DNA from: Prosopocoilus inquinatus
Taxonomy: Eukaryota; Arthropoda; Insecta; Coleoptera; Lucanidae
Direction: 5' to 3'
Length of the DNA stretch: 64,000 nucleotides
Assembly: GCA_036172665.1 (NCBI GenBank)
Contig: CM069878.1
Span: 22,743,501-22,807,500, forward strand
Shown here: positions 1-64,000 of the stretch, piece by piece
Layout of the letters: each line of letters opens with the position of its first letter
Position numbering within the stretch: the stretch's first letter is position 1
Program-made: the position numbers and the translations under genes
The notes under the pieces: model-generated
Seen by the model: only the letters and a program-made list of their open reading frames with translations
Told to the model about the DNA's origin: nothing
Databases searched by the model: none

Positions 1-1700
1 GGGACTTGTTCGCTACATATCTGGTATTTAATAATAATAAAAATGTCGCATGTGGATGATGAGGATCAATTTTTGTTTTTGGCTGCTGCCGCATACTATT
101 ACTGTTCTCCTTTTGGACCACTCCATCGTCACAAAATATGGGCTCGCTTTAATAATTTAAAACAGATAATTATCTGCACATGATCAAGTGCCTCTGTATG
201 GTCTGTGATCGCTGTGTTTTTCATTCATTTGGAATACAAATCTGTCCTGGAAAACTTGTCGGAAACATGTCAAATACATGAAAAGTCTAATACTTGTATG
301 AGACAAATTTCAGATTTCTTCCAAATTTTTCAAACGACATGTTAGATACATATATAATACAAACGTGTATGTAATATAAATGCCCCTTGAGAGATTGATT
401 CTCTGCTTTACTCTTTGCAAACAATGAGGTAATTACATCTCAACAGACTTTAAAGCTATAGATAAAATAAAAGTGCAAAACTTTATAAGACGCCTGTTAT
501 TAATTTTATATCTAAATATTTTTTTTTACGTTTACAACATTGTAATATTAAAAACTGTTTCGACGGAAGTAATTGGTCAAGTTCCGATGTCAACTGATGT
601 ATTGCCACACTTAACATGTTAAGAGTGCTGTATGTACAGTCACACTTTTTAGTAATATCTTCCCTACCAAATTTTAATTTACGCCCTGATGCCTTTTCTA
701 ACCATTATAATAGGTAGGTAGACAAGCAAACGAGCAAGCAGATACACAAACACAAAATAAAAATATGAAATAAAATTCAATAGGTGCTTGTTTACCTTTT
801 AGATTGCGACCAGAATTTTATTGGAGAGACATTACCTTTAATTATGATTGTACATATGCGTTACTGCATCGTATGAACGATCTGATGGCATGCAACGATT
901 TAAAATAAGGTGAAAAACATAGCCAATAATATGCCTAACTTAATATTTTGCAAGTTTCTTATATTAATGTTTGAATTTTCTTTTTGAATATGGGTTGAGT
1001 AAGAGCAGGATCCTGAACTTTTTCCTTTGATTTTCCACAAGAGTTATAATTCAGTTATATATATTTTGTACAACTTAATTTATAGAAAATAAAGACTTAT
1101 TATTATGACTATGTTTTATTGAACATTTTTGGTACCTATCATGAGAAAATAAAAACGTAATTTTCTAATTACTCCTTTTTTGAAATTTGTTACAACTTAA
1201 AAGTGTTTATTGATGACCTTAGAAATTATTTGGGTTTAACAGTAGTTGTGTTTTAGTATCTTATTCGCGAGATGGCGATGAAGTGGTGAAGTCACATTGT
1301 GCTCCCAGAAAGGAAAAGAAAATTTTTACATCAAATGTTGCATGTTATATCTTGCTGTACGTCATTACGTTAAAGATTTATATTCCATTTAATAAATTAC
1401 TTCATTAATGTACGAGATTAGCGCCACTTCATTTAGTTTCAATTCAGAAGATTACACAGAATGGTCAAGAGTACTCGCCAAGTTCGGCAGATAACGTTAT
1501 ATTTAAGCAGATCAAGTTGGGTATAGTGAAAACTTCCGAGAAATTCTTAATTCCGCCAGTTTATCAGCCAAGTCTCATTTCCGAAAAGGACGTGTTCTGT
1601 ACATAAGTGGATGCCGCGATCAATATTCCAAGCACTTAAGTACTTCGATTAATTACTAAAGATAGACAACATCCTGTCGATCTCATTCCGTAATCTCTGT
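1..1700. other. AT-rich region upstream of the deacetylase-like gene
   Basis: No open frame, RNA gene or repeat with recognisable ends was found here. The stretch is AT-rich and stop-dense on both strands. The part just before the promoter (about 1440-1730) may hold regulatory sites for the downstream gene, but no specific site can be named. Confidence 0.5.
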
Positions 1701-1731
1701 CCGAATCAATCACTTATCACCGTCGATTGTG

Positions 1732-1766
1732 TATATAAACGAAAAAATAGAGTGAGGAACATCAGT
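1732..1766 (+). promoter_or_regulatory. TATA box and initiator of the chitin deacetylase-like gene
   Basis: TATATAAA lies at 1732-1739 and an insect-type initiator TCAGT at 1762-1766. This would put transcription start at A1764, 32 bases after the first base of the TATA box. The implied 5' leader (1764-1786) is only 23 bases. Such a tight TATA-Inr promoter is typical of strongly induced, tissue-restricted insect genes. The exact start is inferred from spacing. Confidence 0.75.
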
Positions 1767-1786
1767 AGTGAAGTTACTCAGTCAAC

Positions 1787-3255
1787 ATGAAGCTAGCAGT
1801 TGTAACAGTGCTTCTGTGCGCCACTTCCATTCTGGGGTATTCCATTCGCGCTCCTGGAGTGCCTGCTCCTGTTTGTACCGATGAAGTTTGTGATGCAGCA
1901 GATGGGTGTCGTTGTGCATCTCCGACTTCTCCATTACCATTGGAACAAACACCACAGGTCGGTCAGTCAGAAAAAAAAAAGTTCATTAAGAAATGTTGAT
2001 ATTTTATTTTATATTCACAGACGTTTAGTTAAAATATACAAAAAGATAAACTTTTTTTAAATTATTTTGGTTATCTATATATAAACTCTTGAGTATAAAG
2101 ATAATGCGCAAGTAATTGAGAACTAATGACTTCTTCAAGTGTTCATCAGATATAGTGGGCCTTTGAAGACTGTCTGCGATTTACATTGACGTTTCGACAT
2201 TGGTCCCATTACATATTCCGTAAATCGCTTTATGTTTTCAGCTGGTATCCTTGATCTTTGACGATGCCGTAACCGATGCCATTACGACGAATTATCATCT
2301 GCCACTCCTCAGTGGACGTACAAATTCAGATGGATCTCCAATTGGAGTCACCTTCTTTGTACCACACGAATGGAGTGACTACGTCAGAGTTAACGAACTC
2401 TACAACATAGGTTACGAAATTGCTGTGCATTCCATCACCAAAAATGCTTTGAGCAGTTATTGGCGTGATGCAACAGTTGAAGAACTGGTGGATGAATTCG
2501 GAGGCCAACGTACGATCCTAAATGCTTTTGCAAACATTCCCCTAGATGATATCTTAGGAGCTAGGACGCCCAATCTGGAGTTAGCTGGAAACTTCACATT
2601 CCGTGCCTATCAACAATCTGAAATTACATACGACAGTTCTTGGCCAACTTTGAGCTCGTCACCTTTATTCCCATATAGCTTAGATTTCTTGACAAATCAA
2701 GATTGCCTTGTTGGTTCTTGTCCTAACGAAGCGTTCCCCGGCCTGTGGGTTGCTCCGATCGTAAATCTGCTTGGAGCTAACGACGTCCAATGCAACACCC
2801 TGCATGGTTGTGGTGTAGTGTAAGTAATTACATACATTTTGTTCACTGCGATTTTACGGATATACAAATTTTACAGAGGAGATAGAGACGATATCTCCGG
2901 ATGGTTAATAGAAGAATTCCAACGCGTTTATGGGTCAACCAAAACTCCAATTACATTGGCGATAAGTTCCGCCTTCTACACGATTTCCGGGGGTGGTTTC
3001 GAAGGCCTACAAGATTTCTTGGATTATCTAGCCACACTGAATGACGTCTTCCTGGTAACACAAAAGCAGGTGGTCGATTGGACAAGAAACCCAGTTCCAC
3101 TTGCCAATTTCCATCCGGTCATCACTCAACGTGCTGAAGAATGTGAGCCTTTGACTTGCCCTGTATTGAAAGAAGAGGAAACCAGATACTTAAGAGTTTG
3201 CAATACCTGTCCTCAAGTCTACCCGTGGCTGGGAAATCCTCTTGGTTTAGCATAA
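1787..3255 (+). CDS. secreted chitin deacetylase-like protein (group V type), three exons
   Basis: Exons 1787-1957, 2242-2819 and 2877-3255 join with GT-AG introns (GTCGGT..CAG and GTAAGT..CAG) and matching phases into a 375-residue protein. Residues 1-17 form a signal peptide. A short Cys-rich linker (about residues 30-42) precedes a polysaccharide deacetylase (CE4) fold from residue 58. There is no chitin-binding or LDLa domain, and the length fits insect group V deacetylases, which act in the gut lumen or peritrophic matrix. Motif 1 is IFDD (62-65) and the DSS of motif 4 is at 188-190. Motif 2 reads HSITK (120-124), so the second metal-binding histidine is lysine. Motif 3 is RTPN (165-168). 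The motif 5 region AFYTIS (282-287) lacks the usual histidine. The fold assignment is strong. Loss of full catalysis is inferred, and binding to chitin without deacetylation is possible. The ATG is the first after the promoter. Confidence 0.9.
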
Positions 3256-3283
3256 GATGTAAATAATGGCGACTTTGTCAGTC

Positions 3284-3289
3284 AATAAA
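3284..3289 (+). terminator. poly(A) signal of the chitin deacetylase-like gene
   Basis: AATAAA lies 29 bases after the stop codon at 3253-3255 and is followed by a T-rich stretch. This gives a very short 3' UTR. Confidence 0.75.
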
Positions 3290-3299
3290 ACCCTATGCT

Positions 3300-5741
3300 T
3301 TTCATGTACTTATTTATTTTCTAAATGTTTTAGTTTTGAATTAAAATTGCATGGTATTAAAGATGTCGCTTAATAAAAAAAACAATGAAACATTTATTTT
3401 TTTTAATTACTCGATCGGTTTGCTTATACAATTTTGATAAGTAAAATCGTAGATCGTATCGTTTGATTTTATTATTTGCCGTTGTTGTCTGAGATTAAAA
3501 AACGTGTAATTTTATCTTGTCATTGTGTCCAAACCAGAAACAAAGTATTCTTAACTCGAAAATTCTAATAAAGAACTTGGTATCACTTCATACTTAAATT
3601 CAGTGGGCAAAAAGAAAGAATCTTTGAGTTTATTAGTGATAAAGTACATATTGTGTGCAATTTGAAAAATTATTCACAAACACGAATCTTGAACAAAATG
3701 TAGCTTTTTAAATGTTAAGTCGAATCAACGGTCTGTTTGAACGGTATGTTCTTTCATTCGGGCAAAAATTCTATCTTTAATGAGTGTGGGTTAATAATTT
3801 TAATGTAGACGTTTCTATTTGGGGTTTCCTTTCAAAATTTCTTTAGTTTCTAACAGTATTTAGCGTATTCAGTAAGGCGTACGGCTTGATAAAGGAATTT
3901 CTCGATTATTTTTCAATTAATTATAAAATCAGTGAAGTACTTCAGTAATTTGATAAATAAATCATATGACTCCTCTTGTTTTAATTTGTTATCATTAGAT
4001 AACATTTGAATGATCAGAACGAATGTACGTCGGCTGGTGCAATACTTACAGCTATTTACGACAACGATTCTAATTGTTAATTCGATTTGAATTCCACCAT
4101 TTCTTTCAGACCAAATAAAACTATTTGGAATCATATTTAAGGGGAAAATATGAAATGTTACTTCGTGACTGTAAGAAAAACTTTAGAAAAAGTTATTGCA
4201 AATTGTTTTCGATTGCTGTATCAGGTCAAGAAGCGATCGCAGAATGTCACTACTTAAACTTTTTATATGAAAAACTTTAAAACACCCTAATTTTTAAACA
4301 CCCTAAAATATCTTAAGAGTATGACCACACGGTGAATGGCAGATGAACCATGGATTAGCACAAGGTCTTAAGTGCTTTTGTGTACCTAGATCAATTATGC
4401 AGTAACGCAAGTGACATGAAAAGGCACTGCATAAAATTTAATACAGACAAAAAATTGTATTGGAAGCATTCACTTCGACCTTGGTTACCTCGCTGGAAAC
4501 CGAAAAGCACTAGAAAATATGATGTAATCGTTCTTGCCGTAATAAAATATATAAAAACTGAGATAAATAGCTTAACCTTTCTTTTTTCTCATTGATTGTG
4601 TGGTCAACTGCCAAAAATGTTGTTTTCTTTGCATCTACTGCCGTAATTTGGTAAGAATAAATTAATTCCTTTCTCAATCAATTTTCTTATATTAACACCA
4701 ACCTATTTATATTACTTTATTATTTTTATTGTACCTACAAAATCAATTGGTTTCCTCTCCAAGAAAATATTTGAAACTTGCTTAGAATTATTCTGTATTC
4801 TTTAAACATTATGTTGAATTTTATTCCGAAAGTAATGTTAATCTAATTTTGAATTTGTAACTTGTTTGTTTAAATTTTAATACAGCATTCTTGAAAAGCT
4901 TCCTAAATTTTATTTTTAAAAACGAAAACATTCAAATCCCTCTTTAAGTTGCAAGGTACACACATGAAAAGCTGTAGTCAATTCTGACATTTTTTCAACT
5001 GCTTTTCGGTGTTTTCTCGCGTTCATCCGTTTCTGCTGTTAAAAAAAGGAATTAGGATGTTCACCATTTAAAAATTGCCATAGAACTTATACTTATTGGA
5101 GTAAACATTTAATTTTAGGCGCAATTTAGCCAGGAAAACATAACAATAACGCCAAATTAGATAAGAATTAACAACTTTTCAGGTAAAACTTTATCCATAT
5201 TTATCACTGATTAGGAAGATCAGATTTTTTCGCATTTTTTTTTGTGTATGTATAGTTTTGAACTCGACGAGTCTCTTTTAAATGATAATTTCTTATCCCT
5301 CATGTTATGTTTGAATTAATTACCTTTTTCTTATAACTGCATACCAAAAAGACAATTAAACTAAAATAGTAAAGGAGACTGTGGTTTAACAATAATTTTT
5401 ATATCAGCTACGGATATGTAATTTTTATATCCACTTCGGAAATAAAAATTATTGTGGCTGTAGGTTAATTTTAATTAAAAAGACAATTAATTATCACACG
5501 TACGACACGCGATCTATAAAAATTTGATTGTTATTCCGTCACTTTGCCCAAGAAAATTTGGATAGTCGCCATCTTATATAGGTAAAAGTTTTGAACATTT
5601 TCAAAGCTCACTGAAAAACTTCTTCTATGCAGAGGTCACTATGAGTATAAATGTGTTTCTGAATGACGATCTTGATTAAAGTTCATGTTCATGTTAGGCA
5701 ATAACGTAATTTGCCTTAAGAATGTGATATTCATATTATAC
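3300..5741. other. anonymous AT-rich intergenic DNA
   Basis: Frames here are short, AT-driven and without recognisable domains. The only item noted is a copy of a dispersed repeat near 4218-4262, listed separately. Confidence 0.5.
4218..4262. repeat. dispersed repeat copy (AGCGATCGCAGAAT family)
   Basis: The segment CAGGTCAAGAAGCGATCGCA and its continuation through 'cttaaact' is closely matched at 30463-30510 and about 58510-58556. Three copies at unlinked sites mark a dispersed repeat. The element's ends and class cannot be defined from this window. Confidence 0.55.
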
Positions 5742-5744
5742 TTA

Positions 5745-5852
5745 GGGCGGGTTACTCAGTCACAGTTTAACGTTAATCTTCTGTTAACTTCCATCTGTTC
5801 CTATGTAAAAAAACTAAAGATTAAAGTTAAACTGTGACTGAGCAACCGGGCC
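5745..5852. mobile_element. Harbinger-type MITE, 108 bp, TTA target duplication
   Basis: The segment is nearly one inverted repeat. It starts GGGCGGGTTACTCAGTCACA and ends with the complement of GGCCCGGTTGCTCAGTCACA, with arms of about 35-40 bp. TTA flanks it at 5742-5744 and 5853-5855. GG(G/C)C ends with a TTA duplication are characteristic of PIF/Harbinger MITEs. The copy at 35665-35790 belongs to the same family. Confidence 0.8.
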
Positions 5853-5859
5853 TTAATAA

Positions 5860-7875
5860 TTTAAGAGTTAATACTTCTCCCCCTTGACGATATATATCCA
5901 TTATTGATAATGTTGTGGCCATTACAAAAAAGGCAATGGAAATAAAAAAAAAATTTATTATTAACCCTCCAAACTGTATTCACGAAAAATAATCACAAGA
6001 ACTTTAAAATCAATTTTTCTATACGATTTGTAACTTGTATTTGTAACAACGAGAAATAAACTGGGATACCTCGCCATAGGCATTTTTAATTCCCGAGCAA
6101 ATGAGTGCTGCCAAATATTCTCAAAATATTCTCTATATTGGTACACTATGAAACCTATCAAACCTATTAAAAAAAGCAAAATTTGGTAAAAAGTGCCATC
6201 CAGTGTTGTATTTGTAAAATTATGTGATATGTTCAATGTGGTGCAACTGAACTTCGAACCAGGGGAAAGCAGTGGCGACTCGTTATAATTTACTGCGGGT
6301 AGGCAACTGTAAAAGAGAAAGATGAGTAATTTTTCCAAACAAATTTGTTTTGCGGAGCTGTCCCGACCTGGATCTGGAACTTACAGATTTAAATATCGCA
6401 TCAGCTTTATCACAGAGTTCAACTACAATTTCAGTAAGACAGGGTGGGCACTGCCCTTCTTGCCCACCCCAACGAGCCGGCACTGGGAGTAAAGCATTTT
6501 GGAAATGTGACGCTGCACTAACAAAAATACCAATGTAGAAAAAATAATAGAAGTACCGCAATGTATTTCAGCGGTTTAAATTTTTTATTTATATTTTATT
6601 TTTTTATTCATATTTGTCACTGGAATCGCATTCGTGTCAATATGCGTACCAATTCACAGAAATTAGGTGAAATTCGTGCATTTTAAGATTACTTATCCTA
6701 CGAAAAATTGAATGATGTGCTCGTAATGCCAACCGTGGCCCTTTAGGATTCTTTTTAAATGAACGTATACCGTTTTACGAATTTGCATTGCTTCATGTGC
6801 GAGATAATATTAAACGAATTAAAGTGAAGCGACTCATGTTTAATCAAACACTATAAATAAAAAACTCAGTTTATGAAGACTCCATTAACACAGTTCAGGA
6901 AATTACGTTTTTGCTGGAGCACAAAAATCAAAACAATTCAAAACACTGCCCGGCTTTCGTGATTCATTAGGCCGACATTCACACAGAACTTTTGAACGCT
7001 CTTGGGTAGTAAAATATTTGGCACACAGATAGGCTCGTGCAAAGAAGAAAATCCTTGCGCTTCAAGTATGCGAGTCAAAACGTGCATCCAGAAGTAATTG
7101 CAGTTTTAATAAATTAAATAATAAGTTAAATTTGGCCGATTAAGCTAGCCCTACAAAAACCGTAAGTTACATCAAATAACATTTATTTTTTGTTGACACA
7201 GTGACACAGTTTTTAAACCATAAACAGTTAGTCAAACCGATTTTAAAAACACATTACCCATCGCATTACAACAGCCATTGGTGCTACTAAAACGGTTTCC
7301 ATTTGGGGCAAGAAAGACGTTGATTTTCGAAATGTTTCTGATAATCTTTTTTCTTGCAATTTGGGACTTGCATCACCTTAGTACATACGCCTCCGACGAG
7401 TCGTACACTTATTATGAATCACTCTGTACGCAAGGCGCAACAAAGCAGAATACGAGCGGAATTTCGTCTTTCGTTCTTATAATATAAGACATGATGTTTC
7501 CTTAGTAGTTGCACAGCATCGGACTACAAAATTTAAAAAGACATCTTCTTACACAGGCATGAAACTGTTTAATAAACTAAAGGGGAAAAGCTTTAATGTC
7601 TTTTAGTCGTCCATAAAAGATGCGCCAGATTTAGAGATTTAGTATATCAACTTAATTTTTTTGTTATTGCTAACCACTTTTCATGTACATCCTATGTAGG
7701 GCTAAATATGAATAAATTATTACTGTGACTATGACTATCCACGACTTACAATAGAATCGAACAATAATGTTTTGGTACCTGAACACGCCACCCAAAAACG
7801 GCCTAAATACTTTAAAAAAGCTTTATTTTTAGACAATCCAAAGGAGTTTTTGATTGTTGGATCAGGTTTTGGTAA
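5860..7875. other. intergenic DNA with one candidate exon cluster
   Basis: The stretch is mostly AT-rich with no supported gene. The exception is the GC-richer segment 6240-6512, described separately as a candidate minus-strand exon pair. Confidence 0.4.
5961..6512 (-). other. candidate minus-strand exons of an unrecognised secreted or membrane protein (doubtful)
   Basis: A GC-richer segment shows a good acceptor (T-rich tract then GTGCAG) before 6512 and a strong donor GTAAGT at 6384-6379. This bounds a 128-nt open exon containing a CPPC motif. A 78-nt candidate intron ends at a strong CTTTCTCTTTTACAG acceptor before 6306. Downstream, a frame to 5961 encodes N-glycosylation sites and a clear hydrophobic transmembrane stretch. 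However, the exon phases do not match: direct joining reaches a stop after seven codons. The upstream frame also has no ATG. It may be a decayed gene, a misread splice site or a chance open region. No family is recognised. Confidence 0.22.
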
Positions 7876-8150
7876 TTAATCCTCACCGCCCGACAACCTT
7901 AAAATTACATACTGCCCGTCTGGGGTCACTTTTGACCCCAAACCTAAAATTGCGTTGGTTTGCTATAAAAAAACGTATTTTTCAGGTTAATGTTTAAAGA
8001 TATATATTGATTAGTCTGTATGTGATAGTTATTAATAAACTTTAATAAACTAAATGTATATAAAATATATATACAAGCTAAACTATATAAACAAAATGAA
8101 TTTTAAAGCAAATTTATTTATGAGGTGAATACTTTGCTGTAGTAAATATA

Positions 8151-8515
8151 TTAGTCTGAGCCACTGTCATCTAACATTAAACTAGAACATGTAAAACATA
8201 ATGTGCGCATTTCAAGGTGCTCCTTACAAACGAATTTACTGCACATATCACATAAAATATTTGTTTTTCTGTCTGCTTGCCCTGGACAAATGCTGCATCT
8301 TCCTCGTTTATTTTGTGGTAGGTCCGGGTGTTTGTATTGTTGAAGTAAGTTTCCAAACCCTGCATTTTCAATGGCCTTATGAATTTTCGTTGTCTTTGAT
8401 TGGGGATATTGAATTCTATTTTCTATTTCTTGTTTTACTAATTCCTCGCCTAGTTCTAGTAAGAAGCGGCGTCTTCCAGTTTTATTTTTCTATGTATTGT
8501 CAAGCTCAGAAAATA
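8151..8515 (-). pseudogene. piggyBac transposase, 3' part with cysteine-rich C-terminal domain
   Basis: Reading on the minus strand from the left target duplication (8516-8519), the frame continues the transposase exactly as expected if the 6.4-kb insertion is ignored. It meets an in-frame TAG after about eight codons, then runs open with GRRRFLLELGEELV and ends in the Cys/His-rich zinc-binding module typical of piggyBac (CSICPG, ILCDMC, FVCKEHL). The natural stop TAA is at 8153-8151. This shows that the LTR element inserted inside the coding region. Confidence 0.88.
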
Positions 8516-8519
8516 ATAC

Positions 8520-8846
8520 TGTTACGTTTCTAGGGTTTATGTTTATTTATTTAAACGAATAAAACACTCGATAAAAACTTAACCGTAATTTAATAAAGCT
8601 TAAAAACTAATTTATTTGTAATAATTTATTTTCACACTAAAATCTAATTTCGACGGTCGCTAGTTAGAACTCGACTGACTCGTGAGTCAACTCCGGGCGA
8701 TTTTATATCATTTGCTGCCGTCTGGAAGTCTCTACGCTGGAAGATTCTAGTCTGTTCGATGTAGGCCCCGATGGCGTGACGGCCGATGACACATAACAGC
8801 GAACCGACTTCTTGACGCCTTGTGCTAAGCCGGTTGGCGCGCCACA
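8520..8846 (-). repeat. 3' LTR of the gypsy element (327 bp)
   Basis: It is identical to the copy at 14587-14913 except at three sites: near 8649 and 8671, in the TATA-distal part, and near 8827. The gag-pol frame enters this LTR and stops inside it at 8705-8703. AATAAA on the minus strand at 8547-8542 would serve as the poly(A) signal in the R/U5 part. Confidence 0.93.
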
Positions 8847-11800
8847 CTGCCCCCTTCTTAAAAACGTTTCGTCTCGAAATGTTCCTGGTGATAGTCTTGA
8901 AGGAGGGTGTCGGAATCTACATGCTGGCCCATTCTTGCAACTTCCCGTCTGGAAGAAGTAACAGTCTACGGTTTTGCTGTGGCTGACTGTTGCCTGTGGG
9001 TGGTGGCTGCAGACTAGGACTTCAATTCCCGTTCTGTGGAAGATGACTTCCAGCATGCTTCGGATTACTCTCCAGTCTAGTCCGTCCAATCCGCAGCCCA
9101 ATTTGGGGATGGCTAACTTCATCTGATGGTTCTCTATTAGCTGTCTCCTCAGGCTATATAGGGCTCTCCACATAGTCACATAGTCAGGTTTACCGCTTGA
9201 TGTCTTCTTAGTGACTAAATAATGCACGTGGCGCCTCCGATCTGCCGTCGAATCAATGATCTGCAAGCTCTTGCCTACCACGGGATGCTGTCTTCGTAGC
9301 TCCTCGATTTGGCCAAATTTCTTCCTAAACACCTGAGCGATTCCTTTGGACATTTTCAGGTCTTCTGCTACGCAGTGGGCCAGACTGTACTCCAGTGGCA
9401 CTTTAAAGAGATCTTGTTGCTTCTCCGTGGTCACTCCAAACCGTGCCTTGCTTCCTTTGGCGTGATGAGACATGAAGGTTTCGAAGTTCACTTCGGAAAC
9501 TTGCGCCCTTTGTACTGTCCCTTCATCTGCTTCTCCATGGTAAGGGGCTATCCGGTTGAAGTGGATTACTTTGGGTTTGCCATGGGGGACCTTCTTGATG
9601 CGGTAAACGACGTCGTTGATCCGTTTCATCACTTTGTAAGGACCTTCCCAAGAGGTCTGTAATTTTGGGGAGAGGCCTCGACGTCTTTGGGGGTTATAAA
9701 GCCAGACCAGTGCTCCAGGTTGGTATCCCCCGTGTTGAGCGTTGATGTCATAGTGCTCCTTCATCCGATCACTGGCCGTCTGTATATTGTGACGCACTTG
9801 GTTGTGGATATCATCCATTTCCCTGCGTAATTTGCTCACGTAATCTTCGTCGGCAGAGACTTCGCCAGGCTTCACACCAAACTTCAGGTCGCAGGGCAGT
9901 CTCGGCTCTCGCCCGAATACCACTTTCGCGGGAGTCTCCCCTGTTGTCTCATGAACAGATGAGCGGTATGCCATTAGAAAGAGGGGGATGTACGTGTCCC
10001 AGTCCCTCTGATGATTGGAAACGACCTTGGACAAATGTCGGTTGATGGTTCTATTGAACCTTTCCACCATTCCGTCCGACTGTGGGTGGAGTGCAGTTGT
10101 TCTAGTTTTTCGTACGCCGAGCAGAGTACACACGTTCTTGTACAAGGCCGATTCAAAGTTCCTTCCTTGGTCTGAATGCAGTTCCATAGGTGCACCATAC
10201 CGACTGATCCATTCCCTGACAAGGACTTCCGCAATAGTGACTGCCTCTTGGTTAGGTAGGGCGTAAGCTTCAACCCACTTACTAAAGTAGTCCATTACCA
10301 CGACGATGTACTTGTTTCCACCATTCGTTTCTGGAAACGGGCCGGCTACATCGATGACAACTCTCTCAAAAGGACTTCCAACGTTGTACTGTGTCATGGG
10401 AGCCTTACCCCGCCTGTGGGGGCCGTTACTGGCTGCGCAGACTGCACACTTTCTGCACCAATCCTTCACGTCTTCCTTGCAGTTCACCCAGTAAAATCTT
10501 TCGCGCACCTTCTCCATAGTCTTCTTAACTCCCAGATGCCCTCCCGAAGTTCCATCGTGAAGTTCCCTCAGAACTTCTGGCACCCTATTCTTGGGAATTA
10601 GCAACTGTGTCTTCTCTTCCATGCCTTCTGGATTCTCCATGCTTCGTCTCAGAAGACCACGATCCAACACTATGGAGTCCCACTGCGCCCAGTATGATTT
10701 CACGGACGGTGCACATGGTGCTACCTCTTCCCAGGTAGGCCTCGTGTCCCTGCTTTTCCACTCTAGCACTAATTTCAAATCCGGGTCGTTCTCCTGGTCT
10801 CTTCGCAGTTCTTCGGCTTGCCATTTGTCGTCAACAATGGCTGTCCTCGCAGTCGTGGCTACTTTCTCGTCCAAACGACTACAGTGCTTACAGTTTTCGG
10901 CACAGGGTCTTCTCGACAAAGCATCGGCATTTCGATGGCTAGTTCCTGCCCGATGCTGAATTTCAAAATCGTACTCCTGAAGTCGTTCGATCCATCGTGC
11001 AACTTGCCCTTCTGGGTTCTTGAAACGGAGAAGCCATTTTAGAGCGGTGTGGTCGGTCCTCAGCAGGAAGCGTCTACCATACAAGTACTTGTAGAAGTGT
11101 TCTATCGTTTTTACGACGGCTAGCAATTCCCTTCTTGTGACGCAATAGTTTTGATCCGGCTTTGATAGGACTTTACTGAAGTAGCCGATCACCTTCTCTT
11201 GCCCCTCTTGTATCTGGGAGAGTACGCCACCAATCCCAACGTTGCTAGCATCTGTGTCCACGACGAATTTGCCTTCCGGGAAAGGATAACTCAAAATAGG
11301 AGCACTAATCAAGTACTGCTTTAGTTGTTCAAAGCCAATTTGACACTGTTGGTCCCATTCAAATGGACGACCTTCTTCAGTGAGTTTTGTTAACGGCTTA
11401 GCAATGTCTGCAAATCCAAGAACGTAGCGCCGATAGTAAGTGCACAGGCCAAGGAAACTCCTTATTTGGTGTTTATTTCTGGGAGTTGGCCAGTCTTTCA
11501 CCACCTGAATCTTCACAGGGTCCAGGGCGATTCCATTTCCATTAACAATGTGCCCCAGGTAATTCACTTCCTTCTGGAACAGGTGACACTTCTTGAGGCT
11601 AAGCTTTAGTCCAGCTCCGCGAAGCCGCTGGAACACTCCTTCCAGGTTCCTTAGGTGGTCGTCGAACGTCTTTCCCACGACAATTATGTCGTCAAGGTAC
11701 ACCATGCACGTTGTCCAGGACAGACCTTTCAGAACCGTCTCCATTAACCTCTCGAATGTCGCTGGGGCATTACATAATCCGAATGGCATCACTGTGAACT

Positions 11801-14489
11801 GCCACAGACCCATACCAATGGAAAACGCCGTCTTTTCTCGATCTTCGGGCGCCAGCTCCACTTGCCAATATCCACTCTTTAAGTCCAAAGCTGAGAAGAT
11901 CTTTGAGCCGGCCAGGGTGTCCAGGGTATCATCAATCCGTGGCAGGGGATAGCTGTCCTTCTTGGTGACATTATTGAGTAACCGGTAGTCTACACAGAAC
12001 CTGGTGGACCCATCCTTCTTCTTCACAAGCACTACTGGTGACGCCCACGGGCTGCTTGATGGTTCTATTACATTATCCTTTTCCATCTCGCGAATAATGC
12101 GTTCCGCTTCCTCACGCTTCGCCAACGGTAATCGCCTTGGAGCTTGACGGATAGGTCTTTCTTCTCCAGTCTCTATTTTGTGTTTCACGACATCAGTTCT
12201 TCCCTTGGATCCATTTTCTATCTCAAATACATCTTGATAGCGGCCGATCAGGTTCTTTGCTTTTGTCTTCTGGTCTGGAGTCAATTCCTGGGCTGTTGAC
12301 AAAACCATTTCCCATAATTTCCTTGGGACTTTCGCTTCTGGCACGTTTGCTTCAAGGTGGCGGGAGATGGAGGACACCATGGTGCAGCTTCCCAAGATGG
12401 TTCCTTTCTTGATATTGACGGAGAAACAATTGACGTTCATCAGGCGGACAGGTACTTCCTTCTTCGCCGTCAACAACATTTTCCCAACCAGGACTCCTCT
12501 TCCAATCCTTTGATCATCAGTATTAGGTTCAACCATAATGACTTGCCCATCTTGAAAAACACCGTCCAGTTTTGCGTCGACGTTAACCTCAGTCCTGCTG
12601 GGTAATACAACGTCTTCAGCGAGGACTACTCGAGCGGCCACGTCTCCTCGTTGATGTAGAACCAATTCCTCATTATTGACCGCCATCACGCCACGCTTTA
12701 AGTCCAATTGGAACCCGTGGGCACACATGACGTCCATGCCCAAAATTGCCTCGTCCTCTATATCTGCCACCAGTGCACGGTGTTTTATTGGAGTTGAACC
12801 AATGGTGATGATAACCTCTACTTCACCGTGGATAGTTGCTGATGTTCCAGTTGCAGTTTTCAGTTTCCACTTGGTCGGCTCGGTGCGTCCAGATGACTTA
12901 ATGACGTCGGGTCTTAGGATGGTCTTCGTCGCACCCGTATCCAACAACATGGTGTGAGGAATGTCATCAATGGTGACATCCACGAAGACACTGCTGGTTA
13001 ACTGCCGTAGGGATATTACTTGTTTGGCCTTCGTCTTTGGGGGCCTTTGAATACGGGTCGACGTTTGGCCCTCTGCACCGGCCCGGCTTAGTTTAACTGT
13101 GGCTTCCTTGGATCCTGTCTGGGCTTTGGACATCGCCTGCGAACATGTCCTTCGTCCTGGCCTTTCCAGCGGCTTTTTCTGCTTGAAGACCTGTTCCACA
13201 ATGCGGCGAACATCCTCGGCGGTGGTATACTCCCTGGGTCGCTCCTTTATAGCAGATCCCACCTTGGCGTTAGCGGATTCTTCCTCTTTTTCCTCTTGGA
13301 AGTCCATAGCCGCTCGCACCTTGACATGCCCTCTTGAGACTCGTCTCGCCGCTTCAAATTCCAAGGCATAAGCCAATGCGTTCTTGGATGTCTTCGGATG
13401 GGCCATTCTCAATGCCTGCTGGTTGTCTGGGTCACGGATTCCATCTATGAAGATCTGCACCGTCAAACATTTGAGGAATTCAACAGGAGCTGTGGGATAT
13501 GCCAACTCGGCCAGCCGCGCTACGTCCGCTTCGAATTCCTGAAGACTTTCTCCGGATTTCTGACAGCGATTCCTCAACTGCGCATGGTATACCTCGGTCA
13601 GATGGGCCTGTCCGTAACGCATTTCCATCCTATTCACAAGCTTGTCGAAGTCTTCTTGTTCCTCTGGCGGCATCGTCTGTAGCACATCGATAGCGTCCCC
13701 TCTCAAGGCCACAATTAACGAAGTGGCTTTTTCGCTGGCCGTCCATCTGTTCGCTTTTGCTGCTGCTTCGAACTGTTTGAAGTAGTTGGGCCAAGAAGAC
13801 TTTCCATCGAACGTTGGTGGTTTTACTTTCAATTTCGAATTTTCTGTTGGTCCTTCCACAATTCGGGTTTCATTATTTTCTAGTGTTTCTACTGGTGGCT
13901 GATCCCCGAACACTCGCAACCCCGCCATGATTTGTTCCAGATTTTTGATTTTATTATCCTGCTGGAATATTATTTCTTCCACATTTTCTTGCAAGTTCCT
14001 TGTTTCTTCCGATATTTTTACCACTAGTTGATCTTCAAGTCCTTTTGTTTGTTCTAGAAATTTCTCGTCGAAATTTCTGGATTGCTCTCGAAATTTCTCG
14101 TCTAAGTCTCTAGATTGTTCCAACAATTTATTCTGTAATTTGTCGAAATTTCCAGCTTGTTCTAGAAGCTTCTCCTCTAAATTTCTGGATTGTTCCATTA
14201 ATTTAGTTCGCAACTCGTCTTTGAAGTTTACAGATTGTTCTCGAAGTTCGTCCTTGAAATTTCTGGATTGTTCTCGAAGTTCATCTTTCAAGATTTTATT
14301 AAAATCGACGGGACCACACGAAATTTCGAAAAGGAAGGTATCTGGGTCTTCACCAGCTGTCAACAAATCGGATCGGAGACGCTGTTGAAGTGCGCCTTTC
14401 AAACCACAGGTTTCTAACTCTCGTTCTTCCAATTCGGTTTTTAATTCGGCCACTTTTAGGTCTTTCAACAAAATTTTTCGCGTAGCCAT
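8703..14489 (-). CDS. Gag-Pol polyprotein with SAP motif, macrodomain and CCCH finger
   Basis: This is one uninterrupted frame of 1928 residues from an ATG, 97 bases after the 5' LTR. Order by residue: SAP-like motif (about 8-42); 11-residue repeats of the EQSRNF(D/K)E type forming a coiled coil (about 66-185); Gag core (about 220-400); aspartic protease LLDTGAT (515-521); RT with FCVDYRLLN (831) and YLDDII (931); RNase H with VDTDAS (1077), E1121 and D1146; integrase with H1311/H1318/C1345/C1348 and catalytic D1380, D1440, E1476 (35-residue DE spacing). Residues about 1690-1830 resemble the TARG1/OARD1 macrodomain: SLAHCVAED (1702-1710), TKK (1760-1762) and GCGLD (1798-1802), so the lysine and aspartate used by TARG1 appear kept. 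A CCCH finger follows at C1843, C1851, C1857, H1861 (C-x7-C-x5-C-x3-H). The last 47 residues are coded by the 3' LTR. No CCHC Gag knuckle and no frameshift between gag and pol are seen. Confidence 0.95.
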   Translation of the reverse strand: MATRKILLKDLKVAELKTELEERELETCGLKGALQQRLRSDLLTAGEDPDTFLFEISCGPVDFNKILKDELREQSRNFKDELREQSVNFKDELRTKLMEQSRNLEEKLLEQAGNFDKLQNKLLEQSRDLDEKFREQSRNFDEKFLEQTKGLEDQLVVKISEETRNLQENVEEIIFQQDNKIKNLEQIMAGLRVFGDQPPVETLENNETRIVEGPTENSKLKVKPPTFDGKSSWPNYFKQFEAAAKANRWTASEKATSLIVALRGDAIDVLQTMPPEEQEDFDKLVNRMEMRYGQAHLTEVYHAQLRNRCQKSGESLQEFEADVARLAELAYPTAPVEFLKCLTVQIFIDGIRDPDNQQALRMAHPKTSKNALAYALEFEAARRVSRGHVKVRAAMDFQEEKEEESANAKVGSAIKERPREYTTAEDVRRIVEQVFKQKKPLERPGRRTCSQAMSKAQTGSKEATVKLSRAGAEGQTSTRIQRPPKTKAKQVISLRQLTSSVFVDVTIDDIPHTMLLDTGATKTILRPDVIKSSGRTEPTKWKLKTATGTSATIHGEVEVIITIGSTPIKHRALVADIEDEAILGMDVMCAHGFQLDLKRGVMAVNNEELVLHQRGDVAARVVLAEDVVLPSRTEVNVDAKLDGVFQDGQVIMVEPNTDDQRIGRGVLVGKMLLTAKKEVPVRLMNVNCFSVNIKKGTILGSCTMVSSISRHLEANVPEAKVPRKLWEMVLSTAQELTPDQKTKAKNLIGRYQDVFEIENGSKGRTDVVKHKIETGEERPIRQAPRRLPLAKREEAERIIREMEKDNVIEPSSSPWASPVVLVKKKDGSTRFCVDYRLLNNVTKKDSYPLPRIDDTLDTLAGSKIFSALDLKSGYWQVELAPEDREKTAFSIGMGLWQFTVMPFGLCNAPATFERLMETVLKGLSWTTCMVYLDDIIVVGKTFDDHLRNLEGVFQRLRGAGLKLSLKKCHLFQKEVNYLGHIVNGNGIALDPVKIQVVKDWPTPRNKHQIRSFLGLCTYYRRYVLGFADIAKPLTKLTEEGRPFEWDQQCQIGFEQLKQYLISAPILSYPFPEGKFVVDTDASNVGIGGVLSQIQEGQEKVIGYFSKVLSKPDQNYCVTRRELLAVVKTIEHFYKYLYGRRFLLRTDHTALKWLLRFKNPEGQVARWIERLQEYDFEIQHRAGTSHRNADALSRRPCAENCKHCSRLDEKVATTARTAIVDDKWQAEELRRDQENDPDLKLVLEWKSRDTRPTWEEVAPCAPSVKSYWAQWDSIVLDRGLLRRSMENPEGMEEKTQLLIPKNRVPEVLRELHDGTSGGHLGVKKTMEKVRERFYWVNCKEDVKDWCRKCAVCAASNGPHRRGKAPMTQYNVGSPFERVVIDVAGPFPETNGGNKYIVVVMDYFSKWVEAYALPNQEAVTIAEVLVREWISRYGAPMELHSDQGRNFESALYKNVCTLLGVRKTRTTALHPQSDGMVERFNRTINRHLSKVVSNHQRDWDTYIPLFLMAYRSSVHETTGETPAKVVFGREPRLPCDLKFGVKPGEVSADEDYVSKLRREMDDIHNQVRHNIQTASDRMKEHYDINAQHGGYQPGALVWLYNPQRRRGLSPKLQTSWEGPYKVMKRINDVVYRIKKVPHGKPKVIHFNRIAPYHGEADEGTVQRAQVSEVNFETFMSHHAKGSKARFGVTTEKQQDLFKVPLEYSLAHCVAEDLKMSKGIAQVFRKKFGQIEELRRQHPVVGKSLQIIDSTADRRRHVHYLVTKKTSSGKPDYVTMWRALYSLRRQLIENHQMKLAIPKLGCGLDGLDWRVIRSMLEVIFHRTGIEVLVCSHHPQATVSHSKTVDCYFFQTGSCKNGPACRFRHPPSRLSPGTFRDETFLRRGQCGAPTGLAQGVKKSVRCYVSSAVTPSGPTSNRLESSSVETSRRQQMI
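8847..8859 (-). other. polypurine tract of the gypsy element
   Basis: Directly before the 3' LTR the minus strand reads AAGAAGGGGGCAG. This is a purine run at the expected position for plus-strand DNA priming. It is also coding, since the gag-pol frame passes through it. Confidence 0.7.
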
Positions 14490-14567
14490 TGTTTTTTTCC
14501 GATACTGTACTTATTTAATAATCTGATTAAATTTAATTTACTTTAAATTGTTTATTTATTTGCACAA

Positions 14568-14585
14568 ACCCGCACACCGACACCA
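14568..14585 (-). other. primer-binding site of the gypsy element
   Basis: One base inside the 5' LTR the minus strand reads TGGTGTCGGTGTGCGGG. The leading TGG is complementary to a tRNA 3' CCA, as expected for minus-strand priming. The primer tRNA (3' end ..CGACACCA) could not be assigned. Confidence 0.6.
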
Positions 14586-14586
14586 C

Positions 14587-14913
14587 TGTTACGTTTCTAG
14601 GGTTTATGTTTATTTATTTAAACGAATAAAACACTCGATAAAAACTTAACCGTAATTTAATAAAGCTTAAAAACTAATTTATTTGTAATAATTTATTTTC
14701 ACACTAAAATCTAACTTCGACGGTCGCTAGTTAGAATTCGACTGACTCGTGAGTCAACTCCGGGCGATTTTATATCATTTGCTGCCGTCTGGAAGTCTCT
14801 ACGCTGGAAGATTCTAGTCTGTTCGATGTAGGCCCCGATGGCGTGACGGCCGATGACACATAACAGCGAACCGACTTCTTGACGCCTTGCGCTAAGCCGG
14901 TTGGCGCGCCACA
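14587..14913 (-). repeat. 5' LTR of the gypsy element (327 bp)
   Basis: It matches the 3' LTR at 324 of 327 positions by eye. It begins (minus strand) TGTGGCGCGCC next to the target duplication ATAC and ends GTAACA just before the primer-binding site. It contains the promoter described separately. Confidence 0.93.
14740..14774 (-). promoter_or_regulatory. LTR core promoter (TATA + Inr)
   Basis: On the minus strand TATAAAA lies at 14774-14768 and TCAGTC at 14745-14740. The initiator A (14743) is 31 bases after the TATA start. This divides the LTR into U3 (14913-14744) and R/U5. The same elements occur in the 3' LTR at 8707-8701 and 8678-8673. Confidence 0.7.
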
Positions 14914-14917
14914 ATAC

Positions 14918-16279
14918 GTAAGCATTAATTCCAGCAAAATCCACAAGATCAAAAAATACTGCAAGTGGCCATCTTCTTGTCGATCTTTTTGTTCCTAGCC
15001 ATTTGATCTATAGTATCAACACCGAATTTAGTGGAATTATAATTTAGTATTACTTCCGGTTTTCTGTGCTCTTCGTCGGATACGTCAAATCTATTATGTT
15101 GAGTAGACAACAAAACTACAGCCTTTCCTTTTTTAGGAACGTAAGAAACTAATAATGTATTGTTGGCATAAGCAAAAACAGATGATTTCTCTTCACGAAA
15201 TTTTGACGGCAGCATACAGGAAGGAAGCTCTTTACGGTTTTTACGGACAGTTCCGACAAGAGTTAATTTTTGTTTCAATAATTCCTGCCCAAGACTGTAG
15301 CTAGTAAAGAAGTTATCAGTAGTAATATTGCGACCAGAGCCGTTTAGGTGCGTTACCAAATCTAACACCACCCGCTTTCCTTGTTCCTGTTCCTTTGTGT
15401 TTCCTATTTTGCCAGAATATATTTGCAGGTTTGTAATGTATCGAGAGTCACAGTCTACAGCCATCCATATTTTTATACCATATTTTCCCGGCTTTGAAGG
15501 AATATAAACCTTGAAACCACATCTTCCTCTAAAAGTACACAGGTGTTCGTCCGTATATAAGCATTCTTGCATTGACTAACGAACATATTAGTTATTTCAG
15601 CTATAGGTTCAATCTTGTTCTTAGTTGCTTCTTTTCTAACTTGTCGTGTACCTCTGTCATCAAATCGTAGACAGCTAAGTATGCTCGTGAAACGATGTCT
15701 GGACATTGTAGCTCTAAAAATTGGATAACCGTACTTTTCTGACCAAAATTCTTTTAGATCTTTCCCGTGACCCTTCTGAATACCATAAAGCAAGCTTAGA
15801 CCCAAAAATGCCAAAAACTCACTGCGTTGTAATTCCTTCCAATATTTTAGGCTTGACTTCTTTTCCTCTTGTACATTTGCCCTTTCATTGGTGTGCAAGC
15901 ATATTTTGTCTATGATTTCGTTCGTCATAAATGCACAAAAGCAGTCTGTGCGGGTGGACAAATTTAAATGTTTTGATATACCAGGAATTTGTTTTATAAT
16001 ATTCCTTGACTGTGTCTTTTTACGTCCTGGCTCCATACTACTCCACTGTATTATTCCATCCTTGCTAATCCAAACTTCATCATTCCCGTCTTAATTATCA
16101 GTATCTGAGCTGCTTAGATTTGCTGCATTTGCTTCGACTACCTGCAGTTCAGTGAAATCTTCGTCTGCATCACTACCATCGCTCTCGTTATCTATGATCT
16201 CAAAATCAGAATTGTATACATTCATCAAAGCTTGTTCTTCACTGTAGCCTCTTGCAAAGTTTATATTATAATCCGCCAT
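14918..16279 (-). pseudogene. piggyBac transposase, 5' and catalytic part (broken)
   Basis: The ATG is at 16279-16277. An acidic N-terminus runs to an in-frame TAA at 16093-16091, after which the same frame stays open, including the ATG at 16036. A frameshift near 15570 moves the reading to a frame ending near 14950. This second part holds the DDD-type catalytic core typical of piggyBac: an Asp in VDCDS, one in ITTDNFF and one in GVDTIDQ. A second frameshift or small deletion lies near 14970. Past it, the frame encoding AVFFDLVDFAGINAYV runs into the retrotransposon insertion at 14917/14914. The remainder of the gene is on the far side, at 8515-8151. Family identity is clear. The nonsense change, two frameshifts and the insertion make it non-functional. 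Confidence 0.9.
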
Positions 16280-16879
16280 AATAAATTTTCATATAACTTA
16301 TCACTCAGTAAAACTTTGAATGAGAACGCTTCCCATGGAACTACATTTATAAGTATTGACTATTGGCATGTTTCATGTTATAACTTGCAGAAACATGAAT
16401 TATTACATGTTTGTGCATAATATTACACAAAATTACGAAACATACTGCGATACACAACGAACAGTCACAACGAACAAATCACAACTTGCAGAAACAGGAA
16501 TAACTATAAGTTTATACCGAATCTTATTCCAATTACAAAAGAATAAATTTCAACAACCAACTAACAAACCCCAACTTGTAAAAACATGAAAAACTGCAAA
16601 TTTATGCTAAACATCATTCCAAACTTCATAAAAACTTAGCTAAGAATTTATTACGTATTACCCACCTGGGGTCAAAATTAACCCCAAACGCATATTTTGT
16701 GGCATAAATAGTTTTACTACAAAAAAAAACAAAAAAAAACAATTGTGACGGTGTTCTATGATGTTAGATAGAAGCATATCTAGGGGTGTAAGACAATACA
16801 CCCTGAATAAACATAAGAAAATAGATTCTAGTTTACGTGGGGTCAAAAAAGACCCCAGACGGGCGGCGAGGGTTAAACA

Positions 16880-19800
16880 GATGGAAAATCACCAAGAAAT
16901 TCTAAAAATCATTTTATTGAAATCTCTCAAGTTTCAACTTTTTCAAAATGGTATTTGTGACTTATTGCGAACCAAAAGAAAAGATACTTCCTCCTGCTAC
17001 GTAAGAAATACTTAAATCATATTTGCATGTAAGGTATTTTCCAGTTAAACGTCACGACAAATACGCCAACTTATTCCCTATGGCACACTTTAAGTGAAAC
17101 ATAATATAATCAGAAATTCATTAGAATACTCTGATTAAGGAACGTCATTGGACGAAGTTAATAATAGATTTGAAACAACCAATTATATTGTTTCACCTAA
17201 CACAGTTTTTAATCACGCTGTTAAATTAAACAGTGATTATATAATTTTTGTGAAACTGAGGGTAAGTCTACAGTTTTTAGGATACTTTCAAAATTTGTGG
17301 AAATGGAGAATGAAACGATTTCAGGCTTTATTCTTGACTTCTCAAAGATTTTTCAAGTGCCTGATTGCCCTGATACAGAAATGGAAATCTATTTTGAAAA
17401 TCGTAGAGATTTCCTGAACGTCATATGTTTAATACTTTTTCGGTTTTTGATTTATATAGTTTTTAAGCGTTTGAAAATAAAGGAGTTTGGCCTCTCTTTG
17501 AATTATTTATAACATTTTAAGTCTACTGTCAATGATGTTTACTTGGTTTTTGATGTGCCTACTGTCAAGAAAATTCATTGCGTCTAAACTAAGTGGAAAT
17601 ATCTAAAAATAATGAGTTTTTATGTTATTTTAGCCACCTTTTCATTTAATCAATTATGCTGGATGATTTTGGGATGTCTAAAAGTAGCGATTTTTGATAG
17701 TATTATTTGTTTCTTATTTCTTTTTTTTTGATAATTCTTCAATTTTTTTTTCTTGTTTCCAGTTGTCCTTGATCTAAAAAATACATTTCAAATATTACTT
17801 GAAGCATATCAAAAAAATATTCTGATTACTAGTATACTTAGTTATCTCGCCTGCACATCAATCAGTCTGTACACGTATTATATATACCCAATCAATAGGG
17901 ACATTAACCGGAATAGATAATTTCCAAATTAGAGACTGCATATGCATACAAAACGGATTAAATTCACAGTAGAGCTGAGAGGCGTTTTAACTTCCGAGCA
18001 CGTTATAAAATAAGAAAGTACACAGCAACTGAAGGCAATTTCGTTATATCTTTTCCGCGGAATACGTAAGTTCCGACGGCACCATCGAAAATGTGGGAAA
18101 TGTTTAGTGGGCGACAAAAAAATGAAGAAAGTTCCCAATAAAGACGCGAAAGAGGCCGTTACGGGTAGGTGGCGACGTTGTGTGGGACGTGGTCGAACTG
18201 CTGATTACTTCCGGCACTCAATAAACACGCGTTTTCGGTTGTCAAGTCATCTGTTTTACACTTCTCTACCGAAAACCCTTCCGATCGTCGCGACTTTCAT
18301 TGTGATTCCGAGCTTCTCAAGGTTGAACGCAAGGGTAAAATTTAATTTCTCCTCTCGAATTCATGTTCCGGAGACAAATGATTCTATTAGGGAAATCATT
18401 GTAATAGTTTACTGCTCAAATTTTACGTCTAAGTTATTTTGATGCTGATAAACTTTATTCCTCCAAGAAAATTACGGAGGACTTTGCAGCTACAATAAGT
18501 AATTAATAAGATTTATTTTATTCAGTCAAGATAATCTAATGTAATTAAAGGTGTCGGTTAGCATGAACAGACTTAATCAATTAACGTTTTCTGGTTATTA
18601 TTATCAATTGGAAGATAAATTTTTGCACACTGCTTGAAAGAAAGATATTGGATGAATTTCTTATCGAGTTTTTTGTTCGGCATGGTTTGGATTACAAAAA
18701 CGTACCCTAAATAGAATATCAAGCAATCTGCCATGTCATATGGTGTCGAAGCTTTTACTTAGATCAAGAGTTCTTAGAGGGGTCGACATCGACTTCTTGG
18801 GGGTCGTATTTTGGGGTTATATTTTATTTTAAGATAAATTAAAATGAATCTTAAATTCTTAACAATAGGTGTGTTTTTATTACCGCAATATTCAGAGTAA
18901 CTTAGCGGCACTCAGTAACCTTGGAAATTTGTATGTTTTTTTTACATGCTTGTTGGTGAGATTTTGTAAGCTTCCTCCATATCAGTCAAAGAGATATTTA
19001 GGTTAGAATGCATGTGTATGTAATGGTCGAATGTCTCGTTTGACATTTGCACGATGTTAGTGGAATTAACTTGTTTTTTAAGCTCGTTTCAACTCAGCAA
19101 ATCTCACCTCACTTTTGATATTTACTGATCTGAGTCGAAAGTAAAACGAACAAACGTAATGTGTTAATAAAAACGTGATTTTTTTTTTAAATTCACATAA
19201 CAATTATTGTAAAAGGAAAGTTATTAATTTTAATATAATTCAAGTTTTTGCTAATTAGGACGGATTGAAATATATAGGGTATACCAAGTTGAGTGGCCTA
19301 TTAAAAGTTTTCAAGAAAGGAACATACAAACATTCTGAAAATTAATACACAGTACTAGAAGGAAGTTGTATTTCAGACTAAAATATTATCACTTTTATAT
19401 CAATTTCGGTTGTGCCGCAAATCGCCATTAACTTTCTTATTTTAAATGGAATGCTATATTCTTGATTGCAAATTCTATACTTTACATATTATAAGTAAAA
19501 ATTGTTAAGGCTTCCCTACACTTAAATGTAAGGGTTTTTGAGATATTTCTCAAATTTCTTAAAAAGATATTTCGGTGACCTTTCAATTAAAAGAATGTAT
19601 TTACGTCACTTTCAAATTTCAAGATTCAAGTTGCCTATCGTTTGAGAAAATAATGTGTAGCATTTCAAATCATATCCTAGTTATTCTTGAAAAATTCACA
19701 GGATGGTCAAAATATAGTGTCTCATGACAGACAGGTCATGAGAACCAAATTCTACCTCAACTAGTAGTAGCGATTCCCATGCCCATTTCAATTAGTTTTC

Positions 19801-20238
19801 TCGTTCTTATTAATTGTGTATTTTTTGTATTAATTAATACCACTAATGCAGTTATTCGTAGTTACCTTTGAAAAAAAGAACCAGATATTCAATCCAAAAT
19901 GTTTTTAAGAAATAAATAATTGTTAAGCATAACATTATGTTGCCGTACATCGGGAAATAAAGCTACAGCACAGCCAGCAGCTCCAGTCGCGACGGATGTG
20001 GGTGTTAATTAAACGCGACGATAATGAGCACCACCTAGAAATGTGGAAATTTCAAAAAAATATGTTTTTTGAAAGAAACATGGACATTTCAATATTTCTA
20101 AACGGAAACGTCCCAAGAGAAAATTCAATGAAATTTGCAATAAATTTCACATTAAGTAAAAAGAACGAATTTCTTTGAAATAAATAATGTGATAATAATA
20201 ATAACGTGATTGAAGTCAACTCTTGTTCGATAAAATAT
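16880..20238. other. gene-free AT-rich stretch with a GC-richer spot
   Basis: No gene is supported. A GC-richer island at about 18050-18310 contains a short open frame on the plus strand (from 18107) with a possible donor GTAGGT near 18164, but no partner exon is evident. The segment from about 19270 to 19560 resembles parts of the TA-flanked foldback repeats farther right (for example near 49860). Confidence 0.4.
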
Positions 20239-20383
20239 TTGCGAAAATAGCTTTTAAACTTTAGACGGACACTGTAAAATCGCAAGGAACTTGATACTTC
20301 AAAAGCTATCAAGCTACAGCGAAACGTTGGATGTTCCATGCGATTTGACAGTGTCCGTTTAAGTTTTAAAAACTATTTTCTCA
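20239..20383. mobile_element. small foldback MITE with about 52-bp arms
   Basis: The left arm GCGAAAATAGCTTTTAAACT.. (from about 20241) is repeated in inverse orientation at about 20328-20382. Both arms share the core ACGGACACTGT. The two arms and the roughly 35-bp loop would form one stable hairpin. Target duplications are not clear. Confidence 0.65.
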
Positions 20384-20689
20384 ATAATAATATGCTACAA
20401 CAAAAAAAATATATAGGTAAGACTACATAATAGATAAAAACTAACAAGCTGTCAATTAAATGATCTCAATCTTAAGCGCTGAGGGTTATTTTTTTCAGTC
20501 ACATTAACCTTTGTCTTATTTTTATAGCAATTCTAATAGCGTTTTCCACTGACTGCACTGAGTGTATTTCTGGTTTAGAGGTTTATGTAATAAATAAATA
20601 AAATAAATAAAAATGACTACTTCAAATATTTACAATCTTCAACAAAGTCAGGTAAATTCCTGGGTCTCATTATTTATCATTCGAAATTT

Positions 20690-21345
20690 TCAACGATTAC
20701 CTACTGCTCTTGTTTCAGAGATCCAATGCTTACTTGATTTTTTTTAAATGACAACCTGCTGATTTTTTTCCTCTATTTAATAGTTCGTTTAATTCTTTAA
20801 AAGACCACATAAAAATATTTATCTATTGCATAAGAAAATTTTCGAGAAAATAATGTTTGAAGGAAAAAGTTAGAAAAAATGGTTTACGCTGATATTTGGT
20901 ATTTGTTTTCATGTTTTCAAGGCAATTTTTATTAAAATTTTCTTTAGCGCTGTCTTAAAAACGTCAAACAGCTTTCGAAATATTATGCCGGTCCCATGCT
21001 TTTGTCCTTCCCCATATTTGTTTTCATATTTTTAAAATAACTTTTATTGAAGTGTGCATTAGTTCTATCTTCAAAACAACCCATAATCTTGTGGCCTTCT
21101 AGTTTTTTTTGTTAAAACTAATATTTTTGTCGAATATCAAACATTAGACCATTTTTCTTAATTTTTTCATCAGACGTTATTTTCTCGAAAATTTTCTTAT
21201 GTAATGGATAAATGTCTTTATACAGTCGTTTAGAGAATTAAACGAGCTATTAAATACAGAAAAGAAATCAGCAGATTGTCATTTAAAGAAAATCAAGTAG
21301 GCATTGTATCTCAGAAACAAGAGCAGATATACAATTGAAACAAAT
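20690..21345. mobile_element. foldback repeat with arms of about 235 bp
   Basis: The left arm (about 20690-20925, including CTGCTCTTGTTTCAGAGAT) recurs inverted at about 21105-21345 with roughly 80% identity by eye. The spacer contains two diverged direct copies of an ATTTGTTTTCAT segment (20902 and 21016). The right flank ends in CCCTGTATA, typical of TA-inserting foldbacks, but a matching left end was not found. Confidence 0.6.
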
Positions 21346-21429
21346 TGGTAAATTAGGTCTTGTTGACTCTAAATGACATACCAAATTTCAAACAGATCCT
21401 TTTGCCCTACCCTGTATAACAAATCTGTG

Positions 21430-22620
21430 CGAAGTTGGGAAAATCAAAATCATTAGTGTCGGACATTTGAATGCATTACGTGGCAATATCTCAGATTTTT
21501 TTCAATTTTACTTAGTTTTGTGCTAAATGTGCTTGTACTACGAACTGATGCTTTATCTGACGCATTTGACGTTTCTCTGCATATCGTGTCATGCGAGGTT
21601 TGCGTAAGTGCATCATTTTAAACTAAACAAAAAGAATCACTCCGTGATGAGTTCTTTCTTCATTCGCGAAATTAATTACAAATTGAGGAAAATCATTAAA
21701 ATTTAAAATAAAAAAAGGTAAGCGTAAACAGACATACAGCTTAGAAACTCTGGACTTCTCTGGAAGAAGACCCCTTCTTGCCTCTTGCAGCTCCATTTTA
21801 AAAGTCTCCCCCCTTGATTTTTTAAGGTAGTGGGGGATATCATCTGACTACATTTTCTACACGTTGGAAATCTCTAAACTATTGCATAATAGACTGTAAT
21901 ATCGTTGCTCATCTGCAGGTGGCTTTGCTGCGCCTCCACTTCGTCAGCGTGAGGTCAAGAATTCCGACAGAGAAATATTATTGTGACCTTGTACTTGTGT
22001 TTACGCGTTATACTATGTACTTTCACATCGCGATTAAATTTGCTAATTTATTACTTTTATACTTACTGAAACGAACTCTTACAGAATAAAAGAAAAAAAA
22101 GACGGTCAATTGATTATAAAAATAAAAATACTACTAAAATAGAATCAAATCGAAAAAACAAAAGCAAAATATGAAAAGACAACTGTCGATAAAGATAGGG
22201 CGAAAGTAAAAATTGTGTGAAACCCGATTTGACTTAATCTCCTTCAAGTTAGGGAAGTTGAAAACCTATATCTAACCGTTCTATTCATCACTGCTGCTAA
22301 ATATTTCCGATTTACTGAGACATTTTTAAGGTCGGAAATAAGAATCGGCATCTTACTTCTTGTACAACACGTGGTTTAATTTCTATTTGGAAAGAGCAGA
22401 ACAGAAAGGTACGTACATTAGGATATCTTTAGTAAGCTTTAGAAAGATTTTAGGCCTCTTCTGACCTTGTTTTCATCTTGTTTGTGACTGTTGATGATCC
22501 AACCGTTGCTTGTCCCTTCGGCCAAATAGAAGACAAGGAAAGGAGAAGGATTTCAAATTTATGTATAGCGAAGTTAATAATTGTGGTCCAGTTTTAAATA
22601 ATAAGTTCAGTTTAACCTTG
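21430..22620. other. gene-free AT-rich stretch
   Basis: No feature is supported. Short frames only, with a slightly GC-richer spot near 21915-21960. Confidence 0.4.
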
Positions 22621-22626
22621 TTAGCA

Positions 22627-23080
22627 ATTTTGAAAAACGTGGCAGTTGATCGGGTTTTTAGGACAAAGAATGATTCTAAATCATTCAGCTGACCAGTTTC
22701 GGTTTTATTTTAAAACCTTCCTCAGAGGCTCTGGTTAACAACAAAACGATAAACTACAAACCATCGTACGATTTGGGGTGAAATTTACGCATAAAAGCCG
22801 GGTTCCATTAAAACATGTTTAAAGCAAAGTTTATCAATATGGAATGTTTTGTTGTCATTTGGCGTACGTTTCCTAACGTTACTTTTAATTCTGTTTTATC
22901 CATAATCATTTATTGTTAATCGTTTAAAAAACATCACATGGTTTGTGGTTTATCGTTTTGTTGTTAATCAGAGGCTCAGAGGAACGTTTTAAAATAAAAC
23001 CGAAACTGGTCAGCTGAATGATTTAGAATCATCTTTTTTTGTCCTAAAAACCCGATCAACTACCATGTTTTTCAAAATTT
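22627..23080. mobile_element. foldback element with arms carrying hammerhead-like cores
   Basis: Arms of about 138-145 bp (22627-22764 and 22936-23080) are near-perfect inverse copies around a spacer of about 170 bp. Each arm contains a CTGAGGA..GAAAC arrangement with a perfect A/T-rich stem between the two parts. The core is intact on the minus strand of the left arm (22725-22696). The right arm has CAGAGGA instead of CTGAGGA (22977-23006). Similar cores are reported for Penelope-like elements, so this may be a pair of Penelope-type ends. No reverse transcriptase is seen here. Confidence 0.65.
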
Positions 23081-23089
23081 AATAAACAG

Positions 23090-26000
23090 GACGCCAATTT
23101 CATTTATTACTTGTTAGCAATAATTATTTTCTAAGCCGAAAGATATAGTTAATCTGTAATATGTAAGTTACCTTAACAGTAAAAAAATTCTTCTCAAATA
23201 TTTACATAACTTCTCAAAATTTTAAATAATATTTTGTACTGCAATTTAATATGTACGCTTTTCCATTTTGTGATATTTTAGAATTCGAAGTTGGTTATAA
23301 AAAAAGTAAGGGCTAATAGAAGGAGGGAAGGATAAAGCTCTATATCAAAATCAAATGTAATTTTAAAGCAAATGTATGGGTGGTATCAGTGCAAAGATGG
23401 CGCAGGAATACCGAAAGAGCAGAAGCAGCAGGACAAGAAGCCGCGCACGTCCTTGTAGGATTTACTTTTATAGAACAACTAACAGGCTCCGCTACGAACC
23501 TCGCACTCTTCGCGAATACTGAACACTTTCCTTAATGAAAATATACATGAGCGTATAAAACCAACTTCTCGATTAGTTTTTCTATCTTCTTATTTTAATT
23601 AAAATCAGTCGATGTTCCGTTAGTTGCCGATGATATGCAAATTAAGGGCGGGCGCATTCTTTCTGCCTTTATTTATCTCGCAGACGTTAACAAACTATGG
23701 GGCTGGGCTGGCAAAGTGAAAGATTCTCTCCACGTGGATAAGAGGTAAATGGTTCTGTCAAAGACATTCGCTCCTTTTGAAAATTCAATTGACATTTCAA
23801 TTCGGTTTTAATCATGTGTGTGATGTGAATCAGGATGTCTATCGTTCCAGGAAATTTTCTCGAGAATAAATAAAACCTACTCAACAATACCATTAATACA
23901 ATATTTAAAAAATAAAGTTTCAAAAATGATAACTCAAATGATATTAGAGGAAATATTATGAAATAAATTCTAATAGAAAACTTTGGTGTCGTTCAAGAAC
24001 ATTGATTTTGCCCTCAAAAATTTAATGCAAATTTCCTAATATCTAACGAGCTGTCAGGACTTGTTAACTTCCTGTTCATTTCCGCCTTTTTTACAAAATG
24101 TAAAATAATTTAATTAATAACGTACAGCAGAGAATAGCCGCAATGTTAGTAGTTTGACAACGTAATAAAACATTTGCGGCCGTGAATGAATGTGAGGTTA
24201 CTCTAGCATAGACCGATTCAGCTGATTGCGCCAAACCGGAACATCCATTATCGCTGTCTGTTCCACATTCCGTTTTAAATGACAATGACATCGTATTTAT
24301 ATAATGCTTCTAATTATTACTTATCAGGAACGTAAATTGTTCTGTTTTGTTGTTACGTCGACGATTTTCTATTCGCTCGCCTGTCGCTTTAAATGCTTTC
24401 ATGTTTTGTGTGAGAAAATTGCATGGATAAGTGGATACAAAACAATGTCATTGCCCCGAACTCCGGGCCCGGCTCCGGATTTCGTTTCTCGTTATCTTTT
24501 TCAAGGTCTTCATTACCATAAATCATTAGAATGTAATCCCAACGTTGTTGTACACCTACTCGTATTTGCTGTACATTTTCTTCTTTTCTTTTGAATAAAT
24601 TAAAATTCCCTCCCAAAAATTGTGAATGAATAATTTTTTATATGGTATCATTCAACCAATCAAATACATTGGCTTTTAATTCTCATATATTTTACTTAGA
24701 AACGTTTAAGCCCTCGACGGGAAACAAAAAAAAATATTTAAATTTATGCGTTACGACGTAACCTTTGGCAAAATTAAATAAAAGTGCAGAATAAATTAAA
24801 GGGAAAAAGTTTAAGATGTTGCGTTAGTGAGCTGTCTTTTGTGAGCGCAGCTGCGCTATCTTTATCTCATTACTGTCTGCGTAAGGCCCTGCCTTCAGTC
24901 AGCATCGGCTTTCTTTTGGGGCGTCCCTTTGAGTTTGGAAGTCGGGAGTCAAGTAGATTACTGCCTTTCGCCGTCAACACAGTTACTATCATCTACGTGA
25001 TGTCATGTACAGCTGGAGCAAAGACAGTAGTTTCCTTTTAACGTTCCTTTTTTTCTGCTGAAATGTCAGCGAAATTTTATTTATTACTATAACTTATTCT
25101 CGATATTACTACATATACAGTATTGGGAAAATTAATTATTTACTTCATTTTTACAAAAAATCATTTCTTAATTAAGGAATCAGAAATGTTTAGTAAAACT
25201 TTTCTGAAACATTACCATCACGTTTCGTATCAATACATAACACTGCCACCGCCCTAATGTCTGTCCATAGTAGGTAGTTAAAGAAATTTTAGTCACATGC
25301 GCTAATATGCAGTCATGATCAGTGAAAAGAATTCGGGACATTTGTTTCGCGAACGGTACGAAAATGTAATACTTGGGCTGTATCAGCTTCGCCCACAGTA
25401 ATTTCTGCGCTCGCATTGAATTTCTTTCCCTCCCATTCAATAACAATTCCATGTATCGGAAAGGTGACAGGAGTAAATAATAGATTCAGTGTGAAAAGCA
25501 TCCAACGCTAAGTGGCCTGAATTCTTTTACCTGGTCATGATCTATTGATTGCGGAGTATATACAGAACATATAAATTTCCGTTAGTAACGATACTTAGGG
25601 TTAGAAATTCGTTTTTGTTACATAACTTGGGACGGAAATTAATAATTACTTTTTAAGACCGTGAAGATGACTTAATACCGGGTGTTCTTTTACTGTGTGC
25701 AAATATTTAAACCTGTAATACATCACCATAAATGGCAACGATTGAACTCATGCATCTTTAACAAAAAGTTAATAGTTTTCCAGAAAAATGTAGTGTCAGA
25801 TTTTCACCGAACTGTTCGAGAATTGCTGGCATAGCTAATGAGTGGATGGTGGTCTAACTCTCGCGGCCGCCTGTTGAAAGACAACCCGAAGATAGGTTAG
25901 TATTTAACTTGACCTTATGTACGAACGATGTAAATCGTTCAGTCAATTAGAACATTTTAAACGCGTTCACAATGCGCCTGGATTTGTTAAAATAAATAAA

Positions 26001-26540
26001 TGTAACTTTACTCCAAGTAATTACAATTTTAAGTATTTTCAAATTAAAAATTAGCGAATTCAAGAAGCCGCATATATCGTATGTGGTTCGTTATTGCCGA
26101 ACAATTTAAAGGAGTGGTACAAATAAATTTTAATAATTTCTAATTCCATATGTATTTTTAATAGACCTATCAACATTTGACTTTTTTTTCCATGGACCGT
26201 AATACTTTCACAGCTCGCAACGAGATTAGCAAACTTGACTTACGTAAAAAGGGAGAAAGAAAAACATTTTTAACGCGCTCGCCTAATTGGTGTATAAATT
26301 TTCGGATTTACTCATAGATAGCTGATATTATAAAACAAATAAATGTCACATTACTTCGCTCAGTGAATTAAAATTTTAAATAACATAGTTAATAAACAAT
26401 ATCAGTGATTATTATTACGAAACGCTGCGTGCTGATCGAATGCGATATCGGTGTGGGTGTTCATACTGAGAAGAAGACGTCGTTGATATTGCTAAATATT
26501 TCTTTCTCACATATTTCAGCAGTTTTCAAACAAGTGGTGT
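23090..26540. other. gene-free AT-rich stretch
   Basis: Only short frames without recognisable domains occur. A GC-rich spot with the palindrome CCGGGCCCGG lies at about 24464-24473. Nothing else is supported. Confidence 0.4.
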
Positions 26541-26544
26541 TTTT

Positions 26545-27350
26545 TTGGCAATCCCAGTACGTAAAAAATATAATCCTCCTGCCCTGTCAAATCTAAGACC
26601 TATAAATATTTTTCCAACTTTATCTAAAATATTAGAAAAAATCATGGCATGTCAATTGCGTGACCATTTATCTTTTTATAATATCACCTACACATCAATC
26701 TGGCTTCAGACCAGGGCACAGTTGTAATACTGTTCTTTTAAAAGTATTAGATGATATCATAAAAGCCACAGATGCAGAAAATCTGACAATTTTGGTGGCT
26801 TTAGATTATTCTAAGGCTTTCGACACCATAAACCACGAGCTTCTAATTTCGAATTTGCATTATGCTGGTTTAAATGATGAAACCACAATATTAATAATTG
26901 AATACTTACGTCATCGTACTCAGACTGTTAAAGTTGGAAATAATTTAGCACCAGCTATGGACATCCCAAGAGGAGTTCCGCAAAGTTCCATATTTAGGCC
27001 TTCATTGTTTTGCATTTACATCTTTCATTTGCCTGATTATATTCAATATTGCAAATTTATTATTCATTTTCCTCTCACAATCTAGATGAGGCTTCTTTAA
27101 AAATAAATTCTGATTTACAAAACGTATACAAAAGTTCACAATTACATGCTTTGGTTTGAAATCTCTTGAAATCTACTGCTATATTATTTGAACCTAAAAT
27201 TCATCGAAGCAGAGCTATTAACAAAATACAATTGAAAATTAACGACACGCCCATCCAACTTCAGGAGAATATAAAAAGCCTGGACGTTCACATAGATGCA
27301 AATTTAAGGTTTGATAAATGCAAAATGCGTACATGAATCTTAAACTCATA
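26545..27350 (+). pseudogene. LINE reverse transcriptase fragment (Jockey/CR1-like), broken
   Basis: The frame from 26545 (NPPALSNLRPINIFPTLSKI) passes by a frameshift near 26695 into the frame containing QSGFRPGHSCNT and VALDYSKAFDTINHELL, typical RT fingers/palm motifs with the first catalytic Asp. A further break near 27000-27085 loses the YADD region. Downstream, in pieces with stops, the sequence still resembles the C-terminal part (KIQLKINDTPIQL) up to the mariner insertion at 27351. It is a decayed, 5'-truncated copy. The continuation lies at 28013-28250. Confidence 0.85.
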
Positions 27351-28012
27351 TACGTGGGCTGTCCGATATTAAAGGTACGAGTCAAAATGTCACTGACATA
27401 TATATTTAAAGAAAATATTTAATACATTCTATAAAAAACTACATACTTTTGTTTATTTCTGGACATATTCTCCATAAAGATTCAGACATTTATACTAACG
27501 TGACAGTAGTTTGAACATCCCTTCACGGTAATGTTGCCCGTCAAATCGATTAAAGAAGTCTCCAACTGCGTCTCGCAAGTTCTGTTGATTCCCGTACCCT
27601 ACTAAATTGAATCTTACACACAACAACGCTCCAGACTCTACTACCAGATTTCAACCTGTCTAGACATGATTGAATTCTAGATTTCCGGTTAGATTTCTTC
27701 TACTGCCAGCGTTTCGTTCTCCATTGCAGAAGAAATCAGTCTAAATGACTTACAAGAAGCAGCAGCAAGACTAGCAGCAGCACCACCACCAGCAGCAGCA
27801 GCAGCCCTGAGGAAGTTCTTCTGCAATGGAGAACGAAACGTTGGCAGTAGAAGAAATCCGAGACTCGCGGTTCCAACCGGAAACCAAGAATTAAACCTTC
27901 GACGACGGCCGCCTTCAAGTTAAACTGTCTAGACATGCACACGACGCCAATGTTTTGCTTGCGGTGTTTGTTTCACAGCCACCTGTATCTTTAATATCGG
28001 ACAGCCCTCGTA
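27351..28012 (-). mobile_element. mariner-family relic inserted in the LINE
   Basis: Inverted ends TACGTGGGCTGTCCGATATT (27351) and, inverted, TACGAGGGCTGTCCGATATT (to 28012), with TA on both sides (27349-27350 and 28013-28014), are mariner hallmarks. On the minus strand, from about 27600 to 27440, pieces such as REGMFKLLSR and CLNLYGEYVQK match the C-terminus of mariner transposases. Most of the transposase is missing. A palindromic block (27690-27845) and CAG/CCA repeats fill the middle. Confidence 0.85.
27690..27845. repeat. 43-bp inverted repeats flanking CAG-rich simple sequence, with a hammerhead-like core
   Basis: GATTTCTTCTACTGCCARCG and following bases (about 27691-27735) recur inverted at about 27818-27862 with one or two mismatches. 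Between them lies CAG/CCA-rich simple sequence (27757-27806). The right side holds CTGAGGA (27807-27813), a GTTCT/AGAAC stem (27815-27819 and 27830-27834) and GAAAC (27835-27839). The block sits inside the mariner relic and is probably a third, nested insertion. Confidence 0.6.
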
Positions 28013-28250
28013 TAACAACCGGCACGTCTTGAAAAAAATACGAAGAAGATTCTTTGTAAATCACTCGTCTTAAGTGACTCGGTTTATGGTCTCAGTTGAC
28101 ACAGTTTAATGTGAATCAAAATTCAGAAGATACAAAATTATTGTTTATGACTTATTATTTTAGAATCAGTTATACACTTAAAGCAGTTAGATGGCTAAAT
28201 ATGGAACGTACTCGTAAATTGGGTGCTTACCGTCTGTTCCCATAAAATCA
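28013..28250 (+). pseudogene. LINE C-terminal fragment, continuation after the mariner relic
   Basis: After the mariner end, short frames resemble the C-terminal region of Jockey/CR1-type LINE proteins (KKILCKSLVLSDSVYG, a leucine-rich stretch and LKQLDG). With the mariner removed they continue the fragment ending at 27350. There are multiple stops and shifts. The likely 3' end is near the AATAAA at about 28256. Confidence 0.6.
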
Positions 28251-28259
28251 TATTAAATA

Positions 28260-29560
28260 AATGCCAACATATTTGCATTAATTGATTCGTATCGATCTGA
28301 TGTTCACAATCTCAATCTACGATTTAAGGGACTCCTTGCGACACTTTACAACGTATGCAGCTTTCTAAACGTTCTTTTTCGTACCTAGTCGTAGATATTT
28401 ACAATACATACATACACACTAAGATGTGGACTTAAAATGTTTGAGCTAGTTTAAAGTTTAAATACAGTATTACTCTACAACTGCTGCGACTGAATTACCA
28501 GCGTTAGGGCACTAGGTTGTTAAATTTTATAAGGTTGTTAGGTCATTAGGTTGTTGTAGATGTATTAGCTTTATTTATAAACCCCAGCTGTCACTATAAT
28601 AATAATGTTGCGCTTTTATTCTTTAAACATGATTGTGTTTGCTCTGTACCCGTAATTTTTTCTGTGTATCTTGGATTTTATTCAACCTGTAAGTTAGAGT
28701 TTTCAGCTGACAGAGACCAAATTAATTAATTAATATATAATTCAATTTAATCTAGTCTAGGTTAGGCAGTAGAGCAGCGAGGGACTTCTCTACTCTCTCT
28801 ACTGAACCTTACCTATGATTTTTCATCTTTGTATTTAAGATTAATGTTTAATATGATAAATAAAGGCATTAGACCGTAGCCACCAAAAAATTCCCGCAGA
28901 AGGTAGCATTTCGTGTTCTTATACTAAGGATTTTTATTTGCACACAGTAAGAAAAAACATCCTGTATTGCAGAAATTTAAAGAAATTGTTAACGTACCAA
29001 AATGAAATAATTAATTGAATATATTTTTAGGTCCAGGGCGTCGCAAAAGTTTCCGGAATTTGTTGACATATATTTTTCATGTTTTTCATGGATTTTAAAT
29101 TCTAGAAACTGGTAATTGTACTGAATTTTCCGTCAAATTTTGACTTTGTGCGGACTACGGGTTTTAAGAAATGTATTGTCCACGACTCCGTGAAATAGTG
29201 ATTCAGGGAGGCTGTCGGAATCGCGGACAGAGGACTGTAAAAGTGACTTAATATTGCAGAAACGTAAAAAATATTAACATTCTAAAACGAAATAATTAAA
29301 TGAATACATTTTCTATTTTATCTATCAATGACTTTTTTGTTCGTTCAAAAATTTCAGGATTAGCTCCAATTTCGGAAATGTCTGGTCGTATGACAAGTAG
29401 CCAAATTGGGAAACATAATTGACAAAAGCAAAAAAACAAAAGAAAAAGACTATCAAGGAAGAAGAATTGTTTCTTTTTGGATTTTCTCTATTAAACCTTC
29501 AACAATTGATATGAACTAACTGCCCGTACACTGAATACTTGCCGTTGTTCTTCTTTCAGT
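28260..29560. other. gene-free AT-rich stretch
   Basis: No gene or delimited repeat is supported. A GGTTGTTAGG.. short direct repeat occurs near 28515-28555. Confidence 0.4.
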
Positions 29561-29571
29561 TTTCTTTTCAT

Positions 29572-29724
29572 TTATTCTTTATAAAGTCTCGTTGGTTTGG
29601 TTATCGTCTCCACTTTTCCTAGTGTGCTGGTGACCGTTTCTTCGTCTTCTTTTTTCTCATGCATAAGTAACTGACCAACGGAAGCCACTTTCATGTCTTC
29701 CGACTGCCCCAGACTATTTTCCAT
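29572..29724 (-). CDS. short uncharacterised open frame (50 residues), doubtful
   Basis: An ATG frame at 29724 codes 50 mostly charged residues (MENSLGQSEDMKVASVGQLL..) before TAA at 29574-29572. Its base composition looks more coding-like than its surroundings. There is no signal peptide, domain or promoter. It could be an exon piece, a remnant of a retroelement polyprotein, or chance. Confidence 0.25.
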   Translation of the reverse strand: MENSLGQSEDMKVASVGQLLMHEKKEDEETVTSTLGKVETITKPTRLYKE

Positions 29725-29999
29725 TCATCTATCCTCAACAGAGAACATAAATCAACGGTCTATTTACTAAAAAATTATTTTTTTATCTTTCTTCTGAAGT
29801 ACAATTCGCTTCAATTTCAGGTTCATTCTTTTGGGGCAAGTGAAGTTTGAGGTATTCTTGTTTTCATGTATTTTCATGGTCTATTACGTCTTCTTCTATT
29901 TTTCCTCAAGAAGGTTTAGCAGGTTCAAATTTCCCATACATCCCATGTTGACCGTTAAACAAACGACAGCAAGATGTTGTAATTCCAGAATGCGTTGTG

Positions 30000-30360
30000 A
30001 TTATTTTCTGCCTCGTACTAGTTGCTTTATAAAGAGAAACAACATCAAATTAATAAGACGCCACAAGAAAAACGAAAACGTGGTCAACAAATGGCACACG
30101 TATAGAAGATACGCAAAAGCCAAAAAGTGACCTCATCGGTGAATCAACGAGCCCCGAAGAGTCACACGTCGACAGATTTGCATTAGCGGCCCCAAAAGTA
30201 AACGGGGAAAACTCCCTCGAGGTGCCAGATCCCGAAAGAAAAAACCGGAGTACACACAAATTGATGAAAACAGCTGATGAAGCCCCAAAAAGGGCTGAAA
30301 CAGCTGTATAGAGGTTGCCCGAGGAATTCACTGCAATCAAAAACGATTTGCAACAATGTC
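30000..30360 (+). repeat. repeat copy A with intact hammerhead-like core
   Basis: CTGATGA (30274-30280), a 5-bp stem AGCCC/GGGCT (30281-30285 and 30292-30296) with loop CAAAAA, and GAAAC (30297-30301) reproduce the conserved core of a hammerhead ribozyme. The downstream AGAGG..ACTGCAATCAAAAACGATT is shared with copies at 30641 and 58631. The upstream part (30120-30310) is also open in one frame (GESTSPEESHVDRFALAAPK), so a coding origin, perhaps in a Penelope-like or other retroelement, is possible. Stems I and III were not convincing by eye. Confidence 0.55.
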
Positions 30361-30462
30361 TTTTTTTAATTTCATTATGCTTTGACAGCTAGCGCGACCG
30401 CGTTGCATGGGATGACTTATTATGTAGCAAACTGGCTTCAATTTGTCAATCCTAATGCAATA

Positions 30463-30510
30463 TCAGGTCTAAAAGCGATCGCAGAATATTGCTGTTTAAA
30501 CTATTCATTA
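30463..30510. repeat. dispersed repeat copy (AGCGATCGCAGAAT family)
   Basis: CAGGTCTAAAAGCGATCGCA and the following bases match the copies at 4218-4262 and 58510-58556. It lies between two hammerhead-like repeat copies, as it also lies near one at 58.6 kb. The two motifs may belong to one composite element. Confidence 0.55.
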
Positions 30511-30640
30511 CTAGGTCTGTTTGTTACGCTGCACTAGTATACACTAAAGTATTTGTGGCTTGTTCTAACCTCATGCATTAATACGAGATCGCAATTGCGA
30601 TTAACCCTGGTCGAATGGTTTTGGTTTGCAATGGAACTCT

Positions 30641-30725
30641 CCAAGCCCCAAATAGGGCTGAAACAGTTGTACAGAGGCTGCTCGAGGGATTCACTGCAAT
30701 CAAAAACGATTTGCAATAAATTTTT
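30641..30725 (+). repeat. repeat copy B, degenerate hammerhead-like core
   Basis: AGCCCCAAATAGGGCTGAAAC keeps the stem II and GAAAC part of copy A, but the CTGATGA strand is lost (ACTCTCCA). The downstream 60 bp matches copy A closely, ending in a T-rich stretch. Confidence 0.55.
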
Positions 30726-30729
30726 TTGA

Positions 30730-32260
30730 TAAATTTTTGCTAGAAATCTGTGTTAGAAATGTTAGAGCAGCCAGTGTTCGATGTCAAGTGATTTTTGTAT
30801 GACAACGCGCTGCCACCTACCGCAAGAACCTGACAGAAACTGGAAAAGAAAGTATAACCATCTTCGCTTAATACTACTATGTAGTACTCCTTTACGAAGA
30901 AGTCCGAAAGTGGGATGACTGATTGCTTCAAAAAAATAAACGAGAAAGGGTGTTTTGAGCTGTGATGCTCCTGTTCACCATCCACGGGCATAACTCCGTA
31001 TAGATTTAGAATTTTTTGTTGATTTGGTGTATTTACTTTTCGATCAAGATTTAAATAGTTTATTTTCTGTATTTTACATACTTAAACTAAACTAATTCTA
31101 TAAATCTGAATCACCGCCGTTGCCGAGAAACTGTTAAGAAAATGTGCACGTGACAAAGGTGTAAACTGGATTGAATGAAAAATGTGAGGTTCCAAGGGGC
31201 TGCAAATGAGCTGACTAAGTTTCTAAGAAGCGAGATGGATATAATGACAAGAAATATTTTAAATAGTTAACAAAAATGTTTTGAAATTGTACTGCAAAAA
31301 TAAAAGAAAATAAATTGTTGTTTAGGAACTGAACAAAGGGTGAAAATATTTTGATCGAAGCCACATCTAATTTTCTTATTGAAATAAATACATTTTACAA
31401 GAAATTAAACATTTTGGAAATGTACATAAGTACTGTAAGGAGGAATATTTTTCTTCGTTTTCTTTATCAGTGAAGAAAAAATTGTAGACTTTGTTCTTCA
31501 TTCGTCATTTTGTGCTCGGTGAGTACTTTCAGTTTTCCAGCTCGAAAAAGAATCAATTTTAAATCCCTATTTCAGAGAGTAATATCCATTAGTTTCTCCG
31601 TTAACTTAGAAACCACATCCAAGTGTCCGAAGCTGTATATGTAGTTAGCAAAGTAATGGTCGAACAATTTCATAGCTTTCGTTCGTCGTATTGAAATGAG
31701 GATGCGTCATGAGCAAACGGAACTAAATAAAGTGAACCCTCCAGAGGTCTGGAGTCGGCGGACTCTGCCGTAGACAGAGTAGATATTCATGGGTCGAAGC
31801 TAACGCGAAAATGCGTACCGCCGAGACACGTCTTGATTCGTCCGAATGCCCTCTGCTTAGGGTTGACTCAACCTTGCCCCGACCGAAATGTAAATGCTAA
31901 TAACATTGACTTTCTTTTTGCTGATACACTAAATAGATTTTTTCTTTGGGGTGGAAAAATGGAAACATTAAATTTAAATTAAGTTCATACTATTTCCCTC
32001 CCTTCATGTGTATAAATTTTAGCTTTGTTTCTTACCTATAAAAAATAATGGTTTTAAAATATAAGCATTGTTTTTCTAATGTCCTTTAAAACAGTTATAA
32101 CTCTAACCCTCTTTCACTTTCGTTTCAAGCTCTTAGGGTATATTAAAAATGAAGTAGAAGTAAAGCATAAGAACTAGCAGAGTTAGTTTTAATGTACTTC
32201 AGTCTCGCAATGCGCAACGTATAGATACGTAGACATTTTACGTCCACGATAAAATTTTAT
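30730..32260. other. gene-free stretch
   Basis: No gene is supported. A moderately GC-rich segment at about 31720-31880 stands out from the AT-rich background, but no function can be assigned. Confidence 0.4.
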
Positions 32261-32269
32261 TATACGTGC

Positions 32270-32490
32270 CTACATGAGTGAGGGAGTTTTGGAAACCGGA
32301 ATGTCAATCTGCACCCCCGTATTACGCGCGCGTAATGGTAAAATATGGCGCAATAACCATTCGGGCATTAGGCGCGCGGCGTGTCGAGATGTAAGCTATA
32401 CCGATAAAGGTACAGGTATATTGAACATCGCTAATAACTTGGGCGTTATTAGCAATGAAGACTAATCCACGACACCCTCGGGACTTTGAG
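32270..32490. other. GC-richer segment with palindromes, candidate cis-regulatory element
   Basis: Within gene-free AT-rich DNA this segment has the perfect 14-bp palindrome TTACGCGCGCGTAA (about 32322-32335) and a hairpin GCTAATAAC..GTTATTAGC with a 6-base loop (about 32430-32453). The latter contains paired TAAT homeodomain-type cores. Frames are open on both strands (plus from 32274, minus to 32322) but unrecognised. A conserved regulatory element is the preferred but unproven reading. Confidence 0.35.
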
Positions 32491-32902
32491 ACACGGACTA
32501 TTGACATGGAAATTCTGATGAAGCAACGATGTCTGTATATCGAAACTTGCACGAGCGATCGATTTAATCGTCCTTAATGAGACGTCTCAAATTGCCTTCT
32601 ATTTAAAAGCAAGAAGAAAATACTAACAGACATCAAGAAATAAATAAATTCTTGTTTCTTAGCAATAAGATAAATAAATAAATAAATAAAATTAGAGCTG
32701 TTTTCCTTATGAACTAGACACTTGTGCAGCGACAAGTTATTCTTGCGAATAAGAATATGGGCGTTTTTCTGAAGACAGCAGTTTTGAAATTTTGATTCCT
32801 GCTTCCAAAGACTTCTTCATTTATGTTAAACCCCCTTGGCACATACTTAATAAGGAAGACGTCTTCTTGAAAATTGTTCCTATTCAGTGGGAGGGTCCTA
32901 GT

Positions 32903-35038
32903 TAGTGATGCGACGAGTCGGTGCTTTTAAGAATCGAGTCGACTCGAATACTTTCATAAAAAAATCAAGTCGCGAGATTCGAATTCAGGAGTATCTGACT
33001 AAAGTAGAATTGAACTCATGAGTTTCGGTTATGAAGCAAGTCCCTATTTGAAAGGGGTCGAGTCGACGGATCCAAAGTACTCCAGTACTTGATTAATCTC
33101 GAATTGAAGTCGGGAGTCGCCGTAGACGAGTAAAAATGACTATTTTTTTTTTATAAAAGAAGCGAGTTTGCGCTCGGGTCTACATCAAGAGATTGGAAAA
33201 TTTAACTAAATCCGGAAGTACGAGTACTGCAAATGATAATTGACTTAACTTATGTGTGGAACCGCCTCACGATTTCTTCCTGTGCCGAAGTTTCGCTCTT
33301 CCTTAAAGATCCTGGTGTTGTTCAGCTGCTTTCTGTCGGTTTTAACGACTAACAAAAAGCAGCAGTTCTGAGGAAGTTCTTGTGCAATGCAAAGAGGAAA
33401 CACTTTACATTATTCACACATTGTACGTATGTTCAAAACAATTACACTTTGTCATATTGATACAAAAGTTTACAAAATATTCCTTAAATTTTTCCCTAAT
33501 TGCAATCCCTGCAGACGGGCCCCCTGTACCAATGGCAGGAATGTTTTCTAACAGGTCATTCGATCTGTCGTTTAGATCATCTCCATCTCTTCTTCGTACA
33601 AAATTGTATAGCATACAACCAGCTTTTATTATGTCAGTGGCAAAATCTTCCGAAATCAGTATAGTTGTATGAAACACCCTCCACTTCTTAGCGAGTATGC
33701 CAAAACTGCATTCGACGTACCTCCAAGCCCGAGTTAACCTATAATTAAATACTCTCTCTTGAAATAGTAGATTATTTCATGCGTAGGGTCTCATTACATT
33801 TTCACCTAAACCAAATGCAGAAACATGAGGGAGTGAAGGGCTTGAGGTGTTCAGAAGCGGTTTGTTTCCTGTTAGATTAAGGTGCTTCTGTGCTAACTTT
33901 CGCCCAAAAACAGAAGATTTGAAAATGTTACTATCCGCTTCTCTACCGTAAGCTCCCATATCAATTGCGGTAAAACAATAAACTGCATCGCTTACTGCCA
34001 ATGAAACAATCGAGAAATAGTTTTTGTAGTTGAAATATTGTGTACCTGTGTTGGGAGGGCAAAGAAGTCTAGTGTGTTTCCCATTAGTAGCTCCCAAGCA
34101 GTTAAGGATTGATGCACTAGTAGATGCAATGTCAGAAGAACATATGATTGACAGCGGAATGCGATTAATGAAAAATGTTCGGTATTACCGGTCTCTGCGC
34201 TCAAATAATTCAGTACAACATTTGATGCCAAATGCTTCTACAGCTGATTTGTCTCCATCTACATTATCTACAAGCCAATCATATACACCAGCATCGGTTG
34301 TATCATATCAGTCGCAAATGACAGATTGATCACAATTTGCTATGTATTCAAACTATTACAATACATAAAGAATTTATTTATCCTAGTGTAATTACTACCA
34401 ATCTTTCAATTGGACCAATCGCAACTCGCATGTTGGTATTCGTTTTCAGCAAACCGTCGCGCAGGAGGTCATAAACTTCATTAAAACTCTTCACTGACAT
34501 CCGGTAATAAGAGTAGAATTTTTCTGGGTATGTTCTGTGACGACAGAAATTTTCGTGAAAATATCCTATTTGATAATCTGTGTCTTAACATTAGATGGAC
34601 CCAGTAACGTCGTTTTTTCCTTGCACATACAACAGCAGCACAACCTTACTCATTGTGTCCATTCTGTACCAAAAAAAAGTATTGTTTGGCGTGAATGTAC
34701 TCGACGGAAAAAAACGCGTTAAACACGCCGCAGAAAACCCGCTCGTATAGTTTGGTTCTTAAATAAGTCTTCTGGCGTATAAAGTCAGTACTCGAGTACT
34801 TGAATAAAACTCGAGTTTCACTGACTCGGATACGTTTTGGTAGTTACTCGAAAGGAACAAATATCTTTGGGATTCGATCCTGACAGGGAGTCTACTCCAC
34901 TCGTCCCATCACTACTTATTTATAAAGTAGATATTCCAGTACTTGAATTGAATTCGAGTTGACTCGAATACTCGAGTACAATGAATACCTTTGAGAATCG
35001 AGTCTGAGAGCGAGTCTATTCGAATCGATGCATCACTA
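32903..35038. mobile_element. hAT-ended element, about 2.1 kb
   Basis: It starts TAGTGATGCGACGAGTCG and ends with the inverse of TAGTGATGCATCGATTCG. Subterminal DNA on both sides is rich in GAGTCGACTCGAATACTCGA-type words. The flanking 8-mers GTCCTAGT (32895-32902) and GCCCCAGT (35039-35046) agree at six of eight positions, consistent with an aged 8-bp hAT duplication. A plus-strand frame at about 34110-34329 could be a decayed N-terminal zinc-finger region, but this is weak. The body also holds a Harbinger transposase relic. Confidence 0.7.
33414..34110 (-). pseudogene. PIF/Harbinger transposase relic (DDE_4 superfamily)
   Basis: On the minus strand NCLGATNGKHTRLLCPPNTG, then YFNYKNYFSIVSLAVSDA and GAYGREADSNIFKSS, are typical of the HARBI1-like nuclease core. 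The frame runs on to LGENVMRPYA at 33777 and, after an AT-rich break, resumes with FHTTILISEDFATDIIKAG to the stop at 33414. The first catalytic Asp, usual in G-x-I-D-G-x-H, is Asn here. There is no ATG-led complete frame, so it is dead. It probably reflects a Harbinger element or fragment nested in the hAT element. Confidence 0.8.
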
Positions 35039-35094
35039 GCCCCAGTGGTATGCTAGAAATCTCATCCCCGGTTGAAATTCGAGTAATTTACGGC

Positions 35095-35460
35095 TAAACA
35101 AAAAACTATGGCTGCTGCCGTTGTCTATCGCCGTTATGGCGCCGACGATTTCTCCTGGTCGATTTTATCGATTTTAAATGGATTTTGTTATTGTCGTCTT
35201 ATATCACGTGATCGTCCCCCCTCTTTCGTGGCTCCGCCATTTTGTTTATATTTTATCCAAATTGTGTTGTCTTGGTGATTTGCAAACGGAAGATAATGCT
35301 TCATGATTTGACAAGAATCACTTTGTGTCACTTAAAGCATTCGTTAACGCTTTTTCAAGCTTGACCACTTCAATTAGATCAGGTATTTATAATTGTAAGT
35401 TCTGTGCGTGCTCATACTGTAATTCCTTCGTTTCTCTCTTATAATTAGGTTTTCACTACA
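35095..35460 (+). repeat. LINE 5' region, related to 53845-54190
   Basis: The segment has no long frame but shares an alignable sequence with 53845-54190 (common words include TTTTATCGATTTT, GTGGCTCC(G/A)CCATTTTGTT and CTTTTTCAAGCTT). Position, orientation and order suggest the 5' untranslated/promoter part of the LINE whose RT lies downstream. Confidence 0.6.
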
Positions 35461-35664
35461 GACTTTAGTTCTATGTTGGATCGTAAAAATTTATTTGTAA
35501 TAATAATTGCTCAAATTTAATCGAGTTTTGAATTTATATTTGGTGTATTCGCAACTCACATAATGTTAACGACCTTATAGGTATCAGTTGATTAAATGAT
35601 ATGAACGGCATACGGGTCCGTTAATCGGAGTTAATTTCATTTAAACAATATTCAGTGCTACTTA

Positions 35665-35790
35665 GGTCCGTTCACCATCACAGTCTAACTTTAAACTTCG
35701 CTTTATTCCCATAGTAACAATTGTAAAGACAATTGTTTCCATAGGAATAAAACGGAGTTTAAAGTTAAACTGTGATGGTGAAACCGGGCC
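35665..35790. mobile_element. Harbinger-type MITE, 126 bp, TTA target duplication
   Basis: The segment is an almost complete palindrome with ends GGTCCGTTCACCATCACAG and, inverted, GGCCCGGTTTCACCATCACA. TTA flanks it at 35662-35664 and 35791-35793. It is the same family as 5745-5852 and lies at the 5' edge of the LINE coding remains. Confidence 0.8.
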
Positions 35791-35794
35791 TTAA

Positions 35795-37700
35795 TTGATA
35801 ATTCTACAAAATTCTGGTCTTGCGTTAGATCTAAAAAAGATAGCACGAGGATTCCTGGTCGTATGCTCTCTAATGTTTTGAATGTATTGAATCAGTGTTT
35901 ACTCCACCATGTACCTCCTCTATACTTATTCCCGACAACTATAGCAGCCTTTTCACTTTCTTAGATATCAAAGAGATCACTGAACAGGATGTCCACCATG
36001 CCTTATCTAAGATAAAAAAAACTCTGTGACTGCTGGACCTGACCAAATTCTAAGTTTTTTTGCTACATAATTGTAAATTCGCGTTTGTGAAAACTTTGCA
36101 TCCGATTTTCAACGAAGCTCTTCCCTTCGTTTTCGGAATATTCTAAAGTCATTCCTGTATTTAAAGGTGGTGATGCTGCAAACATATCTAATTGTCGTCC
36201 TATTCCTTTACTCTACAATTTTTCTAAAGTTTTTGAAATTATTTTATACTCTCACCTATATCCTCACATTAAACAATATTTATGTCGGAACAGCATGGCT
36301 TTGTGGAATAGAGCTCGACCGTAACAAATCTTGCATGCTTCTCTCAATTGAATCTCTTGACCATGGCTCTCAAGTTGATGTTTATACAGATCTTGCTAAA
36401 GCTTTTGATCGCATAAATAATAAACTCTTAATTTCCAATTTAAGTTCCTATGGTTTTAGCCATTCATTAAAACTTCTTCTGCAGTCGTATCTTTTGAATA
36501 GGCAACAACGAGTTTATTACAACGGTATTTCTTCTCGTACTTACACTGCTTTTTCCGGTATTCTTCAAGGTTCCAACTTAGAACCTCTTTTTTCTATACA
36601 TTTCATAAATGACCTTCCCTTGTCCCTTACCAAATATAGCAAGATCCTAATGTACGCCGACGATGCCAAATTATTTCGTGTTGTTGATAGCCAAGATGCC
36701 CTTCTTCAAAAGGACTTAAGTTCCTTTTCTGACTGGTGTTCCTCTAACTGACTCGCTTTAAATGTTGACAAAAAGCAAAACTATTTCCTTCTCGCGTAAA
36801 AAACGCAAATTTTTCTTTCACTATCAGCTAAATGGTCAATCCTTGAAATACTCTACTGTTATTAAAGATCTCGGCGTTGTTTTTGACGAACGTCTTCTGT
36901 TTAATCACCATGTCAATGATATTGCAACTAAATGGAAATGATATTGCAACTAAATCCATTTCGCTTTTGGGCTTTATCGTCCGGAATGCTCGAGACTTCA
37001 CTAATCCCGCTGCCTTAATTTTTCTCTTTAACGCTTTTATCCTTTTACGACTCTAATATCCATCCTTAATTTGGTTTCCGATTTATAATTACACATACAG
37101 ATGTCCTTGAACAAGTTCAGCGCAGGTTTCTTAAGTTTCTTTGGTTTATAGAATATGGTGTGTATCCTCCTAGAGGTTTTCCTCATGAAACCCTACTTAA
37201 TGTTTTTAATCGCTTATCGCTATTCATGGAAGACAAATCTCAGCTTTGCTTTTCTTACATCAGTTGATCCACAATCAAGTTGATGCTGCTGCTCGCTTGG
37301 AAAAGATTAATTTTCATGTACCGCGCATTATTGGCAGGAACTCTTTGACTTTTTATTTGCCTACCTCGTATACCAATGCTTTAGTACGGTCTTCTATTTA
37401 TTTTGCCTTTACTCTTTACAGCAATCTTTGTAACAACATTGATATCTTCAATCTAAATGTCGTCGGCTTCTGAAAGAATTTGGTGAATACCAACTCTTCT
37501 CTTAACTCTTCTTAACAACCTCCTAATTTTTGCGTTCACCGTGCCTTTCACTTCTTTATTTACTTACTTCTTTCATTTATTTGTTTAATTACTTTCCTTT
37601 TCTTTTCACTTCTCCCTGATTTTAGTATTAGTTTTAGATGTAACGTAGGTTTAGATGTTTTGTTACTTTCCACTACTTTTTTGCTCTGCTGGTGGTGCTG
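35795..37700 (+). pseudogene. LINE (Jockey/CR1-like) reverse transcriptase, degraded
   Basis: Beginning with remnants such as KFWSCVRSKKDSTRIPGRM, broken frames run through the RT. The longest (36167-36751) carries DLAKAFDRINNKLLISNL, the palm region GILQGSNLEPL and the catalytic LMYADDAKLF. Frameshifts and stops occur before 36290, near 36751 and near 36950, where TGATATTGCAACTAAAT is duplicated. The C-terminal part (37246-37473, with DAAARLEKINFHVPR) is recognisable. The 3' end is probably near the AATAAA at about 37733. It cannot encode an active enzyme. Confidence 0.85.
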
Positions 37701-37724
37701 GATTGGTTTTATACCTGTTTACCA

Positions 37725-37880
37725 TTGGCGTAAATAAAACGAAGTGCGGTAGCTGGTGTTTTCTTTCTTTATCATGTAAGTTCCTTAGTGCTTCTTTGAA
37801 TTCACCTCGTCCCCAATCTGGCCAAGCTACGATGCAAGTTAGCTTCCTCTCCCATAATCTTGCAACTTACAGGTAGGTAG
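37725..37880. repeat. dispersed repeat shared with 56790-56945
   Basis: GTAAATAAAACGAAGTGCGG and the following 150 bp align with 56790-56945 (shared words include GCTTCTTTGAATTCA and CCCATAATCTTGC). On the minus strand both have open, partly similar frames (KIMG.E), so this may be coding remains of an unidentified element. Confidence 0.5.
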
Positions 37881-37889
37881 TTGCCCTCT

Positions 37890-39130
37890 TCTGTCAAGTA
37901 CTTTAAGACACTCTGATGCCAGAGCTGGTTTTTAATAAATGATTTGACATCGTCGCGCTGATGGCTAATTCTAATTAGAAACATACAAAATGTGCTCTCC
38001 AATTTTAAGCCACTGGACAGTTATAGCATCAGAGTTTTAACTGAATTCATTATACATTTTATGCACATCTTGCATAATCAAGTAAGTATTTGCTTAATTA
38101 TTTACTTTTCGCGTGGTATTATTTATTTATTTGCTGACAAAGAGAAACCTATAAAGTAAGACTGACAAGAGAAGAGTCTTATTTAAATTGTTCGGTTCTT
38201 ACAAGTGAGAAATATGTTCCACTGGCGTATACTTTCGTATTTCAGCGTTGAAAAATAAAATTTTACTGGTGCTGATACAAATGATACGGGAAACACGTTG
38301 AAGAAGGGAGCAAGTGTGCCGAAGTGTCACGTAACACTTCTGTTTCGCAGTTGCAGCAGCATCGGTGCCATCCTACGTGCACGTAGATCTTCATTTAAAC
38401 GGATAAGACGATGCTTCAAGGGCTCTGATAAAATACTCTCTTAACTGCTTCCAATTTAATTCCTGCGTCTGCCGGCGTTCGCAGTTATTTACATTATTCG
38501 ATTTCTAAAAACACGTTACTGCGAACTCTGAAAATTATGTTAATGGCGCAGAACGCGAAAGAAAGGAAGGCAGGGGATCGAAATCTTTCTATCTTTGTGT
38601 TTGTCTCTTGTTGTAAATTTACGACTACATGATGAGTGTTGTAGTGATTGAAATCGGAGTGGCTCAAGAGAAAGAAAAAGAAGAAGTAATAAGTAACGTC
38701 ACCTAGACAGATAAAAATTTTTGGGATAAATTTTAAAGTTTCTAATCGAATAAAGTTTTACCTGGAAAGTTGTTAATTCTTGCCTAATTTGGCTTTATTG
38801 TTGTCTTTTCGGATTAAATTGCGTTTAAAAGAGGATGTTTACTCCAACACGGATAAACTCCACTTCTACTTTTAAACGGTAAATACCCTAGTCCGCTTTT
38901 TTATCTCCACTAATGAAAGAACGCGGGGAAACACTGAGGTGTTCCGTGGCGTCTAAAAAGCGTTAGAACTAACTCAAGATTTTTATTTGTGAACACTTTC
39001 CTCATCATTTTTATCTTACAGCAATACATAGTGCTTTTCTTAACTGTGGCCATAGGAATTTACGTGCTAAAACTTTTATCTGATGTTAACTTATGTTCTG
39101 CTCAAAATTTTTGTTTCTAGTAATAATTAA
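37890..39130. other. gene-free stretch
   Basis: No gene is supported. A moderately GC-rich part at about 38310-38480 has the palindromic word ACGTGCACGT (about 38374) but no recognisable feature. Confidence 0.4.
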
Positions 39131-39420
39131 TTAGGCGCCTGAATGGTCCAAGTGGTAAGGGACCAGCCTTGCAATCGTAACGTCGTGGGTTCGTACCCTA
39201 CTCGAGATATTTCTTGGGGGTGATTGTTATTCACTTCAGGTACCCTTCAATGTTGGGAATACAATTCGACACTGCTTCCCCTTGAACGGCGAGGAGATTT
39301 GGAAGTAATAAAGCCATGGAATACTTTACATACACAAAAATACACCCTCGCTCCTGATGTCCTGACAAATCTATGACTTAGGACCCCGTTGAGCAAACAC
39401 CACAGATAAGAAAGTACATA
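39131..39420 (+). mobile_element. tRNA-derived SINE
   Basis: The head (39131-39205) has pol III box A-like GGTCCAAGTGGTAAGG and box B-like GGGTTCGTACCC at tRNA spacing, with a degenerate cloverleaf. The CCTTGCAA region could come from an Ala or Cys type anticodon arm. A tRNA-unrelated tail of about 200 bp follows (39206-39420). It is not a functional tRNA gene because the arms do not pair properly. The 3' end and target duplication are uncertain. Confidence 0.75.
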
Positions 39421-39602
39421 ATTTATTACAAAATAAACATTATCAGAAGAAGAGGCGCGTAATTAATTTAATTATTTTAACATATAAAGTTGAAATTATT
39501 AACGACTAAATATGAATCGAGTGAGCAAAATTCTAAAATTAATTCGTCAGTCAGACGCCAATGACTAATTTTTCTTTAACGTTGACATACTTTTAATATT
39601 AA

Positions 39603-39727
39603 GAGCCGTTTTCATAATCAGACTTTAAATGTAAAGTTGCTTTAACCTAAAATAATACATTTGTTTCCATATTCTTAAAGTGACTTTAAATTAAAGCTTC
39701 CTTAAAGTCTGACTATGAAAACGGCCA
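39603..39727. mobile_element. Harbinger-type MITE, 125 bp, TAA target duplication
   Basis: The inverted ends GAGCCGTTTTCATAATCAGA and, inverted, TGGCCGTTTTCATAGTCAGA are flanked by TAA (39600-39602 and 39728-39730). It is closely related to 40378-40501. Confidence 0.75.
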
Positions 39728-39870
39728 TAAAATAATTAATTTAAAGATGCATCTGTTACTCTGGCAATGTATAAATCATTATAAATTATGTTTTTAACAA
39801 ATTAGTAATTAAGTATATCGAGTTTTTAAATTTAAAATTAATTTAGCGAACCCTAAACTCCAACAGCATA

Positions 39871-41750
39871 CAGGCTGTCCATTTTTCGAGCCCAAGCAAG
39901 GGGATCTCACTTATCTTAAGAGATACGAGGTCGGTTAAATTAGGCCAAAGTTGCATATTTTCATGCTAATTAATAATCTGAAAACTAATTTAAATTATTC
40001 CTTGTCGTTTTGAAAATTTTTTCATTTTCGTTTTTATTTTTTAAATCGAAAACCGATAAAGCTAGACATTTATAACAAACACATTATTAAGGCACTTTTT
40101 TACGGAGAATCTAAATCTGTCACTACATTTACACGACCTGTCAAAATTGTAGAGATACGACTGTCAACTTTTTTTTTATGGGTGCCATATTGGATTTTCA
40201 TATTTCTGAATAAAGATTTTTTCTCCGATTCTAACAACGTATCACACATTACGATTGATTATACTTTTTGACCAAAATTTCATTTTTTTTATTTTTACAA
40301 AGAGCGTTGTGGAAACAATCAAGATGTTACTTACACGGCGCTAGCTAGATCAATTGAAAACGCGGAAGAAATTCTAACGGCCACTTTCATAATATGACTT
40401 TAAATTTAAAGATACTTTAACTTAAAAAGTACATTTGTTTCCTTATTCCTAAAGTGACTTTAAATTAAAGCTTCCTTAAAGTCTGATTATGAAAATGGCC
40501 GTAAAAGCTCGAAAATTATAATATTTTAATTGTAAACAACTGCTTTCAGTGCAAAATCATCCTTCTAGTTCAACAAACCAAATTCTTTCAAAGCTATCAG
40601 ATTAACTGGCATGAAGAATGAAAAAAAAATGGAACTTCTTCTGCCCGGAGATAATGAATGACGAATAAAATTTTGTGCATTTATAAGAAGCCAGTTAGAA
40701 GGAAATACAAATTTCTTTCAAATTGTAATATAATCCGATGCCGAGGAGCCGAATTCAAAGTCACCAATGATGAGTAGCTGTTCAAGCAGAGGGATACCTA
40801 AATATTCGTAAGAAAACGTTTCTTATGAAATACATTGATAAACAGTTGATTTCACCAAGATGGCTTGCTCTCTCATGACGCCTGAATTGGTAATTGTTTA
40901 ACTAAAATGTTTCCTGAAAAAAAATAACGGATACATCGGCTGACCAGCAGAGGGCCAGATTTATCTCCCACAGACCATTTTCTGATGGGTAGGTACAATA
41001 AAACACATATTTATAATACAGAAAGTTACAAAGATTAAGATACTTTATGTGGGGTTATGGATGTGGATTTTCCAATGACGATTTTTTTTTCAAAATTCTC
41101 CACCTGGTGTGGTATGTATAATTGACTGCAGTTTGTCTTGTTAAACCCGAAGAATTGTTTTGTTCTTAATGTGGGGGTTGCTCAATAAGAATATTATAAA
41201 AATGTGATTTTTAAGAGTGCAAAATTTCTTTCGCCTTTTCAGTTGGTTAAGCTAATGCCATATGAGTGTCAAAATCTTGATTGTTTCCACAGCGCTCTTC
41301 GTAAAAATTCAAAAAATAGAAATTTTGGTCAAAAAGTCGAATCGACCATAATGTGTGATACATTGTTAGAATTGGAGAAAAAATCTTTATTTAGAAATAT
41401 GAGAATCCAATATGGCGCCCATAAGGAAAAAAAAGTTGACAGTCGTATCTTTACAATTTTGACAGCTCGTGTAAATGTAATGACAGATTTAGATTCTCCG
41501 TAAAAAAGTACCTTAATAATGTGTAAGTTATAAGTGTCTAGCTTTATCGGTTTTCGATTTAAAAAATAAAAACGAAAATGAAAAATTTTCGTTTTTTCTC
41601 AATATCTTCAAAACGAAAAGGAATAATTTAAATTGCTTTTCAGATTTTTAATTAGCATGAAAATACGCAACTTTGGCCTAATTTAACCGACCTCGTATCT
41701 TTTAAGATAAGTGAGATCCCCATGCCTGGGCTCGAAAAATGAGTAGCCTG
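39871..41750. mobile_element. foldback element with about 465-bp arms and TA target
   Basis: The ends are CAGGCTGTCCATTTTTCGAG and, inverted, CAGGCTACTCATTTTTCGAG, with TA on both sides (39869-39870 and 41751-41752). The arms 39871-40335 and about 41275-41750 are inverse copies at roughly 80-85% identity by eye. The plus-strand frame at 41204-41503 is merely arm sequence. The spacer contains a separate Harbinger-type MITE (40378-40501). TA targets suggest a Tc1/mariner-mobilised non-autonomous element. Confidence 0.8.
40378..40501. mobile_element. Harbinger-type MITE nested in the foldback element
   Basis: The inverted ends CGGCCACTTTCATAATATGA and, inverted, CGGCCATTTTCATAATCAGA are flanked by TAA (40375-40377 and 40502-40504). 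It is a sister copy of 39603-39727, about 650 bp away. Confidence 0.8.
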
Positions 41751-41754
41751 TATA

Positions 41755-44700
41755 GCATGCAAGCTATTTTTTAACCAGAGTTACTAAATTGTTTTCTTTA
41801 CTTTTTACAAAAAATTAGTATTTTCATTTCAGAAACATTCAAAAAGTTAAACTTTGTTGCTCAGTGTTATTAGTTTTTTCGTTATATATTGTTTATTAAC
41901 TTATTATATTTCTGAACGTTGAAACAGTCAGAAATTTTAAATCAACCAATCACGAAGAGAATTCCGAATGCCGGATGCCGGAGGTATGGGAGCCCAGCAT
42001 AATGCCGTCTTTCCACAGCAACCTTGTATAGCTTAAACGTCGACATCCTACGAACGTTTTTCTTGATGTTTGTGAAAAACCAGATTAAAAATTGTAACCG
42101 TTTTTCATATTTGGGGACACGGTATCCATGCGTTTGCAAATTCTTATTTTTGCTTTCTGTATTAATCTGCGGGCTGAAGTGGCAGGTACGCTTTTAATTA
42201 TTTTCCAACACTTTCAATGTGTTCAGTAGTTCTCTTTATAAGGCGACCACATCCCTTCTTTCTACTTACAAAACCAGTGCCTCTAAATATTTCTACTACA
42301 TGTTGTAGAGTATTAATAAATTGCTTATAGTCAACAACTACTATTTCTTGAAATGCTTCTAAACAATTCACAATTGAAAATTGCTTTTCACCATTTCACG
42401 CGTACAAAAATATGATTAAAATACTGCCCCTGTTAAGTACAGAAGTCGTATATACATTTCACACGTTTGCGGCGTCATAACGTCTACATGCTTGGCTTAT
42501 GATGTGTACATGATCTATAACCTACACCCATGTTCTGGCTTATTATATTCTGCTTTGAGCACTTTTTAGTAAATGTTAAATTCAATTTTTCATAAAATAT
42601 TCAAATTTGATGGCATAATAAATTTAACTAAATGAGGAACATATCGAAGGAATGATTTTGTCAGATACGACTTCTATGCTTAACAGGACAGAATAAAAGC
42701 ATTTTTTAATTTGCAGTATTTTCAATGAAATAAACAGTCTTTAGACAATTCATGAATATATGACATTAACTAATTCAATTAATCACAGATACACATTTCT
42801 TTTTCACCGCCTACTCTAATCTGATTTTTATTTGCTCATGTTTTATTATTCAACCTTTCTAATCTCGTTGAACTTTCAACTGATTGTGAGTACCGAATGG
42901 TGTCCTTTTTATGGCTACTAGTTCAAAGTTTTACCTTTCCTTTTCTTAAATTGTAGGTTCTTTATTACTTTCAGTAGCTGATCTTTGCTTCGTTTCCTTT
43001 ATTTATCGCGCTTATCTTGATGATTATCGTTTCTTCTTTAGTTCTCTTTTAAAGTCGAAATTCTTCTTTATTTCTCGTTTTCTGCACTTGTGAACAATTC
43101 GAATGGTGTAGTGTTTATACTTCGCATCAAATGTGTTAGATGTGCCAAATTCATTCAAAATGTTAAACAGAACGTATCCCAAACTTTCTCAGTTTGGAAA
43201 TGGCGGCTTTTGCGGATTCGATTTAAAGTTTTGAAAATGGAATTTCTTCCGAAACATGTCAACTAGTCAACCTAATTTAATGTAATGCTTGTACAATAAA
43301 CGGATTTGGAAACTTAACCTACAAAATTTTATAAGGACTCGAGGCTTTTCCTTCGTTGAATTTTATCGAAAGAAAAATTTTAACTACTCTCTAATCTGAT
43401 GGATAATCCTTTGAATTTTCAATTTTTTTTTGTATTGAATTTGTCCTAAAGATATTTTTTTTGCACCTCTGAAACCAAATATTTTCTTCTTCGTAGAAAA
43501 TTCATTCTATCTTTTCGTTTTACAGTGCAGTTTCCTTGGTATCCAGAATTTCATAATTTTTTTAATTATCGGAAACGCTTATGTTTCCTTGTGCACAAAA
43601 ATCATTAGTACCTGCTATATCATTACATTAGCTTTGGGGGTACTCGAATTAGGTAATGTATATACCTTCCACATAGTTTTAGTTGCCGTGAAAATTGCTA
43701 CCAATTTGATTATCTTCATCATAAGTATGATTTTGCAAAAGTTTAAAGTTTTTAATTTTTTTTTTGCATGTAGATATGGTTTGGTGCTTATCAACAGTAC
43801 GTATGGATAACATCCTAGGGGATGAATCCCTTTCTACCACTTTTTTAATAAATAGGCGTTAGTAGCTCTGCTGATTTGAACTTATTTTTCTTTCACGTGC
43901 TTTGCTATTTCCAAAAACAGGGATTTTCAGCAGACAAAAGTTTCCTTACCGGAAGAGAGATTTTCTTCTGTGCGAAAATTTACTTTGCCCTCTTATTTTA
44001 TGATATACAAAAAAGTACGAGGTTATCACAGGTTCTTTGATATTCCAAAGAACATAATTTCCTTTGTTACTGCAATTTTAAATCTTTTCTTTTCGTGGCA
44101 ATCTTTTGCGTAATTCTGATCACTGCGGAAGGTTTTTTTTTGAAATTTCGTTAATGTGGGTACTTTGATAATATTTAACCATTCCCTTAACAAACGAAGT
44201 AAGTCGTTGGCTTTGCTTTTTTTTTACTATAAATACAGCTTAGATTGCGCAAATACATATAAACAAATGAATTTTCAATATCAAGATTAGTTTATTGGAG
44301 ATTTTGTGAACAGTGTGTTTTCACCGAAGTTTTTTTAGACGTCATTAAATCGATAAATTCAGTAATATATGAGCTTTCTCATACAAAGGATTCTATGTTC
44401 CTAGACAATTTAGATTAGGATCAGAATAAGCTTCAAGTTAGTTCACTTCAACATACAAGGCGTATTTAACAACAAAGTCGCATTAATCTGAAAAGTCTCT
44501 TAAACTTGTGCAGTTTGAAATCTGAACTCTGTCGTCTGTCTAAACGGGCTACTCATCAGACTTTCGTTCTCTCATACAAAGACTCATTATTTGCTGTCTG
44601 AGAAAAGTCACCAAATTTACGAAACTTCGAAATGAAAGAATTTATTTAGTTTTCTAGTTGTTTTGAAAGAAAGAAGTGCGTTGAACCTAAATTCGTTTGT

Positions 44701-44820
44701 ATCAGCAAAACGTCTGTAAACAATAATACTGGGTCGTTTCTATTTTGCAATGCGTCGCGTTCGGAAATTCAAGTTCAAGAACTGGACACACGTTCCATGA
44801 AGAACGCACGTTTGAGGAGG
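41755..44820. other. gene-free AT-rich stretch
   Basis: Only short AT-driven frames occur, with no recognised domain or delimited repeat. The last 150 bp are the presumed upstream region of the His-rich gene. Confidence 0.4.
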
Positions 44821-44822
44821 AC

Positions 44823-44854
44823 TATATAATCTCCATACTCTCCTTAACATCATT
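44823..44854 (+). promoter_or_regulatory. TATA box and initiator of the His-rich protein gene
   Basis: TATATAA (44823-44829) is followed by TCATT (44850-44854). This places the start at A44852, 29 bases after the TATA start, and gives a leader of 44 bases before the ATG at 44896. Confidence 0.7.
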
Positions 44855-44895
44855 AGCCAACGTCCCTTTGCTGACTTGATCGTTCTGTACGCAAA

Positions 44896-45692
44896 ATGAG
44901 ATTGGTTTTCGTTGCGTTTGCTCTGCTGGCTAGCGTATCCCTTGGGGTAAGAATACTTTTTTTTCCGAAATTTGTTTTGACAGAATTTTATCCAAAATAA
45001 GAAATCATTAATATAAAATTTCTAATTACAATGTAATTGTTAGATATTAGTAAATTGAATTTAAAAGTTCAAATTTTTGCTTTTTCGTTAACGTACAACT
45101 TTAAAGTAAATTTACAATAATTCTGATAATTATATTTATAAAAATGTAACAAGTTTTAAAGCAAAGAAAGTGCTTTACGTAGCTATGGTTACCTATCTTG
45201 CAGCGGCTGCAGAAATTAAAAAAAAATATTCGGTATGATATTGATACAGTAAAACTTCCCACTGAGAACCTAGTTACCCCTAGTATCGACACTTTAAATA
45301 TATCTTCAAATTTATATTTGATATGGACACCTCTATAATATGGACAGTTGACTATAACATTTAAACACCCACAAATGAGACGTTTACTGTATTTATAAAT
45401 ATTATGGAATAAAAAGCTAACAATTTCCTTTTAGATGGCAACGCTTAGTGTTTTTGGAACACCTTTCGGTGGAAAATGCATCTGCCGACAGCCACTATTT
45501 CCCTTGATTAATGGAAATTTATTCGGTCATTGCGGAGGGTGTACACACCATTGCCATCCACACCATCATGACCACCACTGTTATCCCCACCATCACCATC
45601 ATGAACACCATCACCATGGGAAACATCACTGCAAGCACTGTCACCATCGTGACTGCGACCACCACCATCACTGTCCTCCTTGGTGGCATTAA
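44896..45692 (+). CDS. secreted histidine/cysteine-rich small protein, two exons
   Basis: Exon 1 (44896-44946) encodes a signal peptide of 17 residues (MRLVFVAFALLASVSLG). A 488-bp GTAAGA..TTTTAG intron falls exactly at its end, in phase 0. Exon 2 (45435-45692) adds 85 residues, giving 102 in all. The mature part begins with a short uncharged stretch (MATLSVFGTPFGG), then about 60 residues dominated by His runs interspersed with Cys: 28 His and 10 Cys in exon 2. It ends CPPWWH. Spaced His and Cys pairs (CGGCTHHC, CKHCHH) suggest binding of zinc or copper outside the cell. Cuticle hardening, peritrophic matrix or metal storage are possible roles, but no named family is recognised. TATA, signal peptide, splice sites and poly(A) signal together make the gene convincing. 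Confidence 0.88.
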
Positions 45693-45695
45693 AAT

Positions 45696-45701
45696 AATAA
45701 A
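45696..45701 (+). terminator. poly(A) signal of the His-rich gene
   Basis: AATAAA begins four bases after the stop codon. A second AATAAA at 45732-45737 is a plausible alternative. Confidence 0.65.
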
Positions 45702-45744
45702 TTTGGAAAAATTAGCTGTTCAAGCGCTTGAAATAAATAACTCA

Positions 45745-47360
45745 AATGTGAGATGTGTTTAATTGTGAAATCATATTCTCTCGAGGTTATCTATTATCTC
45801 TTTAAACAATTTTCTTCGCTTTCAACGTCCATTGAAAACGTTAAACTGTTTTATATGAAAATTTACGAATCTCATTAGAAGCCATTAACTTGAAGGTAAA
45901 CAAACATGTGAAATAATGTTTGTAATCAAAGCTGTCTTATTTTGTGTTTCACTTTTAGTTCCAATCGGAGTTGCAAGTTGCAACATGTTACGTTTTTACT
46001 ACCGAGCACTGTTGAAGTTGTACAACTTGTATCCTGTTACTACCGAACCTTACCAAAGTTACAGCTTCTTACCACGTTGATAAGGAAGTATCGTCTTTGC
46101 TAGGTTGCAAATCCGATTAGAATGACCCGCTTACTCTTTTGTTCGAAACGCAAAATTCAGAGCTCACTGGTAAAACGCTTAAAGCCAACACTCTCCTTCA
46201 CTAAAACTCTCCATTTTTTTGAGCCTTGTCCTTCGAACCTAGTACTTCTGAGAACTCTTTGGAAAGGGAACCCAAAAAAGCCGTAAATGTTTATTCATTA
46301 GGTTTGTGAATCAGGATTGTTAATCGCGTTTTCAAAGTGTGTCTTTTAATACTTATGTAAATACGTTTCGAAAGTAGCTCTTACCCAAGAATCGTGTCAT
46401 AGACACCAATTAGGCTAAATCTGTCTGGCATAAATGCCAGTCCAAAAATAAGTAGATATGCTGTCGTACCAAGGTACCTAATTCAACAAGCTTTAAGAAA
46501 AAAAAAATATTCTACATAACCTTCCTGAAAGAGAATAATTAGGGGTTGTTTCACCTTCCCCTCCGCAATATTTAAAAAGTTAAAACAATCCCTTAGTAAT
46601 ATGCGCTATTAAAAATAAAAAATAACCTGTTACTAGATTTTTTTTACAAATCATAATTTTCGTAAGTTACAAAATTTATTCCAGTTAAAATTTCCAATCT
46701 GTATATATCATTTCCTAAACAGTGCTAGTCAAAAATTTTTATTTTTTGTAATGAAATTGTTGGGATAATTTGACATTAGCAAATTGATTTACACGATTTT
46801 ACTGTTTAATAACATTAATATGAATACACGATTGTAAGCCACTAGGAAATTTACCCGTTCTAAAAGATTTCGCTGTAAGTGTACATCAATGAAAATAGAA
46901 TTCAGTATAGTATTGAGAATTGATACATAACAATTCCGGCAAAATTCTTGACTTTTCGTGAAAGATTTGCACTAAAAGAGGACATATTATGAACTAATTA
47001 TTATATGTTTTGCTTCTTTTATTTCGCAATGTCGCGTTAGTGATAAATCTGTGTCGCGTAAGTGACGTGAAGTTTTTCGATGTATTTTATTACCAAGAAT
47101 ATAATGATGGATTCCGCATATGTATATCATTAATCAAGTATTTTGTACTTCGTATAATATCAATAGTTTTTTAAACAATTCCATAATTAGAATTTTGTAA
47201 AATCTTTCATAAAGTAAAAATTACTTTAAACTTTCACTCTTAAACGTTTTCTTAACGCGTTCAAACAAAGACATTCGTAAGTGTTAAAATGTGTTAATGA
47301 TAAAACTCAAAAAGCACGCGATTGTCGCATAAGCGGAATTGCCCTATTTCTAGTGGGTTT
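45745..47360. other. gene-free AT-rich stretch
   Basis: No gene is supported. Short repeated words occur, such as TGTTAC..TACTACCGA (about 45985-46045) and GTCGCGT(T/A)AGTGA (about 47030 and 47055), without defined ends. Confidence 0.4.
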
Positions 47361-47365
47361 ATATA

Positions 47366-49313
47366 CATCATGATTCAGAAATGTCTCCCGATATTCTCTA
47401 GGTGAACAGAACTTCAAAAAATTAGGTCACCTTTTCATATAATTTTTTTTCGAAAAGTAGTCCAGTAAAATAATTTTAAAAAATGCGGTAGCTTCCGAAA
47501 AATCCAACCTAGTTGAATTTTTGTATACACCTTTATGTAGCCATTATAAATAACATACCAAAAGTCCCCATCTATATCATGCCGACTACACGTGTTCTTC
47601 AAGATCAAAAGTCAAGAGAAATGGTTTCTTGCGAATTAGTTATCCGGCATTCCATTATTATGGTATGAGTCAGTTTATACCTAGGGATTCCCCACTCATG
47701 GTCAGTATTTTTTATCATTCTTCATTAGGATTTTTTCAGATTTTACTATCGTACCAGGTTCATCACTACTGTCAAACTTTCAATAAACTACTACCTCATT
47801 GCAATTTTTTTTCTGTCTATAAATTTAAGGAATATTAAAAGACTAAAAAACAAATGACATCTATCCAAAAGAAGTATTCAAAATTGAAAATTGCCGCTCA
47901 AATGTGATTGTGGATCACGGAATACGTTTTCTCTTGGCAATACGTGGCACTCCAGTCTCAGAAGTTTCCATTGATAACTACAAATATTGAGCTTCGTAAA
48001 ATCTACAAGATTAAAATCATCGGTAAAATTTTGGTTACTACTTTCCACAGCTGTAGTTGCACAACTACATCTATAAAAAGTATACTACTAAATACTAATT
48101 TGATTAAACTATGAATTAAGTCCGCATCAGTGGAGACGGGAGTTAGTGTCTTCAAATCGATTTTGAGATTAAAAAAAAACAGTGAAGTTATAAAACAACT
48201 TTACTGTATCAAAACTGGATTATAACTATGCATGTACGTAACTTTACAACTGTGTTACATAAAAAACAAGGTGTCAGTAGACCTTCAACTCCGGCGTTGC
48301 ATGGGAAACTGCATAATCTTAATCTGAGGCTGATTCTTCTTGTAACAATTCTAATAATAATACACAAATAGGTGGCGGTGATGATGAGTTCTTTAGACTA
48401 TTTAATATGAAATACATCCGAGAAAGTTGACGATGCCGAGAAAAAAGATGATGAAAAAGAAAAAGAAGAAGAGGAAGAAGTACCAAAAGAAAACAGCGAC
48501 GAAGAAGGATAATAATTTAAAATATGAATTGTTCCTCCCTAAAAAATTAACAATAACAAAAGACGCCTCGCAATCTATCTCGAAAATGGTATGGAAATGA
48601 ATGCATTTTTCGTTGTCTGTGTTCTTGACCTTATATCATAAAAACAGTTCATCGCACGTAAAAATGTAAAGGAACTTTTTTGTGGGGAATTGTCTAATCT
48701 AATATTTTTATAATAACCCGAATTGTCAGACAAGAAGCGCAATAATCGCGAAAATCCATTTCTCCTTATCTTTGACCTTGAATAACACGTGAAGCCAGAA
48801 TGATATCGATGGAGACATAAAGGTATATACAAAAATTCAGCTACATAGGTTGTTTTTTTCCGACGGAAAATCCTTATTTTACTGTATTAAAGTGGAAAAT
48901 AAGAAATTGATAAATTTTGGGATATTAACTTTACGTATTAGGAGCATACGAAGTTTTAAACCTTATTTACTCCAAACGGTTGAGCTTATTGAAATGCAAT
49001 AAGAGAACCTTTTCTGTGCCAAATAATCTAAAGAATATTTCCTTCCCAATTTTTTTACGAAATACGTAAAAAATAAAAAATTAGGGATAAAATACTGAAG
49101 CTACCCGTACAAAACTAGGATAGAGGATCTGACAGATATGTTGTTAATGCGCAGTTAGGTGCCTTGTATCTGTGTTCAAAATATTGGTTTTATAAGTTAA
49201 GGGATACAGAAGATATTACAGTTTTGGAAAAAAATATATATAAAAAAGGTGACCTTATTTTTTGATATTCTGCTCACTCTGAAAATATCTGGAGACATTT
49301 CTGAATCACGGTG
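47366..49313. mobile_element. TA-flanked element with about 100-bp inverted ends
   Basis: CATCATGATTCAGAAATGTC at the left and, inverted, CACCGTGATTCAGAAATGTC at the right are followed inward by alignable sequence to the word AGGTCACCTTTT. TA flanks both ends (47364-47365 and 49314-49315). No transposase was recognised inside. The interior has a purine-rich GAAAAAGAAGAAGAGGAAG tract at about 48435-48505 that gives an acidic/lysine-rich open stretch, which looks like simple sequence. Confidence 0.65.
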
Positions 49314-49718
49314 TATACTAACATAAATAAAAATCTATCACTTCCAACCGAAAACACTAAACTGTCAAAGTATATCAAAATAAAGCTCCACAAAAAGAAG
49401 AGACGATGATTGATGCATTGAAATGCTATTTAAAATTTGAAACATAGTAAAGTTCACCTTTTATGAATTTAGTATTATGGGTTTGAAATGACAGATTTTT
49501 ATTTGTTTTAGTATTTATAAGCCTACTAGAAGAAGTGATTTTATAAAAAAAACATCGGGTATTCAATCGAACATATTTTTTGACATTAACTAAAAAATAA
49601 ACGAAGACTGTTAAAACTGAAGGTAGCATTAAAACTCCTTTAAAATTATAAGTCCATTTACAATTTCAAAGTTCATGGTGATAATGGTATTTTACTACCG
49701 GAATTCGTATTTTATATA

Positions 49719-51517
49719 CAGGGAGATTCAGGCAACACATTCATTAAAAGTTTACGGACTTCCTCTTTGAATTTCTATTTAATATTTTGCGGTTATAAGT
49801 TAGCGATAAATATCTATTAAAATATAATGTTTCCAACTTTCAGACACTTCCGCTTGTACCGGAAGTTGCTGTCAACATTCTTATTTTAAGTATAATACTC
49901 CACTTTTTATTGCATTTCTGAAATCTTCATGAAATTCTAAAATTATTTTGTGTAATATGTAATACAAGGAAAATTAGCAATTATAGAGATATTTCCATTT
50001 TTTAAATTAAGTTTAAAGTTGCAGTACCTTGTTTATGATGCTGCCGTCTTTGTGTAACAAAAGCCATAATTTCAATTTCTGGCCTGTAGTAGGCTATGCT
50101 CATAGGCTTTCAGGACATACCTAATTTTACACGAATTCGTTTACGGGCTGGTTGAAAAGTAACTTCAATTCGAACCGATTTCAACTGTCGAAAAGTCATG
50201 TTTTTTAATCAGAACACCCAGTACTTTTTTATATCATAAGAATCGAAATTAAATGTTCTTTCGAACTGTATTAGCCTTCCCTATACCCATCTCTTACCTT
50301 TCTCTTTCTATTCATGATTTTCTCTTTAACACATCAATTTTTTCACTTTTCAGTATTATTCCTGAATAATATGCTGCGAAACTTTAACAAATTGAGGTTT
50401 TTTAAATTAATTTATGACTCTAATTTCAATTCCATTTTAAAAACCGACAAATAATATTTAAATACACATCTATCGTCTGAACTTTTTGTTTACATATGTC
50501 GCATGTATTAGAATTCTTGGTATGATTAATTCACACAGGAGAAATTTACACTTAGAATACAAAATTTTATGAAAACTAATAAATAAATCAGAAATATTAA
50601 AAATAATAAACGAATTTTTGGTTATAATATTGGCTCTAAGTTGTCCTCGGCTATTATTAATTAGTAATAACTTTTTACTGTATCTAAGTAATAACGTATT
50701 TTCCTCCATATAACAACTTTTTTTTATTAACTTCTTGAATTGTCGATTTTTTTATCATCAAATACCTTTAATTTGTCTGTATTTGATTATTCATTTCCTG
50801 GTTCTTGGTAGCGATAAATTGTTTTTTTTTGAATTCCTACTAGACGGATGATTTCAAAAATTATAATTTCTCTAGTTTTCATAGCCTACTATTTAAAAAT
50901 AATACCGAAAAATGGAAACAAAATTACGTGTTAAAAAGAAATCATCGATAACGAGTGAACTATAAGAGATAGGTATAGGGAATGCTAATACAGGGCGAAA
51001 GAACATGAGTCACATGGTATAAAATATACTAGGCATTCCATTTAAAAAACATGATTTTTCGTCAGTTAAAATTAGTTCGAATAGAAGTTACTTTTCAACC
51101 ATCCTGTAAGCAATCAAGTGCAAAACTGGACGTGATCTGAAAGAATGTTACTGTAGCCTACTACAGGCCAGAAATGGACGTCATGGTTTTTGTTGCACAA
51201 AGATGGTAGTATCATAACCAAGGTTCCGCAATTCTGAATTATTTTTAAAAAATGAAAATATCTCGGAAACGGTTAATTTTGTTGAACAAAATATTTTTAG
51301 AATTTTATGAAGATTTCAAAAATACATTAAAAATTGGGGTATTCTATTTAAAATAAGAAAGTTGACAGCAACTTCCGGTATAAGCGGAAGTGTCCGAAAT
51401 TTGAAAATATTATATTTTGATAGACTCATAGCGTTAACTTGTACTGCAAAATATGAATCAGAAATTCGAAGGAGAAGTCCGTAAACTTTTAATGAAACGG
51501 TTGCCTGAATCTCCCTG
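49719..51517. mobile_element. large foldback element, arms about 650 bp, TA target
   Basis: The ends CAGGGAGATTCAGGCAAC match in inverse orientation (49719 and 51517) with TA on both sides (49717-49718 and 51518-51519). The arms run 49719 to about 50385 and about 50872 to 51517. Shared landmarks include CACTTCCGCTTGTACCGGAA, GGCCTGTAGTAGGCTA and TTGAAAAGTAACTTC. The spacer (50386-50871) holds no recognised gene. A transcript through it would form a very long double-stranded RNA. Confidence 0.8.
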
Positions 51518-51529
51518 TATATTATACTT

Positions 51530-53840
51530 TGATTTGGTTTTAGTCTGAACTTTCTTACTTGATTCCAAAATTACGAGGGGGGGGGGACAGCACTGTATAA
51601 ATAACATGTAACGAAGCACGACATAAAAACAGTAAAAAATGAAAGATATCTGATAAATTTTTGCCATTATCGTGTGAGGCAAAGCATTAATTAGTGTCAG
51701 TTGTAAATGACACTATAAACAAGGTACAATTACGAAGACGTGTGCGTGCAAACGATGATATGATTATCGGAATTAAAAAGTTATAATATTGCGAAAATAA
51801 AACAAAACCGACGTATTTTTCTATGGCATGCGGCCCTACCACGCCATTGTTACATGCGTGTCGAGCTTTCATGAACAGAAGTTACATTTTATTGCTTGTT
51901 AAAGAATTTTTTTATATAATTGCCGGAGATAACCCGGTAAGTGAATTACAAATTTCACATAACTTGCTCGTTAAAAGTTTCACAAGTATTTTGAGAGAGT
52001 ATAATATTAAGGGGAAACTATTTTTGTTGAATCTGTTTCATTGATGCGTGCCAAGGATAAACTTCGTTAATTTATGAGTAAAATAGGAAGTCCAAAAAAG
52101 GATCGAATAAATCACGCTGGTCAAGACAGTCCGGATAAAACCTTTATGGGGAAGAGGATTTGTATGTAAGCCAATAAAGAAAGAAAAAAATTCACGGTCT
52201 GCAAGTTTCGTTTTGCAGTGACAAGTTTTAATTATAAATCTATTTATGTGGGTTTTCAGATTAAGAAAAGAAAAAAAAAGAAGTATAATTCTGAAAGTAT
52301 TCCTGCGTAAGTACATATAAATACCGTTAAATTTAGAAAACGCTGGAAATATTTTATCGTGCACGGTGTCATAAAATTTTATAGATACCTAAAGCAACAA
52401 ATATAGAAGCAGTATGTTTCTATATACATTATAAATAGCGGACGTCGCGGCATGATATAAATATTTTATATTTCGCATGTCAGGTATTTTATCATGCATT
52501 GGCACATTTTATCCGTCCTTGACATTCATTTTTTTTGTGGGGAAGGGCAATAAAGCATGCGGATAACTTTAAGGTTCTTCGTGCAAAAGTGTACTAATTT
52601 TCATTACACGGAGCCAGTCAACAGCAATATATTAGAATTAAAACAGTTGTTAGATATGGTAAAACAGCGGTCTGGAGACGCCCGACGTCGAGGCGCCTTG
52701 GCGGAGCCGACGCCGCGGTTGCGTGTGCTAATGTCACTCATTTGCAAGCTTTATTGCATGATTATTGCTGCAGGTATTGCGGGTTTACTGCAGTTTCGTG
52801 GTTTTAAAAGCTATTATTTTTAAGTATGCCAATTCACGAATTTATCAAATATTAAAAAAATACTTGTATAAAATTCAATAACAACTTTAATTATACTTCT
52901 GTGAAATGTATCAATTAACATATGCCAGATTCGGAAAACCTTCCTATTTTATTTTCTATTTTTACGTAACTTTTAATATTTAACAGATATCAGCCTAGGT
53001 CAGGTTTTCCGTACGAGATATTGCGCTACAGGATTTAGTATTCGCAGTTGTTCTTTCCATTATTTTATTTAATTTGTTAATTTTAACAGAATTTAATTTA
53101 TTATTGCATAATTAATTTAATACAGAAAAATTAATTTTAATTTATTTATTACAGAAGAAAATAAATCTGGAAAACGTAGTAGCAATAAGTGTTAACAAAC
53201 ATTTACTTCGATAGTACAAAATACGATGCGTTAATAAATTATTTAGATCAACTTTTGTTATGAAATATTTAAAGCTGCACAGTGAAAACCAATTTTGCAC
53301 TTCTATAAGTTTTGTGCTGTAAAAATTCGCAAGTTTGACACGTTTGGAAGTTTAATGGAATAAACTTTCTTTCACAGACAATAAAAATCTGTCAAGCTAA
53401 ATTGCACAGCAAGAGTTAATCAAAATAACTTAATAACGGAATGTATTATTATAAATTTAATAAACGTTTACGCCATTCGAAGGAGTAATCTATGCATCTT
53501 AACCTTTATGCAATCAGTTTTACTTGTCCGTTAGACCTAATCCTACAGACAATTTCTTACTACTTTGTCACTTTATAAGATCCATCTGTGCTTTGATTCA
53601 CTCTGTGAATTTATAAAAAGGCAACTAGCATAAGAAACATTCGAATTTATCGAGTCGATTAACTGTTACTGACGTAGTAACATAGATAGTCTAGACTTGT
53701 TTGGTAATTAATTGAAATATTTAAAATTGCTCACAAATATTTGAGTTTAATTTAAGCAAAAGGCAGTTCTGGTAAATTTTTAGACCTAAAAGCGATTCGA
53801 ATTTTGTTGTTACTACCTAATTTATCGTTAATTAAAAATA
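51530..53840. other. gene-free stretch with a GC-rich spot
   Basis: No gene is supported. A sharply GC-rich patch at about 52668-52735 (GCGGAGCCGACGCCGCGG within it) lies in a plus-strand frame of 88 residues (52557-52823) without recognisable domain or splice partner. It may be an exon remnant or a conserved non-coding element. A run of nine G lies near 51580. Confidence 0.35.
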
Positions 53841-53844
53841 GTAT

Positions 53845-54190
53845 ACGGCTACCGCCATTGTGTCTCTTTTATGACTCCGACGTTTCCTCTTGGTCAATTT
53901 TATCGATTTTCTAAATGTATTTTATGATTGGTCATCTTAAATCACGCCATCCACAGTGCATTGTAGCTGGCTAGCTTCGCGGCAGAATGGTCAGTATTAT
54001 GTAATTGACTCTCAGAGTGTAGATATCTTCTTTCGTGGCTCCACCATTTTGTTATTATTATCAAATGGAAGATACTGCTACTTGATCTAAGAAGAATGCT
54101 TTTTCAAGCTTAATTACTTAGGTATTTATAATCATGAGTTCTTTTGTGTGACCTTGTCGTTTTTTCTTTTCTAATTAGGCTTTTCCTCTT
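53845..54190 (+). repeat. LINE 5'-region fragment
   Basis: It aligns with 35095-35460 over most of its length. No reverse transcriptase follows, so this copy is a detached or 3'-deleted fragment. Confidence 0.6.
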
Positions 54191-54914
54191 CTATCAGGCT
54201 TCATCAGACTTTCATCCTAAGTCTTGGATTTTGGGTGTGGTTTCGTTGTGCTACTATTACGTTGCGTTGGGAAATCTTCGGAACCCAATCGACGGAGTCA
54301 GCAGTTGTTGAATGTCCACTACAGCACCTCTATATAAGATAGTGTAGTCAATGCATGCCACGCTGCCATTATGTTTCCAAATATAAAATATATTAACGTT
54401 GAAGTCTGACTTTCAATAGCTGTATTGTAACTGCAAATATCAATAACGTTTGCAATAATTTTACTTTGTTTACAATCTATGCAGACTTTCTATATTTCTT
54501 CCATGTTAAAATATGTTATACATATTTCGAATCTTAATGGTGGAAACAGTCATAAAATGTTCTTAAACTTTCACTGAATTATGGCGCACTGTAAGCGAAC
54601 GCGTAGGTTTTGTTTCTGAATACGAGCCTTAAGGTGCGTTTACATCTGATATTTTTATACGGAAATAAATGTCAAATGTCGGACATAAAGTCGCTTTGAC
54701 TGTTTGCGTGACAGAAATTACTAGCAATTTATATGGTGGATATGTATAAGACATCCCTGACATTCTAAAATTTGCAATAAATATACAAACCGTTAACACA
54801 TGCCTACGAAATATAGTTGTGTCACGTATCGTACCTATATTGCATTTTACACGAAGCTCATTAAGTTGCTTATAATGAAGTTATTGAAACGAAAAATCGC
54901 CGCCAGTGTGATTA

Positions 54915-56127
54915 TTCTGAAGATGACAGAAAGAAGAAAAAACGTTCTGTGTAGGTTCGGGAACGGATTTTAAGACGCGATAGAATAGGTGCCTACAATC
55001 AATTAATATCTGAACTCAGTACTGATGATCCAGCAGTATAGTTTTCAAATTTTCTAAGAATAAAACCTGTCGATTTCGAAAAGCTTTGTTGTAAAATTGG
55101 TTCTATTACATCAAAGCAGGATACTAAATTCAGATAAGTTATTAGTCTTAAAGAACACTTGAAATCTTGTTTAAAAAAGTTAAAAAAAAATAAATAAATA
55201 AAAAATGATTGCCAGTCATTCGTTGATTGCCGTGCACCTCTTGAGCATCCCCTATACAGCTGGATAGATCTATTTAGAATTTTTCTGCAAGAGAGTACCT
55301 CGAGAAGTCCAACTGTTACCTGGCTGACCTGTCCGGGTTATCTCGAAATCGAGAAAATCTTAACAACTATTGAGAACCAGTTCACAACAGTTTTGGCATG
55401 TCATCTTACGGCCAGTTTATTGACCTGAAATTTCGATAAGATAACAGTTTGTTACCATTTTAGGTCTAAAAATTGACCGCATGATGACGTGCCTAAACTG
55501 TTATTCTAGTTGTTTTAATAAATTTTAATTTATAGCATATTATACCCACCTTCTCCCACAGAAGAATGGCTAAGTGTTAGCAACAAATTTGAGCTAAAAT
55601 GGAACTTCCCCAAATGATTGGGCGCTATTGACGGTAAGCTGTGCATGTGCTCTGCAGAATAGTGGCAGTTATTATTTTAACCATAAAGGCCATCATGTCT
55701 TAATGACAATTGTCTATACCGAATATAAATTCCTTATCATCACAGTTGGCTGCAATGGAAGAGTGTCTGATGTCTGACTTTCTAGAGCACGGAGAATAGT
55801 GCCTTTGGTATCAGGTTCAGTGTATTTAGAGTTTAGAGTATTGAGGAAACTGACTCTACTTGCTACTGCTACTGCTACTTGGTTATTGTCTGGAAAATCT
55901 TCTGCGAATATATATATGCTCCAGAAGGCACATTTGACCGCTCAAATTTACAAACAGGTGAAATAATACAAGGACGTTGGCGAGATGAGGAAATTCCGGT
56001 CAATAGTCTGCGACCACTGGCGCAACAAGGCAGTAATAAATACTCTCAAAATGCTAAAGAAGTACGTGGAGAATTTGGAGAATATTTTGTTAATGATCAA
56101 GGAGAAGTTCTTAGCAATATAGATTAA
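54915..56127 (+). pseudogene. Harbinger transposase (HARBI1-like), multiply broken
   Basis: N-terminal remains (ILRRDRIGAYNQLISELSTD) start near 54940, with in-frame stops at a Trp position and after DDPAV. ITSKQDTKFR follows near 55110. The core restarts near 55590 with LKWNFPK and GAIDGK, where the first catalytic Asp is present, and further stops interrupt it. A deletion removes part of the nuclease domain before 55860. The C-terminal frame (55879-56127) keeps APEGTFDRSNLQTGEIIQG and SQNAKEVRGEFGEYFVND, ending at TAA. Family assignment is firm and the protein cannot be made. Confidence 0.87.
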
Positions 56128-56189
56128 TGTAAACGATTAAACTAAAATTAAGACATTTATGCATTATTTTTACTTATCGTTGGAAATTT

Positions 56190-56516
56190 TCTATCGCTGA
56201 TTTGCGCGTTGAACCTCCTTGTAGAGACAAAAGCGATTCATAGCAAGGCCATTTTGAAACGTGCAATCATCGGTACCCTGTCCTGATTTTGTTTTTAATT
56301 CACTGTTAAATTGATTTCTCAGGTTGTTAATTTTTCTTTGAATTTCTCTGTGGTGGTATCAAATGTTTCGGCTATTTCCATTAACGCACCACGTTCCTTA
56401 ACCCGACTTCTATAATCTTTGCATTTAAAGTCCCATAGTTCAGGTTTACCATGGTGCCTATTAATTAGTTTGTCAATTTCGACTTTTAACAATTCTTTTT
56501 TATTACCTATCTTCAA
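56190..56516 (-). pseudogene. MADF/Myb-SANT-like accessory protein of the Harbinger element
   Basis: The minus-strand frame INRHHGKPELWDFKCKDYRS then ERGALMEIAETF matches the MADF pattern of an aromatic-rich three-helix DNA-binding domain. A frameshift near 56335 separates it from NLRNQFNSELKTKSGQGTDD in the next frame, typical of the domain's end. In active relatives this second protein brings the transposase to the element ends. No ATG precedes the frame. Confidence 0.7.
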
Positions 56517-56789
56517 TCACATAAAAATTATTGCGCGACAATGTCACAAAAGTGCAGGTAACTTTTGCAATTTCTCTCCAGCGAGTCTAAATTTCAAAAT
56601 AATCAGTGTTTACACCTATTCGTATAGATGTGTCGATACATATTGCTAGAACTTGAAAGATATATCTCTGACAGAAATTCTTCACTGTTTAAATTGGTTA
56701 CAATTTCCGTCCGATATAAATATCACAATAAATCTGAAATGTAAACGTACCTTAACGCATGGTCTCTGAAGTTTGAAGTTTTGAATGTT

Positions 56790-56945
56790 TATTGTTGGTG
56801 TAAATAAAATCAGGTACTGCAATTGGTGTTTCCTTTTTTGTCAATATCATCTAAATTGTTTGGTGCGCTTCTTTGAATTCAGTCTGTCCCATGTCTAGCT
56901 GAGCTGGGATAACTTCATGTCCCATAATCTTGCGATTTAGGCCTA
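56790..56945. repeat. dispersed repeat shared with 37725-37880
   Basis: See 37725-37880. Here it leads directly into the 138-bp tandem duplication. Open minus-strand reading (KIMGHEVIPAQLDMGQTEFK) resembles the other copy in part. Confidence 0.5.
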
Positions 56946-57215
56946 GTACATACTTGGATACAAAGTCGCGCAACTTTGTTTCAATGTCATGTTTCGTGAT
57001 TGTTTCGAAACCGTTGCTAAACAAAATGTGGTGTATCTCAAGTGTTCTGGGATAAAATCGCAGAACTTTTGTATCGAAACCTAGTACACACTTGGATACA
57101 AAATCGTGCAACTTTATTTCAGAGTCTTGTTTCGCGATTGTTTCGAAGCAGTTACTAGACAAAATATGATGTATCTCGAGTGTTCGGGGACAAAAATCGC
57201 AGAATTTTTGTTTCC
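56943..57215. repeat. tandem duplication, two copies of about 138 bp
   Basis: CCTAGTACATACTTGGATAC starts copy 1 (56943) and CCTAGTACACACTTGGATAC starts copy 2 (57081). Both continue through GATTGTTTCGAAAC and AAATCGCAGAA. The copies are about 85% identical by eye. The minus-strand frame 57162-56851 remains open across both. Confidence 0.7.
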
Positions 57216-57464
57216 CATTTCAAATGGGAAACTTGAAACAGTGTTGCGCAACATTTGGACGTAGAAAAAAAAAGATGAAGATCACAAATTCGATAAATCT
57301 CGCTCACAGTCAATCACCTTCGTATTTTATCGGCTCTACTGTGTTTTTTTTTTTTAATTATGTGGTCTCAGAGAAAAACTAGATTTACATGGTACAGCTT
57401 GCTTGTAGTCTTGTAGGACGTCTTTTTAGTAGAGTATAAAAATCGAATAATAAAAATAGATATA

Positions 57465-58102
57465 CAGGATGTTATCGAATAAGATGATAATAATTATACC
57501 ACGTATAGACCACATTAAAGTATTACAATTTAACCTAATTTATCTACATACAAAACTCTTCCGCTCCTGAGGTATATCTGTAACGGTTTGAGGTAGATCG
57601 TTGAAATTTGACATGCAGTAACAGTGAAATACAGGGATAGATATATCATACGGAAAATTGAGCGTTCTTCACCAGTGGCGTAGGCCCGGGGAAGTAGGTT
57701 ATTATTTTAGTAAATAAGTTACTTATTGTCACTTTTTAAAGACTACTGAAACAAAAATTGAAATGTATGAATAAAATTGTACTAGAAATGAACTAAGTTC
57801 CATCTTCGTCAGATTAACCGTTTTCGAGATAATTAGGTCGAAAGATTTTATTGCGGCAAGAACTCGAAATTTCGAAAAGCTTTAACTTACCTTGAAAACA
57901 TTAGATGGAATTTTATCTGTCAATGTGCAATACTTAATTGTAGCGTAGTTCTTTTTCTCAAGGTATGCTTTTCAAGTTGCTTTTGTAGGTTATATCACAG
58001 AAACGAAAACAAATTTTATATAAATAAATTAGGTTAAATCGTAACATTTTAACGCCGTCTGTACGTGGTGTAATTATTCCCATCATATTCGATAACACCC
58101 TG
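57465..58102. mobile_element. TA-flanked MITE with about 90-bp inverted ends
   Basis: CAGGATGTTATCGAATAAGA (57465) and, inverted, CAGGGTGTTATCGAATATGA (58102) continue with CCACGTA and TTTAACCTAATTTAT on both sides. TA flanks both ends. No transposase is evident. Confidence 0.75.
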
Positions 58103-58466
58103 TAGAAGATGTAATAAAAAAATACAAAATTGTAATTTCTGAAGTTGAAAATGATTATGGACTTTAAAACCCAACTTCGCCGAGAAAATAAATAGTTCAA
58201 TGTTTTGGGTTTCTTTTATTTTTTTTACTGAGCATGACAACCATATCAAGCAGCGATGCTACATGCAGCAATTCCAATATCGCTGTCCATGGCAGTACAT
58301 ATACATATATAAAGATTGAGGTTTGAATGACCGCAGCTTGTCATTCTAGACCACGAAAGCAAAATGACGTAAACTCTTTTGATACGATTGTTTAGAAATC
58401 GAGAAAAACTATCTTTGATACATTTGGTTTTTGATGAAATTTGATATAACTGTTTATCTAACAGCG

Positions 58467-58606
58467 CAAACCAAAACGACTTGTCCAAGGATATTTGCAA
58501 ATGCGATGTGAGGTCAAAAAACGATCGTAGGATGTCGCTATTTAAGCTATTCATTACTATTATATAGCGTTTGCGAATATCCTTGGACAAGTCGCTTTGC
58601 TTTGGA
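58467..58606. repeat. hairpin with about 40-bp arms around a dispersed repeat core
   Basis: Words around CTTGTCCAAGGATATTTGCA (58478) recur inverted at about 58567-58606. The loop carries a copy of the AGCGATCGCAGAAT-type repeat (AACGATCGTAGGATGTCGCT, about 58519-58538). Confidence 0.6.
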
Positions 58607-58630
58607 GTGTAACTTTCGAGCTACGCTTCT

Positions 58631-58715
58631 GCCGATGAAGCCCCAAATAGGACTGAAACAGCAGTACAGAGGATGCTCGAGACATCCACTCCAATCAAAT
58701 ACGATTTGTAACAAT
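58631..58715 (+). repeat. repeat copy C, degenerate hammerhead-like core
   Basis: CCGATGA, AGCCC/GGACT and GAAAC correspond to copy A's CTGATGA, AGCCC/GGGCT and GAAAC, with one core change and one stem mismatch. The downstream 70 bp is shared with copies A and B. It stays open in the frame ADEAPNRTETAVQRMLETS. Confidence 0.55.
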
Positions 58716-58729
58716 TTTTTTTAATGCAT

Positions 58730-60965
58730 TAATGTTGGTACTTGTCTTTTTATTATTCTAATAAGCTTCAAACAAGAAATATTGGGAAAATGGCCATTGA
58801 TTTATTTAAAATTAAAAACAAAAAGAGACGCAAAACATTCGAATATAAATAACTAAATTACTATTTATTTGACACTCAAATGGTAAAATTCATATTAATT
58901 CTTGCGTTTAACGCTGTCGTTCAACGGTAAATTTCCAATTTTATAGAAAATGTCGCTTACGTCGTCATTTTGCATTGAACGTACATACATCCGCATAGGT
59001 AGGCTAAATGTTTATTGCGAATCGAATGGTTCTTTCAAAGAAACCAACCAATCAAAAACAATCAGCAAGAAATATTTTGCGTATCCAGAACTAAGCTTAA
59101 GTGTGGACATGCGATAATGTACAGAAACAGTTTCGCATTTTTACTGTTTCGTTTCTTATTCTGATATGTTAAATATTTTATTTAATTTTTTTAGAAAGTT
59201 TCTCAATTTTAGGAAATAACCATTTCGGTGAAGTAATAAAAAGTTTGGTTCGTGTACGTATACGCCGAATGCTATAGGTGTCTAATAAACGCGGCCGCTA
59301 AGTAAGTTTTTTCATTTTGTGCGAGGAAAGCAAACATTCTCGTTATTTCTTTTTTCCGACGCACGAAAAGGCAAACAAAGATATGTAGCCACTAAAGCAT
59401 GAGTACAAGGAAAATCGTTTAGCGTTCTGCAAACGTAAATTCTACCGAACGACATAAATACACGGATCGTATAAATCCTTTCGCTTTCGTTCATTAATTA
59501 AATAAAACGAGGAGCAATTTGGAATTTTTGTTATGTCCGAGGCTGGCCGTCCACGTAGAGCATCTTGCGGTTATGGCCGCCGAATGTCGGCTATGTATTT
59601 TCAAAACGTGTTTACACGTTTCTCATCTCGCAAGACTTGCGATAATAAAACAAATTATCCCGGCAAGATATTGACTTGGGATGTAACTTAATTGCGTGGG
59701 GAGATGAGAGTGCCACTGGCTGATAAAATCATTATTTACGAAATTAGTCGAAGAAAGTGCAGTGGACTTGGAAATGATTGATGTTGAGAACGGATATAAT
59801 GAATGGGTGATAATTAAATGTAATTTAAATATGAATGATATGAAAAAAATTCAGACACGCAATTATAAATCAATTAAGCTGAAGTGGCCTGCCCTTTTAT
59901 AAGATTGTATCCGCATAATTGAATCGTTTTTCATTGTTACTTACAATTAAAAGCTAGACGACTGCAAACTCATATAAAACAGGAAAAGTATAATAAATTA
60001 AAGTACATGTTAGAAATTCTTATAGTTTTTCATTTTTAGATAGTTTCAGTTTTGTTTTTCTTCAGTTCTAACGCATGGACTGGGTGTTAGTAACGTCGCC
60101 GGTTTTGTAACAAAACTTGCCATTAACTTTTCAAAGAAGAAGTCCGTTATATTAAAGCGACAAACAAGGTTTACCTTGCACGATTCAAATCCCAGTGGCA
60201 AGCACAGAATGAAAAAGTCGACAAGGAACAGGGCAGGTCGTGTGTTGCGGCCAGTTCCATAATGGAACTGAATTCACCAGAGGATTGTCGTTCGCCTCGT
60301 CCTATCTGCCTAATGAAGATAAGATGATACTTTAATTTAAATAAAATCAGAAATAAAATGAGAATCATATACCGGACAGTTTTTGGTTTTTTTAATCCCT
60401 CAAGGTACTTCCTTTTTATATTATAACGTTTTCAAAATTTTCATTCAGATACACCACAATCTACCTTCTCCAACCGGAGAACGTAGTAATTAAAATTGCT
60501 TATTAAATAGCAAAGTTTTGATATTTTGATATAATTGGGATGTTTTTACAATTGAAGAGTAAATAACGTGAGAACTTTGCCGTCTAGGCCCTCAAGCACT
60601 TCAATTTAAATTGTCATTGACGCCAGGATAATATAATGACAGTTCTACTAAACATATTGTTACGACTTCGGAGTTCGCAAGTAATAAACGTTCACAAATT
60701 TCAAACATTTTAATTAATATAATGACAATAATGACTACACTAGTAATAATCTACAACACTTGTTTAACAAAATAACACTTTTATATTTCATCGTTTATTG
60801 GCCCAGTGTTACTCGCTAAATTTAAAACTGTTCAAGTTTCGCGCTCGTCTTCGCTTATACATATAGGGTGGGCGGAAGATTGTAGCGTTTCTATTGAAAA
60901 TTTTTGAAATCTATGTGCGCAGTAACATACATATCGGTTAGATGCATAATCTAAAATTATTTAGA
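58730..60965. other. gene-free AT-rich stretch
   Basis: No gene, RNA or delimited repeat is supported. Confidence 0.4.
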
Positions 60966-60969
60966 CTTA

Positions 60970-62301
60970 TGGCCGGTTTCACAAAGCTTTGTTAAAGCGT
61001 TGATTAACTAATCAACCGTTAAGTTTAATCATTGTTAAAAATTTGATGCTGTTTCACAAAACAAAAAACTATTATGTTAATCTCTGATTAACTAATTGGA
61101 GTTTACGTTTGGCAACATCGAAAAATTGCCACTTTGACACCGCTTTAAAGTAATCTGCCGTCATGGCGTCAGCCCTGCAATCAGGTAGTGCGAGGTTAGA
61201 AACTCAAAATAAATACATACATCTTAAATTCTTCGCATTAGTGCAGTTAATGATTTTTAAAAATGAAAAAGGAAAAGAGAAAGGGAGGAAGGAAACTTTA
61301 GTGCAGTTGAATTACTTGAACATATGTGTATGGCAGACACATTTCCTGTTGTGGTACAGCTCTTTGGGATTACCATCAGGTGAAATAATTTTAACATGGG
61401 GTACAATATGTAGTGCCAATGACATGAGAAAAGCGTAATGTTAACTTGTAGAGCTTCTTCTATTGGCAATTTAATTAACTGTTTGCTTTGCCTTGCAATA
61501 AAATGAATGACACGATGAATTATTCTACGTATCAATGGTTTCTGAAAGTATAGGGAATCAGCTGTTGAAATATTTCAGTGGATAATAAGGTAAGTTTATC
61601 AGCAACTGATTTGTACCATAAAATAAATTTATTTTTGCTTGTTGCAGGTTCTAGTCAGGTTCTAGTGTGGGACCAAAGAGTTCCATAACTCCTTTGGAAA
61701 AGCGATACGTTAAATTCATTATCATCCAAATCATTAAAAGGATTATTTCTGTCTCTTATAAAATGAATTCTACCTTAAGAAGGCATTTCTTTATCGTCAG
61801 AGAAGAAAGTGAGGTTGCAGACATTTTGAAATAATTTCGAATTGTTTGTTCTTGAAAATAATTTCCGAAATAGTGTCGTAAAAATTAATCAATAAACCAA
61901 GTGAGTAAAAAGAACAGAAATGTCATTATTTTTAATATTTAAGGTACGTTACATTTTTAAATAAAATTATAATTATTTTTTAGATATATGTGAGGAATTT
62001 TTATATCAAAAAAGTTTGATAATAACTATGGAAAATTCACTCGTTACTTTTTAATCGCTGGATTTCTATCGATTAATCTAACGCCTGATTAGACAGAAGT
62101 AAACGAAGCGTTATCTCTTAATCGAGCTTTGTGAAACACTTAACGGAGCATTAACACTATTTGACGACCGATTAGAGAGCGAGCCGTTTAGTAATCATCG
62201 TTAAGTTAATCATCGTTAAATGCGGTTGTTTTCCTATTTAATCATTCGTTACAGAGTTAATCGGAACTTAAATATTTGACGAAGCTTTGTGAAACCGGCC
62301 A
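60970..62301 (-). mobile_element. non-autonomous PIF/Harbinger element, 1.3 kb
   Basis: Inverted ends TGGCCGGTTTCACAAAGCTT (60970 and, inverted, 62301) are flanked by TTA (60967-60969 and 62302-62304). Subterminal regions are rich in TTAATC/GATTAA words in both orientations. It retains a short piece of Harbinger transposase on the minus strand and is internally deleted. Confidence 0.85.
61660..61765 (-). pseudogene. Harbinger transposase N-terminal fragment
   Basis: On the minus strand RDRNNPFNDLDDNEF, then in the next frame YRFSKGVMELFGPTLE, match the conserved N-terminal entry of HARBI1-like transposases (NPF, then an RFSK-type helix). The two parts are separated by a frameshift. The nuclease core is missing. 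Confidence 0.65.
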
Positions 62302-62329
62302 TTAGACTGAGTGTTTGGTAAGCGTGTGA

Positions 62330-63060
62330 CGACCCTAATATATGTTTGTTTTAAATGGAACACCCTGTATATTATTGCACTATTAGATGTCTCATTATCA
62401 GTGGACGAAAATAATATAAGATTTTATTGACCTAAAGTTTATCGTTTTCGAGATATTGACAAATTACCGATAAAAATGGCAAAATTTTTTACTCCATAAA
62501 TTAGTTATTTTTAAAAATTTTGCTTTGAATTTTATTAGATACATTATCTAACTATTAGAAAACAGAAATGTATAATTAACTCGAATTTTTTCCGGGTACT
62601 TTACACAAGGTGATTCACAACGCAAATTACCATTTTCCTAAAAAAGTTTTAATGGAACGGCCTGTATATGAACATATAGTTTAAAACATCCCTTACTAAG
62701 GTTTCCAATAGTAGAGACTTTTTACGTCTAGCTCTTAAACTTTGAACGTAGAAATTTTTTAAATTTATATCTTTAAAATCTTTCTTATAATTGTAATTTA
62801 ATAAACAAAATTGAATTTTTTGTGCTTCTACTAGCGTAAATTTCAACTTGAAATGACTTTGGATGTTGTGTAGTATTTTAATAAGCATTTAAAATCCAGT
62901 AACCTATTTTATTGAATTAAAAACTTTCCCTTCTGTTTATTGGGAATAAATAAATTGCTAACAAACAGAATTTACAATATTATGGTGGCGGAAATTCACA
63001 TGTTCTAGAGATTTTTCACGCAACTAACGGTCTTTTAATAACACATTATTGTGTTATCAC
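62330..63060. other. AT-rich stretch with CCCTGTATA-type repeat words
   Basis: AATGGAACACCCTGTATATT (62356) and AATGGAACGGCCTGTATATG (62651) are direct repeats of the kind found at ends of TA-flanked insect repeats. A complete element could not be delimited. Confidence 0.4.
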
Positions 63061-63066
63061 TCTGCA

Positions 63067-63350
63067 CCTTTTCCAACTGTAATTAAGAATTCGTCAATTG
63101 CTATTCAGATTTGTTAATTTCATTTCAGAATGCATCACATATAATTCCGATTTATCAATTTAGTTTCAGAATATATCATTTGTAATTCAGATTTACCAAT
63201 TTAGTTTCAGAATTCGTCAAACGTTATTCAAGTTAATCAGTTTAATTTCAGAATATACTAAATGAATTTCAGATTACATCAATTGTAATTAAGAACCCGT
63301 AACTTTTAATTGAAATATGAATGATTTTAAATTCTATCAAACATAATTGA
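63067..63350 (+). repeat. duplicated block, copy 1, built of 41-bp units
   Basis: Starting at 63103 a unit of the form ATTCAGATTT..TTTCAGAAT.. recurs every 41 bp exactly (63103, 63144, 63185, 63226, 63267), each made of two related half-units. The whole block is repeated 624 bp downstream. Confidence 0.8.
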
Positions 63351-63690
63351 GTAAAAATCCTTAAAGCAATCCAATCAAACTTTCTGCGAAACCTTCAATC
63401 CTTTTTTTATCATAGATGTTATACAAAAACAAACAGAAAACACCATAAGTCTTATTAAGTATATAAGTCGTAATTGAAGTTTGTTCTTGTCCAATGAAAA
63501 TTGTAAGTACAATTTTTTTTTAATCTGAAATTCTATTAATAAACGTACGGACTTTGAAAATTTAAATGACATATTTTGTAGTTTTTTGGACTCTTTAAAC
63601 AGGATATAGATCTGTCAATTAATTTAATAATAAAAAAATAATAAAATAAAAATTAGTTTTAATTTAGTTTTAGTTACTTTTCTCTTTATT

Positions 63691-63967
63691 CCTTTTCCAA
63701 CTGTAATTAAGAATTCGTCAATTGTTATTCAGATTTGTTAATTTCATTTCAGAATGTATCACATATAATTCAGATTTATCAATTAAGTTTCAGAATATAT
63801 CATTTGTAATTCAGATTTACCAATTTATTTTCAGAATTCGTCAAATGTTATTCAGATTAATCAGTTTAATTTCAGAATATACTAAATGGATTTGAGATTA
63901 CATCAATTGTAATTAAGAACCCTTAACTTTTAATTGAAATATGAATGATTTTAAATTCCGTCAAACA
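63691..63967 (+). repeat. duplicated block, copy 2, built of 41-bp units
   Basis: It is about 95% identical by eye to 63067-63350 in the same orientation, beginning with CCTTTTCCAACTGTAATTAA. The 340 bp between the copies is unrelated AT-rich DNA. The arrangement may be a higher-order satellite or a pair of terminal direct repeats. The second copy runs close to the window edge. Confidence 0.8.
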
Positions 63968-64000
63968 ACTGTACAATCAGAAATAAAAAACTTATTCCCA

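Follow-up and report, generated by a model that had tools for sequence, protein, structure and literature searches.

The locus raises the question of why a retrotransposon in the beetle Prosopocoilus inquinatus should encode, directly behind its integrase, a domain resembling an enzyme that removes ADP-ribose. The stretch of DNA that was analyzed, called the window here, comprises 64,000 nucleotides. We consider it reasonably probable (roughly 0.6) that an insect Ty3/gypsy lineage long ago gained a TARG1-type macrodomain at the C terminus of its Gag-Pol-integrase polyprotein, that it has kept the domain as a standard module, and that the domain is a presumably active hydrolase shielding the element from PARP-type control. 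The features of the locus, by position in the window, are as follows.

8520 to 14913, minus strand: complete Ty3/gypsy-type LTR retrotransposon, recognized by paired LTRs, TG..CA ends, and the target site duplication (TSD) ATAC
14914 to 14917, no strand: right copy of the TSD ATAC (direct repeat)
14587 to 14913, minus strand: 5' LTR (from comparison of the LTR pair)
14569 to 14585, minus strand: probable primer binding site, starting TGG, one base past the 5' LTR (from reading the sequence)
8703 to 14510, minus strand: single gag-pol-macro ORF of 1935 aa, no stops (ORF list; first ATG at 14489, codon 8)
14370 to 14468, minus strand: SAP domain at the Gag N terminus (PF02037, 26.5 bits; cutoff, 23.9)
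12726 to 12983, minus strand: aspartic protease (PF13975/PF13650)
11544 to 11996, minus strand: reverse transcriptase, the Pfam-matched part in the piece searched (PF00078, E=6.4e-35)
10971 to 11279, minus strand: RNase H (PF17917, E=7e-33)
10425 to 10598, minus strand: integrase H2C2 zinc-binding domain (PF17921, E=2.1e-20)
10092 to 10373, minus strand: integrase core, rve (PF00665, E=5.1e-13)
9543 to 9644, minus strand: integrase p58-type C-terminal domain (PF22938, E=2e-11)
9012 to 9434, minus strand: TARG1/OARD1-type macrodomain, ORF residues 1693 to 1833 (match to human TARG1)
8901 to 8981, minus strand: CCCH zinc finger, after the macrodomain (PF00642, 27.1 bits; cutoff, 20.5; E=4e-06)
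8847 to 8859, minus strand: polypurine tract adjoining the 3' LTR, within the coding frame, where it specifies the LRRGQ tail
8520 to 8846, minus strand: 3' LTR (from comparison of the LTR pair)
8516 to 8519, no strand: left copy of the TSD ATAC (direct repeat)
14952 to 16090, minus strand: piggyBac-type transposase pieces in two overlapping frames, right flank (PF13843, E=1.1e-41 and 1.2e-25)
8151 to 8489, minus strand: Cys-rich 112-aa ORF, left flank, probable C terminus of the flanking piggyBac transposase (by eye)

The element is of the gypsy type, as a preliminary description of this DNA had stated. Paired LTRs with TG..CA termini, a short TSD, and a polypurine tract are all present, as in Ty3/gypsy LTR retrotransposons, and the Pfam matches in the polyprotein follow the Ty3/gypsy order of protease (PR), reverse transcriptase (RT), RNase H (RH), and integrase (IN). 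The macrodomain had been placed at residues of about 1690 to 1830 (9000 to 9422, with no strand given), in an uninterrupted frame after the integrase. Indeed, it was found at residues 1693 to 1833 (9434 to 9012, minus strand) of one stop-free ORF, between the integrase C-terminal domain and the CCCH finger in the same frame, and this frame enters the 3' LTR for 48 codons, stop included. The ORF was searched in pieces, with the integrase domains at P0002 469 to 637, the p58-type C-terminal domain at P0001 87 to 120, and the macrodomain at P0001 157 to 297. The macrodomain also occupies, as proposed, the place of env in gypsy: the minus-strand ORFs of at least 100 aa inside the element are the polyprotein and a 106-aa ORF within pol, so that no env ORF follows pol, and an assignment to Errantivirus (gypsy with env) was rejected on that ground. 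The third-position G+C content of the macrodomain (0.58) equals that of the RT (0.57), as expected for a long-resident coding part. The CCCH finger, the SAP domain of Gag, the termination of the ORF within the 3' LTR, and the insertion beside piggyBac pieces go beyond the preliminary description. Downstream of its SAP domain, Gag contains degenerate repeats with a spacing of mostly 33 nt (14016 to 14292), by eye a coiled coil.

The domain had been assigned to the TARG1/OARD1 type, with a profile comparison suggested as the check. The match to human TARG1 (C6orf130) is very strong, at 102 bits over 141 residues in phmmer (E=2.4e-28), a value at which a chance match was rejected, and by sequence and structure model alike the macro fold is closest to TARG1. 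The PF01661 profile, however, gave 16.4 bits in the window copy, below its cutoff of 22 (E=0.009), and reached the cutoff in 3 of the 10 relatives scanned (P0118, 22.1; P0140, 24.1; P0154, 32.7). The macrodomain of the bacterial antitoxin DarG is likewise TARG1-like, and the T. aquaticus enzyme acts on ADP-ribose of DNA and RNA bases (PMC13036486). The element domain lies far below the NCBIfam DarG cutoff (40.1 bits versus 250; E=2.6e-10), its match being restricted to positions 26 to 153 of 338. In BFVD, the best match by E value to the element macrodomain was the model of Kadipiro virus VP8, with 42% identity. Several insect-associated RNA virus polyproteins were also among the best structural matches there. 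A single-sequence scan of a viral sequence collection yielded no relative of the window macrodomain, an alignment-based scan of it yielded one distant macrodomain (L001), and a scan of genome contigs yielded 13 bacterial TARG1-like loci that were included in the tree described below. The loci L001 to L014 are TARG1-like macrodomains from 13 bacterial MAG contigs, mostly of Clostridia, and 1 IMG/VR contig.

Human TARG1 uses Lys84 to attack the distal ribose and Asp125 to resolve the resulting intermediate; its signature has been published as TKx(30,35)Px[IL]GxGxD (PMC6397177). The window macrodomain matches this signature exactly and keeps the equivalents of both residues; the motifs SLAHCVAED, TKK, and GCGLD, on which the earlier assignment was based, are all there. 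We counted residues in 136 proteins, namely, the window, 120 relatives (the best 120 of 158), and 15 from a further search, a few of which are stand-alone or incomplete. The Lys84 position was K in 134 of them, the other 2 being incomplete, and the Asp125 position was D in 134, with G in P0114 and one incomplete. A less redundant set of 22 element rows showed K84, D125, and W129 in 21 each and H32 in 20, with 2 gaps. Among the distal-ribose side chains, T83 and D125 are kept in the window, and the residue S35, which contacts the distal ribose in the human enzyme, is replaced by Ala in the window and in 18 of the 22 element rows (2 gaps), as well as in 7 of 21 animal TARG1 sequences. The window retains the leading Gly of the GxG loop, a position at which 10 of the 22 element rows have Ala, Ser, or Val and half (7/14) of the nonanimal sequences (13 bacterial, 1 IMG/VR) have Ala. 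Because this Gly varies, the strict signature is rare in the family, being found in 11/22 element rows and 2/120 relatives (the best 120 of 158), versus 19/22 and 118/120 for a relaxed form with G, A, or S. Four copies look damaged: P0206 (Arg in place of K84 and changes in the GxG loop, with D125 kept), P0149 (three GxG-loop residues missing, which accounts for the odd D125 cell in the 22-row set), P0147 (T83 to Pro), and P0114 (D125 to Gly).

Relatives were sought with a 1100-aa query that included the macrodomain region. The best 120 of the 158 proteins matched were examined, with 102 from Aromia moschata, 15 from Molorchus minor (both longhorn beetles), and 3 from other contigs. All 120 matched the macrodomain by BLAST, in part by construction since relatives without a macrodomain could not appear with this query; 118 matched the integrase C terminus, and 2 matched the RT. 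Copies lacking the region or decaying in it had been named beforehand as grounds for doubt, and within the reach of this query the macrodomain persisted in all of the 120 examined, but a few copies have the altered motifs just described. Both relatives with an RT are contig ORFs outside the Aromia and Molorchus gene models. The 117 models from these two species match both the macrodomain and the finger region, most with Gag and the integrase C terminus, and show no RT and inconsistent junctions. The absence of RT from these models is probably due to predicted introns, a reading suggested by the length limit of the search, which left out full polyproteins of more than 1925 aa, and by the varying junctions; RT-deleted derivatives are possible. 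RT-integrase-macrodomain fusions, for which a search of insect genomes had been suggested, occur in other elements: the contigs P0117 and P0118 each have PR-RT-RH-IN-macrodomain in one ORF, with a CCCH match. For P0117, the best match among solved structures is Ty3 Gag-Pol, ending at residue 1134, and human TARG1 matches residues 1181 to 1316. The integrase C-terminal domain is likewise joined to the macrodomain in P0149 (Leptinotarsa), P0151, and P0154. A frame artifact was rejected, as the window frame is contiguous DNA and the same architecture recurs in other elements. Further searches (15 proteins; at least 120 of 2472) added the beetles Brassicogethes, Pyrocoelia, Aquatica, Gonioctena, Callosobruchus, and Leptinotarsa and the leafhopper Macrosteles. 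The module is present in several beetle families with the catalytic columns kept, and it is probably carried by a leafhopper, the Macrosteles proteins being taken as element fragments by their kinship only.

A macrodomain tree was built from 73 sequences and 145 columns (22 element, 21 animal TARG1, 16 unlabeled, 13 bacterial, and 1 IMG/VR). The 22 element macrodomains form one clade (100/98), recovered in 100% of 200 bootstrap trees in a bootstrap that had not fully settled, and a single origin is likely because of this clade. The protein P0233 joins the element macrodomains at 87/84. The clade stands beside, not inside, animal TARG1, with weak support for the split (82/90), and a topology constrained to unite the elements with 12 insect TARG1 sequences was not rejected (p-AU 0.275). 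Capture of a host hydrolase, the origin first suggested for the domain, thus stays plausible, with an insect donor neither shown nor rejected. As a gauge of joint inheritance, distances in the integrase C terminus and in the macrodomain were compared, with an outcome that varied with the rows used: r was 0.56 across 12 rows that include near-copies; the value was 0.11 (p 0.26) in 9 rows without near-copies and 0.46 (p 0.017) in 7 rows when P0149 and P0154, with a partial integrase C terminus, were also removed.

Identity between the window and 11 relatives, the number aligned differing by region, was 81 to 85% for the RT (2 relatives), 73 to 75% (10) and 57% (1) for the integrase C terminus, 57 to 61% (11) for the macrodomain, 48 to 62% (10) for the protease, 50 to 61% (8) for the Gag core, and 25 to 45% (8) for the SAP/coiled-coil part. 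Of the 35-residue linker between the integrase C terminus and the macrodomain, 20 to 34 residues align in 8 of the 11. The macrodomain evolves like the protease and the Gag core, above the SAP/coiled-coil part, which supports purifying selection at the protein level.

The domain is a predicted active ADP-ribosyl hydrolase with a Lys/Asp mechanism. Lying at the end of the polyprotein, it would be synthesized in equal amounts with integrase and enter the particle, where it would strip ADP-ribose added by the host. Candidate sites of the mark would be Glu and Asp residues of integrase, Gag, or target chromatin and also U/T bases or phosphate ends of the element RNA and cDNA. The CCCH finger would hold the macrodomain on nucleic acid, and by removing ADP-ribose the domain would keep PARP-type control from acting on reverse transcription or integration. 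The likeliest role would be to free the element's protein or nucleic acid of host ADP-ribose, ahead of integration or in its course, in view of the known TARG1 substrates and the effects of PARP-1 on fly mobile elements. TARG1 removes ADP-ribose from Glu and Asp and from RNA ends (PMC6582358). In flies without PARP-1, eight mobile elements were misregulated, five up and three down, three of the eight belonging to the gypsy superfamily; ten more, nine of them gypsy-superfamily, rose short of the FDR limit, and the authors state that the up-regulation may be indirect (PMC7712786).

The CCCH finger bears on which of these marks would be the target. Its closest solved relative by sequence is CPSF4 (CPSF30), with a chain E=6e-07. 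Among the best 120 of the 158 relatives, the finger region was matched by BLAST in all 120, the full CCCH pattern was present in 114, and the LRRGQ or LRRGA tail was present in 105. The finger is absent from P0154, which runs into the terminal tail, and from P0151, both of which group with the Macrosteles proteins (100/94); P0128 and P0129 stop too early for it to be judged, and the Macrosteles proteins stop too soon past the macrodomain. When 112 new proteins, among the best 120 of 2472, were screened for a CCCH finger or an RRG tail, 4 were flagged, all of them element-like, so that among the matches listed the TARG1-CCCH pairing occurs in elements only. Because P0154 and P0151 have the macrodomain without the finger, the macrodomain was apparently gained first, and the finger, present in most of the beetle members examined, would be a beetle-side module, or else it was lost elsewhere. 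No CCHC knuckle was matched in Gag by Pfam, and the CCCH finger may therefore serve RNA binding; in beetles, it suggests a nucleic-acid substrate.

A narrower form of the main reading can be drawn from this, in which the finger holds the polyprotein end on element RNA or cDNA and the macrodomain removes ADP-ribose from U/T bases or ends that would block reverse transcription. This form is a tentative one. It fits the finger adjoining the window macrodomain and recurring among the relatives, and uracil-linked ADP-ribose is hydrolyzed by human TARG1, by two of the three fly Targ paralogues (Targ1 and Targ3), and by bacterial TARG1-like enzymes (PMC13036486). With the finger and this recent TARG1 biochemistry, nucleic-acid-linked ADP-ribose would be at least as likely a substrate as protein Glu and Asp. 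The lack of a finger in P0154 and P0151, however, weighs against a strictly nucleic-acid-specific role. We also know of no ADP-ribosylated retroelement RNA.

The main rival to hydrolysis is that the macrodomain only binds ADP-ribose or poly-ADP-ribose and tethers integrase to PARylated chromatin or DNA breaks. Chromoviruses have a chromodomain after the integrase C-terminal domain that guides integration, and the macrodomain sits in just that place. The S35A change and, in many beetle copies, G121A/S could moreover weaken catalysis yet keep binding. However, Lys84 and Asp125 would not be needed for pure binding, and their retention in nearly all proteins counted disfavors such a tether; TARG1 homologs are hydrolases as well (PMC6397177, PMC6582358, PMC13036486), and the single insertion site beside a piggyBac gene is neutral on targeting. 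We regard the tether as unlikely. Much less probable still is a neutral passenger, a host TARG1 copy gained by read-through and now drifting. The motif changes in P0206, P0147, P0149, and P0114 are what it would produce, but the module is found in elements that differ by 39 to 43% from the window macrodomain (11 compared), occurs with kept catalytic columns across several beetle families and probably a leafhopper, and lies in a window ORF intact over 1935 codons. An assembly chimera or gene-model artifact, to which the unreliable annotation of the 117 Aromia and Molorchus models might point, can be dismissed, as the window ORF is contiguous DNA between paired LTRs and a TSD and the same architecture occurs independently in P0117 and P0118.

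With the hydrolase reading preferred, the element can be set beside known systems. It shares with TARG1/OARD1 the fold, the catalytic Lys and Asp, and the signature, and differs in the fusion to a retrotransposon integrase and, in beetles, to a CCCH finger and in having Ala at S35. It shares with other Metaviridae the LTRs, TSD, and PR-RT-RH-IN order; unlike them, it has a single gag-pol frame that continues across the macrodomain and the CCCH finger and ends within the 3' LTR, and a SAP domain in Gag. Macrodomains are likewise found in other replicating elements, namely, alphaviruses (nsP3), rubella virus, insect-associated RNA viruses, and Kadipiro virus (VP8). Orchid Ty3/gypsy elements with an AlkB m6A RNA demethylase are also LTR elements with a captured eraser of a covalent mark, and that capture was proposed as an answer to host surveillance, with AlkB activity shown in vitro; in contrast to the beetle element, they belong to plants and use a separate ORF and another chemistry (PMC9289625). 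Domain capture by LTR elements is thus already known. The enzyme class would be new for such elements, since no LTR retrotransposon with a macrodomain was met among the listed titles and abstract openings of open-access journal papers.

Viral macrodomains are a main clue that ADP-ribosylation is antiviral. If a transposon lineage has retained a TARG1 enzyme while diverging deeply, the same argument would apply to parasites of the genome and would suggest that insect retrotransposons are held in check by ADP-ribosylation. It is conceivable, and we hold it with some doubt, that insects use ADP-ribosylation of retroelement RNA, cDNA, or particle proteins as a defense that the element counters with a CCCH-guided TARG1 eraser on integrase. 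Such an eraser would be the mirror image of ZAP and PARP12, the antiviral writers that combine CCCH fingers with PARP, and would point to an unknown insect restriction system based on ADP-ribosylation. The question is testable, since the domain is small, two catalytic residues can be changed, copies are numerous, and assays and substrates for TARG1 are known.

The window copy itself arrived recently. Its LTRs, of 327 bp each, have 3 mismatches between them, and because this divergence is only about 0.9% the insertion is young, perhaps around one million years old at insect rates. As piggyBac pieces lie on the right flank and probably also on the left, the retrotransposon probably jumped into an older piggyBac-type DNA transposon with a broken frame. 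Elsewhere in the window, neighboring open frames of 199 and 143 codons (2224 to 3252, plus strand) are without a Pfam match at E 0.01, and RT fragments of other retroelements (PF00078) lie at 26636 to 27082 and 36077 to 36748, both on the plus strand.
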